NCBI RefSeq assembly: GCF_003352915.1
Contig: NZ_CP022314.1
Coordinates: 238,993 to 302,992 of the forward strand
Origin: Arthrobacter sp. PM3
Lineage (GTDB): Bacteria; Actinomycetota; Actinomycetes; Actinomycetales; Micrococcaceae
Length of the DNA stretch: 64,000 nt
Direction of reading: 5' to 3'
Under the pieces are notes generated by a model that saw only the letters and a list, made by a program, of their open reading frames with translations, had not been told where the DNA came from and did not search any database. Both the position numbers and the translations under genes were made by a program. Of the stretch, positions 1 to 64,000 are shown piece after piece. How positions within the stretch are numbered: position 1 is the first letter of the stretch; every line of letters starts with the position of its first letter.

Positions 1-1
1 C

Positions 2-493
2 ACACCGGGCATCATGGACCGCAAGCCGAGGCCCTTCAACCAGCCGATCATTGTCCGTTCGATGATGGTGCGCCTGTTCGTCGTCGGGCTGTTCATGGCG
101 GCCGCGACGCTGGTCCTCGTGCAGGTTGGCAAAACCTCCTACGGCTCCCTCGAGATCGGCCAGAGCATGGCCATCGTGGGGCTGGGGCTGATGAACATCG
201 CCGTCGCCCTCAACCTGCGCTACCCCGCCGAGAGCGCCTTCGGCCCCTCCACGATCTCCAACCCGAAGCTGCTCTGGGCGTTCGCGTGGGCCTTTGTCGG
301 TTCGATGCTGATCACCCAGATCCGGGTGCTGCAGGACCTGTTCGGCACCGTCCCGCTGACCGGCGCACAGTGGCTGGCCTGCCTGGTGCCGGCCGTGCTG
401 CTGCTGCTCCTCGGCGAACTGTTCAAACTCATCCTGCGGTTCCGGCATGCCGGAGCGCACGCCAGGGGCGCGGCTCCGGCAGTGCCGGCGTAG
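2..493 (+). CDS. Cation-transporting P-type ATPase, C-terminal part (5' end outside window)
   Basis: Only the last ~164 residues are present; the frame is open from base 2 and begins TPGIMDRKPRP, the conserved loop that precedes the C-terminal membrane bundle of P2-type (Ca/Mg/K-type) ATPases. Four hydrophobic segments follow, ending in GELFKLILR, as in the cation_ATPase_C domain. The DKTGT phosphorylation site and nucleotide-binding domain would lie upstream of the window, so the transported ion cannot be judged. The ATG at 14 lies inside the conserved MDR motif and is not a separate start. The protein would sit in the cytoplasmic membrane and pump cations using ATP. Confidence 0.85.
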   Translation, partial: TPGIMDRKPRPFNQPIIVRSMMVRLFVVGLFMAAATLVLVQVGKTSYGSLEIGQSMAIVGLGLMNIAVALNLRYPAESAFGPSTISNPKLLWAFAWAFVGSMLITQIRVLQDLFGTVPLTGAQWLACLVPAVLLLLLGELFKLILRFRHAGAHARGAAPAVPA

Positions 494-511
494 CCGGGAC
501 CCGGGCCCGCG

Positions 512-1048
512 TTAGCGGACGAGGCCCTTCAGGACGTTCCTGGGGCGCTGCATTTCGCCGTGCTTGGCGCCGAGAACGATCACCCAGCCGGCAAAGACAG
601 GGATGGCCCACTGCAGGATCTTCAACTGCTGCTGCGCGGACCGCAGTTCGGCTGAAGCTTCAGGCTTCGGTTCGGTGGCGCCCTTGGCGCCCTCTGCGGC
701 CAGCTTGTCCACCTTGGCGCCCTGCAGCCCGGCGTACAGGGTGACCGCCGCACCGGCAAGGGTGACAACCGACTTGTACACGCTCAGGCGGGCCACGCCG
801 TCCTGCGCGGCAAGCCGCCCCTTGTTTTCACGCATGATGGCGAGTCCGGAAATCAAATGCGCACCGAATGCGGCAGCCTGGTACGGCGCCCACTTCTTCC
901 ACCCCAGGCTCGACAACCGGGTGCGCTCCGCCGGGTCCTTGGCTTCCGCCGTGGCGCCGTTGAGTCCGATGGCACCCATCAGCGAACCCCCGAACCAGGC
1001 GGCGGCGGTGAGGTCATGAATGGAGCGGGCCACAAGATTTCCTGCCAT
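512..1048 (-). CDS. Small conserved membrane protein of unknown function
   Basis: A 178-residue protein with about four hydrophobic segments (around residues 12-30, 55-72, 88-105 and 145-162) and an Ala/Glu/Lys-rich stretch between the third and fourth. I do not recognise a named family. The ATG at 1048 is preceded by AGGAAG at a good ribosome-binding distance, so it is preferred over longer upstream starts. It faces the plus-strand membrane gene at 1275 across a 226-bp gap that holds a DtxR-like site. Function not inferred. Confidence 0.7.
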   Translation of the reverse strand: MAGNLVARSIHDLTAAAWFGGSLMGAIGLNGATAEAKDPAERTRLSSLGWKKWAPYQAAAFGAHLISGLAIMRENKGRLAAQDGVARLSVYKSVVTLAGAAVTLYAGLQGAKVDKLAAEGAKGATEPKPEASAELRSAQQQLKILQWAIPVFAGWVIVLGAKHGEMQRPRNVLKGLVR

Positions 1049-1108
1049 GTTGAGCTTCCTATCGTCTGTCTTCGAATCCGGAATCGCCGGGCGCCGCAAC
1101 GCCCGGGC

Positions 1109-1127
1109 TAAGGTAAGCATACTTATC
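1109..1127. promoter_or_regulatory. Possible DtxR/IdeR-type iron box
   Basis: TAAGGTAAGC at the left half matches the DtxR/IdeR consensus half-site (TWAGGTWAGS) at all ten positions; the right half (ATACTTATC) is degenerate, giving about 13 of 19 matches overall. It lies about 60 bp upstream of the minus-strand gene starting at 1048 and 150 bp upstream of the plus-strand gene at 1275. Inference from motif similarity only; one poor half-site makes it doubtful. Confidence 0.3.
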
Positions 1128-1274
1128 ACCAGCGGGATAGTCCCTCCTGGCGGCCTCGTCCCCGCCGCGTCGGGCCGCGGCTTCCTTGTTGGCACCAGGC
1201 CCCGGGACTATCGTGGATATACCTTCGGGCCGGGCTGGGACGGTCATCGGTGGCAGGTCTCGCAGAGGTATGTC

Positions 1275-1856
1275 ATGAGCTATATCCCCGTCAGCAGACG
1301 CACCATCAGAAGGCACCGCGAATCCGAGCGCTCCACGCGGCGCCTCGTGTTCGTCCTGTGCGCCGTGGCCGCGGTGGCGTGGCTGCTGTCCGTCGTATTG
1401 TCCACCGAAGTCCACGTGGACAGCTTCGCCTTCAACGTCGCCGTCGTGATGCATGTGCTGGCCCTGGTGGTGGCTTTCGGAGCCATCATCCTGGTCGACT
1501 GGCACGGCTTCCTGTGGCTCATCGGCAGGCGCGAACTGGGCGAGATCATCCGCCTCGACGGCGCGGCCACACCGCTGATCTGGGGCGGGCTCGGCGGCCT
1601 GCTGGCCACGGGCGTGTTCCTGAGCCCGCACCTGTACAACCCGATGACGGACGTCAAGCTCGCGGCCGTCCTCGTGCTGAGCCTGAACGGGATCCTGCTC
1701 ATCCCGCTCATGCGGCGGCTGGCCCGGCTGCCGGCCGACGCGGCATTCACGGACCTGACCAGGGGCCAGCGCGTGCACATGGTGTCCTGCCTCGTGATCT
1801 CGCAGCTGTGCTGGTGGACCGCCATCATCATCGGGTTCATCAACGGCCAGTTCTGA
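1275..1856 (+). CDS. Membrane protein of unknown function
   Basis: A 193-residue protein with a basic N-terminus (residues 8-22, RRTIRRHRESERSTRR) and about five transmembrane helices: near 24-43, 53-72, 90-108, 117-137 and 170-190. The ATG at 1275 has AGAGG nine bases upstream and is chosen over in-frame upstream starts that lack one. No catalytic motif is visible; the general look (tandem helices, polar DWHG and HLYNPMTD loops) resembles small uncharacterised actinobacterial membrane proteins. Divergent from the membrane gene ending at 512. No function is proposed. Confidence 0.7.
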   Translation: MSYIPVSRRTIRRHRESERSTRRLVFVLCAVAAVAWLLSVVLSTEVHVDSFAFNVAVVMHVLALVVAFGAIILVDWHGFLWLIGRRELGEIIRLDGAATPLIWGGLGGLLATGVFLSPHLYNPMTDVKLAAVLVLSLNGILLIPLMRRLARLPADAAFTDLTRGQRVHMVSCLVISQLCWWTAIIIGFINGQF

Positions 1857-1901
1857 GCAGCAGCTCGCCGGGAATTGTCCGCCAGGCCGCACCCGGCCGG
1901 G

Positions 1902-2894
1902 CTAGCCGCGCAAGGGCACCACTTCGCCCTGCTGGTAGAGCAGCGCCCGGACCTCGGATTCGGCGGAGTCCAGGCGTTTGGGGTCAATGGTCGCGCCGGA
2001 GGCGAAATGGTCCAGGAGCCGGGGGTCCACGTAGCTTTTCCGCGCAATCGACGGCGTGTTGCCCAGCACCTCCGACGCCTCGACCATGGCCCGGCTCACC
2101 GCCCGTTTGCGCGCGGACACCTTGGCCTGGGGCCCGCTCCGCGCCAGGCTGACGGCCGCCGCCACGGTCCCGCGGAGGGTGCGGAAGTCCTTCGCGGTGA
2201 AGTCCTCCCCCGTGCGTTCCTTGACGTATTCATTGATGTCCGCACTGGACACCGGGTGCCAGCGCCTGCCGTCCTTGTAGGCGAGCAGCCGTGAGTTGCC
2301 GCCGCGCCGCTTGAGCTGGCGCACCACGGCGGCGAGGTCGGCGTCGTCAATCCGCGACTCCCAGTTCTTGCCGCTCTTGGCCGGAAAACTGAGCCTGAGT
2401 TCGTCCTGGCGGACGCGGACGTGGGCGCACAGCAGGGTGGCCAGGCCGTGGCTGCCGTTCTCGTTCGTGTACCGCTCGGAGCCCACCCGGAGGGATCCGC
2501 TGTCCAGCATCCGGAACGCGGCCGCCAGCACGCGCTCCCGGGTGAGTCCCTCCGAGCGCAGGTCCATGGTGACGCGGCGGCGTGCGGCCGGGAGCGTCTC
2601 GGCCAGCTGGAGGGCGCGGTCAAACTTGAGCCGGTCCTTTTTCTCGCGCCAGCTCGGGTGGTAGATGTACTGCCGCCGGCCGACGGCGTCGAGCCCGGTC
2701 GCCTGGATATGCCCGTTGTCATAGGGCGCGATCCAGACGTCGGTCCAGGCCGGGGGGATGCCGATATGCTCCAGCCGGTCCCGGACGGGGCCGGCCGGCA
2801 GCGTGGACCCGTCCAGGTCCTTGTAGCTGAAGCCCGTGCCGGCGGGGACCCGGCGGTACCCGCGGCCGGACGCGTTGCTGTGCCGGAGCCTCAC
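1902..2894 (-). CDS. DNA topoisomerase IB (eukaryotic/poxvirus-like)
   Basis: A 330-residue enzyme that relaxes supercoils by single-strand nicking through a 3'-phosphotyrosyl intermediate. Visible family features: the N-terminal beta domain with GFSYKDLDG and PPAWTDVWI, the GRRQYIYH segment with the first catalytic Arg, FRTLRGT with the second, and SYVDPR near the end with the nucleophilic Tyr at about residue 288. LGNTP carries Asn where the eukaryotic enzyme has His, which is usual in bacterial members. Start is GTG at 2894 with GGAGG upstream. Full length for bacterial TopIB. Followed by palindrome 2974-3034 on its 5' side. Such enzymes are common but non-essential in actinobacteria. Confidence 0.93.
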   Translation of the reverse strand: MRLRHSNASGRGYRRVPAGTGFSYKDLDGSTLPAGPVRDRLEHIGIPPAWTDVWIAPYDNGHIQATGLDAVGRRQYIYHPSWREKKDRLKFDRALQLAETLPAARRRVTMDLRSEGLTRERVLAAAFRMLDSGSLRVGSERYTNENGSHGLATLLCAHVRVRQDELRLSFPAKSGKNWESRIDDADLAAVVRQLKRRGGNSRLLAYKDGRRWHPVSSADINEYVKERTGEDFTAKDFRTLRGTVAAAVSLARSGPQAKVSARKRAVSRAMVEASEVLGNTPSIARKSYVDPRLLDHFASGATIDPKRLDSAESEVRALLYQQGEVVPLRG

Positions 2895-2973
2895 CGGAGG
2901 CCTCCAGGGGGGACATGCTCATCCATGACGGTAAGCCTACTGACTACCGCCGCGGTTTTCCTCCCGAAACAGC

Positions 2974-3034
2974 AACGCGGGGTCACTCCGCGCCCATAAA
3001 TCCCGCTGGAATGGGCTGTGAATGACCCCGCGTT
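2974..3034. repeat. Palindromic intergenic repeat, family A, copy 1
   Basis: The arms AACGCGGGGTCA (2974-2985) and TGACCCCGCGTT (3023-3034) are perfect inverted repeats enclosing ~37 bp. The interior shares CATAAATCC and ATGGGCTGT with copy 2 at 6532-6596, so it is a repeated unit and not a chance hairpin. It fills most of the gap between the topoisomerase start (2894) and the fprA stop (3056). Confidence 0.85.
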
Positions 3035-3055
3035 CGGAGGTGAGTAGGTAGCGGG

Positions 3056-4534
3056 TTAGAGGTGGGCTGCCACGCCGCCGCGGGAAATCGACACCATGTC
3101 CTCGCGCGGGACCACCTTGACGCGCTCGCGGGCGACCTCCACGCCGTGCGTGGTGCCGGCCGCCGTCGCGGCGTCACCCAGGGCACGTTCGTGGGCGTCG
3201 AGCGCCAGCCAGCCTTCCCAGCTGGTGTACTCCACACCGCGGCGCTCCAACAGCTCGACGACGGCGTCCGGGGCCGGGGCCGCGGCCAGCGGCAGGTTTT
3301 CCCGGTCCTCGAGCAAGTAGGTGACGGTTTCGAGCGCGTCGCCCTTGGTGTGGCCGATCAGCCCCACCGGTCCCCGCTTGATCCAGCCGGTGGCGTAGAT
3401 GCCCGGCACGTGGGTGCCGGAGGCGTCCAGCACGCGGCCGCCGTCGTTCGGGATCACACCCTTGCTGTGGTCGAACTCGACCTCGGGCAGCGCCGAGCCG
3501 AAGTAGCCGATCGCGCGGTAGACGGCCTGGACCGGGTAGTCGACGATCTCGCCGGTGCCGCGGGCGTTGCCGGTGCCGTCGAGCTCGGTGCGCTCGAACT
3601 TGATGCCGGCGACGCGGCCCGGGTCCCCGGCTCCGCCGGTAGTGTCCCCGTACACCTCGACCGGGCTGTGCAGGAAGTGCAGGTGCAGCCGGCGGGAGGC
3701 CTTGAGCTCGGAGAGGTCCTCCGGCTGTTCGGCGATCCAGTTGGTGAGCGTACCCACCATGGTCTTGGTCTGGTTGTTGGTCTGGATCTGCCGGTCGGAT
3801 TCGGCGTCGAACTCGAAGTCCTCGGCGTAGAGGATGATGTCCACGTCCTTGGAGTGGGAGAGCTCGCGCAGCTCCAGCGGCGTGAACTTCACCTGGGCGG
3901 GCCCGCGGCGTCCGAAGACGTGGACGTCGGTGACGGGCGAGGCCTTCAGCCCGGCGTAGACGTTGTCCGGGATTTCAGAGACCAGGAGGTCGTCGGCGTG
4001 CTTGGAGAGCATGCGGGCGACGTCCAGGGCCACGTTGCCGTTGCCGATCACGGCGATTTCCTTGGCCTCGAGCGGCCACTCGCGGGGCACATCGGGGTGG
4101 CCGTCGTACCAGGAGACGAAGTCGGCGCCGCCGTAGGAGCCCTCCAGTTCGATGCCGGGGATGTTCAGGTCCGCGTCCTTGATGGCGCCGGTGGCGAAGA
4201 TGACGGCGTCGTAGTGGGTGCGGAGGTCCTCGATGGACAGGTCCGTGCCGTAGTCCACGTTGCCGAAGAAGCGGATGTCGCCGCGGTCCAGCACCTTATG
4301 CAGGGCGTTGACGATGCCCTTGATGCGGGGGTGGTCGGGGGCCACACCGTAGCGGATCAGGCCGTAGGGTGCCGGGTAGCGGTCGAAGAGGTCGATGCTG
4401 ACGGTGAGTTCACCGCTCTTGACGGCCTCGCTCTTGGTCAGGATGTCAGCGGCGTAGACGCCGGCGGGGCCGGAGCCGACGACGGCGACGCGCAGCGGGC
4501 GGGCGGCAGTTCCTACGGTGGTGCTAGATGACAC
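3056..4534 (-). CDS. fprA: Ferredoxin/adrenodoxin-NADP+ reductase (FprA type)
   Basis: A 492-residue flavoprotein of the adrenodoxin-reductase family that passes electrons between NADPH and ferredoxin. The FAD-binding GSGPAGVYAAD lies at residues 20-30; RYPAPYGLIRYGVAPDH, a family hallmark, follows at about 52; the NADP-binding IGNGNVALDVAR is near 165; the GWIKRGPVGLIGHTKGDA motif near 385 is also typical. Start is GTG at 4534. It lies next to cysG and near sir, so a likely role is supplying reduced ferredoxin to sulfite reductase, although FprA enzymes serve other partners too. A palindromic repeat (4565-4612) separates it from cysG. Confidence 0.95.
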   Translation of the reverse strand: MSSSTTVGTAARPLRVAVVGSGPAGVYAADILTKSEAVKSGELTVSIDLFDRYPAPYGLIRYGVAPDHPRIKGIVNALHKVLDRGDIRFFGNVDYGTDLSIEDLRTHYDAVIFATGAIKDADLNIPGIELEGSYGGADFVSWYDGHPDVPREWPLEAKEIAVIGNGNVALDVARMLSKHADDLLVSEIPDNVYAGLKASPVTDVHVFGRRGPAQVKFTPLELRELSHSKDVDIILYAEDFEFDAESDRQIQTNNQTKTMVGTLTNWIAEQPEDLSELKASRRLHLHFLHSPVEVYGDTTGGAGDPGRVAGIKFERTELDGTGNARGTGEIVDYPVQAVYRAIGYFGSALPEVEFDHSKGVIPNDGGRVLDASGTHVPGIYATGWIKRGPVGLIGHTKGDALETVTYLLEDRENLPLAAAPAPDAVVELLERRGVEYTSWEGWLALDAHERALGDAATAAGTTHGVEVARERVKVVPREDMVSISRGGVAAHL

Positions 4535-4564
4535 GGCTGTGTTCCTTTGTTCTTCTGCATCCGG

Positions 4565-4612
4565 TGCTCCGTAACTGCCCTTTTCGGGCCTGATAACGGC
4601 AGTCGTGGAGCA
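4565..4612. repeat. Palindromic intergenic repeat, family E, copy 1
   Basis: A 48-bp unit beginning TGCTCCGTAACTGCC and ending with the near-complement GGCAGTCGTGGAGCA, with an inner CCCTTTTCGGGCC stem. A second 48-bp copy lies at 33167-33214. It sits in the 89-bp gap between cysG (stop at 4624) and fprA (start at 4534), both on the minus strand. Confidence 0.8.
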
Positions 4613-4623
4613 ATCGACGGGGT

Positions 4624-5895
4624 TTAGGGGGTCAGTACGCGGGCTTTGGTGGTGCGGGGGGTGTTCGGGGTGGTGGTGCTGTAGTCCGCGGTCTTGAAGT
4701 GCGACGGCGCGAACGGGCTGACGCGGACGACGTCGCCGATCACGATCACGGCGGGATTCGCGACGCCAGCGGCCTCGGCCTGGTCCGCGATGGTCCCGAG
4801 CGTCCCGATGGTCACCCGCTGGTCAGGCAGGTAGCCATTCTCTACGATGCCAACCGGCGTGCCGGCTGGCAAACCGGCGCGGGCCAGGGAGGCCGCGGAT
4901 TCCCGCAACTGGCCCACGCCCATGAGCAGGATCACGGTGTGGTCGGCGCGGGCCGGGACTTCGGAGAGCTCCTCGTGGCCGGTGACCACGCTGAATCCCT
5001 TGGCCAGGCCGCGGTGCGTGACGGGGATGCCGGCGGCGGCCGGGACGGAAATGGCGGACGTGACGCCGGGGACCACCTCGACGTCGACGCCGTGCTGGCG
5101 GCAGAATTCGGCTTCTTCGCCGCCGCGGCCCAGGACGTAGGGGTCGCCGCCCTTGAGCCGGACCACGCGATGGCCCAGGAGCGCCTCGTCAACCAGGATC
5201 CGGTTGATCTCGGATTGCGGCACGGGGTGGTGGCCCGGGGTCTTGCCGACCTCGATCACCCGGACGTCGGGGGCGAGTTCGGCCAGGAGGTCCCGCGGGC
5301 CGAGCCGGTCGGCGACCACGACGTCGGCCTGGCCGAGCAGCCGCCGGCCGCGGACCGTGATGAGCCCGGTGTCACCGGGACCGCCGCCCACCAGGGCAAC
5401 GGATCCGGTCGAGGCGCGGCGCCGGCGCAGCGGCAGGTCACCGGTTTCCAGGGCGGTCGCGACGGCGTCGCGCAGGGCCATGGCGCGGCGCGGGTCTCCG
5501 CCGGCGTTGACGGCAATCTTGACGTCATCGACGACGGCGACCGCGGGCGTCCAGGCGGCGGAGGCTTCGTGGTCGGAGGCGTTGACGCACCAGATGCGCT
5601 GCGCTTCGGCGTCGGCGGCAACCCGGGCGTCCACGGCGGCGTCGCCGGTGGCGGTCTGCACGAACCAGACGGCGTCGACGTCGGAGGAGCGGTACGGGCG
5701 GGCCTCCCAGGTGAGGAGGCCGGCGGCGGCCAGTTCGGCGAGCGCGGGAGAGGCAACGGGCGCCACGACGGTGACGCGGGCGCCGGCGTCGAGCAGGCCC
5801 TTGGCGCGGCGCGCAGCGACGGGTCCGCCGCCCACAACCAGCACGGCCCGGCCGAGGAGGCGCAGCGCCGTGGGGTAAATGTCCTGAATTGCCAT
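4624..5895 (-). CDS. cysG: Siroheme synthase: precorrin-2 dehydrogenase fused to uroporphyrinogen-III C-methyltransferase
   Basis: A 423-residue fusion that makes sirohydrochlorin. Residues 1-~160 form the NAD-dependent dehydrogenase (VVGGGPVAARRAKGLLDAG); from ~175 comes the SAM-dependent methyltransferase with VALVGGGPGDTGLITVRG, VVRLKGGDPYVLGRGGEE and VVPGVTSAISVPA. The final chelation step is probably done by the separate chelatase at 15284-16030. Start at ATG 5895 is fixed by the promoter, whose -10 TATCGT ends 7 nt upstream, so the mRNA appears leaderless; there is no Shine-Dalgarno. The C-terminal ~25 residues are Thr/Pro-rich. Siroheme is the cofactor of Sir (13407-15152). Confidence 0.95.
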   Translation of the reverse strand: MAIQDIYPTALRLLGRAVLVVGGGPVAARRAKGLLDAGARVTVVAPVASPALAELAAAGLLTWEARPYRSSDVDAVWFVQTATGDAAVDARVAADAEAQRIWCVNASDHEASAAWTPAVAVVDDVKIAVNAGGDPRRAMALRDAVATALETGDLPLRRRRASTGSVALVGGGPGDTGLITVRGRRLLGQADVVVADRLGPRDLLAELAPDVRVIEVGKTPGHHPVPQSEINRILVDEALLGHRVVRLKGGDPYVLGRGGEEAEFCRQHGVDVEVVPGVTSAISVPAAAGIPVTHRGLAKGFSVVTGHEELSEVPARADHTVILLMGVGQLRESAASLARAGLPAGTPVGIVENGYLPDQRVTIGTLGTIADQAEAAGVANPAVIVIGDVVRVSPFAPSHFKTADYSTTTPNTPRTTKARVLTP

Positions 5896-5901
5896 GCATC
5901 G

Positions 5902-5953
5902 ACGATAGGGGGACGTCACATTGCGGAACAACGGTGCGGAAACACCAGTTCAC
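5902..5953 (-). promoter_or_regulatory. cysG promoter with upstream sulfur-regulon box
   Basis: On the minus strand: -10 TATCGT (5907-5902), 18-bp spacer, -35 TTGTTC (5931-5926), then a 21-bp box at 5933-5953 of form GTGA-N6-GTTTCCG-N2-CC with one mismatch in the GTGA half. The predicted +1 is the A of the cysG ATG at 5895. The same three elements at the same distances occur before ssuA-like (9648-9699) and sir (15159-15210), which suggests one activator for all three. Confidence 0.7.
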
Positions 5954-6021
5954 GCAAGGTAACGCCGCGTCACATTCTTGGCAGCGTCTCCGGCCCTGCC
6001 CGGGACGCGGTCCGGGACGCG

Positions 6022-6102
6022 GTCCGGGGGCACTTTGACGGCCGCCGGAGCCGTTTTGGGCGCAAACGACGGCGTGTCCCCGGTCAATGTGCCCCCGTCC
6101 GG
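6022..6102. repeat. Palindromic intergenic repeat, family C, copy 1
   Basis: The left arm GTCCGGGGGCACTTTGACGG is matched by an inverted right arm reading CCGGTCAATGTGCCCCCGTC (6080-6099). The interior holds a second imperfect inverted repeat. The same GTCCGGGGGC-CTTTGA arm occurs in the two palindromes that bracket the AbiEi/DUF559 gene (17233-17334 and 18244-18334). Here it stands alone between the cysG promoter and the monooxygenase gene. Confidence 0.8.
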
Positions 6103-6135
6103 CAGCCGGGCACGCCGCGGGGGAGCACCCGGGGG

Positions 6136-6432
6136 TTATTTCACGGCGATGAGTTCGATCAGCTTGATGTCCGGGTCCTTGGCCAGCATGGCCGGCCCGT
6201 GTTCGCCGAGCGCGGCGGGGATGGCCCCGGTGAGGTGGGCCTGCCGGTCTTCCTCGGAGTCGAAGGTGTCGAAAATGCCGAAGGTGTTTTCGTTGACCCG
6301 GAAGGCGTACCAGGTCCGGGTTCCGGGCTCGGTGAGCACGATCTCGCGGCCCCCGTTGAGGAAGGCCCAGACATCCTGTTCTTTCCCGGGCTTCGCCTCG
6401 ACCAGGGCCAGCACGCCAAATTTTGGTGCCAC
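6136..6432 (-). CDS. Antibiotic-biosynthesis-monooxygenase (ABM)-fold small protein
   Basis: A 98-residue protein with the ABM/YgiN-type dimeric alpha-beta barrel pattern: VLALVEAKPGKEQDVWAFL at the start, TRTWYAFRVNENTFGIFDTFDSEED in the middle and the AHL-GAIPAAL helix. Members include quinol monooxygenases and many proteins of unknown substrate. The start is GTG at 6432 with GAGGAGA just upstream; the longer open frame has no better site. It is flanked on both sides by palindromic repeats (6022-6102 and 6532-6596). The substrate cannot be judged. Confidence 0.85.
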   Translation of the reverse strand: MAPKFGVLALVEAKPGKEQDVWAFLNGGREIVLTEPGTRTWYAFRVNENTFGIFDTFDSEEDRQAHLTGAIPAALGEHGPAMLAKDPDIKLIELIAVK

Positions 6433-6531
6433 AGCTATCTCCTCAGGTTCGGACCGGGAACCGGCCGTTGCCCGGCCTCTAGGCGTGAGTGTAGGCCCGT
6501 GCCCGGGCCCCGGCAAGGCCCCGCACAAAGA

Positions 6532-6596
6532 GCAACGCGGGGTCATCTACGGCCGATAAATCCGGGGATTATGGGCTGTAGATGACCCCGCGTTGC
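6532..6596. repeat. Palindromic intergenic repeat, family A, copy 2
   Basis: A perfect 19-bp inverted repeat: GCAACGCGGGGTCATCTAC (6532-6550) against its complement at 6578-6596, with a 27-bp interior containing GATAAATCC and ATGGGCTGT as in copy 1 (2974-3034). It lies just downstream of the minus-strand transporter operon (stop at 6618), where it could also fold as a transcript-end hairpin, though no T-run follows. Confidence 0.88.
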
Positions 6597-6617
6597 TGTG
6601 GCGGGGTGGCGCTGTAA

Positions 6618-7556
6618 CTAGCGGGTGCTGCCGGCGAGGAGGCCGCGGCGGCGCAGGAGCCGCTTCTCGATCGGGGCGAAGACGAGCAGTTCGATCAGGA
6701 TGCCGACGGCGAGGATCAGCAGGATGGCGGACATCACGATCGTCATGTCGGACAGGACGCGGCCCTGGTCCAGCATGGAGCCCAGGCCGAAGCCGATGGT
6801 GCCGCCGACGGCAATGATTTCCGCGGCCATCAGCGAGCGCCACGAGAACGCCCAGCCCTGCTTGAGGCCGCTGAGGTACCCGGGCAGGGCGGCGGGCAGG
6901 ATGATCTGCAGGGCCAGCTGGAGCCGGGAGGCGCCCAGGACCTTGCCGACGCTGCGGTACTGCGGCGGAATCTGGTCCACGCCGGAGATCAGGCCGTTGA
7001 TGATCGAGGGAATGGCCCCCATGAACACCACGAAATACACGGTGGCGTCGGTGAGGCCGAACCAGAGGATGGCCGCGGGCACCCAGGCCACGGAGGGCAG
7101 GACCTGCAGGCCGGAGATCAGCGGGCCGAAGGCCCGGCGCAGGGGTGTCACCTGGGCCAGCAGGAGTCCCACCGGCGTCGCGATGACCACGCTGATCAGG
7201 AAGCCGACGACGCCGCGCTGCAGCGAGGTCCAGACCGCTTCCTGCAGCTTGCCCTCGGCCCACAGGGTTCCGACCTGGGCGAGCACGTCGAGCGGGCCGG
7301 GCACGATGTCGCGCCGCTTGAACCCGAGGGACACGTACAGCTGCCACAGGATCACCAGCACGGCGAGCGCGGCGACCGGCAGCAGGATCCGGCTCCAGTC
7401 GACGCGGGCTTTGCGGACGGCGTCGGACTGGAGGGAGTCGAGGCCCGCTTCCAGCTCGCGCAGGTCTTCCTGGCCGCTGGAGGAGCGGGTCAGGGCCGCG
7501 TGAACCTTGCGGGTCTCGGCCGGGGCGTCGGCCACTGGGAGTTGGTTACTTGGCAT
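6618..7556 (-). CDS. ABC transporter permease, SsuC/TauC/NrtB type
   Basis: A 312-residue inner-membrane permease. After a ~50-residue polar N-terminus there are about six transmembrane helices (first at LLPVAALAVLVILWQLYVS), with the binding-protein-dependent permease loop (EAA motif) around ASRLQLALQIILPAALPGYLSGLKQG. It overlaps the ATPase gene by 11 bp (ATG at 7556, ATPase stop at 7546), so they are translated together. Substrate class is aliphatic sulfonate, taurine or nitrate; lying between cysG and cysN and under a shared cys-type promoter, a sulfur oxyanion or sulfonate is most likely. Confidence 0.9.
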   Translation of the reverse strand: MPSNQLPVADAPAETRKVHAALTRSSSGQEDLRELEAGLDSLQSDAVRKARVDWSRILLPVAALAVLVILWQLYVSLGFKRRDIVPGPLDVLAQVGTLWAEGKLQEAVWTSLQRGVVGFLISVVIATPVGLLLAQVTPLRRAFGPLISGLQVLPSVAWVPAAILWFGLTDATVYFVVFMGAIPSIINGLISGVDQIPPQYRSVGKVLGASRLQLALQIILPAALPGYLSGLKQGWAFSWRSLMAAEIIAVGGTIGFGLGSMLDQGRVLSDMTIVMSAILLILAVGILIELLVFAPIEKRLLRRRGLLAGSTR

Positions 7557-8271
7557 GGCGGCGGATCTCCTCGCGTAGCCGGGCGGTGATGACGCCGGTG
7601 AGCTGGCCGGCGAGGCCGGCATCGGTGCGGTGTTCTTCGGTGACGTGCCACTCCTGCACCACGCGGCCTGGCCGGGAGGAGAGCAGGAGGACGCGCTGGC
7701 CAAGCCGGACGGCTTCGCGGACATTGTGGGTGACAAAGACGATGGTCCGGCCGGTTTCCTTCCAGATCCGTTCCAGCTCATCGTGGAGCAGGTCCCGGGT
7801 GATGGCGTCGAGGGCCGCGAACGGCTCGTCCATCAGGAGCAGCTGCCGGTCCTGGGCCAGCGAGCGGGCCAGGGCCACTCGCTGGCGCATCCCGCCGGAG
7901 AGTTCGTGCGGGCGCTTGTCCCCCGCGCTGCCCAGGTGCACGAGATCCAGCAGCTCGCCGGCTTTGGCCCGGCGCTCGGCCTTCCCGAGGCCGCGCAGTT
8001 TCAGGGCCAGTTCGATGTTTTCCCGGGCGGTCAGCCACGGGAAGAGGGCTGAGTCCTGGAACATGAACGCGGCACCGTCGCTGGGCACTTCCAGGGCGCC
8101 CGACGTCGGGGCCTCCAGTCCCGCCATGATGTTGAGCAGGGTGGACTTGCCGCAGCCGGAGGCACCGAGCAGGGCGACGAACTCGCCCTGCCCGATGGTG
8201 GCGTTGACGTCGTCCAGCACCGGGGCACCGTCGCCGAAGCGCTTGCCCAGGTTTTCCAGTACGACTGGCAT
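7546..8271 (-). CDS. ABC transporter ATP-binding protein, SsuB/TauB/NrtD type
   Basis: A 241-residue ATPase that powers the adjacent permease. Walker A GASGCGKST (about residues 36-44), Q-loop FQDSALFPW, signature LSGGMRQRVALARSLA, Walker B LLLMDEPFAALD and H-loop VTHNVREA are all intact. The ATG at 8271 has AAGGA eight bases upstream. It is the middle gene of a binding protein-ATPase-permease operon on the minus strand. Family members transport sulfonates, taurine or nitrate; the sulfur-gene setting favours a sulfur compound. Confidence 0.93.
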   Translation of the reverse strand: MPVVLENLGKRFGDGAPVLDDVNATIGQGEFVALLGASGCGKSTLLNIMAGLEAPTSGALEVPSDGAAFMFQDSALFPWLTARENIELALKLRGLGKAERRAKAGELLDLVHLGSAGDKRPHELSGGMRQRVALARSLAQDRQLLLMDEPFAALDAITRDLLHDELERIWKETGRTIVFVTHNVREAVRLGQRVLLLSSRPGRVVQEWHVTEEHRTDAGLAGQLTGVITARLREEIRRHAK

Positions 8272-8329
8272 GGTCGGGTCCTTACTGTTGGAGCGGAACT
8301 GTGGTGGTGGATGGCCGGCGGCCGGGTCG

Positions 8330-9523
8330 CTAGTCCTTGCCGAGGCCTGCGGCGGAGATCTTTTTCCCTGCCGCGCTCTCGGGCAGGACGGTGTTGAGGG
8401 CGGTGAGGTCGAAGAGGCCGGTGAGGTCGGCCTGCTTGGTGGTGCCGGCGTCGACCCCGTCCTGGAGCAGCTTCTTGTACGTCCCGGCGAGCGGGTCGAC
8501 CGTGAAGACGATGTTCTTCAGCGACCGGTCGATCACGTCCGCGGCGAGCGCGGACCCGGCCGCGGCCTTCAGTCCGGCGTTCAGGACCGTGGCCTTCTCC
8601 GCCGGGGCGGCGGCGTTGAGCCAGTCCACCGACTCCACATGGCCCTTCAGCAGCGCCTGCACCGTGGCCGGGTGCTCGGCCGCGAACTTCTTGTTCACAA
8701 TCAGGACGGTAGTGATGAATTCGCCCTTGTCCCACAAATCCTTCTCATCGACCAGGACCTTCGCCCCGGCCTGCAGCACCAGCCGCGACGCCCACGGCTC
8801 CGGCAGCCACGCCCCGTCCAGCTTGCCGTCCTGGAACAGCTTCAGCGTCTGGGCGTTCTCGGTCGGGTTGATAGCCACGTCCCCGCCGCCGTCCGTGGAG
8901 GTCTTGAACCCCTGCTTCCCCAGCCAGGCCCGCAGCGCCACATCCTGGGTGCCACCCAGCTGCGGCGAGGCGAGGGTCTTGCCCTTCAGGTCCGCCGCCG
9001 AGTTGATTCCGGGCTTGACCACCAGCTGCGCCCCGCCGGACGCGGCACCGGCGATGATGCTGATCGACTCGCCCTTGCTCTTCACGAACGAGTTGATCGC
9101 CGGGTTCGGGCCGATATACGTCGCGTCGATCGCGCCGGCGTTCAGCGCCTCGATCGCGGCCGGACCGGCGTTGAACACCTGCGTGGTCAGCTTCGTCTGG
9201 CCCAGCTCCTTGGCGATGAACCCCTGGTTCACCCCGACCAGGGCCGGGCCGTGGGTGATGTTGCCGAAGTAGCCGAGCTTCAGCTCCGCCGCCGGGCTGC
9301 CATCCGCCGCGGCTACCGGCGCGGCCTCCGGGCCGCGGGACAAGGTCGACGCCACCGCCGCACCGCCGCCGATCAGGAGCACCAGGGCGGCGGCCAGGGC
9401 GATCTCAAGGATGCGCTTGCGCTTGGGCTTGCCGGTTTCACCGGCAACGATCCGGATGGTGCCCGGCGTCCCCGACGTGCCGGGCTGCGAACCGGGCGTG
9501 CGGTTCTCGGGGGTGCGTGACAT
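8330..9523 (-). CDS. ABC transporter substrate-binding protein, SsuA/TauA-like
   Basis: A 397-residue exported protein. A ~38-residue basic cytoplasmic N-terminus is followed by one hydrophobic segment (ILEIALAAALVLLIGGGAAVAS) without a lipobox Cys, so it is probably membrane-anchored. The body has the NMT1/SsuA fold: LKLGYFGNITHGPALVG, AIDATYIGPNPAINSF and DGAWLPEPWASRL, which line the ligand site in sulfonate and nitrate binders. ATG at 9523 has AGGA upstream. Its promoter (9648-9699) matches those of cysG and sir, and a possible 22-codon leader ORF precedes it. It lacks the sequence pattern of classical sulfate-binding CysP/Sbp. Confidence 0.9.
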   Translation of the reverse strand: MSRTPENRTPGSQPGTSGTPGTIRIVAGETGKPKRKRILEIALAAALVLLIGGGAAVASTLSRGPEAAPVAAADGSPAAELKLGYFGNITHGPALVGVNQGFIAKELGQTKLTTQVFNAGPAAIEALNAGAIDATYIGPNPAINSFVKSKGESISIIAGAASGGAQLVVKPGINSAADLKGKTLASPQLGGTQDVALRAWLGKQGFKTSTDGGGDVAINPTENAQTLKLFQDGKLDGAWLPEPWASRLVLQAGAKVLVDEKDLWDKGEFITTVLIVNKKFAAEHPATVQALLKGHVESVDWLNAAAPAEKATVLNAGLKAAAGSALAADVIDRSLKNIVFTVDPLAGTYKKLLQDGVDAGTTKQADLTGLFDLTALNTVLPESAAGKKISAAGLGKD

Positions 9524-9572
9524 GGGGTGAGGTCCTGTTCTGGGGTGGGTGCGGAAATACCGGTCTGCGTGG

Positions 9573-9641
9573 TCAGCCCCGGCGGCATCGCCCCTGGAGG
9601 TTCCTGCGGGGGAAGCCGTGGATCCATTCCGTCGTCTTCAT
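9573..9641 (-). CDS. Possible leaderless 22-codon upstream ORF before the transporter operon
   Basis: The predicted transcription start of the ssuA-like promoter (-10 TATGGT at 9653-9648) falls on the A of an ATG at 9641. That ATG opens a 22-codon frame ending TGA at 9573-9575, with a Cys codon among Arg codons near its end (GRCRRG). In mycobacteria, leaderless upstream peptides with Cys codons sense cysteine and control sulfur operons; the layout here is similar but there is only one Cys codon. Position relative to the promoter is the main support; coding is unproven. Confidence 0.35.
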   Translation of the reverse strand: MKTTEWIHGFPRRNLQGRCRRG

Positions 9642-9647
9642 TCCTAA

Positions 9648-9699
9648 ACCATAGGGAGTGGCATAAACGCGGTTCAACGGTCCGGAAACCGGGGGTCAC
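9648..9699 (-). promoter_or_regulatory. Promoter of the sulfonate-type transporter operon with sulfur-regulon box
   Basis: Minus strand: -10 TATGGT (9653-9648), 18-bp spacer, -35 TTGAAC (9677-9672), and the box at 9679-9699 with GTGACC and GTTTCCGGACC. Box, -35 and -10 are at exactly the same distances as in the cysG and sir promoters. The predicted +1 is 9641, the A of a short ORF, leaving a 118-nt leader before the binding-protein gene. Confidence 0.7.
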
Positions 9700-9850
9700 G
9701 CGAGTTCATGCAGCGTCATATTCGGGACATATGGGTTCAGGCCATTCCCGCCGGGACAGGGTCCGGGATCCGTTGCCGGCCGGGCGCCGGACTGCCATTC
9801 TGGCTGGATCGACCCGCCGGCACTGCCGGCACTGACGAAAGGACGGGACG

Positions 9851-10177
9851 ATGCCGCTCTATCTGTCGAAGTTCAGCTACACGCCGGAGACCTGGGCGAA
9901 ACTGATGCATAACCCGGAGGACCGCAGAAAGGCCGCGCAGGCGTACATCGAGGCGGTCGGCGGGAAGCTGCACGGCTTCTGGTACGCGTTCGGCTCCCAT
10001 GACGGCTTCAATTTGTGGGAGGCCCCGAACAATGTGTCCATGGCGGCGGTGGCACTGGCGATCAGCGGAGGCGGGGCGCTGAGCTCCTTCGAGACGACGG
10101 TGCTCCTGACGGTCGACGAGACACTGGAGGCCCTGCGGCAGGCCGAGCAGATCAAGTACCGGCCTCCCGGAGCCTAA
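9851..10177 (+). CDS. GYD-domain protein
   Basis: A 108-residue protein with the GYD-domain pattern: YLSKFSYTPETWAKLMHNPEDR at the N-terminus, GGKLHGFWYAFGSHDGFNLWEAP in the middle and a C-terminal ETLEALRQAEQIKY helix. The domain is a ferredoxin-like fold of unknown biochemical role. A strong GAAAGGA precedes the ATG by 8 bases. It is the only plus-strand gene within the sulfur region and is separated from cysN by a strong hairpin at 10225-10262. Its role cannot be inferred from this. Confidence 0.85.
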   Translation: MPLYLSKFSYTPETWAKLMHNPEDRRKAAQAYIEAVGGKLHGFWYAFGSHDGFNLWEAPNNVSMAAVALAISGGGALSSFETTVLLTVDETLEALRQAEQIKYRPPGA

Positions 10178-10224
10178 CGGTCATTGCCCGGCTCCTGCCC
10201 CCGCCAATTACCCGGCCAAATACC

Positions 10225-10262
10225 GGAAGCCCCGGTCCGGTTCATTCCGGACCGGGGCTTCC
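10225..10262. terminator. Bidirectional intrinsic-type hairpin between GYD gene and cysN
   Basis: A perfect 16-bp stem GGAAGCCCCGGTCCGG (10225-10240) with loop TTCATT and its complement at 10247-10262. It lies in the 133-bp gap between the convergent ends of the GYD gene (10177) and cysN (10311). There is no clear T-run, as is common in high-GC actinobacteria. Confidence 0.75.
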
Positions 10263-10310
10263 CGCGCCGATCAAGTAGCCGATCAACGAACGGCGGACCA
10301 GTCCAGCAAC

Positions 10311-11729
10311 CTAGATCGAGTAGCGCTCGTCCTCGTGGTCGCCGGGGTGGTCGTTGACCAGGCCCGCGGCGAGCGTGTTGCCGTCGAGCGGGTCGATCAC
10401 CAGGAACGCCCCGGTGCGGCGGTGGTGCAGGTAGTTCTCCAGCGGCAGGGGCGCGGCCAGCCGGAGCTGGGCATGGCCAATGTCGTTCAGTTCCAGGGTG
10501 CTGGCGGGCCCGAGCTGGAAGCTCGCGAGGTCCAGCTTGCCCGTCACGTTCCGGACCAGGGCCTGGACCGTGCGGGTGCCGTGCTTGACCAGCACCTTCG
10601 CGCCTTCCCGCAGCGGCTTGGGCGAGAGCCAGCACAGCGCGGCATAGAGGTCCGCCGAGGCCTCCGGTATTGTGCCCCCGGCGGGCCCCGCCGCGGCGAT
10701 CGTGTCGCCGCGGGCGACGTCGAACTCGTCCGCCAGCCGCAGCGCCACGGACTGCGGGGCGGCCGCCTCGGCCAGCTCGCGGCCGGCGAAGTCGATTCCG
10801 GTGACGGTGGTGGTGCGCGGTGCCTGGCCCGGCGTCAGGACGCTGACGTGGTCCCCGACCTTCACGGAGCCTTCGGTGATCTGGCCGGCGTAGGCCCGGT
10901 AGTCGCGGTACGCCTCGGGATCCAGGCCGCCGTCGACGGCGTCGGGCGCCAGCGCGCCCTGCGGCCGGATGACCAGCTGGACCGGGAAGCGGAAGCTCTC
11001 CAGGTGGCTTTCGAGTTCGTCGGCTGCCGGCAGCGTCTCCAGCACTTCCAGCAGTGCCGGGCCGCTGTACCAGGGGGTGCGGTCGGAGCGGTCCACGACG
11101 TTGTCGCCGTCGAGCGCCGACACCGGGATGACCAGCAGGTCGCTGATTCCGTCGGACCCCAGCCCGAGCTCGCGGCCCACCTGCTGGACGTCGGCCTCAA
11201 TGGCGCGGAACACGTCCTCGCTGAAGTTCACGAGGTCGATCTTGTTCACGGCAACGATCACGTGCGCCACGCGCAGCAGCTGCAGGACCGAGAGGTGACG
11301 GCGGGTCTGTTCCAGGACACCCTTGCGGGCGTCGATGAGGACGACGACGGCATCCGCAGTGGACGCGCCGGTCACCGTGTTCTTGGTGTACTGCACGTGG
11401 CCCGGGCAGTCCGCGAGGATGAAGCTGCGGCGGTCCGTGGCGAAGTAGCGGTAGGCGACGTCGATGGTGATGCCCTGCTCGCGTTCGGCGCGCAGGCCGT
11501 CGGTCAGCAGGGCGAGGTCGATCCCGCCTTTATCGCCACCGAAGCCGCGGTCCGCGGACGTCCGGGCGACGGCGTCGAGCTGGTCGGCGAGGATCGCCTT
11601 CGAGTCATGCAGGAGCCGGCCCACCAGGGTGGACTTGCCGTCGTCGACGGAGCCGGCGGTGGCAAAGCGGAACAGCGTGGTGGGCAGCGCGTCCAGTCCG
11701 GCGTCGGGGAGGAAAATTTCGGTGCTCAT
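10311..11729 (-). CDS. cysN: Sulfate adenylyltransferase subunit 1 (GTPase)
   Basis: A 472-residue EF-Tu-like GTPase that drives ATP sulfurylase with CysD, making APS from sulfate and ATP. The P-loop is GSVDDGKST at residues 26-34, G2 EQGITIDVAYRYF, G3 DCPGH and G4 NKID. Beta-barrel domains follow from ~245. No APS kinase (CysC) domain is fused, which fits direct APS reduction by CysH. The start ATG overlaps the cysD stop (TAATG), showing translational coupling in sir-cysH-cysD-cysN. Confidence 0.97.
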   Translation of the reverse strand: MSTEIFLPDAGLDALPTTLFRFATAGSVDDGKSTLVGRLLHDSKAILADQLDAVARTSADRGFGGDKGGIDLALLTDGLRAEREQGITIDVAYRYFATDRRSFILADCPGHVQYTKNTVTGASTADAVVVLIDARKGVLEQTRRHLSVLQLLRVAHVIVAVNKIDLVNFSEDVFRAIEADVQQVGRELGLGSDGISDLLVIPVSALDGDNVVDRSDRTPWYSGPALLEVLETLPAADELESHLESFRFPVQLVIRPQGALAPDAVDGGLDPEAYRDYRAYAGQITEGSVKVGDHVSVLTPGQAPRTTTVTGIDFAGRELAEAAAPQSVALRLADEFDVARGDTIAAAGPAGGTIPEASADLYAALCWLSPKPLREGAKVLVKHGTRTVQALVRNVTGKLDLASFQLGPASTLELNDIGHAQLRLAAPLPLENYLHHRRTGAFLVIDPLDGNTLAAGLVNDHPGDHEDERYSI

Positions 11730-12703
11730 TAGAAATAGCCGTCCTTCTTGCGGTCTTCCATGGCGGCCTCGGAAATGCGGTCATCGGCCCGGGTGGCGCC
11801 GCGTTCGGTGATGGTGGAGGCGGCAACTTCAATGACGACCTCGCGCACGGTGGCGGCGGCCGATTCCACGGCGCCGGTGCAGGACATGTCCCCGACGGTC
11901 CGGTACCGGACGGTCTTGGTGATGACTTCCTCGTGCTCGAGCGGCCGGGAGACCTCGCCGACCGCGCGCCACATGCCGTCGCGGGCGAAGACTTCACGCT
12001 CGTGGGCGTAGTACAGGCCCGGCAGTTCGATGTTCTCGCGTTCGATGTAGCGCCACACGTCCAGTTCGGTCCAGTTGCTGATCGGGAAGGCCCGGACGTG
12101 CTGGCCAACGGTGTGCCGGCCGTTGTAGAGGTTCCACAGCTCGGGCCGCTGGTTGCGCGGGTCCCACTGGCCGAATTCGTCGCGCAGGCTCAGGATCCGT
12201 TCCTTGGCCCGGGCCTTGTCCTCGTCGCGGCGGCCGCCGCCGAAGACGGCGTCGAACTTGTTGCGCTGGATCGCGTCCAGCAGCGGCACGGTCTGCAGCG
12301 GGTTCCGGGTGCCGTCGGCGCGTTCGGCCAGTTCGCCGGAGTCGATGAACTCCTGCACGGAGCCGACGACGAGTTTGAGGCCCAGCCGTTCCACCGTGCG
12401 GTCGCGGAAGTCGATGACCTCCGGGAAGTTGTGGCCGGTGTCGACGTGCAGCACCGGGAAGGGCACCTTGCCGGGCCAGAACGCCTTCGTGGCCAGGTGG
12501 AGCATGACCACGGAGTCCTTGCCGCCGGAGAACAGCAGCGCGGGCTTCTCGAACTCGGCGACGACCTCGCGGATGATGTGGATGGCCTCGGACTCAAGCG
12601 TGTCCAGGCTGGAAAGGCGGGCCGGGGCGGCAACCGGTGTCGCAGCAGCGTCGTTATCCAGCACAGCCAGCTCCAGGTCCTCGTTGGTGATTTGAGTGCT
12701 CAT
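11729..12703 (-). CDS. cysD: Sulfate adenylyltransferase subunit 2
   Basis: A 324-residue catalytic subunit of ATP sulfurylase with the PP-loop motif LLFSGGKDSVVMLHLA and the downstream HVDTGHNFPEVIDFRD and FGGGRRDEDKARAKER motifs. It forms APS together with CysN. The ATG at 12703 is used because it overlaps the cysH stop as ATGA; another ATG at 12718 lies within cysH. The ~30-residue N-terminal extension before the core is Ala-rich and poorly conserved in appearance. Third gene of the sulfate-reduction operon. Confidence 0.97.
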   Translation of the reverse strand: MSTQITNEDLELAVLDNDAAATPVAAPARLSSLDTLESEAIHIIREVVAEFEKPALLFSGGKDSVVMLHLATKAFWPGKVPFPVLHVDTGHNFPEVIDFRDRTVERLGLKLVVGSVQEFIDSGELAERADGTRNPLQTVPLLDAIQRNKFDAVFGGGRRDEDKARAKERILSLRDEFGQWDPRNQRPELWNLYNGRHTVGQHVRAFPISNWTELDVWRYIERENIELPGLYYAHEREVFARDGMWRAVGEVSRPLEHEEVITKTVRYRTVGDMSCTGAVESAAATVREVVIEVAASTITERGATRADDRISEAAMEDRKKDGYF

Positions 12704-13410
12704 ACGTGTAGTCCGCATTCTGTCTTGTCGGTTCCTGCCCAGCGGCCGGCGCGGGGGTCCTCGCCGGGCGCTACCTTGCGGGTGCAGGGCTGGCAGCCAA
12801 TGGACGGGTAGCCCTGGGAAAGCAGCGGGTTGACGGGCAGGAGGTTGTCATCGGAGTACTGCACCAGCTGGTCGAACGTCCACGCCGCGACGGGGTTGAC
12901 CTTGACCAGCCCGTTGGCTTCGTCCCAGGTGATCAGCGGGGTGTTGGTCCGGGTGGGGGCCTCGTCGCGGCGGACCCCGGTGAACCAGAGTTCGTAGCCG
13001 GCGAGGGTGCGCCGCAGGGGCGCGACCTTCCGCAGGGCGCAGCACTGGGCGGCGTCGCGGGCGAAGAGGTCCTTGCCCAAGAGCCGGTCCTGCTGCTCCA
13101 CGGTGTTTTCCGGCAGGACGTCCACGATGTTGACGCGGAGGTTCGCCGCGACCTCGTCACGGGTCGCGTAGGTCTCCGGGAAGTGGTAGCCGGTTTCGAG
13201 GAAGAGGACGTCGACGCCGGGGAACTGGTCCGCGACGAGCGCCGGCAGGACGGCGTCGGCCATGGAGCAGGCGACGGCGACCGCGGGGAGCTCGAAGTTG
13301 CGGGCCACCCAGGCGATGACGTCGCGGGCCGGGGCATCCCAGCCGAGCTCGGCGGCGCCGGCCTCGGCCAGGGCCTTGAGCTCTTCCTTGGACCGGAGTG
13401 CCGTTGTCAC
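12700..13410 (-). CDS. cysH: Adenylyl-sulfate (APS) reductase, [4Fe-4S] type
   Basis: A 236-residue reductase that converts APS to sulfite using thioredoxin. The iron-sulfur ligands typical of bacterial APS reductases are present as CC at 123-124 and C-x2-C at 206-209 (IGCQPC), and the catalytic ECGLH is at 231-235. These show it uses APS and not PAPS, which agrees with the absence of cysC. The start is GTG at 13410 with GAGGAGG upstream, overlapping the sir stop as GTGA. Confidence 0.96.
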   Translation of the reverse strand: MTTALRSKEELKALAEAGAAELGWDAPARDVIAWVARNFELPAVAVACSMADAVLPALVADQFPGVDVLFLETGYHFPETYATRDEVAANLRVNIVDVLPENTVEQQDRLLGKDLFARDAAQCCALRKVAPLRRTLAGYELWFTGVRRDEAPTRTNTPLITWDEANGLVKVNPVAAWTFDQLVQYSDDNLLPVNPLLSQGYPSIGCQPCTRKVAPGEDPRAGRWAGTDKTECGLHV

Positions 13411-15152
13411 TGGAGCGCCTCCTCGTCTGCGGCGTGGGCCCATTCGGCGAAGGTCTGGCCCTCGGCACGGTCCGCCACGAACCTGCGGACCACGCGTTCG
13501 ACGTAATCCGGGAGGTCGGCGACGTAGACCTTGAGGCCGCGGACGGTGCGGCCCAGGCCGGCCTCTTCCCGGCTGCTGGACGCCAGCCCGCCGCCCAGGT
13601 GGACCTGGAAGCCGGGGGTGGGGTCGCCGCCGGGCGTGGGCAGCATCATGCCCTTCAGCCCGATGTCCGCGGTCTGGATGCGGGCGCAGGAGTTGGGGCA
13701 GCCGTTGATGTGAAGGGACAGTGCCTGCGGCAGCTGGCCGCTCCCGGCGAGGTCCGCCAGGCGGCGTTCCAGCTCGGCAACGGCGGTGGCCGCGGTGACC
13801 TTGGTTTCCACGATGGCCAGCTTGCAGTACTCGATGCCGGTGCAGGCGATGGTGCCGCGGCGGAATACGGACGGCCGGGCGGACAGGCCCAGTTCGTCGA
13901 GTTCGGCGACCAGCGGTTCGACCGCGTCCTTGGGCACGTCCAGCACTACCAGCTTCTGGTGCGGCGTGGTGCGCAGACGGTAGGAGCCGCGGGCTTCCAG
14001 GGTGTCCGCGAGCTTCACCAGCTGGGAGCCGGAGAGCCGGCCGGCAATCGGGGTGGCGCCGATGAAGAACTTGCCGTCCTTCTGCTCGTGCACGCCGACG
14101 TGGTCGCCCGGGGTGGACGGCTTGGGCGCGGCGGGGCCGTCGGCCAGCTTGTAGCCGAGGTATTCGTCCTCGAGGATCTGGCGGAACTTCTCCGGGCCCC
14201 AGTCGGCCATCAGGAACTTCAGGCGGGCCTTGGTGCGCATGCGCCGGTAGCCGTAGTCACGGAAGATGCTGGTGACGCCAAGCCACACGTCGGCTGCCTG
14301 CTCCGGCGTGACGAACGCGCCGAGGCGCTTGCCGAGCATCGGGTTGGTGGACAGGGCGCCGCCGGCCCAGAGGTCGTACCCGACGCCGAGCTCGGGGTGC
14401 TTCACGCCGACCAGGGCGAAGTCGTTGATCTCGTGCACGACGTCCTGGCTGGGGTGGCCGGTGATGGCGGTCTTGTACTTGCGCGGCAGGTTGGACAGCA
14501 GCGGGTTGCCGATGAACCGCTCCCCCAGCTCGGCGATGAGCGGGGTGGGGTCGATGATTTCGTCCTTGGCGATGCCGGCCACGGGCGAGCCCAGGATGAC
14601 GCGGGGCACGTCGCCGCAGGCTTCGGTGGTGGACAGGCCGTTGCTCTCGAGCCGGCGCCAGATCTCCGGGATGTCCTCCACGCGGATCCAGTGCAGCTGG
14701 ATGTTCTGGCGGTCGGTGAGGTCGGCGGAGTCGCGGGCGAAGTCCACGGAGATCTGGCCGATGACGCGCAACTGCTCGGTGGTGAGTGCGCCGCCGTCGA
14801 TCCTCACGCGCAGCATGAAGTACTTGTCCTCGAGCTCATGCGGCTCCAGCGTTGCCGTCTTGCCGCCGTCGATCCCGGGCTTGCGCTGGGTGTAGAGGCC
14901 CCACCAGCGGAAACGGCCGTGCAGGTCCTGGCCGGGGATGGAGTCGAAGCCTTCCTTGGAATAGACGGATTCGATACGCTCCCGGACGTTGAGGCCGTCG
15001 TCTTCCTGCTTCCAGGTTTCGTTGGCGTTCAGCGGCGTGGTGCCGTCCACTTTCCACTGGCCGTGCGGTTTTGCGGCGGGGCGGGAGGGGCGCTTGGTGC
15101 GGCCGGCGGCAGCCTCGTCCGTGGACGCTCCGGCTAGAGCTGTATCAGTCAT
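13407..15152 (-). CDS. sir: Ferredoxin-dependent sulfite reductase (siroheme, [4Fe-4S])
   Basis: A 581-residue assimilatory reductase that makes sulfide from sulfite with six electrons from ferredoxin. It has two nitrite/sulfite reductase ferredoxin-like half-domains and the siroheme/iron-sulfur ligands Cys437, Cys443 (ACTGIEYC), Cys485 and Cys489 (NGCPNSC). The family also includes NirA nitrite reductases, but the cys operon setting settles the role. The ATG at 15152 coincides with the predicted transcription start, so the mRNA is probably leaderless. First gene of sir-cysH-cysD-cysN, with 4-bp or 1-bp overlaps throughout. Confidence 0.96.
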   Translation of the reverse strand: MTDTALAGASTDEAAAGRTKRPSRPAAKPHGQWKVDGTTPLNANETWKQEDDGLNVRERIESVYSKEGFDSIPGQDLHGRFRWWGLYTQRKPGIDGGKTATLEPHELEDKYFMLRVRIDGGALTTEQLRVIGQISVDFARDSADLTDRQNIQLHWIRVEDIPEIWRRLESNGLSTTEACGDVPRVILGSPVAGIAKDEIIDPTPLIAELGERFIGNPLLSNLPRKYKTAITGHPSQDVVHEINDFALVGVKHPELGVGYDLWAGGALSTNPMLGKRLGAFVTPEQAADVWLGVTSIFRDYGYRRMRTKARLKFLMADWGPEKFRQILEDEYLGYKLADGPAAPKPSTPGDHVGVHEQKDGKFFIGATPIAGRLSGSQLVKLADTLEARGSYRLRTTPHQKLVVLDVPKDAVEPLVAELDELGLSARPSVFRRGTIACTGIEYCKLAIVETKVTAATAVAELERRLADLAGSGQLPQALSLHINGCPNSCARIQTADIGLKGMMLPTPGGDPTPGFQVHLGGGLASSSREEAGLGRTVRGLKVYVADLPDYVERVVRRFVADRAEGQTFAEWAHAADEEALQ

Positions 15153-15158
15153 GCATCG

Positions 15159-15210
15159 ACTGTAGGGGTGGCCGTAATGCCGTCACAAAGGGTCGGAAAC
15201 GAAGAGTCAC
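15159..15210 (-). promoter_or_regulatory. sir operon promoter with sulfur-regulon box
   Basis: Minus strand: -10 TACAGT (15164-15159), 18-bp spacer, -35 TTGTGA (15188-15183), and the 21-bp box at 15190-15210 with GTGACT and GTTTCCG. Predicted +1 at 15152 is the A of the sir ATG, and the six bases between -10 and start (CGATGC) are the same as at cysG. Spacing matches the cysG and transporter promoters base for base. Confidence 0.7.
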
Positions 15211-15283
15211 CTAGGGAAACAATTCGTCACGAACCGCCGGGAAACCTTGAACAAGCCGCCCGGCTGTGCATCCCGGCGGCCGG

Positions 15284-16030
15284 TCAGGCCGGGGGCAGGG
15301 CGGCCGCCGCCAGCGCGGCGTCATAGCGTTCCAGGGCGATCTCGGCGAGGACCGGCGAGGGCAGCAGCGGCGCCGTCACGAGATCCGCGCCGGCCTTGGC
15401 CAGCTGGTCGTGGAAGAAACCGGGCGCCAGGAGGTAGGAGGCGATCACCACCCGTCCGCCCAGGTCCACTCCCCCGGCCGATTCCCCTGCCCCGGCGCCC
15501 CCGGCGGCTTCCTCACGAAGCATGGCGACGGCGTCGGGCACCGAGGGGGTGGCGGAGGCGCCGTAGGCGGCGACGATGCGGTTGGAGCGCAGGGCGCCGA
15601 GCTGTCCGGCGAGTTCCTCGACGTTGCCCGAGGCGCCGGGGTCGGAGGACCCGGCGGCGGCGAGGACCACGGCGTCGTTGTCCGTCACGCCGGCCTCGCG
15701 CAGGCGCTGGTCCAGCAGCGCCGCGAGCCGCGGGTCCGGCCCCAGCGGCGCGGCGGCCAGGGTGTCCGGCCGGCTCTTCACGGCCCGGGCGATGTCCACC
15801 TTGACGTGGTATCCGACGCTGAGCAGCAGGGGAACCACGACGGCGGTTTCGCCCGCCGGGAGCCCGGACACGACGGCCGGCAGCTCCGGATCCTGCACGT
15901 CGACGTAGGCCTCGCGGACGTCGAGTCCGGGGCGGAGCGCGGCGATGCCGTCGCGGAGCGCGTTGACTTCCGTGGCTCCGAGCGGGCTGGACGTGCCGTG
16001 GGCGCAGGCGATCAGGATGGGGCTATTCAT
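15284..16030 (-). CDS. Sirohydrochlorin chelatase (CbiX/SirB family)
   Basis: A 248-residue protein with two CbiX-like halves. The N-terminal half has the metal-binding His in IACAHGTS (residue 11) and the second in SVGYHVKVDIAR; the C-terminal half resembles the same fold with YLLAPGFFHDQLAK. Such enzymes insert Fe(II) into sirohydrochlorin to complete siroheme, fitting the partner cysG at 4624 and the consumer sir just downstream. Cobalt insertion (CbiX) is the alternative but no cobalamin genes are near. A Gly/Ala-rich insert sits around residues 170-185. The ATG at 16028-16030 is the only good start. Confidence 0.88.
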   Translation of the reverse strand: MNSPILIACAHGTSSPLGATEVNALRDGIAALRPGLDVREAYVDVQDPELPAVVSGLPAGETAVVVPLLLSVGYHVKVDIARAVKSRPDTLAAAPLGPDPRLAALLDQRLREAGVTDNDAVVLAAAGSSDPGASGNVEELAGQLGALRSNRIVAAYGASATPSVPDAVAMLREEAAGGAGAGESAGGVDLGGRVVIASYLLAPGFFHDQLAKAGADLVTAPLLPSPVLAEIALERYDAALAAAALPPA

Positions 16031-16090
16031 AGCCGTTAGCGTAACCTTGGAGCCGCCCTATCCGCCCCCTGTTATCGACCGGGACGCTTC

Positions 16091-16756
16091 ATGACTTTCT
16101 CCTTCAACCTTGTCCTGGTCTGGCTCGACCTCGCCGGCGTCTTCTTCTTCGCGGTCTCCGGTTCGCTGCTCGCGGCGCGGAAGCAGTTCGACATTGTCGG
16201 CTCGGTGCTGCTGGCCTCGGTGGTGAGCCTGGGCGGCGGCGTCATCCGCGACATCATCATCAACACCGGGCCGCCGGCGGCGTTCACGAACCCGGCTTAT
16301 CTGGCCCCTCCCTTGCTTGCCGCGGTGCTGGTCTACTTCCTCTTCTCCAGCGTCCAGCGCTACACCTCCTTGCTGGTCCTGTTCGACGCCGGCGGCCTGG
16401 CCCTGTTCTGCATTACCGGCACCCTCAAGGCCCTCGCGGCCGGGATGAATCCCGTGGCCGCCGTCCTGCTGGGAGTCACGACGGCGGTGGGCGGCGGCCT
16501 GCTGCGCGACATCACCGCCAACGAGGTCCCGCAGTTGTTCGACCCCAGGGACCTCTACGCCTTGCCGGCGTTCGCCGGGGCGGCCTCCACCGCGGTCCTG
16601 TCCCTCACCGGGACCTTCACCGCGGTCACCGCCACGGCCGTCACCGCCGTCGTTTTCGCCTTCCGGGTCACGGCCTGGCGGCGGCACTGGCACGTTCCCC
16701 TGGCCGTGCGCGGCTGGCACCGGCTGGGCCTGGGCCCTGCGGAAAACGGCCGCTGA
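16091..16756 (+). CDS. TRIC cation channel family (UPF0126) membrane protein
   Basis: A 221-residue protein with seven predicted transmembrane helices in two repeats of three plus one. Each repeat carries the family glycine motif: LGGGVIRDIII near residue 50 and VGGGLLRDITANEVP near 135. Bacterial TRIC proteins are homotrimeric monovalent-cation channels; glycine or other physiological ligands have been suggested for some. The start at 16091 follows the chelatase gene divergently with 60 bp between. The SUKH-like gene follows after 20 bp and may be cotranscribed. Confidence 0.9.
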   Translation: MTFSFNLVLVWLDLAGVFFFAVSGSLLAARKQFDIVGSVLLASVVSLGGGVIRDIIINTGPPAAFTNPAYLAPPLLAAVLVYFLFSSVQRYTSLLVLFDAGGLALFCITGTLKALAAGMNPVAAVLLGVTTAVGGGLLRDITANEVPQLFDPRDLYALPAFAGAASTAVLSLTGTFTAVTATAVTAVVFAFRVTAWRRHWHVPLAVRGWHRLGLGPAENGR

Positions 16757-16776
16757 GGATTAGCTAGGATAAGACC

Positions 16777-17199
16777 ATGACTGACATGTTCCTCGAGAAA
16801 TTCCGTGCGCTGGTCCCGAAGTATCTCGAAGACGAATGGCAGGAAGAGGACGGGCTCACGGCGGACGAACTCGACGCCGCCCTGGCCGACCACCAGTTCC
16901 AGATCCCCTTGGTCCTGCGCGAGTTCTACCTGGCGCTCGGGGGCTGCGAGGACCTCATGGAGGCCTACCACTACTTCTGGGACCCCGAAGAGCTCGAAGT
17001 CGATGACGAAGGCTTCCTCATGTTCCTCGAGGACGAGGAAGAGCAGTTCACCTGGGGCTTCCGGATCGGCGACCTCGGTGTGCCGGACCCGATCGTGTAC
17101 CGCCGCAACAACGCCCGCGGCCAGTGGAAGAGCGAGGAAGGGACCTTCTCCGAGTTCGTCTTCGACATGTTCGAGTGGGCCTTCGAGGACGAGGACTAG
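16777..17199 (+). CDS. SUKH/SMI1-KNR4-like acidic protein
   Basis: A 140-residue, strongly acidic protein. The pattern IPLVLREFYLALGGCEDLMEAYHYFWDPEEL followed by FLMFLEDEEEQFTWGFRI resembles the SUKH (SMI1/KNR4) fold, whose members are often immunity proteins against secreted toxins or have housekeeping roles. No toxin gene lies beside it, so an immunity role is not supported here. It follows the TRIC gene by 20 bp and is convergent with the AbiEi/DUF559 gene. Family assignment is by pattern only. Confidence 0.65.
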   Translation: MTDMFLEKFRALVPKYLEDEWQEEDGLTADELDAALADHQFQIPLVLREFYLALGGCEDLMEAYHYFWDPEELEVDDEGFLMFLEDEEEQFTWGFRIGDLGVPDPIVYRRNNARGQWKSEEGTFSEFVFDMFEWAFEDED

Positions 17200-17232
17200 G
17201 CGGGGCTCGCCCAGGGTCTGGACTCCCCCAAC

Positions 17233-17334
17233 GTGACGCCTTGCCGCCGTCCGGGGGCACTTTGACACGGACACGCCGGGCTTTTCCCCTCAACCGGCGA
17301 TTCCAGCCTTCAAAGTAGCCCCGGAGCGCTTCAC
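17233..17334. repeat. Palindromic repeat, family C, copy 2 (3' flank of AbiEi/DUF559 gene)
   Basis: The left arm runs GTGACGCC then GTCCGGGGGCACTTTGACAC; the right arm ending at 17334 (TCAAAGTAGCCCCGGA then GCGCTTCAC) is its imperfect complement. It ends eight bases before the stop codon of the minus-strand gene 17343-18179. The matching copy 18244-18334 lies on the other side of that gene. Confidence 0.85.
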
Positions 17335-17342
17335 CGCACCGC

Positions 17343-18179
17343 TCAGGGGTGAAACGCACCCCGGCGCCACAGCTCCAGCACGGTTTTCACCTCGGCCACC
17401 ATGCGCTCGGGGTGGTGGACGACGTCGTCGTATCCGTACCTCAACACGAGGTACCCGCCCACCACGGACGCATTATTGCGGCGGCGGTCCTTCTTGACCT
17501 GCTGCGGTTCCAGATGGCTGCCGCCGTCGGTCTCCACGATGATGCAGTCCTCCACAAGGAAATCCACCTCCCCCACGGCGGGAATCTCCACGTGGCGGCG
17601 AACGGTCAGCCCGGCGCGGCGGAAAGCCATGTTCGCCAGGACCTCCAGGACCGAGTCGGCCCGCGGAATCACGAGATCCAGAACAGACCTCGCCCGCGCG
17701 TTCCGGTTCCCCACCAGCTTCCGGCGCAGGAAATCCAGGCTGATGTCGCCACGGCCGACGGCGCATTGCACCATCACGAGCGCCTGCCGGTCCGGCAGGC
17801 AGCGCACAGCGTGGATCAGCACATCCGCCAGTCCGGCGACCGGCAACCACGGATGCTTCGGGTAATGGCACGGGCCGTGCGGCACGACGCCGGCGGGATG
17901 AGCCCGGTGCCCGACGCACAGGTGCAGTTCCTGCGCCGGAGCCAGGGTCCACAGCCCGTAACTGGGTGCCGCGGACAGACACGTCAGCCGGCCGCGCAGT
18001 TCCCGGGCAGCCCGGAACGCCGTCGCGTCCTCCGGCAGTCCGTAGTGGCCGCGGCGGATCCTGGCGATGGCGCCCGCCCTCAGCGCGGCGTCGATGTCAC
18101 TTCGGCCGAATCCGGCCCGGATGATGCCGGCGGTAATGGCCGACCCGCCGTTCGCTGCAAGGAAAGCTTCGAGTCTCAT
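17343..18179 (-). CDS. AbiEi-like winged-helix protein with C-terminal DUF559 (Vsr-like) nuclease domain
   Basis: A 278-residue protein. The N-terminal ~60 residues look like the AbiEi-type winged helix (AITAGIIRAGFGRSDIDAALRAGAIARIRRGHYGL). Residues ~185-270 form a DUF559 domain of the Vsr/restriction-endonuclease fold, with GEVDFLVED (acidic D206), ETDGGSH (E216, D218, H222) and KKDRRRN (D231). AbiEi proteins are normally antitoxins to AbiEii nucleotidyltransferases; no AbiEii is present, so this is an orphan. Just before the ATG (18179), the minus strand reads GGGCACTTTG, the arm motif of the palindromes that flank the gene. A nuclease or repeat-binding role is inferred; the cellular function is unknown. 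Confidence 0.75.
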   Translation of the reverse strand: MRLEAFLAANGGSAITAGIIRAGFGRSDIDAALRAGAIARIRRGHYGLPEDATAFRAARELRGRLTCLSAAPSYGLWTLAPAQELHLCVGHRAHPAGVVPHGPCHYPKHPWLPVAGLADVLIHAVRCLPDRQALVMVQCAVGRGDISLDFLRRKLVGNRNARARSVLDLVIPRADSVLEVLANMAFRRAGLTVRRHVEIPAVGEVDFLVEDCIIVETDGGSHLEPQQVKKDRRRNNASVVGGYLVLRYGYDDVVHHPERMVAEVKTVLELWRRGAFHP

Positions 18180-18243
18180 GTTCCCAAAGTGCCCTGCGGC
18201 CGGCTGCCCCGGTGGACCCGGCTTGGTCCATGTGGACAACCCC

Positions 18244-18334
18244 GCGCCGTCCGGGGGCGCTTCGACACGGACACGCCGTCCCAGGGCCCGGTACCAGCCG
18301 ATCTGCCCCTCAAAGCCGCCCCGGACGGCGTCAC
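18244..18334. repeat. Palindromic repeat, family C, copy 3 (5' flank of AbiEi/DUF559 gene)
   Basis: Left arm GCGCCGTCCGGGGGCGCTTC, right arm CTCAAAGCCGCCCCGGACGG followed by CGTCAC; the arms are inverted complements of each other and share GTCCGGGGGC, CTTTGA and ACACGGACACGCCG with copy 2. It lies 64 bp upstream of the gene start at 18179. Together copies 2 and 3 bracket the gene. Confidence 0.85.
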
Positions 18335-18564
18335 GGGCCGCCTGCAAACGCGTGAAAAGTTCATTTACAAAAATGCTGGACAGCGTGACAAATCTGTCAT
18401 AGTCTCTTTCTTGGGTTCACCAAATGCCTCCGGTGGACCTGATGCGAACGGAGAAATGGCCCCGGTTCGGCACAACGGATGACTCGAACGTTGTGAGGAA
18501 CCGGGGCCATTCCGTTTAAGAATCCGCCCAGGCAGCGGCAGCCGTGCCGCGACTATTCAGCAGG
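18335..18564. other. Non-coding remainder of the 18180-18564 gap
   Basis: Between palindrome copy 3 and the polyprenyl synthetase stop there is a locally AT-richer stretch (about 18350-18420, including TTCATTTACAAAAATG and GACAAATCTGTCATAG) that looks promoter-like but precedes no open frame, followed by the nested hairpin 18455-18511. No gene is visible. Confidence 0.5.
18455..18511. terminator. Long nested hairpin downstream of polyprenyl synthetase
   Basis: The outer stem AATGGCCCCGGTTC (18455-18468) pairs with 18498-18511; an inner stem CACAACG (18471-18477) pairs with CGTTGTG (18489-18495), leaving an 11-base loop. It lies ~55 bp past the stop of the minus-strand synthetase gene (18565) and on that strand is followed by TTCTCC. 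A transcription terminator is most likely; a small structured RNA is the alternative. Confidence 0.6.
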
Positions 18565-19665
18565 CTAGGAGCTGCGGTCGACGACGGCGCGGGCGAAGCT
18601 GGTCAGCGACGCCTTCACGACGCCTTCGGGCAGCGGGGCCAGGGCGGCGATGGCGTCGTCGGCCCAGGCGCGGGCCACTACCCACGACTCCGCGGTGACG
18701 GGGTGTTCGCGGAGCCCGGCCACGGCCGCCGCGAGGGCCTCGTCCGAGCTGAGGTCGCCGTCGATCAGCTTCAGGAGGTCGACGGCGGACTGGTCGCCTT
18801 CGCGGGCGGCGCTGCGCAGCAGCAGCACTGGCAGCGTCGGGACGCCTTCGCGCAGGTCGGTTCCCGGGGACTTGCCGGACTTGACCTTGATGCCGGTGAC
18901 GTCAATGACGTCGTCGGCCAGCTGGAACGCGACGCCCACCTTCTCGCCGTACTCCACCAGGTGGGCCTCGTAGGCCTCGTCGGCGCCCGAGAAGATCGCA
19001 CCGAGCTGGCCGGAGGCCGCCACCAGCGAACCTGTCTTGTCCGCAATCACGGACAGGTAGTGCGCCAGCGGGTCTTCGTCGGGGCGGGGACCCACGGTCT
19101 CGTGCAGCTGGCCGAGGCAGAGCCGCTCAAAGGTCCGGGCCTGGATGCCCAGGGCACGGGAACCGAGCTCGGAGACCAGGATGGAGGCGCGGGCAAAGAT
19201 GAGGTCGCCGGTCAGGACGGCGACGGAGTTGCCCCAGACCTCGTGGGCCGTGGGAGCACCGCGACGGAACGGGGCCGAGTCCATGACGTCGTCGTGGTAC
19301 AGGGTGGCCAGGTGCGTCAGCTCAACGACGACGGCGGCCTGCACCACGGCGGGCAGCGAGGCATCGCCGAGGTGCGCGCACAGCAGGGTCAGGAGCGGGC
19401 GGATGCGCTTGCCGCCGGCTTCCACGAGGTGACGCGACGTCGCGTCGGCCAGCGGGTCCGAGTTGGCAATGGCTTCCCGCAGCTTCTTCTCGACCCGCGC
19501 CAGGTTGGTGGTGATGGCGGGGCCAAGCTCGGGGTCGCCCGCGATCGCCGCGAAGCCTGCCGGCAGCTGGAGTCCGGTGGCGATCGCCGTGGTGTTGAGG
19601 CTGGGTTCAGAGCCCGGCAGGCCGTGTCCGGCGTGCTCCCAGCTTTGGTCTGCAGAGTTGGTCAC
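18565..19665 (-). CDS. Polyprenyl diphosphate synthase (menaquinone side chain)
   Basis: A 366-residue trans-isoprenyl synthase. The first Asp-rich motif is YHDDVMD and the second LADDVID, with GGKRIRPLL for binding isopentenyl diphosphate. The first ~35 residues are a variable extension. It probably makes the long prenyl tail attached to menaquinone, judging from the neighbours menG, menF and the reductase. GTG start at 19665 overlaps the reductase stop (GTGA), with AGGG upstream. This gene order (methyltransferase, reductase, prenyl synthase) is also seen in mycobacteria. Confidence 0.93.
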   Translation of the reverse strand: MTNSADQSWEHAGHGLPGSEPSLNTTAIATGLQLPAGFAAIAGDPELGPAITTNLARVEKKLREAIANSDPLADATSRHLVEAGGKRIRPLLTLLCAHLGDASLPAVVQAAVVVELTHLATLYHDDVMDSAPFRRGAPTAHEVWGNSVAVLTGDLIFARASILVSELGSRALGIQARTFERLCLGQLHETVGPRPDEDPLAHYLSVIADKTGSLVAASGQLGAIFSGADEAYEAHLVEYGEKVGVAFQLADDVIDVTGIKVKSGKSPGTDLREGVPTLPVLLLRSAAREGDQSAVDLLKLIDGDLSSDEALAAAVAGLREHPVTAESWVVARAWADDAIAALAPLPEGVVKASLTSFARAVVDRSS

Positions 19666-21035
19666 GGGTTAACCCTAACTTTTGTTGCGGAAACCGCGGA
19701 GTCGGCGCCGGAGTGCGGACCGCCGTCCGTGGCGGGCATGGCCTGGTTGGACGTGGCGGGCACCAGTGATTCCAGGATCCGGATAACCCTGTCCTCGAAC
19801 CCCCTGGCGGCCGGATCGGTGAGGTTGGCCAGCATCCGGACCACGAACCTCATGAGCACGGGGATGGGCATGCCCGTCCGGAGGGCGAGCTTCATCACGG
19901 CCGGTTTGCCGATCAGCGCGGCGAAGGCCCGGCCCAGAGTGAAGTGCGAGCCCCACTGCTGCCGCACATAGTCCGCGTACCGCGCAAGGTGCGCGTCGGC
20001 GTCGGCCGTCACAGCGGAACCGGTCAGGCCGGTCGAAGCGGACCGGGCGGCGGCGTCGGCGATGAATTCGGCGGCGAACCGGGCGGACTCCATGGCGTAG
20101 GAGATGCCTTCGCCGTTGAACGGGGACACCATGCCGCCGGCGTCGCCGAGCAGCAGCAGGCCGGGTGAGTAGTGCGGCGTGCGGTTGAAGCCCATGGGCA
20201 GGGCGGCGCCGCGGATCTCGCCCACTTGGTTCTCCGGGGTGAAGCCCCACTCGCCGGGCATGCCGGCGGTCCATTCGCGCAGCACCTGCTTGTAGTCCAG
20301 CTTGCCGAAGTCCTTGGAGGAGTTCAGGATGCCCAGGCCCACGTTGGAGGTGCCGTCGCCCACACCGAACACCCAGCCGTAGCCGGGCAGCAGCTTGCCG
20401 TCGCGGCCGGGAAGTTCGAGCCAGCCTTCCATCCAGTCGTCGTCGTGCCGCGGGGACGTGAAGTAGGTCCGGACCGCCACTCCGAGCGGGCGGTCGTCCC
20501 GCTTCCGGATGCCCAGCGAGACGGCGGTGCGCGTTGAGTTGCCGTCCGCGGCGAGCACGACGTCGGCGCTGAAGTCGCGCGTCTCGCCCGTCTTGCGTCC
20601 GGCGTCGTCCAGCACTGCGGCACGGACGCCGGTGACCCGGCCGTCCTCGGCGCGCAGGGCCTCGGTGACACTGTGGCGTTCGAGCACGACGGCGCCCGCG
20701 GACCGGGCGTGCCGGGCGAGCTCTTCGTCGAAGCCGAGGCGGGTCCGGATCAGCCCGTACTGCGGGAAATCGGAGACCTCCGGCCAGGGCAGCTCGATGG
20801 TGCGGCCGCCGGCGATCAGGCGCAGGCCCTTGTTGCGCCGCCAGCCCCCGGTTTCGGGATGCGGCAGCCCCAGCTTCTGGATTTCACGGACCGCGCGCGG
20901 GGTCAGCCCGTCGCCGCAGACCTTCTCGCGGGGAAAACTGGTCTTCTCCAGCACCGTGACATCAATGCCGGCCTTGGCGAGGTAGTAGGCGGCAGTGGAT
21001 CCGGCCGGCCCTGCCCCGACGATCAGTACATTCAC
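19662..21035 (-). CDS. Geranylgeranyl-reductase-family FAD oxidoreductase (MenJ-like)
   Basis: A 457-residue flavoprotein with an N-terminal FAD site VLIVGAGPAGSTAAYYLAKAG, the family motif FPREKVCGDGLTPRAV at about 40-55, and LLLGDAGGMVSPFNGEGISYAMESA near 300. Homologues saturate isoprene units of prenyl chains; in mycobacteria MenJ reduces one double bond of menaquinone, and the location between menG and the prenyl synthase gene suggests the same here. The start is GTG at 21035 because the FAD motif begins immediately; longer frames would add a non-conserved extension. Only 13 bp separate it from menG. Confidence 0.92.
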   Translation of the reverse strand: MNVLIVGAGPAGSTAAYYLAKAGIDVTVLEKTSFPREKVCGDGLTPRAVREIQKLGLPHPETGGWRRNKGLRLIAGGRTIELPWPEVSDFPQYGLIRTRLGFDEELARHARSAGAVVLERHSVTEALRAEDGRVTGVRAAVLDDAGRKTGETRDFSADVVLAADGNSTRTAVSLGIRKRDDRPLGVAVRTYFTSPRHDDDWMEGWLELPGRDGKLLPGYGWVFGVGDGTSNVGLGILNSSKDFGKLDYKQVLREWTAGMPGEWGFTPENQVGEIRGAALPMGFNRTPHYSPGLLLLGDAGGMVSPFNGEGISYAMESARFAAEFIADAAARSASTGLTGSAVTADADAHLARYADYVRQQWGSHFTLGRAFAALIGKPAVMKLALRTGMPIPVLMRFVVRMLANLTDPAARGFEDRVIRILESLVPATSNQAMPATDGGPHSGADSAVSATKVRVNP

Positions 21036-21048
21036 AGCAGGTATCGGC

Positions 21049-21843
21049 CTAACGCCCGGGCCGGGCGATATTGCGGCGCAGCTTCGCCACGGGCCCGGTG
21101 TGGGCGGCGATGGCCGCCGCGCCGGCGGCAGGGCCGGCTTCCGGACCGGCCGGCTTCTGGGCGCGGTGCACAGCGACAATGCCGCCGCTGAGGTTGCGGT
21201 ATGTGACGGACTCCCAGCCGGCTTCCTGCAGCCAGGCGGCCAGGTGGTCCTGGTCCGGCCACGCGCGGATGGACTCGGCGAGGTAGACGTAGGCATCCGG
21301 GTTGGAGGAGACCTTCACGGCGATCGCCGGCAGGGCGCGCATGAGGTATTCGGTGTACATGGTGCGCCAGAGCGGCACCACGGGCTGGGAGAACTCTGCG
21401 ATGACCAGCCGGCCGCCGGGCTTGGTCACCCGCAGCATCTCGGCCAGGGCCTTCTTGGGCTCGTTGACGTTGCGCAGGCCGAAGGAAATGGTGCTGGCAT
21501 CGAACGTGTTGTCGGCGAACGGCAGGCGGGTGGCGTCCCCGGCGATGAAATCGATGTCCGGGCGGCGGCGCTTGCCGACCTTGAGCATGCCCAGGGAGAA
21601 GTCGCAGGCAATGACGTTGATGCCGGCGTCGGCGTAGGGCTCGCTGGAGGTCCCCGTGCCGGCGGCCAGGTCCAGCACCCGCTGGCCGGCCGAAACGCCC
21701 ATGGCCTCTACCACTACCTTGCGCCAGCGGCGCGTCTGCCCCATCGACAGAACATCGTTGACGACGTCGTATTTGGGGGCGACGTCGTCAAACATCGTGG
21801 CTACTTCGTCCGGACGCTTATCCAAGGATGCTCGGTTCACCAT
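21049..21843 (-). CDS. menG: Demethylmenaquinone methyltransferase
   Basis: A 264-residue SAM-dependent enzyme (UbiE/MenG) that makes menaquinone from demethylmenaquinone. Motifs: [20 protein letters not shown] at residues 18-37, SAM-binding [12 protein letters not shown] at ~57-68, [15 protein letters not shown] and the [15 protein letters not shown] segment. The last ~35 residues are an Ala/Pro/Gly-rich tail not needed for the fold. Starts at ATG 21843, divergent from menF by 133 bp. Confidence 0.96.
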
Positions 21844-21976
21844 GACATTGTCTCAAATGATCGGCGCCCCCACGAACCACGGCCCGGGGCGGCCTGAGCA
21901 GGGAGTCCGGGCATGGAAAGTCACTGTGCGCCGCCGAATCCGGGGCGGGGAAACACAGTAGTAGTGTTATGCCATC
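21844..21976. promoter_or_regulatory. Divergent menG / menF promoter region
   Basis: A 133-bp gap from which menG (minus) and menF (plus) are read apart. It contains the small inverted repeat AACAC-AGTAGTA-GTGTT (21952-21968) just before menF. No convincing -35/-10 pair was picked out. Confidence 0.4.
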
Positions 21977-23323
21977 ATGACGAGCACGTTCCGCACCGGC
22001 ATTATCAAGACACTGACAGTTCCCCTCCATGCCGAATCTTTCCCCGGGGGCCTGCCGTCGTTTCTGGTGCGGGATGACATCCTCTGCTGGACCCGCCGCG
22101 AGGCAGGGCTGGTGGGCTTCGGCGAGATCGCCCGGTTCACCGCCACCGGACCCGAACGGTTCCTGGAGGCGGACATCTGGTGGCGCCACCTGGTCCTGGA
22201 AGCGGACATCGAGGACGCGGTCGATTGCCCCGGCACCGGGCCGGTCGCGTTCGGCTCGTTCGCCTTCTCCAAAGTTTCCGCCCACGAGTCGCGCCTGCTG
22301 GTCCCGGAAATCGTGGTGGGCCTGCGTGACGGCCAGGCCTGGCTGACCCAGCTCACGTTCGACGACGGCGAGCTCACCGAAGCCGGCGCCCGCGCCGCCC
22401 TGGACCGCTGGCTTCGCAGCGACAGTGCCAGCGCCGACTCTGATCCCCCGCTGCTGGCGGCGGAGGCTCCGGCGACGGAGGCAACACTCCACACCGGCTC
22501 GCTGAGCGAGGAAGACTGGATGTCCGCCGTCGCCGCCGGGGTGAAGGAAATCCGGACCGGTGCCCTCGAGAAACTGGTCCTGGCCCGGGATATCGTGGCC
22601 ACCATCCCGGCCGGCGTCAACGCCGCCCGGGTGCTGCGCGAACTGTCCGCCCGCTACCGCGAATGCTGGACGTACGGGGTGGATGGGTTGGTGGGCGCGA
22701 CGCCGGAGATGCTGATCCAGGTGGAGGGCCGCACCGCCCAGGCCCGCGTACTGGCCGGCACCCTGGACCGCCGCGACGCCGACGGCATGGCCGGTTCCCC
22801 GCTGGAGTTCGCCGAGCGGGTCCTTGCCGGGTCCGAGAAGCAGCGACACGAGCACGACATCGCCATCCAATCCCTGACCACACAGCTGGCCCCCTTCTCC
22901 GAAGCCATGAATGCCCACAGCGAGCCGTTCATCCTGGAACTGCCCAATGTGTGGCACCTGGCTTCCGACGTGAAGGCCGAGCTCGCCGAGGTGGAGGGCC
23001 ACGTCCCCACGTGCCTCGCGCTGATCAATGCGCTGCACCCCACGGCGGCGGTCTGCGGCACCCCCACCACCGTGGCCGGAGCCCTGATCCGCAAGCTGGA
23101 GCACCTGGACCGCGGCCCGTACGCCGGACCGGTGGGCTGGCTCGACGCCGCCGGCAACGGCGAGTGGGGCATCGCGCTGCGCGGCGCGGTCATCGAGTCC
23201 CCGCAGACGGTCCGGCTGTACGCGGGATGCGGCGTGGTGGACGGCTCGGTGCCCGAGACCGAACTCGCCGAGACGTGGGCGAAGTTCCGCCCGATGCTCG
23301 AATCGCTGGGCATCAGCAGCTAG
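21977..23323 (+). CDS. menF: Isochorismate synthase
   Basis: A 448-residue chorismate-utilising enzyme that starts menaquinone synthesis. The C-terminal catalytic domain (from ~170) shows EKLVLARDIV, GATPEMLIQVEGR, VLAGTLDRR, EKQRHEHDIAIQSL, HPTAAVCGTPT and the closing YAGCGVVDGS motif. Related enzymes (salicylate or anthranilate synthases) are possible on sequence alone, but menD and menC lie nearby. Start ATG 21977 has no strong Shine-Dalgarno. Read divergently from menG. Confidence 0.94.
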   Translation: MTSTFRTGIIKTLTVPLHAESFPGGLPSFLVRDDILCWTRREAGLVGFGEIARFTATGPERFLEADIWWRHLVLEADIEDAVDCPGTGPVAFGSFAFSKVSAHESRLLVPEIVVGLRDGQAWLTQLTFDDGELTEAGARAALDRWLRSDSASADSDPPLLAAEAPATEATLHTGSLSEEDWMSAVAAGVKEIRTGALEKLVLARDIVATIPAGVNAARVLRELSARYRECWTYGVDGLVGATPEMLIQVEGRTAQARVLAGTLDRRDADGMAGSPLEFAERVLAGSEKQRHEHDIAIQSLTTQLAPFSEAMNAHSEPFILELPNVWHLASDVKAELAEVEGHVPTCLALINALHPTAAVCGTPTTVAGALIRKLEHLDRGPYAGPVGWLDAAGNGEWGIALRGAVIESPQTVRLYAGCGVVDGSVPETELAETWAKFRPMLESLGISS

Positions 23324-23469
23324 CCGCCGCCGTCGGCACCGTCGCCGACTCAATGACGTGATTCCGGGATTACAGACAGCTCCGCCGTTGGAGATCTTGC
23401 TTTTGGGTCTGGTTTAGTTATCCAATAGTGAAACTTAGTTTTCTGTGACGCACATCTCATGTTCGGCGC

Positions 23470-23475
23470 TACACT
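23470..23475 (+). promoter_or_regulatory. Possible -10 element of the amino-acid ABC transporter operon
   Basis: TACACT lies 45 bp before the binding-protein ATG at 23521, within an unusually AT-rich stretch for this window (about 23395-23520). A GACGCA/TGACGC at ~23446-23452 could be a weak -35. The ribosome-binding site AAAAGGTAAG follows directly before the ATG. Confidence 0.4.
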
Positions 23476-23520
23476 ATAACCGGCCTCGTTACCATCCCTC
23501 CGGCAACAAAAGGTAAGAAA

Positions 23521-24474
23521 ATGCAGATCTCCCGTTCGCTCCTGAGCAACTCCATGCTTAAGACGGCAGCCGTCCTGGCCGTCGGCGCCCTGGCCCTCTC
23601 GGCCTGCACCAACGCTTCCGAAACCGGTGGCCAGGGGGCAGCGTCGCCCTCCGGCAGCGCCGCAGCCAGCTTTGACCCGACCACGGTCCAGAAGGACGAT
23701 GCCCTGGCAGCCATGTTGCCCGCCGCGATCAAGTCGAAGGGCACCCTGACCGTGGGCTCCGATACGTCCTACGCACCGGCCGAATTCCTGGGTACGGACG
23801 GCCAGACTCCCGTCGGGTACGACGTCGACCTCGCCAAGGCGATCGGCGCGGCACTGGGCCTGAAGGTCCAGGTCCAGACGGCCGAGTTCACCGGCATCCT
23901 CCCGGCTCTCGGCCCGAAGTACGACCTCGGCATCTCCTCGTTCACCATCAACCCTGAGCGGCTCGCCGCGGTGAACATGGTCAGCTACTTCAACGCCGGC
24001 ACCGCCTGGGCCGTCCAGAAGGGCAACCCGAAGAAGGTCAATCTCGATGACCTCTGCGGCAGGTCCATCGGCGTCCAGACCGGCACCGTCCAGGAGGACC
24101 CCGACCTTTCGGGCCGCAACAAGAAGTGTGTGGACGCCGGCAAGCAGCCCATCAACATTGTCACGCTCAAGACCCAGACGGACATCACCACCCGCCTGGT
24201 CAACGGCAGCATCGATGCGATGGCGGCCGACTCCCCCATCATCGGCTACGCCCTGACCCAGACCAACGGCCAGCTCGAAAAGCTGGGCGAAGTCTACGAC
24301 TCCGCACCCCAGGGCATCGCCGTCGCCAAGTCCGATACCGCACTGGCAGAGGTCATCCAGAAGACCGTCGCCAAGCTGATGGAAGACGGCTCCTACAAGA
24401 AGATCCTTGAGGGCTGGGGCAACGCCGACGGCGCCATCACCAAGTCCGAGGTCAACCCGGCGGTCGGCTCTTGA
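23521..24474 (+). CDS. Polar amino-acid ABC transporter, lipoprotein binding protein
   Basis: A 317-residue solute-binding lipoprotein: signal peptide with lipobox LSAC (Cys about residue 29), then the SBP_bac_3 fold with LTVGSDTSYAPAEFLG, VGYDVDLAKAIGAALGL, GISSFTINPERLAAVNMVSYF and GRSIGVQTGTVQE. These mark the glutamine/polar amino-acid class. It captures substrate outside the membrane for the permease and ATPase encoded next. AAAAGGTAAG precedes the ATG. The exact amino acid cannot be told. Confidence 0.93.
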   Translation: MQISRSLLSNSMLKTAAVLAVGALALSACTNASETGGQGAASPSGSAAASFDPTTVQKDDALAAMLPAAIKSKGTLTVGSDTSYAPAEFLGTDGQTPVGYDVDLAKAIGAALGLKVQVQTAEFTGILPALGPKYDLGISSFTINPERLAAVNMVSYFNAGTAWAVQKGNPKKVNLDDLCGRSIGVQTGTVQEDPDLSGRNKKCVDAGKQPINIVTLKTQTDITTRLVNGSIDAMAADSPIIGYALTQTNGQLEKLGEVYDSAPQGIAVAKSDTALAEVIQKTVAKLMEDGSYKKILEGWGNADGAITKSEVNPAVGS

Positions 24475-24509
24475 GTCTCCCCTCCACCGACCGCAAGTCA
24501 GGTGCACAG

Positions 24510-25481
24510 ATGGACAGCCATCAGCACAAAGACACCGCACCGGTACTGAACAATCCAGTACCCGTCAGGCACCCCGGCCGCTGGGTCAGCGCCGTGGTCA
24601 TTCTCGGGGCGTTGGCTCTGTTCCTGCAGAGCCTGTTCACGAACCCCAACTTCCGCTGGGACGTTGTCGGCACCTACATCCTGGACGTTAAGGTGGTTCA
24701 GGGCGTCGTCTGGACCTTGGTCCTGACGGTTGCCTCCATGGTCCTGGCCATCATCCTGGCCATCCTGCTGGCCTTCATGCGACAGTCCGAGAACCCCATC
24801 TTCCGGTGGTCCAGCTGGACCTGGGTCTGGTTCTTCCGAGGCACCCCGGTCTACACCCAGTTGATCTTCTGGGGCCTGATCGCAGTCCTTTACCCCAAAA
24901 TCAGCGCCGGCGTCCCGTTCGGGCCGGAACTGTTCAGTGTGGACACCAGCACCATCGTCACCGCCACGGTGGCGGCGATACTGGGCCTGGGCCTGAACGA
25001 GTCAGCGTACCTGGCGGAGATCTTCCGGGCAGGCCTGAAGTCCGTGGACCGGGGCCAGACGGAGGCTGCCGAGGCCCTGGGCATGGGCAAGACCAAGATC
25101 ATGTGGCGGATCGTCCTGCCGCAGGCCATGCGGGTCATCGTTCCGCCGACCGGCAATGAAACCATCGGCATGCTGAAGACCACCTCGCTGGTCCTGGCCG
25201 TGCCGTTCACCCTGGACCTGACGTTTGCCACCAATGCCCTGGCCAACCGGACGTACCTGCCGGTTCCGCTGCTGATCGTGGCAGCCATCTGGTACCTGGT
25301 CATCACCAGCCTGCTGATGGTGGGCCAGCACTTCATCGAGGCCCACTACGGCAAGGGTGTGGACAACCGTGCCCCCGCCCTGGTGAACCCCGCCGCCGCC
25401 AAGGCTGCCGCTGCCGGGGCGCCCAGCGCCGAAGCCGAGCCTGAACTGAAGATGGACTTCCCCGGGGAGGACTCAAAATGA
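24510..25481 (+). CDS. Polar amino-acid ABC transporter permease
   Basis: A 323-residue HisM-type permease. About five transmembrane helices start at [19 protein letters not shown]; the HEAA-type loop is [31 protein letters not shown]-terminal ~45-residue Ala/Pro/Glu tail is unusual but seen in relatives. The ATG at 24510 has CAGGTG upstream; a TTG at 24471 that overlaps the upstream stop would add 13 residues and cannot be excluded. It overlaps the ATPase gene (ATGA at 25478). Confidence 0.92.
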
Positions 25482-26254
25482 CCGTCACCACTGAGAATCC
25501 ACTGGTCAAGATCGAGGGCCTGCACAAGTACTACGGCGACCACCACGTGCTGCGCGGCATCGACATGGAAGTCAAGCAGGGCGAGGTGTCGGTGGTGATC
25601 GGCCCGTCCGGTTCGGGCAAGTCCACCATGCTGCGCTGCGTGAACCTGCTGGAGACCATCAGCGCCGGCCGCATTTCCGTGGGCGGCGAACTGATCGGCT
25701 ACCGCGAGGTCAAGGGCCGCCTCCACGACCTGAAGGCCAAGGAGATCGCTGCCCAGCGCCGCGAAATCGGCATGGTGTTCCAGCGCTTCAACCTGTTCCC
25801 GCACATGACGGCGCTGCAGAACATCATGGAAGCCCCGGTCCAGGTCAAGGGCCACTCGAAGGCCGTGGCAAAGAAGCGGGCGCTCGAACTTCTGGACCGC
25901 GTCGGCCTCGGCGACCGTTCGGGCCACTACCCGAACCAGCTCTCCGGCGGCCAGCAGCAGCGCGTGGCAATTGCCCGGGCCCTGGCCATGGACCCTGAGC
26001 TCATGCTCTTCGACGAGCCTACGTCCGCGCTCGACCCTGAGCTCGTGGGCGATGTCCTGAACGTGATGAAGGATCTAGCTAAGTCCGGGATGACCATGAT
26101 CGTGGTGACCCACGAGATCGGCTTCGCCCGCGAGGTCGGTGACCGCCTGACGTTCATGGACGGCGGCGTGGTCGTGGAGTCCGGCGACCCGCGGGAGGTT
26201 CTGGCCAACCCGCAGCACGCCCGCACCAAGGAGTTCCTGAGCCGGGTGCTGTAA
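25478..26254 (+). CDS. Polar amino-acid ABC transporter ATP-binding protein
   Basis: A 258-residue GlnQ/HisP-type ATPase: Walker [10 protein letters not shown] (about 45-53), Q-loop [11 protein letters not shown], signature [16 protein letters not shown], Walker [15 protein letters not shown], switch [10 protein letters not shown]. The ATG overlaps the permease stop. Last gene of the binding protein-permease-ATPase operon; a palindrome (26272-26342) lies 17 bp past its stop. Confidence 0.95.
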
Positions 26255-26271
26255 CCCGACGCGGACTTCAC

Positions 26272-26342
26272 CTGTCGACGCGCAAATGCCCTGTCGCGAC
26301 CGTATTCCGGTAGCGGCGGGGCATTTGCGCGTCGCAGGACAG
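26272..26342. repeat. Palindromic repeat, family D, copy 1 (3' flank of decayed AbiEi/DUF559 gene)
   Basis: The left arm CTGTCGACGCGCAAATGCCC (26272-26291) pairs with GGGCATTTGCGCGTCG plus CAGGACAG ending at 26342. A second copy at 27146-27212 shares GACGCGCAAAT, TATTC and the GCGCGTCG arm. It ends eight bases before the stop codon of the pseudogene, the same distance seen for the family C palindrome and the intact gene at 17343. Confidence 0.85.
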
Positions 26343-26350
26343 ATTCCCTG

Positions 26351-27104
26351 TCACGGCCACACGGCGGAACGGGCCCGACGACGGGGCACACCGAATGCGG
26401 CGAGCTTCCGTTCCAGCCGGGCCGGCTCCATGAGGTCCGCCCAGACCCACCGGACTACTTGCAGCCCCGTGGCCCGGATCCGGTTTTCGCGTTCCTTTTC
26501 GTCCACGACGGCCTGCGACACGGTCCGGCCCCGGAGGTATTCGGGTTTCACGTACTTCTCGACGCCGTCGAACTCGCCCACCAGCCGCATGGTGTCCCAG
26601 TAGTAGTCGGTGTAGCCCACGCGGCCGGCGGCGTCCCGGACGCCGTGCTGAAGGTCGGGCGGCAGGAATCCGGCGACCCACATGAGCGCGCGGCGGTAGG
26701 ACCCTCCCCGTGACCAGAAGGCCCTCGCGCCGGAACACCTTGAGGCCCTCCGGAGCCGCGTAGTGCCGCCGCACGCCGGCCCGTGAGCGTCCGCCGCCGT
26801 TCTGCAGCGTCAGGGCATGGACCGGATGGAGCTGCCCGATGGTCGGCACTCCCCACACGGACGCGGCGGAGTGCCTGGCGAAAACCGTCGGCGCCGTGAA
26901 CGTCTCCGCCGCGGCGCTGACCCGGAGCCGGTATTGTTCCCACGGCTGCAGCGCCCGCCATGCCTCCCCGTTGACGTAGACGCCGTGACGGACGCGGACC
27001 AGCCCGCCGGACCGGCAGCTTTTCGCGAGCTCATTCGGAGTGAGCCCCTGCTGGACATGCTCACGGGCCAGGACCAGTCTGGGCGTTGGGAGCACCGGCG
27101 CCAT
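26351..27104 (-). pseudogene. Decayed AbiEi-like / DUF559 protein gene (internal deletion and frameshift)
   Basis: Two halves of one protein in different frames. From ATG 27104 (GGAGG upstream) the first ~132 codons give a winged-helix start (ELAKSCRSGGLVRVRHGVYV) and a middle ending RREGLLVT near 26709. The rest continues in another frame from SYRRALMWVAGF to a stop at 26351, carrying the DUF559 nuclease part: TDYYWDTMRLVGEFDGVEKY, EKERENRIRATG and VVRWVWADL. Compared with relatives, roughly 50 residues around the junction seem missing; that estimate is from memory of the family. It is bracketed by family D palindromes. Confidence 0.75.
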
Positions 27105-27145
27105 GACCGTCCTCCCGGATGCGGACAACCCGACGCGGTTTCCGC

Positions 27146-27212
27146 CCGGCGACGCGCAAATCACCTGACGCGCCCATATTCGGGCCTCGGCGGGTATTTA
27201 GCGCGTCGCCGG
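27146..27212. repeat. Palindromic repeat, family D, copy 2 (5' flank of decayed AbiEi/DUF559 gene)
   Basis: The left arm CCGGCGACGCGCAAAT pairs with ATTTAGCGCGTCGCCGG at its end; interior CCTGACGCG and TATTCGGGCCTCGGCGGG resemble copy 1 at 26272-26342. It lies ~41 bp upstream of the pseudogene start at 27104 and close behind the menD stop (27241). Confidence 0.85.
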
Positions 27213-27240
27213 ACAACAAGCGCGTCCGCGGTCCGGCGGG

Positions 27241-28989
27241 TTACGGCTGCGGGACGCCCTCGACGGCGGCGTCCACCGCGGCGCGGATGGCGCGGTGCAG
27301 TTTCCCGAGGCTGTGCCGGTCCGTGCGCACTTCGATGATGCTGCGGCCCTCCACCGGCGAGGTCAGCGCGTCGGCGAGCTCCGCCGTCGTGCCCACCCGG
27401 CGGTGCGCGACGCCGTAGGCGGCGGCGAGCGCGGCGAGGTCCACCTGCTGGGGGGTGGCGAAGAGGCGTTCGACGGCGTTGCCGTAGCGTCCCGCCGCGG
27501 CGACCGCGCCGTGCTCGAGGAGGCCGAAGATGGCGCCGCCGGCGTCGTTGTGGACCACGATCCGCAGCGGTGGTTCGGCTTCCCCGGCGCCGAGCAGGAG
27601 GCCACCGGCGTCGTGCAGGAAGGTCACGTCTCCCAGGAGCACCGTGGTTTCCTGCCGGCCGCCGAGCGCGATGCCCGTGGCGGTGGAGGTGGTGCCGTCA
27701 ATTCCGGCGAGGCCCCGGTTGGCGAACATGGTGGCCTGCGGCTCGGCCGGCGGCGCCCCGGCGAGGTCGACGTCGCGGATCCCGTTCGAGGAACCCAGTA
27801 CCAGCTGGCCGCGGCTGTGGTTCCAGACCGCGGCGCCGACGGAGGGCCCGGTCGCGGCGGGGGACGCGGCCAGCACCAGGTCCACGGCGTGCTGCGCCGC
27901 GGCCCCGGCCAGCAACCACGCATCGAGCCACGCGGCCGGTCCGCGGCCGGCGAACTCGGCCAGGTCCGCGAGTGTCTGCAGCGGCAGTTCGGTCCGGCGG
28001 CCGGGTTCGTACCAGGCCACCGGAACGGGCTGGTACAGGGCCGACGGCACGTCGGCCCTGGCCAGCAGCGCGCTGACCGGCCGGGACAGGGTGGGCCGGC
28101 CGAACAGGACCACGCGCTCGATCGGCTGGGCCGCGTCCGCGCCGAAGTGGTCAATCAGCAGCCGGTAGGGCCCCACCGCGTTGGGGCCGAACCGCGCGTT
28201 GGAGGACGGTTCGGCCAGCAGCGGCAGGCCGTGCGCGCGGGCAAAAGCCTCGGCGACCGGACCGGCGTCGTGCCCGGCCAGCACCACGGTGCGGCGCTCC
28301 GGCAGGGCGGGCGGCGCCGCCGGGAAGTCCAGCGCCAGGGGATTCCGCGCGGCCCGGTACACGCCGCGCCCGGCCGCCGCGGGCAGCCCGTCGCCGGCCG
28401 CCGGGACCAGCGGGTCGCGGAAGGCCAGGTTGAGCTGGACCGGCCCGGGCGGCGTGTCCTCGAAGGCCCCGGTGGCGGCGCTCAGGGCCGTTTCCACGGC
28501 GCGCTGCGGGTCGCTGCCCGCGGGGACGTCGACGGCGAACCGGACGTGCTCGCCGAACAGGTCCAGCTGCACGGTGGTCTGGTTGGCCCCGGTTCCGCGC
28601 AGTTCCTCGGGCCGGTCCGCCGACAGGACGACGAGCGGGACCGCGGCGTGGTTCGCCTCCATGACGGCCGGCAGGAGGTTGCCGACGGCGGTCCCGGACG
28701 TGGTGAGGACGGCGGCCGGGGCGCCCGTGGCCAGGGCCAGACCCAGGGCCGTGAACCCGGCCGAGCGCTCGTCGATCCGGACCAGCAGTTCAACCTGCCC
28801 GGCGGCGTCGGCCTCGGCCAGGGCGTAGGCCATGGGCGCCGAGCGGGACCCCGGGGACACCACCACGTGGCGCACTCCGGCAGCGAGCAGGGTGGCGACG
28901 GCGATCCGCGCCGCCTCCACGGCGGACAGCTGCCCGGAGCCGGACGGGCCGCCCGGGCCGGACTGCGTGTCGGGACCGGACGGGCTCAC
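27241..28989 (-). CDS. menD: 2-Succinyl-5-enolpyruvyl-6-hydroxy-3-cyclohexene-1-carboxylate synthase
   Basis: A 582-residue thiamine-diphosphate enzyme condensing isochorismate with 2-oxoglutarate in menaquinone synthesis. Visible: HVVVSPGSRSAPMAYALAEA and the ThDP-activating Glu in RIDERSAGFTALGLA near residue 75, TTSGTAVGNLLPAVMEA, SADRPEELRGTGANQT, and the cofactor-binding LLGDVTFLHDAGGLL near 460. The start GTG at 28989 has GGAG upstream and overlaps the argS stop (GTGA). The acceptance of a short Ser/Gly/Pro-rich N-terminus is forced by the overlap. Confidence 0.95.
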   Translation of the reverse strand: MSPSGPDTQSGPGGPSGSGQLSAVEAARIAVATLLAAGVRHVVVSPGSRSAPMAYALAEADAAGQVELLVRIDERSAGFTALGLALATGAPAAVLTTSGTAVGNLLPAVMEANHAAVPLVVLSADRPEELRGTGANQTTVQLDLFGEHVRFAVDVPAGSDPQRAVETALSAATGAFEDTPPGPVQLNLAFRDPLVPAAGDGLPAAAGRGVYRAARNPLALDFPAAPPALPERRTVVLAGHDAGPVAEAFARAHGLPLLAEPSSNARFGPNAVGPYRLLIDHFGADAAQPIERVVLFGRPTLSRPVSALLARADVPSALYQPVPVAWYEPGRRTELPLQTLADLAEFAGRGPAAWLDAWLLAGAAAQHAVDLVLAASPAATGPSVGAAVWNHSRGQLVLGSSNGIRDVDLAGAPPAEPQATMFANRGLAGIDGTTSTATGIALGGRQETTVLLGDVTFLHDAGGLLLGAGEAEPPLRIVVHNDAGGAIFGLLEHGAVAAAGRYGNAVERLFATPQQVDLAALAAAYGVAHRRVGTTAELADALTSPVEGRSIIEVRTDRHSLGKLHRAIRAAVDAAVEGVPQP

Positions 28990-30773
28990 ATGTTCTCCGG
29001 CGTCTCGATGCCCAGCAGCTCCAGCCCGCCGGACAGGCGGCGCAGCACGAGCGCGCACAGGGCCAGCCGTGATTCGCGGACCGGCTCCTCAGCCTTGAGC
29101 ACCGGGCACTGGTCGTAGAAGGACGTGAACAGCTGGGCGAGCTCGAACAGGTAGCCGCAGAGCCGGTGCGGCTCCAGGGCGTCCCGGACCTTGCTCAGAG
29201 TCGTGTCGAACTCGAGCAAGTGCAGGGCCAGCGCGCGTTCTGCCGGTTCGACGACGGCGATCGCCCGGGCGGTCCCCCCGCCGTTAGCGGGGGTGCCGCC
29301 GTCGGCGTCCTGTTCCAGAGCGCCCGCCTTGCGCAGGATGGAGCGGATCCGTGCCGCAGCGTACTGGACGTACGGCCCCGTGTTGCCGCTGAGGGCGAGC
29401 ATGCGGTCGAAGTCGAAGACGTACTCGGTGTCGTGGCCGGTGGAGAGGTCTGCGTACTTGACGGCGCCGATGCCCACCTGGCGGGCGGTCACGGCGCGTT
29501 CGGCGTCGCTGAGTTCGGGTCGGCTCGCGTCGATGACGGCGCGGGCGCGGTCAACGGCTTCTTCGAGCAGGGCCATGAGCTTGACCGGGGCACCGGAGCG
29601 CGATTTGAGGATCTTGCCGTCCGCGCCGAGCACGTTGCCGATCTGGACGTGCACGGCCTCGACTGTGTCCGGCAGCCAGCCGGCGTCCCGGGCGGAGGCC
29701 ATGACCATGCGCAGGTGGACGTTCTGCGGGGCGCCGACGACATAGAGGACCCGGTCGGCCCCCAGTTCGCGGACACGGTAGCGGATGGTTGCGAGGTCGG
29801 TGGTGCCGTAGCCGTAGCCGCCGTCGGACTTGCGGATGATCAGCGGCAGCGGCTGCCCGTCCCGGCCGGTGAAACCCTCGGGGAAGGTGCACAGGGCGCC
29901 GTCGCTGATCCGGGCGAGGCCGCGCTCCTCGAGTTCCTGGCACAGCTGTGCCAGATGCGCGTCGTAGGAACTTTCACCGGCGATGTGGTCGTCGGTGAGG
30001 CTGATGCCCAGCATGTCGTAGATGGCGTTGAAGTAGCGCCGGGACTGGGCGACGAGCCGCTGCCAGACGGCGAAAGTCTCCGGGTCTCCGCCCTGCAGGG
30101 CCACGACGCGGAGCCGGGCGCGGGTCGCGAACCCGTTCTCGTCGTTGGCGGAGGCGTCGAACTTGGCCCGGGCCGCCTGGTAGAACGCGCTGGGATCGTC
30201 CACCAGCAGCGCCGCCTCCGGGGAGTCCTCGCCGATTTCGAGCCAGTGCTCGATCAGCATCCCGAAGGGGGTGCCCCAGTCGCCGATGTGGTTCTGCCGG
30301 ATCACGGTGTCGCCCAGGGCTTCGAGCACCTTGACGAGGCTGTCCCCCACCACCGTGGTGCGCAGGTGGCCGACGTGCATTTCCTTGGCGACGTTCGGGG
30401 AGGAATAGTCGACGACGACGCGCTGCGGTGTCGCGGCGGGCGTGACCGCGGTGGCCGGGGACGCGGCCTGGGCCGCCTCGGCGTTGAGCAGTTCCTCGAT
30501 CCAGGCGCCGTCGTAGCTGAGGTTGATGAAGCCGGGGCCGGAGATTTCCACGCGGGTGCAGATGCCGTCCAGGTCCAGGGCGTCCACGATCTTGGCGGCG
30601 GCCTCGCGCGGCGGCAGGCCGGCCTTCTTGGCCAGGGCCATGGCGGCGTTGATCTGGATGTCGGCGAACTGGGAGGGCCTGACCACCGGGTCCGCCTGCC
30701 GGAACTCTTCGCCGAACGCGGTGGCAATTGCAGCCTGGACTCTGGGGACAACCAATTCGGCCGGATTATTCAC
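28986..30773 (-). CDS. argS: Arginyl-tRNA synthetase
   Basis: A 595-residue class I synthetase. The HIGH-like motif is in DYSSPNVAKEMHVGHLRTTVVGD (HVGH about residue 131); MSKSR-like residues occur as KILKSRSG near 395; the C-terminal DALR anticodon domain ends the protein with YDQCPVLKAEEPVRESRLALC. The N-terminal Arg-tRNA additional domain is complete. GTG start at 30773 with only weak GGGA upstream. Overlaps menD by 4 bp, so the two share a transcript. The tandem array 30805-30948 lies directly upstream of its promoter region. Confidence 0.97.
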   Translation of the reverse strand: MNNPAELVVPRVQAAIATAFGEEFRQADPVVRPSQFADIQINAAMALAKKAGLPPREAAAKIVDALDLDGICTRVEISGPGFINLSYDGAWIEELLNAEAAQAASPATAVTPAATPQRVVVDYSSPNVAKEMHVGHLRTTVVGDSLVKVLEALGDTVIRQNHIGDWGTPFGMLIEHWLEIGEDSPEAALLVDDPSAFYQAARAKFDASANDENGFATRARLRVVALQGGDPETFAVWQRLVAQSRRYFNAIYDMLGISLTDDHIAGESSYDAHLAQLCQELEERGLARISDGALCTFPEGFTGRDGQPLPLIIRKSDGGYGYGTTDLATIRYRVRELGADRVLYVVGAPQNVHLRMVMASARDAGWLPDTVEAVHVQIGNVLGADGKILKSRSGAPVKLMALLEEAVDRARAVIDASRPELSDAERAVTARQVGIGAVKYADLSTGHDTEYVFDFDRMLALSGNTGPYVQYAAARIRSILRKAGALEQDADGGTPANGGGTARAIAVVEPAERALALHLLEFDTTLSKVRDALEPHRLCGYLFELAQLFTSFYDQCPVLKAEEPVRESRLALCALVLRRLSGGLELLGIETPENM

Positions 30774-30804
30774 AGTCCCAAATTATCAGTTCACCCCCAC
30801 CCCC

Positions 30805-30948
30805 GACGCTCCCTCACGTCCCGGCCCCAAACAACGGACGCTCCCTCACGTCCCGCCCCCAAACACCCGACGCTCCCTCACGTATCGCCGCCGGCGGGCC
30901 AAACGTGAGGGAGCGTCGACCCGGAACCTGCGAAAGGGTGAGGGAGGA
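30805..30948. repeat. 32-bp tandem repeat array (3 direct units, 1 inverted, 1 degenerate)
   Basis: GACGCTCCCTCACGT begins at 30805, 30837 and 30869, exactly 32 bp apart, each followed by a C-rich CGCCCCCAAAC-type spacer. An inverted copy ACGTGAGGGAGCGTC follows at 30903-30917 and a degenerate GGGTGAGGGAGG at 30937-30948. It fills the gap between the phoX stop (30962) and argS. The GTGAGGGAG core is shared with the array at 59921-60130. Confidence 0.85.
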
Positions 30949-30961
30949 TCGGGAGGGCGGG

Positions 30962-33046
30962 TCAGGCGTCGGTGCGGAACACCTGGACCACGGACGGGCG
31001 CGGGGCGCGCACCTGGCCGGGCTTGGGCGTGGCCCCGGCGGCGACGTAGTCCGGGAAGTAGGAGTGCTGGGCGGCGAACGTGCCCTCCTCCCCCGGGTGC
31101 TGCACGGCTACGAACACGGTCCGCTCGTCGTCGTGGATCACCGGCCCGCACGTCTCGGCGTCGCGCGGGACGGCGAGAAACTGCTCCACCTTGCCGCGTT
31201 CGGCACCGTCCAGGGTCACCTTGAAGAGCCCGTCGGCGTAGCCGATGCTGGATGGGGCGCCGTCGGTGGAGATCCACAGGTTGCCGACGGAGTCGAAGGC
31301 GACGTTGTCCGGGCAGGAGATCGGCGAGACCTGGCTGGCCGGGAAACCGGCGAAGTAGGCGGCGGAGTTCTTGGCCGGATCGCCGCAGACCATGAGCAGG
31401 TTCCAGCCGAACGTGGTGGAGGTCTGGTCCCCGGTTTCGGTGATTTCCACAATGTGGCCATCGCGGTTGAGGGTGCGGGGGTTGACCTCCGTGGCGCCTT
31501 CCTTGCCGGCCTTGCCGCGGTCCGCATTGTTGGTGCAGACCACGTAGACCTTGCCGGTGTGCAGGCTGGGCTGGACGTCCTCGCAGCGGTCCATCTTGGT
31601 GGGGCCCACCTTGTCCGCGGCCAGGCGGGTGTAGACCAGCACCTCTTCCACGGACATACCCGCAACGGCAGACTTTCCGCCCACCACGAGCGGCAGCCAA
31701 ACGCCGGAACCGTCGAAGGCGCCGTCCGCGGGGAGTTTGCCGGAGCCGTCGATCTCGGCCGGGGCGGAGTTGCCGTTGAACTTGGCGACGTACAGGTCCC
31801 CTTCGGAGAGCAGCGTCAGATTGTTCTTGCGGTCGCCTTCGATGTAGACGCCGGCCGAGACGAACTTGTACAGGTAGTCGAAGCGCTCGTCGTCACCCAT
31901 GTACGCGACCACGTGGCCGGACTTGGCGACGATCACGTTGGCGCCCTCGTGCTTGAAGCGGCCCATCGCGGAGTGCTTGCGCGGCGTCGAGGAGGGGTCG
32001 AACGGGTCCACTTCCACGATCCAGCCGAAGCGGTTTGCCTCGTTCCCGTACCCGGCGTTGCGGGTGTCGAACCGGGGGTCGTCGAGTTCCCACTGCCGCG
32101 CGGTGGGCTTGCTGGTCAGGCCGTACCGTTTGTCGGCGTCGGACGTTCCGGGCGCGGCAAAGTAGCCGTTGAAGTTTTCCTCGCCGGAGAGGATGGTGCC
32201 CCACGGGGTGGTGCCGCCGGAGCAGTTCCCCAGGGTCCCCTTGATGGCCCGTCCGGTGGGATCGGCGGTGGTCCTGACCATGGCGGAGCCGGCGGCCGGG
32301 CCGTCGAGTTCGTAGGTGGTGTCGGTCAGGAAGCGGCGGTTCAGGCCGGCGCCCCGGACGTAGTTCCACGGCTTGTTCTTGTTCTTCCGTTCCAGCTCCA
32401 CGACGGTCAGGCCGTGGGCGGCGCGGCCGATCGCGCGGGTCTCGGCGGCGTCGAATCCGGCCGGCACCATGATGTTTTCGTTGGTGTATTCGTGGTTGGT
32501 GAACAGCACCGCCCGGCGGTCCTTGGAGCCCTCGATCGGCAGGATGTCCGTGTAGTCGTTGTTGTAGCCGAACTGGCGGGCCTGGGCGGCCGCGCTCTGG
32601 CGGTCAAGGTCGAACGCCGGCGAGTCGTTGAAGAGCGGGTCACCCCAGCGGATGACCGGCTGCCAGGTGAAGCCGGCCGGGACGGTGAAGGCGTCGACGG
32701 CGGCATCGACGGGGGCGATTGCGCTGAACTTCAGCTTCGAGGCGCCGAAGCCGTCCTTCGCGGCGGCGGCAAGGCCCGGACCGCCGTCGGCCGCGGCCGG
32801 ACCCGCGGAGGTCACCGCGTTGCCGAGGACGACGGCGAGCGCGCCGGCGGCGCCGAAGCCCAGGGCGGCGCGGCGGGACATCGTGGCGGAGGCGATGTCG
32901 CGGAAGTAGCTGTTGGTGCTGGTGTTGCAGACCTCGCCCGAGCAGGCGTTGTCGCATTTCAGTGCGCACGTAACGGGGCTGCGCTTGCCCTTCGTGTGGC
33001 CCAGCATGGGCAGCAGGGAGAACGTGCGTCCGGACGATACAGGCAT
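30962..33046 (-). CDS. phoX: PhoX-family (DUF839) alkaline phosphatase, Tat-exported
   Basis: A 694-residue secreted phosphatase of the PhoX type, which needs Ca2+ and Fe3+. The N-terminus contains a Cys-containing segment and a twin-arginine signal at about residues 56-80 (MSRRAALGFGAAGALAVVLG), so the folded enzyme would be exported by Tat. The body has the DUF839 features DGRDGKPV-like loops, LLSEGDLYVAKF, KVYVVCTNNADRG and NLWISTDGAP. Expected to free phosphate from esters outside the cell. ATG 33046 has GGAAGG upstream. The signal starts unusually far from the N-terminus, as in several actinobacterial PhoX proteins. Confidence 0.93.
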   Translation of the reverse strand: MPVSSGRTFSLLPMLGHTKGKRSPVTCALKCDNACSGEVCNTSTNSYFRDIASATMSRRAALGFGAAGALAVVLGNAVTSAGPAAADGGPGLAAAAKDGFGASKLKFSAIAPVDAAVDAFTVPAGFTWQPVIRWGDPLFNDSPAFDLDRQSAAAQARQFGYNNDYTDILPIEGSKDRRAVLFTNHEYTNENIMVPAGFDAAETRAIGRAAHGLTVVELERKNKNKPWNYVRGAGLNRRFLTDTTYELDGPAAGSAMVRTTADPTGRAIKGTLGNCSGGTTPWGTILSGEENFNGYFAAPGTSDADKRYGLTSKPTARQWELDDPRFDTRNAGYGNEANRFGWIVEVDPFDPSSTPRKHSAMGRFKHEGANVIVAKSGHVVAYMGDDERFDYLYKFVSAGVYIEGDRKNNLTLLSEGDLYVAKFNGNSAPAEIDGSGKLPADGAFDGSGVWLPLVVGGKSAVAGMSVEEVLVYTRLAADKVGPTKMDRCEDVQPSLHTGKVYVVCTNNADRGKAGKEGATEVNPRTLNRDGHIVEITETGDQTSTTFGWNLLMVCGDPAKNSAAYFAGFPASQVSPISCPDNVAFDSVGNLWISTDGAPSSIGYADGLFKVTLDGAERGKVEQFLAVPRDAETCGPVIHDDERTVFVAVQHPGEEGTFAAQHSYFPDYVAAGATPKPGQVRAPRPSVVQVFRTDA

Positions 33047-33166
33047 TCAGAGACCTTCCAAGGAGCGGGATGCGGTAGCGCCCACCCTTCCAGCCGTTAT
33101 CTACCGAGAGACGTCTCCCGGGTGAAGAGCCGGTGAACGCTCACCTTGCCCGCCCAACCCGCCGGT

Positions 33167-33214
33167 TGCTCCGTAAACGCCCTTTTCAGGGCCGTAAAGG
33201 ACCGTTACGGAGCA
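33167..33214. repeat. Palindromic intergenic repeat, family E, copy 2
   Basis: A 48-bp unit starting TGCTCCGTAAACGCCC and ending CGTTACGGAGCA, same length and same inner CCCTTTTCAGGGCC as copy 1 (4565-4612). Its right arm overlaps the end of menC: the menC stop TAA is at 33207-33205 within this arm, so the repeat supplies the stop codon. Confidence 0.8.
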
Positions 33215-34242
33215 GCTGCTGCGGCCAGCGCCGCGTGCACCCGCCGCAACCGGTCCAGCCACCAGTCCCGGCGCTCCGGGGGTGCGGCGTACTCGGCCAG
33301 GAGTTCCGGCGCCGGGTTCACGTCGCGGAGGCGGATGGCGCCGTCGTCGGGCACCAGGGAATCGGGGGTGACGTCGGCCGCGAGCAGGGACACCGTTCCC
33401 AGGCCGCAGGCGTAGGGCAGTTCAGGCAGCGCGGCGGCCAGGGCCAGCCCGGCCCGGATCCCCACTGAGGTGTCCAGCGCCGAACTCACCACTGCCGGCA
33501 GCCCCGCCTGCGCCACAATGTCCAGGGCCCGGCGCACTCCGCCGAGCGGGGCTACCTTCACCACGATCAGGTCTGCCGCGCCGGCGCGCGCCACCTTGAG
33601 GGGGTCGTCCTCCTTGCGGACGCTCTCATCCGCGGCGACCAGTACGGGGACGCCGGCGGCGCGGAGCCGGTGCCGGACCTCGGCCAGGCCCGCAATGTCC
33701 GGCACGGGCTGTTCGGCGTATTCAAGTCCGACGGCGGCGAGCCGGGTCAGTGCCGTGACGGCCCCGGGCACGTCCCAGCCGCCGTTCGCGTCGACCCGGA
33801 TCGCGGCGCCCGGCAGCGCCTCCCGGACGGCCGCCACCCGGGCGGTGTCGTCCGCGAGGTCCTGGCCGGGTTCGGCAACCTTGACTTTGACCGCGTCCAC
33901 CCGGCCGAAGCGGGCCAGGACCTCGGGCACCCGGCCCGCCGGCACGGCCGGCACGGTGGCGTTGACCGGGATGCTTTGCCGCAGCGGCGCCGGGAACCCG
34001 GACCAGCCGGCCTCGACGGCGGCGGCGAGCCAGCGGGACGCTTCGGCGTCCCCGTACTCGGGGAAGGGACAGAATTCGCCCCAGCCCAGCGGCCCGCGCA
34101 AAAGCAGGGCCTCGCGCTGAAGGATGCCCCGGAACTTCACCCGCATCGGCAGGCTCACCACGTGGGCGCCGGCGAGGAGTTCATCGAGGCCCGGGAGGAA
34201 GGCGGCAGGAGGTGCCTGGGAATCCGGGGGCAGGGCGGGCAT
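33205..34242 (-). CDS. menC: o-Succinylbenzoate synthase
   Basis: A 345-residue enolase-superfamily enzyme that dehydrates SHCHC to o-succinylbenzoate. Catalytic positions are visible in order: KVK (VDAVKVKVAE, about residue 115), the metal-binding D in IRVDANGGWD, E in EYAEQPVPD, D in VAADESV, and the second Lys in LIVVKVAPLGGV. ATG at 34242 is used. The final residues AAAAAP and the stop come from a palindromic repeat (33167-33214), so the C-terminus may have been altered by its insertion. Part of the men set with menD and menF. Confidence 0.93.
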   Translation of the reverse strand: MPALPPDSQAPPAAFLPGLDELLAGAHVVSLPMRVKFRGILQREALLLRGPLGWGEFCPFPEYGDAEASRWLAAAVEAGWSGFPAPLRQSIPVNATVPAVPAGRVPEVLARFGRVDAVKVKVAEPGQDLADDTARVAAVREALPGAAIRVDANGGWDVPGAVTALTRLAAVGLEYAEQPVPDIAGLAEVRHRLRAAGVPVLVAADESVRKEDDPLKVARAGAADLIVVKVAPLGGVRRALDIVAQAGLPAVVSSALDTSVGIRAGLALAAALPELPYACGLGTVSLLAADVTPDSLVPDDGAIRLRDVNPAPELLAEYAAPPERRDWWLDRLRRVHAALAAAAAP

Positions 34243-34547
34243 GATGCCACTGTACCGGGAAGCCCGCAGTGCTCCGGCCCTGCCGGGAGGAACCCTGATT
34301 GGGCTGGCATCGACTGGGGGTGAGTTCCTGGACCAGGAAACTCGTCTCCGCCGGCCCCTCAGGGAGCGTGCTGCCGGCGACAAACCACGCCGGCAGCAGG
34401 CATGACCGACCCTACGGCCACTGTCCGCGATCAGCCCGGGTAGCGTGTACTCGATTTCCCGTGCGGCCACCACTTCCCCGCCCGTTTCCCGCGCCGCGCG
34501 CCCTGGCCATCAGCTGGCGTGCAGGGTTCCATGGGACCCTTAATGGC
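34243..34547. other. 305-bp divergent intergenic region with hairpin
   Basis: The region separates menC (minus) and the PAP2 gene (plus). It contains a 10-bp stem TGCTGCCGGC (34369-34378) / GCCGGCAGCA (34389-34398) with a 10-base loop, and a smaller inverted repeat GAGTTCCTGG..CCAGGAAACTC at 34322-34343. No gene or clear promoter was recognised. Confidence 0.45.
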
Positions 34548-35483
34548 ATGACTTTTCGGCAGGAACACATCCCCGTGGACCCGTCTGCCCGAGTCCGCGA
34601 AACACCGCTCCCGCCTGCGCGGTGGTCCCCCGGCAAAGGCACGGCCGCGTTGTTCGTGCTCGCCGCCGTGGCTTGCGTCGCCGCGTTGGCCGTCACATAC
34701 CTGTTCTTTGTCCGCACCACCACGGGCCAGTTCATTGACGAATCAGCGCTCGTGGAGGCGGTGGAGCTCAGCGGTACCGCGGGCAAGGCCGCCACCAAGC
34801 TGCTGGACTGGCTGCCGGCGCTCTCCGTGGTGATCGCTTCGGTCGTGGTGGTTTTCGTCACCGTCCTGCGCCGCCGCTGGGCTGCGGCCGGAATCGCGAT
34901 TGCGGCCTGTGTGGGCGCGAACCTGGCCACGCAGCTCCTGAAGGACATGCTCCCCGTCCGGCCGTACCGCGGCGTGGAAACGCTGGAACTGAATTCACTG
35001 CCCTCGGGCCACACCACCATGGCGGCCTCGGCCGCCGCCGCCGTGTTCCTGATGGTCTCGCCGCGCTGGCGGCCGCTGGCCGGCTACCTGGGCGGCAGCT
35101 TCGCCGTCGCCACCGGGGTGTCCACCCTGATCAATCAGTGGCACCGGCCCGCCGATGTGGTGGCTGCCTTCCTGGTGGTCGGCGCGTTCATGATCCCGGC
35201 CGGCTGGCTGGTCATCCGCAGCGGCGCGCGGTGGAACGTCTGGGACGGATACAACCGGCATTGGGCCTCGGCGCGGGTCTGGGTGGCGCTCCCCGTCCTC
35301 ACGGGCCTCGTTGCGGCCGGCGTGGCAGCTTACGCCTTGCTGAGCATCGGCCCGGGCGGGCAGGAGATCAGCACTGTCAGCTACTTCTGGGCCGGAACGT
35401 CGCTGATCGTCATCACCGGCTACCTCGCCACCGTGGCGGGCGTGTGGTTGTTCGGACTGGCCGCACGGCGCCGGGACGTGTAG
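34548..35483 (+). CDS. PAP2-superfamily membrane phosphatase
   Basis: A 311-residue membrane protein with about six helices. The PAP2 signature is complete: KDMLPVRPYRG (KX6RP), SLPSGHTTMAAS (PSGH) and NQWHRPADV (H-x3-D). Such enzymes dephosphorylate undecaprenyl diphosphate or phosphatidic acid on the outer face of the membrane. ATG 34548 is taken as the start of the conserved part; no clear Shine-Dalgarno is seen and upstream codons look non-coding. Convergent with the MFS gene. Confidence 0.9.
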   Translation: MTFRQEHIPVDPSARVRETPLPPARWSPGKGTAALFVLAAVACVAALAVTYLFFVRTTTGQFIDESALVEAVELSGTAGKAATKLLDWLPALSVVIASVVVVFVTVLRRRWAAAGIAIAACVGANLATQLLKDMLPVRPYRGVETLELNSLPSGHTTMAASAAAAVFLMVSPRWRPLAGYLGGSFAVATGVSTLINQWHRPADVVAAFLVVGAFMIPAGWLVIRSGARWNVWDGYNRHWASARVWVALPVLTGLVAAGVAAYALLSIGPGGQEISTVSYFWAGTSLIVITGYLATVAGVWLFGLAARRRDV

Positions 35484-35505
35484 CAGCGGGTGCCGCCGGG
35501 CACGG

Positions 35506-36720
35506 TCAGTAGTTCCGGCGGTGCTTGAGCCGGGGGATGGTGACGGCGAAGACCGCGGCGGCGGCGAAGCCGAGCACCCCGGTGGCTGCCACGCCGGCGC
35601 CCAGTGCCACGGAGGCGGTGACAGCGGAGAGCAGGACCGGTCCGCCGGTGGCCCCGGCGTCGGCCATGAAGCGCCAAATGCCCAGGAACTGGCCGCGGCC
35701 GTTGTCCGGTGAGAAGTCCGCGCCGAGGGTCATGTTCAGGCCGGAGCTGATGCCGTTGCCGAACCCGACCAGGAGCGCCGCCAGCATGAGCGAGGAAAAG
35801 CCGGTGGTGAGCGGGATCAGCAGCATGGCCGTCCCCATGATGAGTGTGGACGGCACCGCCACCCATTGCCGGCCTTTGCGGTCCATCAGCCGGCCCGCCG
35901 GGTAGAACACCAGCATGTCAATGGCCCCCGAGATCCCGTAGATGAGGGAGGCCTGGGTGGGTTCCATGCCCAGGTGGTCGGCCCACAGCGGGATGACGGC
36001 CTGGCGCGAGGCCCGGAGCGCGCTTAGGAGCAGGACCCCGGCCCCGACGGTCAGGAAGACGCCGGCGTGAGAGGTCGCGATGCTGCGCAGGGTGGGCTGG
36101 TGCGGCGGAACGCCGTCAGCCGGGACGGGCGCGGCCTCGAGGTCGGGAATGGTGACGGAGACGGCCGCCGCGGCGGCCATCGCGACGACCCCGGCCCAAT
36201 AGGCCCCCGTGATGCCGGCGAAGTGCATCACCGCGGCGCCGATGAACGGACCGATGAAGATGCCGATCCTGTTGACGCCGCCGAGGGTGGACAGGGCCCG
36301 GGCCCGGAGCTGGACCGGGACGGCCTCGGTCAGGTACTTCTGCCGGGCCAGGCTGAAGACGCTGGCGGCCATGCCGACCACCAGCATCGCCGCCGCCAGC
36401 AGCCAGAGCCCTTCCGGGACCAGCGGTGCGACGGCCGCGGCGGCGAGGGCGGCGGCGCTGGCGGCCGCGGCCCCGACGATCGCCCAGCGCTCCCCGAATT
36501 TCAGGGTGATCAGCGACGCCGGCAGGTTGAAGAACCAGGAGCCGAGTCCGATCAGCGTGACGATCAGGGCGGCACCGGCCACCGAGGCTCCGAGGTCGCG
36601 GGCGGACAGGGCGACGACCGGGAGGATCGCGCCTTCGCCAAGGCTGAACATGAGCGCCGGACCGAACGCGGGAACGGCGATGCTGCGGAGGCTGAAGGGG
36701 GCCAGTCGTGTGGTGGTCAT
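35506..36720 (-). CDS. Major facilitator superfamily transporter
   Basis: A 404-residue, 12-helix transporter. The first helix begins SIAVPAFGPALMF; a loop 2-3 motif is weak, and the central loop (around residue 195) contains a Pro-rich stretch. The second half carries LMDRKGRQWVAVP, the MFS loop 8-9 pattern. Drug or metabolite efflux is the usual role of such single-gene MFS proteins, but the substrate is unknown. ATG 36720 is preceded by AGGATGAAGGGG; an in-frame ATG nine bases upstream is possible. Confidence 0.88.
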   Translation of the reverse strand: MTTTRLAPFSLRSIAVPAFGPALMFSLGEGAILPVVALSARDLGASVAGAALIVTLIGLGSWFFNLPASLITLKFGERWAIVGAAAASAAALAAAAVAPLVPEGLWLLAAAMLVVGMAASVFSLARQKYLTEAVPVQLRARALSTLGGVNRIGIFIGPFIGAAVMHFAGITGAYWAGVVAMAAAAAVSVTIPDLEAAPVPADGVPPHQPTLRSIATSHAGVFLTVGAGVLLLSALRASRQAVIPLWADHLGMEPTQASLIYGISGAIDMLVFYPAGRLMDRKGRQWVAVPSTLIMGTAMLLIPLTTGFSSLMLAALLVGFGNGISSGLNMTLGADFSPDNGRGQFLGIWRFMADAGATGGPVLLSAVTASVALGAGVAATGVLGFAAAAVFAVTIPRLKHRRNY

Positions 36721-36765
36721 CCCCTTCATCCTAGGCACGCGCCGCGACGTTCCCGGACACAACAG

Positions 36766-37503
36766 CTACGCGTCGAAGTGCGTACGGACTTCCTCGGTGG
36801 TGAGGTTCCGGAGCACATCCGCGGCGACGTCCCGGAGCTTCTGGTTCCGGTTGCTGGAGACCCGGGTCAGGATGGCCATGGCCTCGTCCTGGGAGCAGCG
36901 GTTCTGGGCCATGATCACGCCGCACGCGAGGTTGATGGACGTCCGGTGTTCCATGGCGGCCTGCAGGTCCTCGGCCCGGGACTGGAAAGTTCCGAGCCGG
37001 ACGGCGAGGCGGAGGGCCCGTCCTGCGAGGTCGGCGAACCCGGCGGCTTCGGCGATGATGTCCTCGGTGAAGATCCCGGTGTCCCCGCCAAAGAAGTTCA
37101 GGGCGGCCGCGGCGTCGTCACCGATTTCCAGCGGGACGCCCAGGGTGCTGCGGCAGCCGTGTGCAGCGAGCTGGCGCTGGTATTCCGGCCAGCGGGGATC
37201 GGTATCGACGTCCGCCAGGAGAACCACGCCCTTGGTCCGCAGTGCCTCAATGCAGGGGCCGTCGCCCAGGCTTTGTTCAATCCGGTCCAGGGTGACCGCC
37301 CGGGGGCTGCTGCCCGCGACCGTCATGGTCCGCTTCCGGCGTTGCAGCGTGACGCCGCAGTCGATCTCGGTGCCGGTGGTGCGGCTCAACGCAGCGGCCG
37401 AGAATTCGGCCAGGCGGCCCAGGAAGTCCTCGACGTTTTCGGTGCCCAGGAGCAGGTCCTGTAGGTGCAGGGCGGCGTCATCCCCGATTGCGTTATTGGC
37501 CAT
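36766..37503 (-). CDS. GAF and ANTAR domain regulator
   Basis: A 245-residue cytoplasmic regulator. Residues ~25-165 form a GAF sensor domain (GDGPCIEALRTKGVVLLADVDTDPRW, LGVPLEIGDDAAAALNFFG). Residues ~180-240 are an ANTAR RNA-binding domain with INLACGVIMAQNRCSQDEAMAILTRVSSNRNQKLRDVA. ANTAR proteins prevent terminator formation in target transcripts; this type is abundant in actinobacteria. Neither ligand nor target RNA can be deduced. Separated from the MFS gene by 45 bp and from the MinD-like gene by 35 bp, all on the minus strand. Confidence 0.93.
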   Translation of the reverse strand: MANNAIGDDAALHLQDLLLGTENVEDFLGRLAEFSAAALSRTTGTEIDCGVTLQRRKRTMTVAGSSPRAVTLDRIEQSLGDGPCIEALRTKGVVLLADVDTDPRWPEYQRQLAAHGCRSTLGVPLEIGDDAAAALNFFGGDTGIFTEDIIAEAAGFADLAGRALRLAVRLGTFQSRAEDLQAAMEHRTSINLACGVIMAQNRCSQDEAMAILTRVSSNRNQKLRDVAADVLRNLTTEEVRTHFDA

Positions 37504-37538
37504 GCCTTAATTTACCGCGGCGCGCCCGGCAGGCGGGC

Positions 37539-38825
37539 TTAGACGTACCCGTCCACGATCGCGGCGGCAATCTCGCGGTAGGCACGCCGGGTTTCGGGCC
37601 GGAGCACGTCCAGGGTCACGAGGTCGCCGTCGGCCACGCCGCGGTCGTGCGGGACGGCGATCAGCTGGCGGCAGATGCCGGACAGGTGCTCTTCGATGGC
37701 GTCCTTGTCCACCCGGGTGGAGACCTCGTCCTTGTCCGTGATGACGACGACGGCGTTGCGCGCCAGGTCCTCGTAGCCGTGGCTGGCCAGCCAGTGGAGG
37801 GTGCTGCGGGCCCGTTTGGCGCCGCTCACGGCGTAGCCGGCCGCAATGATCAGGTTGTCCGCAGACTGCAGGATGCCGCTCATCGCATTGTGCGTGACAC
37901 CCGTGCCGCAGTCGATCAGCGCCACCGAGTAATAGGCGGCGATGAGCTTGCGGATCCGCAGGTACTCCTCGGCCGTCAGGGAATCCGAGACCTCGGGGTC
38001 CTGTTCACCGGCGATGAGGTGGAGCCTGCCGGCATGATGCATGTAGCGTGCCAGTGCGGTGAGCGAATCGACCGACTCGATGTTCTTGAGCAGGTCCGTG
38101 ATGGTGCGCGGGCTCTGCTGCTGGTAGATCCCTTCGCCGAGGGCGCGTTCGACGAGGTCGCCGGAGTCCGGGTTGGCGTCGATGGCGCACGGCGGGTCGC
38201 CGCGGAACTCCGCGAGGGTCAGTCCGACGCCCACGGTGGTGGAAGTCTTGCCGATCCCGCCCTTGAGGCTCAGGACGGCCGTGTTGTAGCTGCCCTGAAG
38301 CTGGCGGGAGATGCGCCGGGCGAGTTCGTCCTCTTCACGCTGGCGGGCGCTGGGGCCAAGGTTCAGGCCGCCGCCGGTCAGCTTATAGAGGGCGCCGCGA
38401 AAACCGCCGACAGGCCGGGGCTTCTGCTCGCGGACAAAGAGTCCGGGGGAACTGATGAAGTCCGGCACCGGGGCTTCGGCCAGGGCCGCCGCGCGGCTGG
38501 CCGAGCGGGTGGCGCGGGCCGGCTGGGCCGGCACGGCGGGAGCGGTCTCGGGGGCCGGCGGTGTCCGGACGGGGTCCTTGGCCGGCATCGCCGGACGCGC
38601 CGGCGCGTCGGCGGCGTCCGCGGCGGCGGCAGCCTCCGCCCAGGAATTGCTGGGGGCTGTCGGGCGCTGGTCGGCCTGGTTGCTGGAGATGATGGGCATG
38701 GTTCCTGTCCAGGCGTCGGTGCCGTCGCGGCGGCGGGCGCGCCGCCGCGTGAGCTCGGGCTGCTCTGCAGCTGCGTCAGCGTCGGCAGCGGTGTTGGCGG
38801 TCTTGTTGTCGACCGGTTCGGGCAT
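37539..38825 (-). CDS. MinD/ParA-family ATPase with disordered N-terminus (EspI-like)
   Basis: A 428-residue protein. Residues 1-~135 are Ala/Pro-rich and likely disordered. The ATPase domain follows with the deviant Walker A SLKGGIGKTSTT (near 193), AIDANPDSGDLVERAL (switch I) and VALIDCGTGVTHNAM (Walker B). This layout matches the MinD-like proteins related to mycobacterial EspI, associated there with type VII secretion, although no ESX genes are in this window. It could alternatively position some other complex. ATG 38825 chosen; a partner gene such as parB is absent. Confidence 0.85.
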   Translation of the reverse strand: MPEPVDNKTANTAADADAAAEQPELTRRRARRRDGTDAWTGTMPIISSNQADQRPTAPSNSWAEAAAAADAADAPARPAMPAKDPVRTPPAPETAPAVPAQPARATRSASRAAALAEAPVPDFISSPGLFVREQKPRPVGGFRGALYKLTGGGLNLGPSARQREEDELARRISRQLQGSYNTAVLSLKGGIGKTSTTVGVGLTLAEFRGDPPCAIDANPDSGDLVERALGEGIYQQQSPRTITDLLKNIESVDSLTALARYMHHAGRLHLIAGEQDPEVSDSLTAEEYLRIRKLIAAYYSVALIDCGTGVTHNAMSGILQSADNLIIAAGYAVSGAKRARSTLHWLASHGYEDLARNAVVVITDKDEVSTRVDKDAIEEHLSGICRQLIAVPHDRGVADGDLVTLDVLRPETRRAYREIAAAIVDGYV

Positions 38826-38941
38826 GTTGGTTCCCCCCAGGGATCACAGCGCGGGCCGCTGCGGTGCTCGATTGTCATCGTTCAAAGGACAAGTCTAGGG
38901 GCAGTGATGCGCACCCTTACCATCGGACGCCAAAACCGGCC

Positions 38942-39757
38942 CTAATGATTGGCGCGCGTGTCCTGCAGCCTCTTGATGAACCAGCGGGATTGCTCCGGCC
39001 CGTACGGCAGAATCGGGATCGCCTTGGTGGCATCTTCCGGGGTTTCCCGGGTGGCTTGGGTTGCCTGCCGGACCGCGGTGGTCATGGTGTTGGCCATGGT
39101 TTTCACGAACTGGTCGCTGCACGGCTCGCCGTGGCCGGGGATCAGGAACTCGTAGCGGTGCCGCAGCGCAGACAGGTGCCGGAGGGCATCAGCCCATTCC
39201 TCGGGGTACGAATCCTCGAAGGACGGGTGCGATCCCTGCTCCACGAGGTCCCCCACGAAAAGCGTGCTCGCCGTGCCGACCAGCAGGTCGCCGTCGGTGT
39301 GGCCACGGCCCAGGTAGAACAGGGTAACGCTCTGGCCGCCGAGGTCCACGAGCACCGGCTGGTCCTTGACGATCGCGTTCGGCACCACCAGTTCGACGTC
39401 GGCGCCCTCCCCGGCTGCCATCTCCGGCTCCGCCGCGGCCACGAAGCGGCGCTGCTCGTCGCCGTTCTCCTCGATTTCCTCGGCGCAGTTCTCGTGCGCC
39501 CAAAACTCCGTCACGCCGTCGGCGGCGAAGACGGCGTTGCCGAAGAAGTGGTCATAGTGGGCGTGGGTGTTGACCACGACGAGCGGCAGCGCGGTCTTTT
39601 CCCGCACCGCGGCCAGGATCTCGCGGCCCTGCCGCGGGCCGCCGCCGGTGTCGATCACCATGGCGCGCTCCGTGCCGACCACCAGCCCTGTGTTGAGCCA
39701 AGAACCTTCAGTTGTCAGTACGTAGTTGTCCGGACCGACTTCGAGCCATCGTGACAT
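38942..39757 (-). CDS. Metallo-beta-lactamase-fold hydrolase
   Basis: A 271-residue protein with the MBL metal-site motif THAHYDHF (HxHxDH, about residues 60-67), a later GRGHTDGDLL and IPGHGEP for the remaining ligands. The N-terminus (SRWLEVGPDNYVLTTEGSWLNTGLVVG) is like that of glyoxalase-II/SAM-lyase type hydrolases rather than beta-lactamases. The substrate is unknown. Start ATG 39757. Adjacent to the MinD-like gene (116 bp) and a TMEM175-like channel read in the opposite direction. Confidence 0.9.
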   Translation of the reverse strand: MSRWLEVGPDNYVLTTEGSWLNTGLVVGTERAMVIDTGGGPRQGREILAAVREKTALPLVVVNTHAHYDHFFGNAVFAADGVTEFWAHENCAEEIEENGDEQRRFVAAAEPEMAAGEGADVELVVPNAIVKDQPVLVDLGGQSVTLFYLGRGHTDGDLLVGTASTLFVGDLVEQGSHPSFEDSYPEEWADALRHLSALRHRYEFLIPGHGEPCSDQFVKTMANTMTTAVRQATQATRETPEDATKAIPILPYGPEQSRWFIKRLQDTRANH

Positions 39758-39979
39758 TAAATCTCCGTAATTCAGACGCTATTCCGGCGTTGTTGGTGCG
39801 CTGTGCAGGCCTCGATTCTACCCGCGCCGGCTGGCAATTTTCCGGAGGGCATGCCCGGTCCGCGATGACGTGCGCCGATGCCGGGAAGCCATCGCCGCGG
39901 ACGTAAAGACGGTGTAGCGTGTGGGCTACCTTACTTGATCCGCCATGTGCTCCACCGAACGATCGAAAGGTGGCTCCCG

Positions 39980-40609
39980 TTGAATTCCGGTTCATCACTG
40001 GAGCGGCTGGTGTTCTTCAGCGATGCGGTCTTTGCCATCGCCCTGACCCTCCTGGCGCTGGACTTGAAGCTGCCCGAGGGCATCCCCGCGGCGGACCTGG
40101 ACGATGCCCTGGTCCAGGCCTGGCCGCAACTGTTTGCCTATGCGCTCTCGTTCCTCATCATCTCCCGGACGTGGATGTCACACAGGTCAGACTTCGCACG
40201 GATCCGGCACTTCAACGTGCCCCTGGCCAGGCTGAACCTGGCCCTGCTGTTCTTCATCGCCATGCTGCCTGCGCCCACGTCGATCCTCAGCGACTACGGG
40301 GACGACCCCACGCCCTGGCCCAGCGTGCTCTACGCCACCAATATTGCCGCGGTCTACCTGACGATGGCGGCTATCTGGGGCTACGCCAGGCGGGCCGGCC
40401 TGTTGGAGCGTGAAGTGGCCGCACACGTCCACCGGCCGGTCTTCAACGCCCGGCTCGTCGGGGCCGCCATCTTCCTGGTCTCGATTCCCGCGGCGTTTGC
40501 GCTGAACTCCTATACACCCCTGTTGTGGCTGCTGCTCCTGCCGGCGCCGTGGGTGACGCACCGGGTGTCGGTGTACCGGCAGGCGCGGGAGGGGACCGCG
40601 CAGGCCTGA
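39980..40609 (+). CDS. TMEM175/DUF1211-family potassium channel-like protein
   Basis: A 209-residue membrane protein with about six helices. The first helix carries the TMEM175 hallmark FFSDAVFAIALTLLALDL (FSD motif), followed by WPQLFAYALSFLIISRTWMSHRS. Bacterial members form tetrameric K+-permeable channels. TTG at 39980 is the preferred start because AAAGGTGG precedes it and the reading begins just before the FSD helix; upstream in-frame starts lack this. Convergent with the acyltransferase gene, leaving only 23 bp. Confidence 0.88.
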   Translation: MNSGSSLERLVFFSDAVFAIALTLLALDLKLPEGIPAADLDDALVQAWPQLFAYALSFLIISRTWMSHRSDFARIRHFNVPLARLNLALLFFIAMLPAPTSILSDYGDDPTPWPSVLYATNIAAVYLTMAAIWGYARRAGLLEREVAAHVHRPVFNARLVGAAIFLVSIPAAFALNSYTPLLWLLLLPAPWVTHRVSVYRQAREGTAQA

Positions 40610-40632
40610 CGGCCTGGCCCCGTCCCCCGGAC

Positions 40633-42315
40633 TCACATGTCCGCGAGCGCTGTCCCCGGGTTCTCGATCGCGTCCGCGACGTAGCGCAGGAAGCCGCCGG
40701 CCGTGCCGCCGTCGCACACGCGGTGGTCGAAGGTGAGCGTCAGCTCGGTGACCTTGCGGACGGCCAGTTCGCCATTAACCACCCACGGCTTGTCGATGAT
40801 CCGCCCGACGCCGAGGATCCCCACCTCCGGGTGGTTGATGATCGCGGCGGAGCCGTCCACACCGAACACGCCGTAGTTGTTCAGCGTGAACGTGCCGCTG
40901 CCCAGTTCCGCCGGGGTCGCCTTGCCGTCGCGGACGATGGCGGTGAGGCGGCGGATCTCGGCGTCGAGTTCGCGGGCGCTGAGTTTGTCCGCGTTGCGCA
41001 CCGAGGGCACCATCAGTCCCCGGTCCGTCTGCGCGGCGAAGCCGAGGTTGACGCCGTCGAACGCCACGATCTCCTGGCTGGCGCCGCCGGTGGTGTCCTC
41101 GGTGGTGACGATCCTGGTGTTCAGCGCCGGGTACTTCTTCAGCCCCGCGGTGACGAACCGGGCGATGAACGCCAGCAGGCCGGGCGTGTTCTGCGGGTCC
41201 TGCCGCTTCAGGGCGGCCCGCATGTCCACGAGCGCTGTCGCGTCCACGTCCACCCACACCGTGGCTTCCGGGATCTCGGAGCGGCTGCGGGTCATGTTGG
41301 CGGCGACGGCCTTCCTCACGCCCCGGACGGGGGTGCGCCCGGCGATGCCCAGCCCGGTGCGGGCATCGGTCCCGGCGTCCCCGTCACGCCCCGCCACCGG
41401 CTGCTGCATTACCGGCTGCCCGGTTACGGGTTGCTCCGGCGCCGGGGCGGGCTTGATGGCCGCCTCGACGTCGCGGCGCATGATGAGCCCGCTGGCCCCC
41501 GACCCCTGGAGTCCCCCCAAATCAACCCCATGATCGCGCGCCATCCGGCGGACCAGCGGAGAAATAACGGCCCCCAGCTTCCCGGGAACCCGGGTCCGCA
41601 GGAGCAAAAGGTCATCGGCGGCCTGCTCGGCTTCCGAGACGACGGCCACCGGAGCAACCCCCGCAGCCCGCTTGGGAGCCCGGGTCCGCCGGGCCACCCC
41701 ATGCCCGCCAGGAGTCCCATACCCGATCAGGACATTGCCGGACCCGGCCTTCTCCTCCTCGCGGTACGCCTCAGCAGCAGCGGCAGCAGGCGAGGAGGCA
41801 ACGGAGTCAGGTGAGTCGGCAACAGCGGCCGGCGACGTACCGGCAGACCCAGCCGACGCAGGCAATGCCGCCCCGGGAGTGGCATCTAAGGACCCGGACG
41901 AGGGCCCCGATGCGAGCTTGCGAGCATTGGGAAGTCCGGGGCCGCTTCCGGAGCCGGACGGCATGCTGCTTGCAGCAATGCCGTCCGGCGAAGGGGCGGG
42001 GGCGGCATTGCCTGTGGCGGCGCCATCAGCGGGAACTGCGGCGGCGCCACCCGCGGCGGGAACGGACGCACCAACCGGCATCACCGAGATCAGCGGCTTC
42101 CCGACGTCGAGCGTCTGCCCGGGCTCGCCGTGCAGCACGGCGACGGTGCCGGCGTACGGGGAGGGCACCTCCACCATGGACTTCGCCGTCTCCACCTCGG
42201 CGATCGGCTGGTCGACGCGGATTTCGTCGCCCACGGCCACGAGCCAGTTGATCAGTTCGGCTTCGGTCAGGCCCTCGCCGAGGTCCGGCAGGAGGAATAC
42301 TTTCGGTTCGCTCAT
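40633..42315 (-). CDS. Dihydrolipoamide acyltransferase (E2) of a 2-oxoacid dehydrogenase complex
   Basis: A 560-residue E2. One N-terminal lipoyl domain with the lipoylated Lys in [11 protein letters not shown] (about residue 45), a long Ala/Pro/Gly-rich linker (~85-210), a peripheral-subunit-binding domain ([16 protein letters not shown] near 245) and the C-terminal catalytic domain ending [16 protein letters not shown], with the catalytic His and Asp. It transfers the acyl group from E1 to CoA. ATG 42315 lies 2 bp after the E1-beta stop. With the Lrp regulator upstream, a branched-chain 2-oxoacid complex is more likely than pyruvate dehydrogenase. No E3 gene is present in the window. Confidence 0.93.
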
Positions 42316-42317
42316 GG

Positions 42318-43430
42318 TCAGTCTTCCCACTGGAGGTCGTCAACGGCGTCGAGGATGCGGTCGACGCCGGGCAGGTAGTAGTGCTCGAGCTTCGGCGCCG
42401 GGTAGGGGACGTCGAAGCCGGTGACCCGGCGGATCGGCGCGGCGAGGTGGTGGAAGCAGCGTTCCTGGACCCGGGCGACGATTTCCGAGGCCACGGACGC
42501 GAAGCCGTGGGCCTCGGCGATCACCACGGCGCGGCCGGTCTTGCGGACGGAGGCGCAGACGGTGTCGTCGTCGAAGGGCACGATCGAGCGGACGTCGATC
42601 ACCTCGAGGGACCGGCCCTCCTCGGCGGCGGCGGCCGCGGCGGCGAGCGCCGTCGGGACGGAGGGTCCGTAGGCGATCAGGGTGGCGTCGGTGCCGGAAC
42701 GGGCGACTGCGGCGCGGCCCTCGGAGGATGTCCCGCGCCGGGTGTTGGCGGTGTGCTCGGCGCGCAGGGCGCCGAGGTCCACCTGGTCCTTGGACCAGTA
42801 GAGCTTCTTGGGCTCCATGAACATGACCGGGTCATCGGAGTCGATGGCTTCGCGGAGCATCCGGTAGCCGTCGGCCACGGTGGCCGGGGTGAACACCTTC
42901 AGGCCGGCCGTGTGCGCGTAGTACGCCTCGGAGGAGTCGCAGTGGTGCTCCACTCCCCCGATGCCGCCCGCGTAGGGGACCCGGATGACGATGGGCAGCT
43001 TCACGGTGCCCTTGGTGCGGTTGTGCATCTTGGCGACGTGGCTGACGATCTGTTCGAAAGCCGGGTAGGCGAAGGCGTCGAACTGCATTTCAATGACGGG
43101 GCGCATGCCGTTCATCGCCATGCCGACGGCCATGCCGACGATCCCGGATTCCGCCAGCGGGGTGTCGAAGCAGCGGTTCTGGCCGAAGGTCTTGGTCAGG
43201 CCGTCGGTGATGCGGAAGACGCCGCCGAGCATGCCGACGTCCTCGCCGAAGACCAGGACCGACTCGTCGGCGTGCATGGCGTCGGCCATGGCGGTGTTCA
43301 GGGCCTTGGCCAGGGTGATGGTCTGCGGGCCGATCTTTTCGGCTTCTACAGCGGCCTTGGCGGCAGCGCGGGCCGTGGCGGCGCTGACGTTGCCGTTCGC
43401 CTCGGAGGACGTGGTGACGGTGGGGCTCAT
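42318..43430 (-). CDS. 2-Oxoacid dehydrogenase E1 component, beta subunit
   Basis: A 370-residue subunit. From ~38 the transketolase-like pyrimidine domain shows [52 protein letters not shown] and [19 protein letters not shown]; the C-terminal transketolase domain ends in [15 protein letters not shown]. Together with E1-alpha it binds ThDP and decarboxylates the 2-oxoacid. The ATG at 43430 overlaps the E1-alpha stop (ATGA). The first ~35 residues are a variable Ala-rich extension. Branched-chain keto acids are the favoured substrates. Confidence 0.93.
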
Positions 43431-44641
43431 TTCCCGGCCTCCGTGGCGGTTGATGCGGCGTCGCGGGCGAGTTCGTCGGCGAGCATGGCGGACTGTTCCC
43501 GCAGCTGCGGGGTGGGGGTGGAGAAGACGTACTTGAAGAGGTCCTGTGGATCCACCGGGACGTCCTCGCCCAGGCCCTCGCGCAGCTGGCTGGCAACGGC
43601 TTCGGCCTTGTCGGCGATCCCGGCGGCCCGGGCGTCGTCGAGCAGCCCGCTGTCCGTCAGGTAGGTCTTCATCCGGCTCAGCGGATCCTTGGCCACCCAT
43701 TCGGCAACTTCGCTGTCCTGCCGGTAGCGCGTGGCGTCGTCGGCGTTGGTGTGCGCCTGCATGCGGTACGTGTGGGCCTCCACCAGCAGCGGGCCGGAAC
43801 CTTCGCGGGCGAGCTTGACGGCGCGGCCCAGGACGGCGAGGAGGGCCACGACGTCGTTGCCGTCCACGCGTTCGCCGGCCATGCCGTAGCCCACCGCCTT
43901 GTGCGCGAGCGACGGCGCGACGGACTGGTGCGCCAGCGGCACGGAGATGGCGTACTGGTTGTTCTGGACGAAAAACACCACCGGAAGGTGGAAGACGGCG
44001 GCGAAGTTCAGGGCCTCGTGGAAGTCGCCTTCGCTCGTGGCGCCGTCGCCGCACATGGCCAGGACCACGGTGTCCTCGCCGCGGAGTTTGGCGGCGTGGG
44101 CGACGCCGACGGCGTGGAGCAGCTGGGTGGTCAGCGGGGTGCACTGGATGCCGACCTTGTGCCGGGCGGGGTCGTAGCCGCCGTGCCAGTCGCCGCGGAA
44201 CAGTGTCATGGTCTGGACCGGGTCCACGCCGCGGGCCATCACGGCCACGGAATCGCGGTAGGTGGGGAAGAGCCAGTCGCCGTCGGCGAGGCACAGCGCC
44301 GCGGCAACCTGGCAGGCCTCCTGGCCGTGGCTTGAGGGATAGACGGCCATCCGGCCCTGCCGGACAAGCGCGGAGTTCTGGTCGTTGACGCGGCGGCCGA
44401 CGACGAGCTGCTCGTAGGCGGCCAGCAGTTCGGCCTCGCCGGGGAGGGAGTATTCGTGCCCGGGCTGGGTGCCCTGTTCAGTGTGCGGGTTCAGGGTTCC
44501 GTCCGGGCCGACCATCTCGATCTGGTGGCGGGCGGGCAGCATGTAGTCCTCAACGGTGATGCCGAACTTGCGCACGGCCTCGCTGGCTGCATCTTCCGCT
44601 GTGCCGGCGGGTTGCGCAGTGTGGTCTGCGGAGATCGTCAT
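43427..44641 (-). CDS. 2-Oxoacid dehydrogenase E1 component, alpha subunit
   Basis: A 404-residue subunit with the ThDP-binding motif MCGDGATSEGDFHEALNFAAVFHLPVVFFVQNN (about residues 195-227), of which GDG and NN coordinate the cofactor. Earlier features are FPTYRDSVAVMARGVDP and HKVGIQCTPLTTQLLHAVG. The YMLPARHQIEMVGPDG N-terminus is typical of actinobacterial branched-chain 2-oxoacid dehydrogenases. It heads the E1alpha-E1beta-E2 operon and diverges from an Lrp/AsnC gene across 159 bp. Confidence 0.93.
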   Translation of the reverse strand: MTISADHTAQPAGTAEDAASEAVRKFGITVEDYMLPARHQIEMVGPDGTLNPHTEQGTQPGHEYSLPGEAELLAAYEQLVVGRRVNDQNSALVRQGRMAVYPSSHGQEACQVAAALCLADGDWLFPTYRDSVAVMARGVDPVQTMTLFRGDWHGGYDPARHKVGIQCTPLTTQLLHAVGVAHAAKLRGEDTVVLAMCGDGATSEGDFHEALNFAAVFHLPVVFFVQNNQYAISVPLAHQSVAPSLAHKAVGYGMAGERVDGNDVVALLAVLGRAVKLAREGSGPLLVEAHTYRMQAHTNADDATRYRQDSEVAEWVAKDPLSRMKTYLTDSGLLDDARAAGIADKAEAVASQLREGLGEDVPVDPQDLFKYVFSTPTPQLREQSAMLADELARDAASTATEAGK

Positions 44642-44800
44642 TGGTCCGTCCTTCTGTAGCCACTAATCTTTCCCAGTATGCCGCCGGGCCATGTTTCGTA
44701 TCCACCTCCGGCGAAAATCGTGGAGAAGTTTATAAATCTGCCCTAATCTGGAAGACAAATCGTAAGTGTGAGCTGGATAACCGGCGGGGGTTGTGGACAA
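44642..44800. promoter_or_regulatory. Divergent promoter region of the 2-oxoacid dehydrogenase operon and its Lrp regulator
   Basis: A 159-bp gap with an AT-rich core (about 44725-44765, including GTTTATAAATCTG) unusual for this GC-rich sequence. Lrp/AsnC proteins commonly bind such divergent gaps and control the neighbouring operon. Individual -35/-10 hexamers and Lrp sites were not resolved. Confidence 0.5.
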
Positions 44801-45262
44801 ATGGCAGAGCTCGAACCGGACGCGGCGGTGCCGCTGGACGATGTGGACCGGAACATCATCGCGGAGCTGACCCGGGACGGCCGGATGTCCGTGACGCAGG
44901 TGGCGGAAAATGTCCATATCTCGCGCGCCCACGCCTATACCCGGATTGCCCGGCTCACCAGCGAAGGCGTCCTGACCAAGTTCACGGCCCTGGTGGATCC
45001 GATCAAGGCCGGGCTGAAATCGTCCGCCTACGTCACGCTGAAGGTGCGCCAGCATTCCTGGCGCGAGCTGCGCGAACTCCTGCGCGCCATCCCCGAGGTC
45101 CACCACATTGCGCTGGTGGGCGGTGACTTCGACGTGATCCTGCTGGTGCGCGCGGTGGACAACATCGATCTGCGCCGGGTGATCTTCGACCAGCTGCAGT
45201 CCATGCCCGGGGTCCTGGACACGCAGACGTTCCTGGTGTTTGAAGACCTGGACACGCGCTAG
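44801..45262 (+). CDS. Lrp/AsnC-family transcriptional regulator (BkdR-like)
   Basis: A 153-residue regulator. The N-terminal HTH reads LDDVDRNIIAELTRDGRMSVTQVAENVHISRAHAYTRIARL; the C-terminal RAM domain (from ~65) has FTALVDPIKAGLKSSAYVTLKV and HHIALVGGDFDVILLV. Proteins of this type sense amino acids such as leucine, isoleucine or valine. The divergent position next to the E1/E2 operon suggests it regulates branched-chain keto-acid breakdown. ATG 44801 has GGCGGGGG upstream; an alternative GTG at 44768 adds 11 residues. It overlaps the galU end by four bases. Confidence 0.92.
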   Translation: MAELEPDAAVPLDDVDRNIIAELTRDGRMSVTQVAENVHISRAHAYTRIARLTSEGVLTKFTALVDPIKAGLKSSAYVTLKVRQHSWRELRELLRAIPEVHHIALVGGDFDVILLVRAVDNIDLRRVIFDQLQSMPGVLDTQTFLVFEDLDTR

Positions 45263-46149
45263 CTGACGAACTCCTTCATCCAGGCCCGGAGCTCCTCGCC
45301 GAACTCCACCCGGTCCGCGGCGATGGAAATGACCGCTTTGAGGTAGCTCAGCTTGTCTCCGGTGTCGTAGCGGCGGCCCTTGAAGACCACGCCGTAGACC
45401 CCGCCGCCCTCACAGTCGGACACGGCGAGGGTCTGGAGCGCATCGGTGAGCTGGACTTCCCCGCCCCGGCCGGGCGGGGTTTCCTCCAGGACGTCGAAGA
45501 TTTCCGGGTGCAGGACGTACCGGCCGATCACGGCCAGGTTGGACGGCGCCTCGGCCACACCCGGTTTCTCCACGAGCCGGTTGACCCGGACGTGGTCTTC
45601 ACCCGGCAGCACCGAGATGTCGGCGCAGCCGTAGGCGCTGATCTCCGCCGGATCCACCTCGATCAGGGCGACCACCGAGCCTCCGGTCCTGGCCTGGACA
45701 TCGATCATGGCGGCCAGCAGTTCGTCGCGCTCGTCGATCAGGTCGTCGCCGAGCAGGACGGCGAACGGTTCCTCGCCCACGTGCTGGCGGGCGCACAGGA
45801 CCGCGTGCCCGAGGCCTTTGGGGTCGCCCTGGCGCACGTAGTGCAGCGGCCCGAGCCGGGAGGCATGGCGGACCGCCTCCAGCCGGTCAAGGTCGCCCTT
45901 GAGTTCAAGGGTGTTTTCCAGCGACGGCTCACGATCGAAGTGGTCCTCCAGCGCGCGCTTCTGCCGTCCGGTCACCATCAGCAGGTCGGTCAGGCCGGCC
46001 CTGACCGCTTCCTCCACCACGTACTGGATGGCCGGCTGGTCGACCACCGGCAGCATTTCCTTGGGCATTGCCTTCGTGGCCGGCAGGAAGCGCGTCCCCA
46101 GCCCGGCAGCAGGTATGACAGCCTTAGTTACAGAGTTCCCCAGAGTCAT
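45259..46149 (-). CDS. galU: UTP-glucose-1-phosphate uridylyltransferase
   Basis: A 296-residue nucleotidyltransferase making UDP-glucose for cell-envelope and exopolysaccharide synthesis. The nucleotide-binding AVIPAAGLGTRFLPATKAMPKEMLPV is at residues 10-35; VLLGDDLID, YGCADI and VEKPGVAEAPSNLAVIGRYVLHPEIF follow as in bacterial GalU. Length is typical. ATG 46149 has no strong ribosome-binding site. Convergent with the Lrp gene, overlapping by four bases. Confidence 0.96.
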   Translation of the reverse strand: MTLGNSVTKAVIPAAGLGTRFLPATKAMPKEMLPVVDQPAIQYVVEEAVRAGLTDLLMVTGRQKRALEDHFDREPSLENTLELKGDLDRLEAVRHASRLGPLHYVRQGDPKGLGHAVLCARQHVGEEPFAVLLGDDLIDERDELLAAMIDVQARTGGSVVALIEVDPAEISAYGCADISVLPGEDHVRVNRLVEKPGVAEAPSNLAVIGRYVLHPEIFDVLEETPPGRGGEVQLTDALQTLAVSDCEGGGVYGVVFKGRRYDTGDKLSYLKAVISIAADRVEFGEELRAWMKEFVS

Positions 46150-46247
46150 AACCGCACTTTACAAGCGGGTTCCGCAAATGAGAATGCTTCGAAGCAAAGA
46201 CAAGTACCGGCAGGTCACGGGCCAGTAGGGCACCTTCGGGCGGCCCG

Positions 46248-47027
46248 TCAGCCCTTGAAAACGGGGCTGCGCTTCTCCTGGAAGGCACGGAATCCCTCGG
46301 CGTAGTCCTCGCTCTTGCACAGCCGGGCTTGCTCGGCGTTCTCCTCTTCCATGGACTCCCACAGCCCCAGACGCTGGTCCCGGATGTGCGCCACAAGCTC
46401 CTTGCTGGCGTTGAACGCTCCGGTCGCGCCGGCAGCCACGGTCGCCACGATAGCCCGGGTGTTCTCCAGCAAATCCGCCGCCGGCATGGCCCGGCTGAAC
46501 AGTCCCTGCGCCACGGCGTCGGCACCGCTCATGAGTTCGGCAGTGTAGATCAGGTCAAGGGTCCGGTGCACGCCGAGGCGCTCGGTGAACAGCCAGTGCC
46601 CGCCCGAGTCCAGGGTGGCGCCGAGTTTGGCGAACGGTGAGCCGAACTTGGCGTTCTCGGCCACGTACACCACATCCGTGGCCAGCAGCAGGCCGAGCCC
46701 CACGCCGAGGCAGGCGCCCTGGGCCGCGGCGAAGGTCGGCGCCGGGAAGGCGCTCATCTTCTTCAGCAGCGGCTGGACGAGGCCGCCCAGGTATGCCTGC
46801 GCGTCGTCGCTCTCCGGCGTCACGCCGGCGATGTCCCGGCCCGCGCAGAACGCCCGGCCCTCACCGCGGAGCAGCAGGGCGCGGACCTCACCGCGGGCGG
46901 CGGCGTCAGCGGCGCGGTCGTACGCCTCGGACAACTCCGCCAGGGCCTGCTCGTCAAGGGAGTTCAGCTTGTGCGGGGCGTCGAGGACGACTTCGGCGAC
47001 ACCGCCGGCGATGGACAGGGAAATCAT
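46248..47027 (-). CDS. Enoyl-CoA hydratase/isomerase family protein of the phenylacetate cluster
   Basis: A 259-residue crotonase-fold enzyme. The oxyanion-hole regions are visible as AFCAGRDIAGV (about 60-70) and AAQGACLGVGLGLLLATDVVYVA (about 97-119). It follows paaE by 24 bp on the same strand and so is likely the PaaF/PaaG-type hydratase or ring-1,2-epoxide isomerase of phenylacetate degradation. PaaG-type isomerases lack one catalytic Glu of true hydratases; I cannot decide between them from sequence alone. ATG 47027 used. Confidence 0.85.
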   Translation of the reverse strand: MISLSIAGGVAEVVLDAPHKLNSLDEQALAELSEAYDRAADAAARGEVRALLLRGEGRAFCAGRDIAGVTPESDDAQAYLGGLVQPLLKKMSAFPAPTFAAAQGACLGVGLGLLLATDVVYVAENAKFGSPFAKLGATLDSGGHWLFTERLGVHRTLDLIYTAELMSGADAVAQGLFSRAMPAADLLENTRAIVATVAAGATGAFNASKELVAHIRDQRLGLWESMEEENAEQARLCKSEDYAEGFRAFQEKRSPVFKG

Positions 47028-47051
47028 GGGGCTCCTTGGATTCGAAAGGAC

Positions 47052-48278
47052 CTAGACGTCGAAGTCGACCGTGACTTCTTCGGTGGTGGGGTGGGACTGG
47101 CATGTCAGGACGTAGCCCTTGTCGAGTTCGTCCTGTTCCAGGGCGTAGTTCTCGTCCATCGTGACCTTGCCGGTGACCACTTTGGCGCGGCAGGTGCCGC
47201 AGACGCCGCCGGCGCAGGCGAACGGCACGTCGGGACGGACCCTGAGGGCGGCGTTGAGGATGGATTCCCGGGCATGGGTGGGGCTGGAGACCTCGCCCTG
47301 CAGGCCGTCCAGCTTGAAGGTGATCTTGTAGGTGGCCTGCGATTCGTCGGCGATGACCGGCCGGCCGATGTTGCCCTCGGGGCGGTCCGGTTTGCCGGAG
47401 GTGAACAGTTCGAATCGGATGTGTTCGGGGGCGACGCCCCGAGAGGCGAGCGTGTCCCGGCACAGCTGGACGAGCTCGAACGGGCCGCAGAGGAACCATT
47501 CGTCGACGTCGTCCGCGTGGATGGCGGTGCCGAGCAGCGACTGGAGCTTTTCGGCGTCGATCCGGCCGCTGAGCAGCGGCGCAATCCGCTGCTCCCGGGA
47601 CAGCACGTGGTGCAGCGCCAGCCGGGACGGGTACTTGTCCTTCAGGTCCGCGAGTTCCTCAAGGAACATCACGTCCATGGCGGCCTTGTTCGCGTAGATG
47701 AGGTCGAACCGGGTCTCCGGGTGGGCCGCGAGCAGGGTGCGGGCGATCGCGATCACGGGGGTGATACCGGACCCGGCGGCGATCGCCACGAACGAGCCCG
47801 GCTCGCCAGCCAGCTCTTCCGGATGGTTCATCGAGTTCATGACGTTCTGCTCCACCGGCTTGCCGTCGCGTCCGTGCTTCGACACAAAGGCGCCCATGGG
47901 GCTCATGACGTCCAGGGCGTCACCGGCCTTGAGTTCGGCGTTGGCCCAGGTGGAGAACAGCCCGCCCAGATCCTTCTTGATGGCCACCCGGATTTCGCTG
48001 CTGCCGTCCTCGAAGCTGCGGGGTTCGGCGCAGATGGAGTAGCTGCGGCGGACCTCGTGCGGCTGGCCGTCGGCGTCGGGCAGGGTGGTGCGCAAGGCGA
48101 CGTACTGGCCCGGCAGGTAGTCGAACTGTCCGGCGAGTTCAGCCGGGACGCCGAACGTGACCTCGATGGCGTCGTCGGTGAGCCGGCGGACTTCGTCCAC
48201 CGTCAGGGTGTGGAAGGACGCACGACGGCGGCCGGTGGCGGCGGCCGATTCCGCGGCAGTCTGGCGGACAACAGTCAT
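47052..48278 (-). CDS. paaE: Phenylacetyl-CoA epoxidase, reductase subunit
   Basis: A 408-residue flavo-iron-sulfur reductase supplying electrons to PaaABC. FAD domain: RRSYSICAEP (about 75-84); NAD(P) domain: IAAGSGITPVIAIARTLL near 165 and EWFLCGPFELVQLC near 260; C-terminal [2Fe-2S] ferredoxin with FACAGGVCGTCRAKV and the fourth Cys in VLTCQSHP. The ATG at 48278 has AGGTG upstream; a GTG nine bases earlier is less likely. Fifth gene of paaABCDE. Confidence 0.96.
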   Translation of the reverse strand: MTVVRQTAAESAAATGRRRASFHTLTVDEVRRLTDDAIEVTFGVPAELAGQFDYLPGQYVALRTTLPDADGQPHEVRRSYSICAEPRSFEDGSSEIRVAIKKDLGGLFSTWANAELKAGDALDVMSPMGAFVSKHGRDGKPVEQNVMNSMNHPEELAGEPGSFVAIAAGSGITPVIAIARTLLAAHPETRFDLIYANKAAMDVMFLEELADLKDKYPSRLALHHVLSREQRIAPLLSGRIDAEKLQSLLGTAIHADDVDEWFLCGPFELVQLCRDTLASRGVAPEHIRFELFTSGKPDRPEGNIGRPVIADESQATYKITFKLDGLQGEVSSPTHARESILNAALRVRPDVPFACAGGVCGTCRAKVVTGKVTMDENYALEQDELDKGYVLTCQSHPTTEEVTVDFDV

Positions 48279-48294
48279 GAAAGACACCTGTTCC

Positions 48295-48873
48295 TTACAA
48301 AACTTTGAAGTAGTCGAACGGTTCCTTGCAGTCCTGGCACACGTAGAGGGCCTTGCAGGAAGTGGAACCGAAGCGGGTGAGTTCTTTGGTGTTCAACGAT
48401 GAGCACTGGGGGCATTTGACGGCGAGGGACAGCCGGACCGGGCCGGCGTGCCGGGCTGCCGCGGAGTGGCCCGACGGCGGGGCGATGCCGTACTGCTCCA
48501 GCTTGGCTTTGCCGGCCTCGCTCATCCAGTCGGTGGTCCACGCCGGGCTCAGGACGAGGTCGACCCGGACCTCGGGGTACCCGGCGCGGTGGAACGCCGC
48601 GGTGAGGTCATCGCGGATGGCGTCCATGGCGGGGCAGCCGGAGTAGGTCGGGGTGATGGTGACCCGGACCGCCGGCACCATGCCGGCGTCGTCTGCGCCC
48701 GGTTCTGTGCTCACCTGGACGTCGCGCAGGATGCCGAGGTCCGCAATGGTCAGCACAGGGATTTCGGGGTCGCAGACGGTGGCGGCCACCGCCCAGGCTT
48801 TCGCCTGGGCGGTGTTGCCCTGCGCGGCATCCCGGCGCGCCGCGGTTTCCGGATCGGAGACGAACATGTCCAT
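48295..48873 (-). CDS. paaD: Phenylacetyl-CoA epoxidase assembly/maturation protein
   Basis: A 192-residue protein. The DUF59/FeS-assembly domain includes VCDPEIPVLTIADLGILRDV and the TPTYSGCPAMDAIRDDL motif; the C-terminus has a Cys-rich zinc-ribbon-like segment with CPQCSS and CQDCKEP. PaaD is needed for a functional epoxidase, probably in iron-sulfur or diiron assembly. It starts 5 bp past the paaC stop and 16 bp separate it from paaE. Confidence 0.95.
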   Translation of the reverse strand: MDMFVSDPETAARRDAAQGNTAQAKAWAVAATVCDPEIPVLTIADLGILRDVQVSTEPGADDAGMVPAVRVTITPTYSGCPAMDAIRDDLTAAFHRAGYPEVRVDLVLSPAWTTDWMSEAGKAKLEQYGIAPPSGHSAAARHAGPVRLSLAVKCPQCSSLNTKELTRFGSTSCKALYVCQDCKEPFDYFKVL

Positions 48874-48878
48874 GACGC

Positions 48879-49814
48879 CTACCAGCTGGCTCCGGGGTGC
48901 TCGCGGGCGAGCACCTGCATTTCGGCGAGGATGTAGCCGAGGTGTTCGGAGTGCAGGCCGCGGCGGCCGCCGCCGGGTGCCGGCTGCACGTTGGGGACCT
49001 CGAGTTCGGCCTCGGCAAGGACCTCGCCGGTGAGCCGGTCGAAGTCGTCCCGCAGGCTGGAGGGCTGCGGCGCGGCGCCGGCCTCGCTGAGCCGACCGGT
49101 GAGTTCGTCGTCGCGGAACAGTTCATCCACATAGGGCCAGATGACTTTGAAGCCGTGCATCATCTTCGCCCGGGATTCGTCCGTGCCGAGGGCCAGACGC
49201 AGGACCCACTGGGCGCTGTGGTCCCGGTGGTAGTCGACTTCCTTGACAGCCTTCGCGGCTATGCCGGCAAGGGTGGCGTCCGTCGAGGTCGTGAGCCGGC
49301 GGTAGAGCTCGAACTGGTAGTAGCTGACCACGAACTGCCGGGCGATGGTGACGGCGAAGTCCCCGTTGGGCTGTTCGAAGAGCGCCGCCGAGCGGAACTC
49401 GTGCTCGCGGCGGAAGTAGGCGAGGTCATCCTCGCTGCGTCCGTCCAGTCCCCCGGCGTAGCTGAGGAACGAGCGGGCGTGGCCCAGCTGATCCAGGGCG
49501 ATGTTGCCCAGGGCGATGTCCTCTTCGAGCTCGGGAGCACGGGAGATCCAGTGGCCCAGGCGCTGGGCCAGGATCAGGGCGTCATCGCCCAGGCGCAGGG
49601 CGAACTCGGCGGCGTCCTCGCTGGGCTTCGCGGTGCCGCGGCTGACGGCCAGCGCGATGTCCTCCGGGCGGAGGGCGTTGCCGGGGGTGATGCGGGTGGC
49701 GCTGGCCGTGGCCTCGCCGCTGCCGCTTGCTGCCTGGACGCCGACGGAGATGGCTCCGTGGCCGGCCGTTTCCTCCGCGGGTGCGGTAGCTTCCGTGTCA
49801 GGAGTGGGGCTCAC
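48879..49814 (-). CDS. paaC: Phenylacetyl-CoA epoxidase, structural subunit C
   Basis: A 311-residue ferritin-like subunit that pairs with PaaA. Features: EFALRLGDDALILAQRLGHWISRAPELEEDIALGNIALDQLGHAR, then FVVSYYQFELYRRLT and KEVDYHRDHSAQWVLRLALG, as in PaaI/PaaC proteins, which retain helices but not a catalytic diiron site. The N-terminal ~55 residues are a variable Ala/Thr-rich extension. GTG start at 49814 overlaps the paaB stop (GTGA). Confidence 0.95.
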   Translation of the reverse strand: MSPTPDTEATAPAEETAGHGAISVGVQAASGSGEATASATRITPGNALRPEDIALAVSRGTAKPSEDAAEFALRLGDDALILAQRLGHWISRAPELEEDIALGNIALDQLGHARSFLSYAGGLDGRSEDDLAYFRREHEFRSAALFEQPNGDFAVTIARQFVVSYYQFELYRRLTTSTDATLAGIAAKAVKEVDYHRDHSAQWVLRLALGTDESRAKMMHGFKVIWPYVDELFRDDELTGRLSEAGAAPQPSSLRDDFDRLTGEVLAEAELEVPNVQPAPGGGRRGLHSEHLGYILAEMQVLAREHPGASW

Positions 49815-50116
49815 AGGTGCTTCACTCCCTCGCTCTTGGTGTAGTAGGTGGCGTGCCGGTAGTCCTTGCCCTGCGGGGATTCGAAGAAGGCACCCTTGGA
49901 ATCGGGGTCGCTGGAGGCGATGGCGTCGGCCGGGACCACCCAGATGGATACGCCTTCGTTCCGGCGGGTGTAGAGGTCACGGGCGTTCCGCAGGGCCATG
50001 GCGGCGTCCGGTGCGTGCAGGGATCCGGCGTGGACGTGGGACAGGCCGCGGCTGGAGCGGACGAACACTTCCCAGATCGGCCAGACGTTGCCTGCGTGGG
50101 GTTCGGGGGTTGTCAT
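49811..50116 (-). CDS. paaB: Phenylacetyl-CoA epoxidase subunit B
   Basis: A 101-residue protein matching Paa[44 protein letters not shown], then [12 protein letters not shown]. It is the small structural subunit that holds PaaAC together. The ATG at 50116 overlaps the paaA stop (ATGA) and the end overlaps paaC. Confidence 0.97.
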
Positions 50117-51144
50117 GCTGCGGATTCCTTCTCTGCGTGCTTGCGGCTCTGTTTGGCCGCGTAGGCGGCTGCGGCTTCGCGCACCCAGGCGCCGTTCTGG
50201 TGGGCTTCGCGGCGCCGTTCCAGGCGCTGGGCGTTGCAGGGGCCGCGGCCGGCCAGGACTTCGTGGAATTCATCCCAGTCCAGGGGGCCGTGTTCCCACT
50301 TCTTGGTGTCCTCGTTGAACCGGATGTCCTTGTCCGGCAGCGTGAGCCCGAGGACCTTGACCTGTTCCATCATCATGCCGACAAAGCGGTTGCGGAGCTC
50401 GTCGTTGCTGAAGCGCTTGATGTTCCAGGCCATGGACTGCTTGGAGTTGGGCGAATCGTCATCCGGCGGGCCGAACATCATCAGGGCCGGGGCGTACCAG
50501 CGGTTCACCGCGTCCTGGGCCATCTGCTTCTGTTCGGGGGTGCCGTTGGAGAGCTCCAGCAGGATCTCGAAGCCCTGGCGCTGGTGGAAGGACTCTTCCT
50601 TGCAGACCCGCACCATGGCCCGGCCGTAGGGGCCGAAGGAAGCCCGGCAGAGCGGCACCTGGTTGGCGATCGCGGCGCCGTCGACCATCCAGCCGATGGC
50701 ACCCATGTCCGCCCAGGTGCGGGCCGGGTAGTTGAAGATCGAGGAATACTTGGCCTTGCCGTCCATCAGGTCCTGCATCATCGCGTCCCGCGGCTGGCCG
50801 AGGGTTTCGGCGGCGGAGTAGAGGTAGAGGCCGTGGCCGGCCTCGTCCTGGACCTTGGCCATGAGGATGGCCTTGCGCTTGAGGCTGGGGGCGCGGGAGA
50901 TCCAGTTGGCCTCCGGCTGCATGCCGATGATCTCCGAGTGCGCGTGCTGCGAGATCTGGCGCAGGAGCGTCTTGCGGTATGCCGGCGGCATCCAGTCGCG
51001 CGGCTCGATCCGGGAATCTTCCGCCATGACTTTGTCGAAGTATGCCTGGCCCTCGGCGTCGCGCCGGGCCACGTCTTCGGGGCTCTGTTCGTGCCGTGCC
51101 GGCGATGGCTCAGCGGGCACTGACTGCAGGGTCTGCGATGCCAT
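50113..51144 (-). CDS. paaA: Phenylacetyl-CoA epoxidase, catalytic subunit A
   Basis: A 343-residue diiron subunit that, with O2 and PaaE, converts phenylacetyl-CoA to its ring-1,2-epoxide. Diiron-site helices are visible in [42 protein letters not shown] (E-x2-H like) and [18 protein letters not shown]. First gene of paaABCDE on the minus strand with TAGGAGC before ATG 51144 and a PaaR-like operator in its promoter. No paaK (ligase), paaZ or paaR gene is in the window. Confidence 0.97.
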
Positions 51145-51173
51145 GGTTGCTCCTATGAATATCCGATAAATAA

Positions 51174-51187
51174 TTACCGACCGTTCG
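51174..51187. promoter_or_regulatory. Candidate PaaR (TetR-family) operator upstream of paaA
   Basis: Minus strand CGAACGGTCGGTAA fits the CNAACGNNCGTTNG pseudo-palindrome described for TetR-family PaaR repressors except at two positions. It overlaps the likely promoter: a downstream AT-rich TAATTATTTAT could be the -10 and the ribosome-binding site TAGGAGC follows. Phenylacetyl-CoA would be the inducer if the assignment is right. Confidence 0.45.
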
Positions 51188-51234
51188 TTCAGGATATGCG
51201 GAAGGCCGGAGATGCGTCAAGGACGGAAACGGCA

Positions 51235-51275
51235 ACGGGCGGCACGGACTGGAATTCCCAGTCCGTGCCGCCCGT
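51235..51275. terminator. Intrinsic-type hairpin between ppsA end and paaA promoter
   Basis: A perfect 18-bp stem, ACGGGCGGCACGGACTGG (51235-51252) and its complement (51258-51275), with a 5-base loop. It lies ~30 bp past the ppsA stop on the minus strand and would stop ppsA transcripts before paaA. On the plus strand it is followed by CAGGTTTTCC. Confidence 0.75.
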
Positions 51276-51306
51276 CAGGTTTTCCGCCTGCTTCGGCGCC
51301 CGGCCG

Positions 51307-53706
51307 TCAGTTGGCCGCGGCTCCTGCCCCGGCCGCCGCGCCGGCGAGCCGGAGCCAGGTGTCCACCACGGTGTCAGGGTTCAGGGAGACGGAGTCGATA
51401 CCTTCCCCGACCAGCCATTCGGCGAAATCCGGGTGGTCGCTGGGGCCCTGACCGCAGATGCCCACGTACTTGCCGTGCGCCTTGCAGGCCTTGATGGCCA
51501 GGCTCAGGAGCTTCTTGACGGCGGGATCGCGTTCATCGAAGCTCCCGGACACGATCGCCGAATCCCGGTCCAGGCCCAGGGACAGCTGGGTCATATCGTT
51601 GGACCCGATCGAGAAGCCGTCGAAGTACTCCAGGAACTCGTCCGCGAGCAGCGCATTGGACGGAATCTCGCACATCATGATCACTTCGAGGCCGTTCTCG
51701 CCCCGGGTGAGGCCGTTCTCCGCCAGCAGGTCGACGACGCCGCGGGCCTCGTCCAGGGTCCGCACGAACGGGATCATCAGCTTGACGTTGGTCAGCCCCA
51801 TCTCGTTGCGGACGAAGGACAGGGCCTCGCACTCGAGGTCGAAGCAGTCCCGGAAGGACGGCTCCAGGTACCGTGAGGCGCCCCGGAAGCCGAGCATGGG
51901 GTTCTCTTCGTGCGGCTCATAGGCCGGTCCGCCAATGAGGTTGGCGTATTCGTTGGACTTGAAGTCGGACATGCGCACGATCACCGGGTGCGGCGCAAAC
52001 GCGGCGGCAATGGTGGACACGCCCTCGGCCAGGCGCTTGACGTAGTACTCGCGCGGGCTGCTGTACGCGGCGATCCGCTCACGGATGTCCGCGGCGACGT
52101 CGGCCGGCTGGCTGTCCAGGTTCAGGAGGGCCTTGGGGTGGATGCCGATCTGCCGGTTGATGATGAATTCGAGCCGGGCCAGGCCCACCCCGTGGTTGGG
52201 CAGCTGGGCGAAGGTGAAGGCCTGTTCCGGGGTGCCGACGTTCATCATGACCTTGACGGGGGCCTCGGGCAGCTGGGTGATCTCGGTTTCCTCGGAGCTG
52301 AAGTCCAGGAGCCCTTCGTAGATCACGCCGGTCTCGCCGTCGGCGCAGGAGACGGTCACGTCGAGGCCGTCAGACAGGACGTCCGTGGCGTTGCCGGTGC
52401 CGACGACGGCGGGAATCCCCAGTTCGCGGGCGATGATCGCCGCGTGGCAGGTACGCCCGCCGCGGTTCGTCACAATGGCGGAGGCGCGCTTCATGATCGG
52501 TTCCCAGTCCGGATCGGTCATGTCGGCGACGAGGACGTCGCCGGTCTGGAACGCGGCCATCTGGTCGATCGCGGTGAGGATCCGGACGCTGCCGGCACCG
52601 ATGCGCTGGCCGATTGCGCGGCCCTCGACCAGGACCCGGCCGGTCCCGTTGAGACGGAACCGGCTCAGGCTGCCCGCGGCCCGGCGGGACTGCACGGTCT
52701 CCGGGCGGGCCTGCAGGATGTACAGGCCGCCGTCGACCCCGTCCTTGCCCCATTCGATGTCCATGGGCCGGCCGTAGTGCTTCTCAATGGCGACCGCATG
52801 CCGGGCGAGCTGCTCGACGTCGTCGTCATTGAGGCTGAAACGGTTCCGCAGGGAAGCTTCCACCGGCACGAAGTCGATGGTCCGGCCGATTTCGCGGCTG
52901 GCCGTGTAGGTCATCTGGAGGGCCTTCTCGCCCAGTCCGCGCTTGAGGATGGCCGGCCGGCCGGCCGCCAGGGCCGGCTTGTAGACGTAGAACTCGTCCG
53001 GGTTGACGGCACCCTGGACCACGGCCTCGCCGAGGCCGTAGGAGGAGGTGACGAACACGGCGTCCTGGAAGCCGGACTCGGTGTCCATGGTGAACATGAC
53101 ACCGGAAGCGCCGACGTCGGAACGGACCATGCGCTGGATGCCCGCCGAGAGCGCTACTTCAGCGTGTTCGAACTTGTGGTGCACGCGGTAGGCGATGGCG
53201 CGGTCGTTGTACAGGGACGCGAAAACGTCCTTGATGGCGAGCAGGATGTTCTCGATCCCGCGGATGTTCAGGAACGTTTCCTGCTGCCCGGCGAAGGAGG
53301 CATCCGGGAGGTCTTCCGCCGTCGCGCTGGAGCGGACCGCCCAGGAGAGGTCCTCGGAGCCGCCGTGCTTGTCCACCAGCTGCTGGTAGGCGTTGCGGAT
53401 CTGGGCTTCGAAATCCGGCAGGAAGGGCGTCTCGCGGATCAGGTCGCGGATCTCCTGCCCGGCCGAAGCCAGGGCCGTCACATCGTCCGTGTCCAGGCCG
53501 ACCAGCCGGTCGGCGATCTTCTGGTCCAGGCCCGAATCAGCGAGGAAGGTGCGGTAGGCATCCGCGGTCGTGGCGAAACCGTCCGGGACCTGGACGCCGG
53601 CAGAGGTCAGATTCTGCACCATCTCGCCGAGGGAGGCATTCTTCCCGCCCACCCGATCCAGGTCCTTGAGTCCGAGTTCTGAAAACCACAGGATGTCTGT
53701 CGTCAT
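51307..53706 (-). CDS. ppsA: Phosphoenolpyruvate synthase (pyruvate, water dikinase)
   Basis: A 799-residue enzyme making PEP from pyruvate and ATP for gluconeogenesis. N-terminal ATP-grasp domain: [33 protein letters not shown] (residues ~110-130) and DIEWGKDG. The phosphohistidine domain has [18 protein letters not shown] with His421. The C-terminal PEP-binding TIM barrel has [28 protein letters not shown] and [14 protein letters not shown] 53706 has AAGGAGC upstream. The regulator ppsR precedes it on the same strand with a 150-bp gap, and paa genes next door feed acetyl-CoA and succinyl-CoA into the same metabolism. Confidence 0.96.
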
Positions 53707-53856
53707 AATTACTGCTCCTTTGCAGATGGTGGCATGCAAGTGCGCCGCCCAGTCCCGGCGATTGCCGGTCGATGGGCGCAGGTCCTGTCCACAGTGACAG
53801 GTCTGCAGTGCTCTTTCCACATGACGTGCGCCACACTCAGTTTGTGAAAGTTTTCC

Positions 53857-54675
53857 CTAATGCTTGAGGTTCATCCGCTGCAGGATGGTGGCCGCCATCT
53901 CCTCCACGGACACCGAAGCTGAATTCAGGTAGGGAATCCTGTGGGAGACATACAGCTGCTCGGCGCTGCGCAGCTCGAAGCCGCACTGCCGCAGTGACGC
54001 GTAGGGTGAACCGCGGCGCCGTTCCGTGCGGATCTGGCTCAGGCGCAAGGGGTTGGAGGAGAGCCCGAAACACTTCTCAACAAAAGGCCTCAGCGGCTTC
54101 GGAAGCCCCTCGCGCGCAAAGTCCTCATCCACCAGCGGGAAATTCGCCGCAAAGATGCCATGCTGCAGCGCCAGGTACATGGTGGTGGGCGTCTTTCCGC
54201 ACCGGGACGGTGCCACCAGGATCACCTGGGCCTTCTCCAGCGCGCGCAGGCTCTGGCCGTCGTCGTGCTCCATGGCGTACTCCACGGCCGCCATCCGGGA
54301 CCGGTACCGCTCCGCATTGCCCAGGCCGTGGGCCCTGCCCGGTTCGCCGCTGGCGGTCGAACCCAGGGCCCGCTCCAACTGCCCCACATGCGTTCCGATC
54401 AGGTCCACGATGATTCCCTGGCACGTGGCCAGGACCTGGCGGATGTCGCTGCTGACCGCCGTGGAAAACACGATCGGCTGCGGGCCGGAAGCGGCCAGCT
54501 TGTCGATCGTGCCCACCACGGCCGCGGCCTGTTCGACGGTCGTGATGAACGGCACCGTGATGCGGTCAAAATTGTTGGCCGGGAACTGCGTCAGCAATGT
54601 GTTGCCGAGCGTTTCCGCGGTGATGCCGGTGCTGTCCGAGAGAAAATAGACAGGCCGAAGATCGTCATTGGTCAT
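53857..54675 (-). CDS. ppsR: PEP synthase regulatory protein (DUF299 kinase/pyrophosphorylase)
   Basis: A 272-residue bifunctional regulator that phosphorylates (ADP-dependent) and dephosphorylates PpsA. The start has YFLSDSTGITAETLGNTLLTQF; the P-loop-like VAPSRCGKTPTTMYLA (about residue 150) binds nucleotide; GLSSNPLRLSQIRTERR follows. ATG 54675 has GGAG upstream. It lies before ppsA on the same strand, which strengthens both assignments. The gap before ppsA contains a small inverted repeat CTGTC-CACAGT-GACAG around 53785. Confidence 0.94.
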   Translation of the reverse strand: MTNDDLRPVYFLSDSTGITAETLGNTLLTQFPANNFDRITVPFITTVEQAAAVVGTIDKLAASGPQPIVFSTAVSSDIRQVLATCQGIIVDLIGTHVGQLERALGSTASGEPGRAHGLGNAERYRSRMAAVEYAMEHDDGQSLRALEKAQVILVAPSRCGKTPTTMYLALQHGIFAANFPLVDEDFAREGLPKPLRPFVEKCFGLSSNPLRLSQIRTERRRGSPYASLRQCGFELRSAEQLYVSHRIPYLNSASVSVEEMAATILQRMNLKH

Positions 54676-54747
54676 GAGCGCATTCTCCACCACGGCGGGG
54701 CCGACCTTACAAATACCGCGATAACTGCCGCGCACCGCGGCAGCCCG

Positions 54748-55125
54748 CTACGCCGCCATTTTCTGCCGCACGGGAGCCGCCGCCAGTCTCTGCCTCGCAG
54801 GAGCCGCCGTCACCGTTTCCGCCGGCGCCACGATGCTGAGGTGGCATTCGGACTGGAGCGGATCAATGGCTGCCGGCAGGTGCTGGGTGGCCGAGCACTC
54901 GCGCAGCTGTTCGAGGGCCGCCGGCTCCACCCGGGCGTGGCTGACATCGAGCACGAGGTGGAGTCCTTCCTTCAGGTGGTTTGCGCGTTTGACCACCACA
55001 TACAGGGCCTGGAGGCTCTTCGCCGTCACATGCCCTTGCGCTGCAACTTCTGCCTGACCGCAATCGAGGTCAAGCCTGACAAGAACCCGGAGTTTGTGGT
55101 TCAAACGATTCCCCTGTTCGTGCAT
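54748..55125 (-). CDS. Hypothetical protein, weakly STAS-like
   Basis: A 125-residue open frame. Residues ~10-100 (LVRLDLDCGQAEVAAQGHVTAKSLQALYVVVKRANHL, then LVLDVSHARVEPAALEQLREC) vaguely resemble an anti-sigma-factor-antagonist (STAS) pattern but a key Ser is not evident. The chosen ATG (55125) has poor upstream signals; longer in-frame starts exist up to 55212. Coding potential is less certain than for its neighbours. If real, it could act in a stress-regulation switch, but no partner gene is nearby. Confidence 0.45.
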   Translation of the reverse strand: MHEQGNRLNHKLRVLVRLDLDCGQAEVAAQGHVTAKSLQALYVVVKRANHLKEGLHLVLDVSHARVEPAALEQLRECSATQHLPAAIDPLQSECHLSIVAPAETVTAAPARQRLAAAPVRQKMAA

Positions 55126-55380
55126 GTACCGCTGGCCGCGACGCTGCGACCGGTTGGCCGCGACGCTGCGACCGACCCCCAGCCTAGGCAGGGAGTGTGA
55201 CCTAGGCAACATTCCGCTTCATATCCGGGAAACCGCGCGTTATCTGCCGCTTTATTGGCCCGCAGGTGTTGATCACCGGGCCCGGTGTACTGTATTGGAG
55301 GCCGCCATGGCGCCCCTCCGGCACCTGCAACTGGTCCAAGAGATTCCGGGCAGCAGGCCCGGCCGAGCTTTGAGGAACAC

Positions 55381-56451
55381 ATGACGCACCCCTTCGACAA
55401 CGCAGACCACGTCCCCGGTCCACCGTCCCGCGAACGGCGCCCGGTGAAGAAACCGGTGAAGAAACGCCGGGGCCGCATCGCGCTGATCGCCGTCGCCGCA
55501 GTCGTGGTGCTCGTCGCGGTGGTTGCCGGCGGCTACCTCTTCAACCTCGCACGCACTTTCGACTCCGGCACCAGCAAGATTGACCAGGCTTTCCCGGACG
55601 AGTCCACCCGCCCGCAGAAGACCGGCACCGCGATGAACATCCTGGTGATGGGCAGCGACAGCCGGGGCGCCACCGAGGCGGACGCGGAAGGCGGCGCTCC
55701 CACCAACCAGCGGGCCGACACGCTGATGCTGATGCACATCCCGGCGGACCGCAAGAACATCTACACGATGTCCATCATGCGCGACCTCTGGGTGGACATC
55801 CCCGGCCACGGCGAGGCCAAGATCAACTCCGCGCTGGCCCTTGGCGGCACGCCACTGATGGTCCAGACCATCGAGTCCATCTTCCACCAGCGCATCGACC
55901 ACGTCGCGATGATCGACTTCGAAGGCTTCAAGGGCCTCACCGACGCCCTCGGCGGCGTGACCGTGAACCTCAAGCTGCCGTTCACCTCAACGGCACTGCC
56001 GGGCCAGTCCTTCGCCCCGGGCCAGCACACCTTCGACGGAACGCAGGCCCTGGCCTTCGTGCGCGAACGCCATGCCTACGCCGACGGCGACTACCAGCGC
56101 GTCCGCAACCAGCAGGAATTCCTGCGGGCCATCATCAAGAAGTCGATCGCGGGCCAGACGCTGAGCAACCCGATCACCATCAACAACATGGTGGGTGCGG
56201 TATCGCCGTTCGTCACCGTGGACAAGACCCTGGATTCGGGCGCGGTGGCCGGCCTGGCGCTGCAGCTCAAGGATATCCGGGCGCAGAACACCGTCATGTT
56301 CACGCTGCCCACCAACGGCATCGGGACGTCCGCGGACGGCCAGTCGATTGTGCTGACGAACCCGGAGGCCATCAGTGCCATCTCCGCGGCGATGGCCTCG
56401 GACACCCTGGGTGACTACGTCACGGCGAACAAGTTCGAAAACGGGAACTGA
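55381..56451 (+). CDS. LytR-CpsA-Psr (LCP) family cell-wall ligase
   Basis: A 356-residue membrane-anchored protein: a basic cytoplasmic N-terminus (RRPVKKPVKKRRGR), one transmembrane helix (~28-50), then the extracellular LCP domain with MNILVMGSDSRGA, QRADTLMLMHIPADRKN, SIMRDLWVDIPGHGEAKINSALALGG and ALAFVRERHAYADGDYQRVRNQQEFL. LCP enzymes move undecaprenyl-linked glycopolymers onto peptidoglycan. ATG 55381 has GAGGAA upstream. The next gene is a paralogue. Confidence 0.95.
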   Translation: MTHPFDNADHVPGPPSRERRPVKKPVKKRRGRIALIAVAAVVVLVAVVAGGYLFNLARTFDSGTSKIDQAFPDESTRPQKTGTAMNILVMGSDSRGATEADAEGGAPTNQRADTLMLMHIPADRKNIYTMSIMRDLWVDIPGHGEAKINSALALGGTPLMVQTIESIFHQRIDHVAMIDFEGFKGLTDALGGVTVNLKLPFTSTALPGQSFAPGQHTFDGTQALAFVRERHAYADGDYQRVRNQQEFLRAIIKKSIAGQTLSNPITINNMVGAVSPFVTVDKTLDSGAVAGLALQLKDIRAQNTVMFTLPTNGIGTSADGQSIVLTNPEAISAISAAMASDTLGDYVTANKFENGN

Positions 56452-56538
56452 TTTCCGCTTTGTGAGGCGGGCCGCGACCCCGCCGGGCAGGCCGTTGGAC
56501 CCTTAGTCCCCCGGCTGGCCCGGTGGTAGCGTCCGGTC

Positions 56539-57633
56539 ATGGGGAACGCTCCGGAACCGGCCGCCGCGGCTTCCGCGGCGTCCCCGGCCCCAGCTCCCCG
56601 CCGCGGGACCGGCCGCAGCCGCCGTCGGACGTTGATGTTGCTGGGCGTCCTGTTGCTGGTCGCCGTGGGTGTCGCATCAGCGGCCTATGTCCTCACCCGG
56701 CCGCGTTCCGGCGCCCCGGCGCCGGCAGCAGCCACGGCACCGGCCGCCGCCCCGGCTCCCATGACCTCCGCCGCCCCCAGTCCCACCCCCACACCGGAAC
56801 GGCCCGCCGTCGCCCTTAACATCCTGCTGGTCGGCAGCGACAGTCGCGTCAACGCCCGGGCGGCGGCCGCAGCCGGCAGCGCCTCCGACCAGCGCGGGGA
56901 CGCCCTCGTGCTCATCCATATCCCGGCGGACCGGCAGGGCCTGTACGGGGTCTCGATCATGCGGGACCTGTGGGTGGACATCCCCGGCCACGGCGCGGCC
57001 AAGATCAACTCCGCCCTGTCCGCCGGCGGGCTGCCCCTGATGACACGGGCGGTGGAGGCGCTGCTCGGGACGCACATCGACCACACGGTGATGCTGGATT
57101 TCCAGGGATTCGCGGCACTGACGGACGCGCTCGGCGGTGTCGACGTCGACATCAAGCAGCCGTTCACCGGCACGGTGGATGACAAAGTGCATTTCCCCGC
57201 AGGCGTGAACCGGCTCAACGGGCTGCAGGCCCTGGCCTTTGTCCGCGAGCGCCACGCCTTTGCCGACGGGGACTTCCAGCGGGTCCGGAACCAGCAGGCC
57301 TTCCTGAAGGCCGTGCTGGCCAAGCTGGCCTCCGAGGGCGGACTCTCCGACCGCGCCACCGCCCGGGCGCTCATCAGCACCGTGCTGCCGCACGTGACCC
57401 TGGACGCCGGATTCACGCTCGCGTCGTTGGAAGACCTGGCCTTCAGCCTGCGCCGGACGGACCCCGGACGGGCCGTATTCTTCACGCTTCCCACCGCCGG
57501 GACCGGGACGAGCCGGGACGGCCAGTCGATTGTCCTGCAGGACCCCGCCGCGACCGCCGCGCTCACCGCCGCCCTGCGCTCGGGAGACCTGGCCGGCTAC
57601 GTGGCGGCCAACCGGCTGCAGAACGGCAACTGA
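56539..57633 (+). CDS. LytR-CpsA-Psr (LCP) family cell-wall ligase, paralogue
   Basis: A 364-residue paralogue of the preceding gene: same layout of basic N-terminus, one helix (about 37-57), Ala/Pro/Thr-rich linker and LCP domain with LNILLVGSDSRVNA, DQRGDALVLIHIPADRQGLYGVSIMRDLWVDIPGHG and ALAFVRERHAFADGDFQRVRNQQAFL. The close likeness (many identical motif residues) and 87-bp spacing point to a local duplication. The start ATG 56539 has only a weak GGTGG site. Confidence 0.95.
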   Translation: MGNAPEPAAAASAASPAPAPRRGTGRSRRRTLMLLGVLLLVAVGVASAAYVLTRPRSGAPAPAAATAPAAAPAPMTSAAPSPTPTPERPAVALNILLVGSDSRVNARAAAAAGSASDQRGDALVLIHIPADRQGLYGVSIMRDLWVDIPGHGAAKINSALSAGGLPLMTRAVEALLGTHIDHTVMLDFQGFAALTDALGGVDVDIKQPFTGTVDDKVHFPAGVNRLNGLQALAFVRERHAFADGDFQRVRNQQAFLKAVLAKLASEGGLSDRATARALISTVLPHVTLDAGFTLASLEDLAFSLRRTDPGRAVFFTLPTAGTGTSRDGQSIVLQDPAATAALTAALRSGDLAGYVAANRLQNGN

Positions 57634-57660
57634 GCCGCCGCTCTTCGGTACATTGGGTCC

Positions 57661-59889
57661 ATGACCCAGACTTCCGCGCAGCCTTTCCCGCAACCGCCCG
57701 TCGCCCGCAAAGTCCCCTCGGTGCGGACCCACCACGGCGACACGTTCGAGGACAACTACGAATGGCTCCGGGACAAGGAGTCCGCGGAGGTTGTGGACCT
57801 GCTCAAAGCGGAGAACGCGTACCAGGAGGCGGTGACCGCGCACCAGGAGCCGTTGCGCGAGGCCATCTTCCAGGAAATCAAGGGCCGCACCCAGGAAACA
57901 GACCTCTCCGTCCCCAACCGCAAGGACGGCTGGTGGTACTACACCCGCTCGGTCGAGGGCAAGGAGTACGGCATCCACTGCCGTGTCCGCGGCCAGGACA
58001 CCGGGGACCGCGTCGCGGACTGGACTCCCCCCGCTGTGGAAGCCGGCGTCAGCATCGCCGGCGAGGAAGTCCTCCTGGATGGCAATCACGAGGCCGAGGG
58101 GAAACCGTTCTTCGCCGTGGGCGGGGCCGCCACCACGATCGACGGCACCCTTTACGCGTACGCCGTGGACAATGCCGGCGACGAACGCTTCACCCTGCGC
58201 ATCAAGGACCTCCGCACCGGCGAACTGCTGCCGGACGTGATCGAAAACGTCTTCTACGGCATCTGTTTCTCCCCCGACGGCACCCGGATCTTCTACACTG
58301 TGGTGGACGACTCCTGGCGGCCGTACCAGGTGAAGGCACATGTGCTGGGCACTCCGGTCGGCGAGGACGAGGTCATCTACCAGGAAGACGACGTCGCCAT
58401 GTGGCTCGGCTTCGAACTCTCGGCCGACCGGCGCCACCTCGTGCTGAGCATCGGCTGCTCCGAGTTCAGCGAAACCCGCCTGCTGCGCTTCGATGACCCC
58501 GACGCCGCACTGCAAACTGTGATCTCCCGTGACGAGCGCATCCTGTACGAGGCCGAACCGTTCCTGCTGGCCGACGCCTCCGGCGCTGGCACTGGCACCG
58601 GGCAGGAGCGGATCCTGCTGACCCACAACAAGGACGCCATCAACTCGATGGTTTCGCTCGTGGACCCCGCCGAACTCGGCAAGCCGCTGGCCGAGCAAAA
58701 CTGGAGCACCGTCGTCGCGCATTCCGACGACGTCCGGGTCAACGGCGCCGGGGTCACGTCGACGCACGCGGTGATCTCCATCCGCAAGGACACGATCGAG
58801 CGGGTCCAGGTCCTGCCCCTCGCCGGCCTGGGCACCCCGGAACAGGGCGCCGCCGTGGAACCGGCCTTCGACGAGGAGCTGTACACGGCCGGCGTCGCGG
58901 GCTCCGACTACGAGGCCCCCGTGATCCGGATGGGCTACACGTCCTACTTCACCCCGTCACGGGTCTATGACTTTGTGCTGCCCACCCCGGAGCGCCCTGC
59001 CGGTGAACTGCTGCTGCGCAAGGAGAGCCCGGTGCTGGGCGGCTACTCGCCGTCGGACTACGTCGCCACCCGTGAATGGGCAGTGGCCGGCGACGGGACC
59101 AGGATCCCGCTCTCGGTGCTGCGGCACGCCTCCGTCAAGCAGGATTCGACGGCGGCCGGCCTGGTGTACGGCTACGGCTCCTATGAGATGAGCATGGATC
59201 CGGGGTTCGGGATCCCCCGGTTGTCGCTGCTGGACCGGGGCGTCGTGTTCGTGATCGCGCACATCCGCGGCGGCGGGGAGCTGGGCCGGCACTGGTACGA
59301 CGCCGGCAAGAAGCTGCAAAAGAAGAACACCTTCACCGATTTCATCGCGGCCACGGACTGGCTCGCCGGGTCCGGCTGGGTGGCCCCGGACCGGATCGCG
59401 GCGATGGGCGGCTCCGCGGGCGGCCTGCTCATGGGCGCCGTCGCCAACCTGGCGCCTGAGAAGTACGCCGCGATCGTGGCGGCCGTGCCGTTCGTGGACG
59501 CACTGACCACCATCCTGGACCCCGAACTGCCGCTCTCGGCGCTGGAGTGGGAGGAATGGGGCAACCCGATCACAGACCCGGAGGTGTACGCGTACATGAA
59601 GTCGTACACCCCGTACGAGAACGTCCGCGCCCTCGCCTACCCGAAGATCGCCGCCGTGACGAGCTTCAACGACACGCGGGTGCTGTACGTGGAACCGGCC
59701 AAGTGGGTGCAGCGGCTGCGCGAAGTCAACACCGGCAGCGAGCCCATTGTCCTGAAGATCGAGATGGAAGGCGGACACGGCGGCGCCTCGGGCAGGTACG
59801 TGCAGTGGCGCGAACGGGCCTGGGACTACGCGTTCGTGGCCGACTCCCTCGGCGCGACGGACCTCCTGCCGGGGGCGGGGCTGAAGTAA
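57661..59889 (+). CDS. S9-family peptidase (oligopeptidase B / prolyl oligopeptidase type)
   Basis: A 742-residue serine peptidase. A beta-propeller domain (~60-430) is followed by an alpha/beta hydrolase domain with the catalytic Ser in AMGGSAGGLLMGAV (about residue 583), Asp in SFNDTRVLYVEP and His in EMEGGHGGASGRY. The HIRGGGELGRHWYDAGKKLQKKNTFTDF segment is typical of oligopeptidase B, which cleaves after basic residues in short peptides. No signal peptide, so likely cytoplasmic. ATG 57661, 27 bp after the LCP gene. Confidence 0.95.
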   Translation: MTQTSAQPFPQPPVARKVPSVRTHHGDTFEDNYEWLRDKESAEVVDLLKAENAYQEAVTAHQEPLREAIFQEIKGRTQETDLSVPNRKDGWWYYTRSVEGKEYGIHCRVRGQDTGDRVADWTPPAVEAGVSIAGEEVLLDGNHEAEGKPFFAVGGAATTIDGTLYAYAVDNAGDERFTLRIKDLRTGELLPDVIENVFYGICFSPDGTRIFYTVVDDSWRPYQVKAHVLGTPVGEDEVIYQEDDVAMWLGFELSADRRHLVLSIGCSEFSETRLLRFDDPDAALQTVISRDERILYEAEPFLLADASGAGTGTGQERILLTHNKDAINSMVSLVDPAELGKPLAEQNWSTVVAHSDDVRVNGAGVTSTHAVISIRKDTIERVQVLPLAGLGTPEQGAAVEPAFDEELYTAGVAGSDYEAPVIRMGYTSYFTPSRVYDFVLPTPERPAGELLLRKESPVLGGYSPSDYVATREWAVAGDGTRIPLSVLRHASVKQDSTAAGLVYGYGSYEMSMDPGFGIPRLSLLDRGVVFVIAHIRGGGELGRHWYDAGKKLQKKNTFTDFIAATDWLAGSGWVAPDRIAAMGGSAGGLLMGAVANLAPEKYAAIVAAVPFVDALTTILDPELPLSALEWEEWGNPITDPEVYAYMKSYTPYENVRALAYPKIAAVTSFNDTRVLYVEPAKWVQRLREVNTGSEPIVLKIEMEGGHGGASGRYVQWRERAWDYAFVADSLGATDLLPGAGLK

Positions 59890-59920
59890 CCCCCTCCGCC
59901 CTGCCCGCCCGGGATCGGAC

Positions 59921-60130
59921 CCTCCCTCACATCCGCACCCCCTGGACCGGACCCTCCCTCACATCCGCCCCCCCGGACCGGACCCTCCCTCACATCCGCA
60001 CCCCCGGGACCGGACCCTCCCTCACATCCGCACCCCCTGGACCGGACCCTCCCTCACATCCGCACCCCCGGGACCGGACCCTCCCTCACATCCGCACCCC
60101 CTGGGCGGCCCCTCCCTCACATCCGCCCCC
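59921..60130. repeat. Tandem repeat array, seven units of 31-32 bp
   Basis: CCTCCCTCACATCCGC occurs seven times, starting at 59921, 59953, 59984, 60016, 60048, 60080 and 60111 (steps 31-32 bp), with a G/C-rich connector alternating between CCCTGGACCGGA and CCGGGACCGGA types. No unique spacers are present. It sits past the S9 peptidase stop (59889). The GTGAGGGAG core (read on the other strand) is the same as in the 32-bp array 30805-30948. Confidence 0.9.
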
Positions 60131-60158
60131 CGGGGCGGCCCGCGGGCTGCTGCGGATC

Positions 60159-60243
60159 GGGCGCCCGTCCGTCACAAATGGCCGCTATCAGGGCGCCCGC
60201 TGGTCACAAATGGTCGCTATGGAGTTCCCATAGCGGCCATTTT
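60159..60243. repeat. Second 32-bp direct repeat with terminal palindrome
   Basis: GGGCGCCCG begins at 60159 and 60191, 32 bp apart, each followed by GTCACAAATGGYCGCTAT (60171-60188 and 60203-60220). An inverted ATAGCGGCCATTTT (60230-60243) closes a hairpin with the second copy. It lies directly after the seven-unit array and ~200 bp upstream of the gene at 60443. Confidence 0.85.
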
Positions 60244-60442
60244 CGACGAACCGGCGGCGGCGGGGCCTCGCCTCGGGGACGAACACGGCGCGCCCGGGCC
60301 AACCGAGAGCCCACTACCGCCGAATTGGTCATCATGCTTACTATTTACTGGCATGATGGGCTTTCGACGTCGGACCCGTCCGCTGGGGGCGGGGCGTCTG
60401 AGGGCTTTGACCGGGCACAGGGTGCCGGAGATGGAGTTTGTT
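60244..60442. other. Leader region before the duplicated Ala/Asn-rich protein gene
   Basis: About 200 bp that includes a notably AT-rich stretch (60325-60355, GTCATCATGCTTACTATTTACTGGC) which could carry the promoter (for example TTGGTC ... TACTAT). No open frame with good signals is seen before 60443. Confidence 0.4.
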
Positions 60443-61195
60443 ATGAGCGTTGAGCCAGGAATGACCCCGTTGACTGATGATGAGCTGCTGGCGCAGGGTG
60501 GCACGCCGCTCCCGGACAAGGAAGTTGCCTCCGTCCTGGACCTGAACGCGGACCTGAACCTCGGCATCAGCGCCGCGGCGCCGATCGACCTCGGCGTCGC
60601 AGCCAACGCCAATGTGGCCGCGCCGATTGACGCCGGCGCCTCGGCCAACGTGCTCTCCGTCGGGTCCGAATCCCAGGCTCTGGCCGACCAGGGCACCATC
60701 ATCAACCAGGGAGTCACCGGCGATGCCACGGCAGACTCCACCCAGGACAGCCTCATCGACCAGGGCGCCGGTACGGATGCGGGGACCGCGGCTGCTGCAC
60801 CTGCCGACGCGGCGGCGGCTGCCGCCCCTGCCACCGCCGATGCCGCCCCTGCCGATCTCGGCGGTGCACTGCCGGGCGGCACGGCGCCGGACCTGGGCGG
60901 CGCCCTGCCGGACGGCACGGTGCCGGACCTGGGCGGCGCGACGGGCGCCCTCAACGGCAACCTGCTCAACGTCGACGTGAACCTGGACGCCAACGCGGGC
61001 ATCGCAGCCCCCATCAACGGTGCTGTGGCCGCCAACGCCAACGTGGCTGCACCGATCGACGCCGCCGTCGGCGCGAACATCGGTTCCATCGACAGCAACG
61101 CGTTCGCCGTCGCCCAGCAGGACGCCATCATCAACCAGGATATCCACGGCGACGCCACGGCGTCGGCCGACCAGCAGTCCGATCTGAAGCAGTAG
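60443..61195 (+). CDS. Ala/Asn-rich protein with internal duplication, partner of the M50 protease
   Basis: A 250-residue acidic protein of unknown function and no signal peptide. A distinctive N-terminus (MTPLTDDELLAQGGTPLPDKE) precedes two similar blocks: residues ~33-107 and ~177-250, both with AANANVAAPIDA, IINQ and GDATA. Between them (138-167) are short DLGGALP-GT-P repeats. The layout, a conserved leader-like head plus repeat body, followed 7 bp later by a protease with a PqqD-like domain, suggests a substrate or exported partner, but this is inference. ATG 60443 has GGAG upstream; an earlier in-frame start at 60353 has no site. Confidence 0.7.
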   Translation: MSVEPGMTPLTDDELLAQGGTPLPDKEVASVLDLNADLNLGISAAAPIDLGVAANANVAAPIDAGASANVLSVGSESQALADQGTIINQGVTGDATADSTQDSLIDQGAGTDAGTAAAAPADAAAAAAPATADAAPADLGGALPGGTAPDLGGALPDGTVPDLGGATGALNGNLLNVDVNLDANAGIAAPINGAVAANANVAAPIDAAVGANIGSIDSNAFAVAQQDAIINQDIHGDATASADQQSDLKQ

Positions 61196-61202
61196 CACCC
61201 CG

Positions 61203-63677
61203 ATGAGCACTGTGCACGGAGGGCCGTCCGCCCAGGACGGCCCTCCGGTCCTGCCCGCCACCGGCGCCCCCGGCCCTGCCGCCGGTGCCGGCGGCCCGGC
61301 GTCGTCCGTGGCGGTCAGCCGGGAGCCGGCCCCGGTGCGGGCCGCCGGCGTCGAACTGATCGGCGAGGCGAAGGGGTCCGGCTACAAGGAGGCCCCCTCG
61401 CTGGTGCGCCGCGCCGACGGCCAGACCATCCAGCTCACCCGCCTGCTCTACCTGGTGCTCGAGGCCGTCGACGGCCGGCGCGGCCCGGAAGAAATCGCGG
61501 ACCGCGTCACCAGCGGTTTCGGCCGCCTGGTGAATGCAGAGAATGTCCGGACCCTGATCGATTCCCAGCTCCTGCCCCTCGGACTCCTCCGGCTGGCGGA
61601 CGGCTCCGAGCCCGCGGTGAAGAAATCCAATCCGCTGCTGGGAATGCGCTTCCGCTACTCGGTGACCGATCCGGAGCGCACCCGCAAGCTCACGGCACCG
61701 TTCGCCGCGCTGTTCAATCCGCTGCTTGTCGTGGCCGTGACCGCGGCCTTCCTGGCCACGTGCTGGTGGGTGCTTATGGTCAAGGGGCTGGCATCTGCCA
61801 CGCATGAAGCGTTCGCCAACCCGGGCCTGGTGCTCCTGATCCTCGTGGTCACGGTCTTCTCCGCCGGGTTTCATGAGTTCGGGCACGCCGCGGCCGCCCG
61901 CCGAGGCGGGGCCACCCCCGGCGCCATGGGCACCGGGCTGTACCTGATGTGGCCGGCCTTCTACACCGACGTCACCGACTCCTACCGGCTGGGACGCGGC
62001 GGCCGGCTCCGCACCGACCTCGGCGGACTGTACTTCAACGCCATCGTGGCGGTCGCGATAATGGGCATTTGGTGGGCCACGGGCTTCGACGCCCTGCTGC
62101 TGGTGGTGGTCACGCAGATCCTGCAGATGGTCCGGCAACTGCTGCCCATGGTCCGTTTCGACGGCTATCACATCCTGGCCGACGCCACCGGCGTCCCGGA
62201 CCTGTTCCAGCGCATCAAACCCACCCTGCTGGCCCTGGTTCCGTGGCGCAGGACAGACCCCGAGGCCCAGTTGCTCAAACCCTGGGCCCGGGCCGTCGTC
62301 ACCATCTGGGTGCTGGTCACCGTGCCCCTGCTGGTCTTCAGCATGGCGACGATGGTGCTGACCCTGCCGCGCATCCTGGGCACCGCCTGGGACAACGGCG
62401 TGCGCCAGCAGGCGATGCTCTCCCACAGCATCTCCACCGGAAACATCGCCGACGCTGCCGTCCGGGTGATCGCGATCGCCTGCCTCGCCTTGCCGGTGCT
62501 GGGCATCTTTTACATTCTGCTGCGGCTGGTCCGCCAGCTGGTCACAGGGCTGTGGCAGAAGACCCGCGGCAACGCCCTGCGGCGGGCCACCGCAATCGCG
62601 GCCATCGCCGCCGTCGCGGCCGGTCTCGCTTGGGCCTGGTGGCCCGGCGGCGACACCTACCGCCCGGTCCAGCCCTACGAGCGCGGCACCCTGTCCGACG
62701 TCACCACGGCGGTCTTCCCGGCAACCGCCGCTGGCAGGATAGCCGAGGGGCAGTCGGGAAAGACGGTTGTCCTGTGGCCGCAGGGAGCCCGCACGCCCAC
62801 CCGCGACGAACCGCAGCTGAGCATGGTCCTGGTCCCGCGGCAGTCCGGCACCACCGGCCCGGCCGGCGTCGCGGCGCCGGCGGCCCCCTCCTGGGTCTTC
62901 CCGTTCGACAAGCCGGCAGGTCCCGACGACGACGGCAACCAGTCGCTCGCGGTCAACACGACGGACGGTTCCGTGGTCTACGACGTCGCCTTCGCGTTGG
63001 TCTGGGCCGACGACGGCGACCCCGTGGACACGAAGAATGAGGCCTACGCCTTCGCCAGCTGTAAGGACTGCGCAGCTGTCGCCGTGGGGTTCCAGGTGGT
63101 CCTGATCGTGGGCCAGACCGATGTGATTGTGCCGGAAAACCTCTCCGCTTCCGCCAACTACAACTGCGTCCGGTGCCTGACCTACGCCCTGGCGAGCCAG
63201 CTGGTCCTTACCCTTGACGGCCCCCTTAGCAGCGACGGCATGGCCAGGCTGGACGCCCTGTGGCAGGAGATCGCCGCGTACGGCCGGGACCTGCACAACC
63301 GGCCGCTTTCGGAAATCCAGGACCGGCTCACGGCGTACAAGGAACAGATCATGGAGGTCATCAAGGCCGATCCCAACGCCACCCCGGCGGGGTCCGGTAC
63401 ACCGGCCGCGCCCACAACGGCTTCCCCGGGGGCCACCGGGACCGCCTCGCCCGCGGCGACGGCGCCGGGCGCGCCAGGAGACGCCTCGGTGACGGCGACG
63501 AGCGGCACCGGCCCGGCCGTCTCACCTGGTGCAACCGTGGCACCGGCGCCGGACGCCACGTCCGCGCCCACTCCCACAACCGCCCCCGAGCCCAGCCGGT
63601 CCGCCGGGGCTGCCGGCGGGTCTGCTCCGGCCACGACGGCGGCTGCTGCAACGGCCACACCCGTGCCCACGCCGTAG
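61203..63677 (+). CDS. M50-family membrane metalloprotease with PqqD/RRE-like N-terminal domain
   Basis: An 824-residue membrane protein. Residues ~60-130 (IQLTRLLYLVLEAVDGRRGPEEIADRV, then LLPLGLLRL) look like a PqqD/RiPP-recognition-type domain. About six or more helices follow; the zinc site is HEFGH at 224-228 with Asp320 in FDGYHILAD, the M50 signature. After the last helix (~480-495) comes a soluble part with two Cys pairs, CKDC (620-623) and CVRC (655-658), and then a ~95-residue Ala/Pro/Thr tail. Related proteins are the putative peptide zinc metalloproteases. Translation is likely coupled to the gene 7 bp upstream. The substrate is unknown. Confidence 0.8.
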   Translation: MSTVHGGPSAQDGPPVLPATGAPGPAAGAGGPASSVAVSREPAPVRAAGVELIGEAKGSGYKEAPSLVRRADGQTIQLTRLLYLVLEAVDGRRGPEEIADRVTSGFGRLVNAENVRTLIDSQLLPLGLLRLADGSEPAVKKSNPLLGMRFRYSVTDPERTRKLTAPFAALFNPLLVVAVTAAFLATCWWVLMVKGLASATHEAFANPGLVLLILVVTVFSAGFHEFGHAAAARRGGATPGAMGTGLYLMWPAFYTDVTDSYRLGRGGRLRTDLGGLYFNAIVAVAIMGIWWATGFDALLLVVVTQILQMVRQLLPMVRFDGYHILADATGVPDLFQRIKPTLLALVPWRRTDPEAQLLKPWARAVVTIWVLVTVPLLVFSMATMVLTLPRILGTAWDNGVRQQAMLSHSISTGNIADAAVRVIAIACLALPVLGIFYILLRLVRQLVTGLWQKTRGNALRRATAIAAIAAVAAGLAWAWWPGGDTYRPVQPYERGTLSDVTTAVFPATAAGRIAEGQSGKTVVLWPQGARTPTRDEPQLSMVLVPRQSGTTGPAGVAAPAAPSWVFPFDKPAGPDDDGNQSLAVNTTDGSVVYDVAFALVWADDGDPVDTKNEAYAFASCKDCAAVAVGFQVVLIVGQTDVIVPENLSASANYNCVRCLTYALASQLVLTLDGPLSSDGMARLDALWQEIAAYGRDLHNRPLSEIQDRLTAYKEQIMEVIKADPNATPAGSGTPAAPTTASPGATGTASPAATAPGAPGDASVTATSGTGPAVSPGATVAPAPDATSAPTPTTAPEPSRSAGAAGGSAPATTAAAATATPVPTP

Positions 63678-63740
63678 CCACTGGCCAGAAACAGCCGCTA
63701 ACTGTACTCGGCCAGGACTTTGGTTACACGTTGAAAGGGT

Positions 63741-63794
63741 GAAGACCTCTTAGGTTGGTGGTTACCACACACACCGAACGACTAAGAGGTCTTC
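63741..63794 (+). promoter_or_regulatory. Hairpin covering the transposase ribosome-binding site
   Basis: GAAGACCTCTTAG (63741-63753) and CTAAGAGGTCTTC (63782-63794) form a perfect 13-bp inverted repeat, and the second arm contains the AAGAGG ribosome-binding site and ends one base before the ATG. Read-through transcripts from outside would fold and block translation, a known way to keep transposase expression low. Confidence 0.65.
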
Positions 63795-64000
63795 ATGGTC
63801 CACCGTAATGCCCGTCTGACTCCTGCCGGTAGAAGCATCCTTGTCCAGCGTGTTCTGGACGGCCGTCCAGTGGCCCATGCGGCGAAGGAAATGGGTGTTT
63901 CCCGCGCCTGCGCCCACCGGTGGCTCAAACGCTATGTCGAACACGGCTGGGACGGGATGGAGGACCGATCTTCACGCCCACATTCGTGCCCGCATGCCAC
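63795..64000 (+). CDS. IS481-family transposase, N-terminal part (3' end outside window)
   Basis: An open frame running off the window's right edge, 68 codons present. It starts MVHRNARLTPAGRSILVQRV and continues with the HTH region VAHAAKEMGVSRACAHRWLKRY, then RSSRPHSCPHA, the classic N-terminus of IS481 transposases. The DDE catalytic core would follow outside the window. AAGAGG lies upstream of the ATG within a hairpin. It suggests recent insertion behind the M50 gene (117 bp). Confidence 0.88.
   Translation, partial: MVHRNARLTPAGRSILVQRVLDGRPVAHAAKEMGVSRACAHRWLKRYVEHGWDGMEDRSSRPHSCPHA

Follow-up and report, generated by a model that had tools for sequence, protein, structure and literature searches.

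Can a nuclease gene and the two matching palindromes on either side of it make up a single genetic unit, or is their proximity a matter of regulation, defence or chance? The question is raised by a stretch of 64,000 nucleotides from Arthrobacter sp. PM3 (NZ_CP022314.1, positions 238,993 to 302,992; hereafter the window), in which an initial annotation had described an intact 278-residue gene bracketed by a matched palindrome pair. The pair and the gene are both there, at coordinates that proved right within about 11 nt, and comparison with relatives in many soil actinobacteria strongly supports, at the level of sequence, an undescribed gene-plus-palindrome unit that resembles REP/RAYT but has a nuclease where the transposase would be.

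The locus and its palindromes

The features of the window that bear on this question are the following.

6017..6105, minus strand: solo palindrome in the spacer between a monooxygenase-like gene and cysG (covariance model R1, 73.9 bits)
16777..17199, plus strand: SMI1/KNR4-like gene, convergent to the nuclease gene (PF09346, 22.6 bits, below the cut-off of 25.4)
17244..17331, plus strand: downstream flanking palindrome, type T1, just 3' of the nuclease gene (model R1, built in part from this copy, 84.6 bits, E 4.8e-10)
17343..18179, minus strand: nuclease gene, 278 aa, intact (ORF call, Pfam, AlphaFold2, fold matches)
18231..18239, minus strand: TTGTCCACA box, between the upstream palindrome and the start codon (sequence)
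18244..18331, plus strand: upstream flanking palindrome, type T1 (model R1, built in part from this copy, 84.8 bits, E 4.6e-10)
18455..18511, strand not given: terminator-like inverted repeat, 3' of the synthase gene
18565..19665, minus strand: polyprenyl (geranylgeranyl-type) synthase-like gene (ORF)

The flanking palindromes are imperfect, about 88 nt long and in direct orientation, 1000 nt apart from start to start, with DNA folding z values of -4.7 (downstream, 17244) and -2.8 (upstream, 18244). A third copy had been given as 6022-6102; the covariance model places it at 6017-6105 on the other strand, with a z of -2.4, beside genes that by the look of their sequences are presumably a monooxygenase-like gene and cysG. 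As had been noted, no AbiEii gene adjoins the nuclease gene, whose neighbours are the KNR4-like gene and what family resemblance leads us to call a synthase gene. Both serve below as markers of a conserved insertion locus, the synthase gene being matched in 60 of 61 genomes of the genus.

The palindrome arm, GTCCGGGGGCACTTTGA, has nine matches in the window at up to three mismatches, against 0.41 expected and a shuffle maximum of two, and six of the nine are arms of the window's three palindromes. Across the PM3 genome (4.35 Mb, a single contig) there are 11 copies, the weakest with a best-strand E of 1.8e-6; ten of them went into the covariance model and recover themselves by construction, while the eleventh (1452946) is new. 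Two of the 11 stand at a DUF559 gene and nine are solo copies, and the other DUF559 matches of the PM3 genome have no copy nearby. Eight of the solos were read in their surroundings, of which four are clear of ORFs of at least 80 aa and four overlap one. Six of the 11 copies are clustered in about 133 kb around the gene (G000:C1:179055-311646), including those at 6017, 17244 and 18244 of the window.

The palindromes were also considered as RNA genes, a reading that we reject: no Rfam family matches in the window at gathering scores, and the helix pairs are nearly invariant, with a two-sided change in 1 of 11 predicted pairs. As the pairs hardly change, a protein-bound DNA site fits better than a conserved RNA fold. 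By eye, an inner motif, ACACGCCG/CGGCGTGT, recurs in T1, T2, T4 and T5 palindromes despite their differing outer arms, and may be a cut site or the site of a shared host factor.

The nuclease and its relatives

The protein is laid out as an AbiEi-type winged helix (residues ~1-61), an AbiEi-like middle domain (~62-170) and a DUF559/Vsr-like EDxHD nuclease domain (~172-278), in the numbering of the query, which starts one codon ahead of the ATG, so that CDS numbers are lower by one. The earlier reading as winged helix plus DUF559 holds in full for DUF559, which exceeds its Pfam cut-off, and in part for the winged helix, since AbiEi_4 scores 18.2 bits in the window protein, under the cut-off of 25, and is seen across the family instead. 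Among 32 members, Pfam finds DUF559 in 29, AbiEi_4 in 28 (E up to 0.05) and MTES_1575 in 25, with no transposase family among the five Pfam families listed for them. The PADLOC AbiEi models match the window protein weakly. Its AlphaFold2 model has a pLDDT of 89, and fold matches assign residues 172-279 to the Vsr/homing-endonuclease fold, support for the AbiEi fold being borderline. The conserved E, D, H and D of the EDxHD nuclease fold are present, and the active site, with its aspartate D219 and histidine H223 (218 and 222 in the CDS), appears to be intact.

The gene is matched in 60 of 61 genomes of the genus (E up to 1e-20, the sole exception being G056) and, order-wide, in 38 of 64 genera (E up to 1e-15), and two distant matches occur on plasmids. 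A phage origin was rejected, because the phage set gave no match at E up to 1e-5. The PM3 genome has a second AbiEi-DUF559 gene (L122, G000:C1:4306292-4307045), whose match is split in two, so that it looks broken, and which is preceded by several GGACATGTCC-like sites; its relatives elsewhere (L109, L112, L114, L115 and L118, in other genomes) have many short GGACATGTCC-like sites in both flanks. Another gene that looks broken is the T1-type gene of G066 (L296, G066:C1:3643613-3644445), matched in two frames, in a genome that still holds ten T1-model copies and is perhaps losing its unit.

Paired palindromes follow the protein clade

A first comparison covered the best gene in each of 24 other genomes of the genus (25 loci including that of the window), followed by further loci. 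Flanking palindromes recur with differing arms, including GGGGCACTTTG, GCGTNACTTATG, TTCCCCACCTTTG, CCTGACCNNNTTTG, GTCACGCNNNGCAACTTT and GGCCCRGTTTT, together with CCCAGTTACT, TTCTGCTGGATCA, GCGCCATCA, GGACATGTCC, GCGCAGGGAC and others; the arm sequence differs among protein clades yet matches between both flanks of a gene. In a tree of 58 proteins, the clades largely coincide with palindrome types, of which there are about ten. Exceptions are types TTCTGCTGGATCA and GCGCCATCA, which are nested in the CCCAGTTACT clade, and the T7-type loci, which show a single arm downstream where most other types have a full palindrome. The locus L091 (G023:C1:1949979-1952773) carries a T7-type palindrome (GGCCCRGTTTT) upstream and T6 arms (GTCACGC) downstream of a gene that belongs with the latter type; it may be a replacement caught halfway, at a second shared locus.

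Regular-expression motifs found both sides alike at 39 of 60 genus loci, one side only at 14 and neither at 7; these expressions were composed after the flanks had been inspected, and pairing was therefore also tested free of motifs. (The 65-locus table omits L068 and L071, present as L136 and L135, L074, at a contig end, and L108, L113, L125, L126, L127, L128 and L134, which are contig ends or fragments.) Local alignment of flanks and an 18-nt palindrome scan, which caught the pairs in part, were replaced by a four-arm score, for which the best upstream 12-mer and its reverse complement 15-90 nt on are both sought again downstream (maximum 36). The sample was made up of the best 80 of 120 loci, all of them named; most come from Arthrobacter, Pseudarthrobacter and Paenarthrobacter, with one Psychromicrobium, one Renibacterium MAG and one unclassified Micrococcaceae MAG.

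A score of at least 31 was reached by 34 of these best 80 of 120 loci, by none of the 351 further ORFs at these loci and by none of 240 dinucleotide shuffles, and a score of at least 29 by 50 of the 80, by 15 of the ORFs and by one shuffle. The pair is thus not recognisable at every locus, as 46 of the best 80 of 120 fall below 31 and 30 below 29. Counting the 68 loci outside the first comparison (the remaining 12 are from genomes already compared), 30 score at least 31 and 42 at least 29. When upstream and downstream flanks were taken from different loci, 26 of 300 such mismatched pairs scored at least 31, and by eye these are of the same or sister types, for example T1 with T2. Order-wide, where 28 of 30 returned loci were scored and 26 of them are non-genus, at least 31 was reached by 7 of the 26, as against 3 of 266 mismatched pairs; one of the seven belongs to the same family and six are spread across five other families.

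Five class-c DUF559 genes, intended as a negative control, lack the palindrome motifs; they are not a clean control, since direct repeats lie downstream. These loci (L129-L133; G000:C1:52401 and relatives) belong to another DUF559 class, in which an open frame of about 340 aa is followed by repeats such as GTGAGAGAGCGTC that vary by genome, and they are possibly a second kind of gene-repeat pairing.

The REP/RAYT-like unit with a nuclease put forward in the initial annotation is thus borne out as far as matched pairs stand at DUF559/AbiEi genes and not at others, with a type that follows the clade, exceptions aside. The check it proposed, whether the palindromes cluster at DUF559 genes, has a mixed outcome when applied to this one palindrome: pairs do recur, with clade-specific arms, but a tie of the T1 palindrome to DUF559 genes in general is rejected, given that 2 of 11 copies stand at one and that other DUF559 matches in PM3 have none. 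This low count fits a palindrome proper to each gene clade, along with dispersed solo copies.

A nearly fixed architecture

Where the score is high (34 loci), the upstream palindrome lies mostly between about -165 and -65, the downstream palindrome mostly starts no more than about 40 nt from the stop codon, and the span between outer arm ends is 54-105 nt. Between the upstream palindrome and the gene, TTRTCCACA occurs at 48 of the best 80 of 120 genes as opposed to 0 of 431 control ORFs, and the looser YTNTCCACA at 61 of the 80 as opposed to 1 of 431. The TCCACA core is found in most at -53 to -58, relative to where the tblastn match begins. In the window, this element is TTGTCCACA, which we take to be the actinobacterial DnaA-box consensus.

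A half-site of the palindrome had also been noted directly before the start codon. It is present (GGGCACTTTG, coding strand, 18185-18194), and as a general feature it is rejected, since the match to the own arm in -40..+3 is close to shuffle level (mean 7.10 of 12 compared with 6.98 in shuffles, over 39 named loci scoring at least 30). Nine or more matches occur at 5 of the 39 loci compared with 4.7% of shuffles, and among the 12 loci printed those with nine or ten matches are close relatives.

Solo copies and other bracketed genes

Solo palindromes are more numerous where the matching gene type is present. The T1 model (E up to 1e-4, 61 genus genomes) finds 4 to 19 solos in each of six genomes with a T1 gene and 39 altogether in the remaining 55 (Mann-Whitney P 8e-6, with kinship ignored and counts by hand). 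G074, whose gene is T4 and which may have had T1 in the past, accounts for 12 of the 39. The six T1-gene genomes include the frameshifted G066 and the weakly labelled G058, which is called T1 mainly for its protein likeness, its pair being weak (score 27). For the T3 model the figures are 25 solos in 12 T3-gene genomes and 22 in 49 others, 13 of which hold such T3-like copies (P 5e-4, kinship ignored and counts again by hand). Here G068:C3:4133639, 29 nt from another DUF559 gene, is excluded (including it gives 26 copies and P 4e-4), and G054, G069 and G071 are labelled T3 for T3-model matches beside the gene. The most copies found in any genome is 21.

Where the window has its solo copy, G061 likewise has a T1 palindrome and G045 a 134-nt spacer with no palindrome, in genomes too distant to reveal target duplications. 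The same cysG gene is preceded, at about 0.6-0.7 kb, by a T3 copy in four T3 genomes (G068, G049, G071 and G054), a spot that is similar and not identical.

Pairs of palindromes also enclose other genes. In eight genomes rich in T1-model copies (G016 scanned at E up to 1e-3, the others at 1e-4), five close pairs (up to 3 kb) bracket non-DUF559 genes, where 0.51 would be expected, although both the 3-kb limit and the choice of genomes were set after the data were seen. All eight close pairs are in direct orientation, and the other three surround DUF559 genes. The bracketed genes look to us like a DUF427 gene, DNA-alkylation-repair genes and others without a name. Loci at which T1 or T2 palindromes in direct orientation enclose non-DUF559 genes include L282, L283, L284, L285 and L268; at L283 and L284 the two copies closely resemble each other, which might point to a recent duplication.

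Loss, inversion and replacement at one conserved locus

Of the 60 genomes in which the synthase is matched, 30 gave a locus at which the site between the synthase gene and the KNR4-like gene could be read. Among these 30, a gene match is present in 26 (broken in G009), a remnant in one (G010) and no gene in three. By motif, the 26 genes are 5 T1, 5 T2, 8 T3, 4 T4, 3 T5 and one unassigned, several being recognisable on one side only. The T4 proteins at this shared locus form a separate clade, which suggests, from sequence relationships, that T4 types arose here through replacement and not by divergence in place. In G015, a T3 palindrome was seen by eye to lie directly against one half of a T2 palindrome, which looks like the trace of one unit taking the place of another. 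Inspection by eye of the gene-less loci shows one degenerate T4-like palindrome kept in G045, a half arm in G013, and in G018 another ORF in place with no palindrome seen.

Both neighbours are in range at 67 of 84 loci (80 named and 4 unnamed), in the usual orientation at 63 and inverted at four (L181, L186, L207 and L069), which may be the product of one event. In L069, which was read at both ends, the inverted stretch is bounded by a palindrome on either side and contains the counterpart of the window's terminator-like repeat and the box. As most units sit at one conserved locus, mobility of the gene must be rare or ancient, and at the species-level sampling used no fresh insertion with a target duplication was seen.

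A proposed mode of action and its alternatives

We consider it probable that the gene and its two palindromes are one unit of the REP/RAYT kind, in which an AbiEi-DUF559 nuclease takes the place of the Y1 transposase and for which mobility and cleavage are postulated. The protein, probably a dimer, would recognise its own clade-specific palindrome, which would most simply explain why the arms match at both ends and change along with the protein; their co-divergence lends indirect support. The nuclease, whose EDxHD/Vsr-like active site is apparently intact, would then nick or cut the palindrome, and repair of the break could copy, delete, invert, convert or replace palindromes and sometimes the DNA between two. 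Solo palindromes would be non-autonomous offspring or relics of the unit. Expression is probably tied to replication through the DnaA-box-like site, to judge from its sequence and nearly fixed upstream position. Among the points that speak against the unit, besides the loci with no recognisable pair, the mixed pair of L091, the single downstream arm of the T7-type loci and the T3-like solos in genomes with no T3 gene, an enzyme that cut the flanks of its own gene would do harm unless the cutting were conditional, copy numbers are low beside those of REPs, and G074 has its T1 copies alongside a T4-type gene. A wider formulation, which we advance tentatively and with less confidence, is of a class of selfish elements in which a replication-linked AbiEi-EDxHD nuclease uses clade-specific palindromes as recombination sites, such that units or captured genes are excised, inverted, replaced and copied, and rival specificities displace one another at fixed loci.

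AbiEi proteins bind inverted repeats in their own promoters, and the arrangement could accordingly be one of autoregulation only, with an upstream operator, a downstream terminator or second operator, a nuclease that acts elsewhere, solo copies that are other regulated sites and operators that co-evolve with the protein. The upstream copy ends about 70 nt ahead of the gene, the co-divergence of site and protein fits, and so does the half copy downstream at T7-type loci; but most types have a full downstream palindrome, direct pairs bracket unrelated genes, and the inversion, the gene loss that left one palindrome and the fossil of another type are all located at palindromes, and we regard this reading as unlikely. 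Less likely again is a solitary defence unit, whose replication-linked nuclease would cut foreign DNA while the palindromes either mark self or serve as handles by which units at fixed loci are swapped through recombination. AbiEi domains do occur in defence systems (matched weakly by PADLOC here), and one locus holds different types in different genomes, as defence genes do; against this, the two conserved neighbours are not defence-like (by eye and Pfam), and the dispersed solos are left unexplained. That MITE- or REP-like repeats moved by some other transposase accumulated at DUF559 genes by chance is very improbable: the solos of G074, where the resident gene belongs to another type, and the local cluster in PM3 would suit it, but the arm follows the protein clade across about ten types, no other ORF scores at least 31, and pair and box keep nearly fixed distances.

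If the unit reading is true, the lifestyle of REP/RAYT evolved at least twice, with unrelated enzymes. Actinobacteria commonly have DUF559/AbiEi genes, which go under placeholder names only, and the result gives them a palindrome partner; because protein and palindrome are matched, the flanks reveal a candidate DNA target, and many natural protein-site pairs become available for studying how nuclease specificity changes.

Comparison with known systems

Our survey of the literature, mostly of titles and the opening parts of abstracts, found no link of these DUF559/AbiEi genes to palindromes. In REP/RAYT systems the palindrome is matched to the protein, and the gene is mostly fixed while the repeats disperse. 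The unit is similar in that the gene is flanked by its own palindromes, though recognisably at some loci only, and in that cognate palindromes are dispersed as solos (nine in PM3). It differs in lacking a Y1/HUH transposase, with AbiEi and DUF559/EDxHD in its place (Pfam, fold), in spans of 54-105 nt as against 20-40 for REPs, in having few copies and not many, and in its direct-oriented pairs and upstream DnaA-box-like element. The portions of two reports on REP/REPIN-RAYT (TnpA-REP, REPtron) on which we draw describe a single gene flanked by palindromes that are also dispersed in the genome (PMC3733652; PMC8266576).

With EDxHD homing endonucleases such as I-Bth0305I, which cleave a vacant target and insert a copy of their own gene there, the protein shares the fold and the E, D, H and D; AbiEi domains replace the phage DNA-binding modules, however, and the gene is free-standing in bacterial chromosomes and flanked by whole palindromes instead of being inserted in a split target. 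The AbiEi domain (28 of 32 members by Pfam at E up to 0.05, fold borderline) recalls AbiE type IV toxin-antitoxin systems, from which the unit departs in that AbiEi is fused to a nuclease, no AbiEii adjoins it in the window (the KNR4-like and synthase genes being both neighbours in 67 of 84 loci), and the repeats lie on both sides and are dispersed. Unlike the Vsr very-short-patch repair endonuclease, a nickase of the T:G mismatches that its partner methyltransferase leaves behind, it has extra DNA-binding domains and a link to palindromes, and neither conserved neighbour is methyltransferase-like. The likeness to integron cassettes (attC) is a general one of imperfect palindromes and bracketed genes.

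The absence of the defining Y1 transposase means that the unit is not a member of REP/RAYT, and since it lacks a defining feature of each family we place it outside both RAYT and AbiE; by its manner of working, which would be like that of a REPtron, it could also be classed as a system of that kind.
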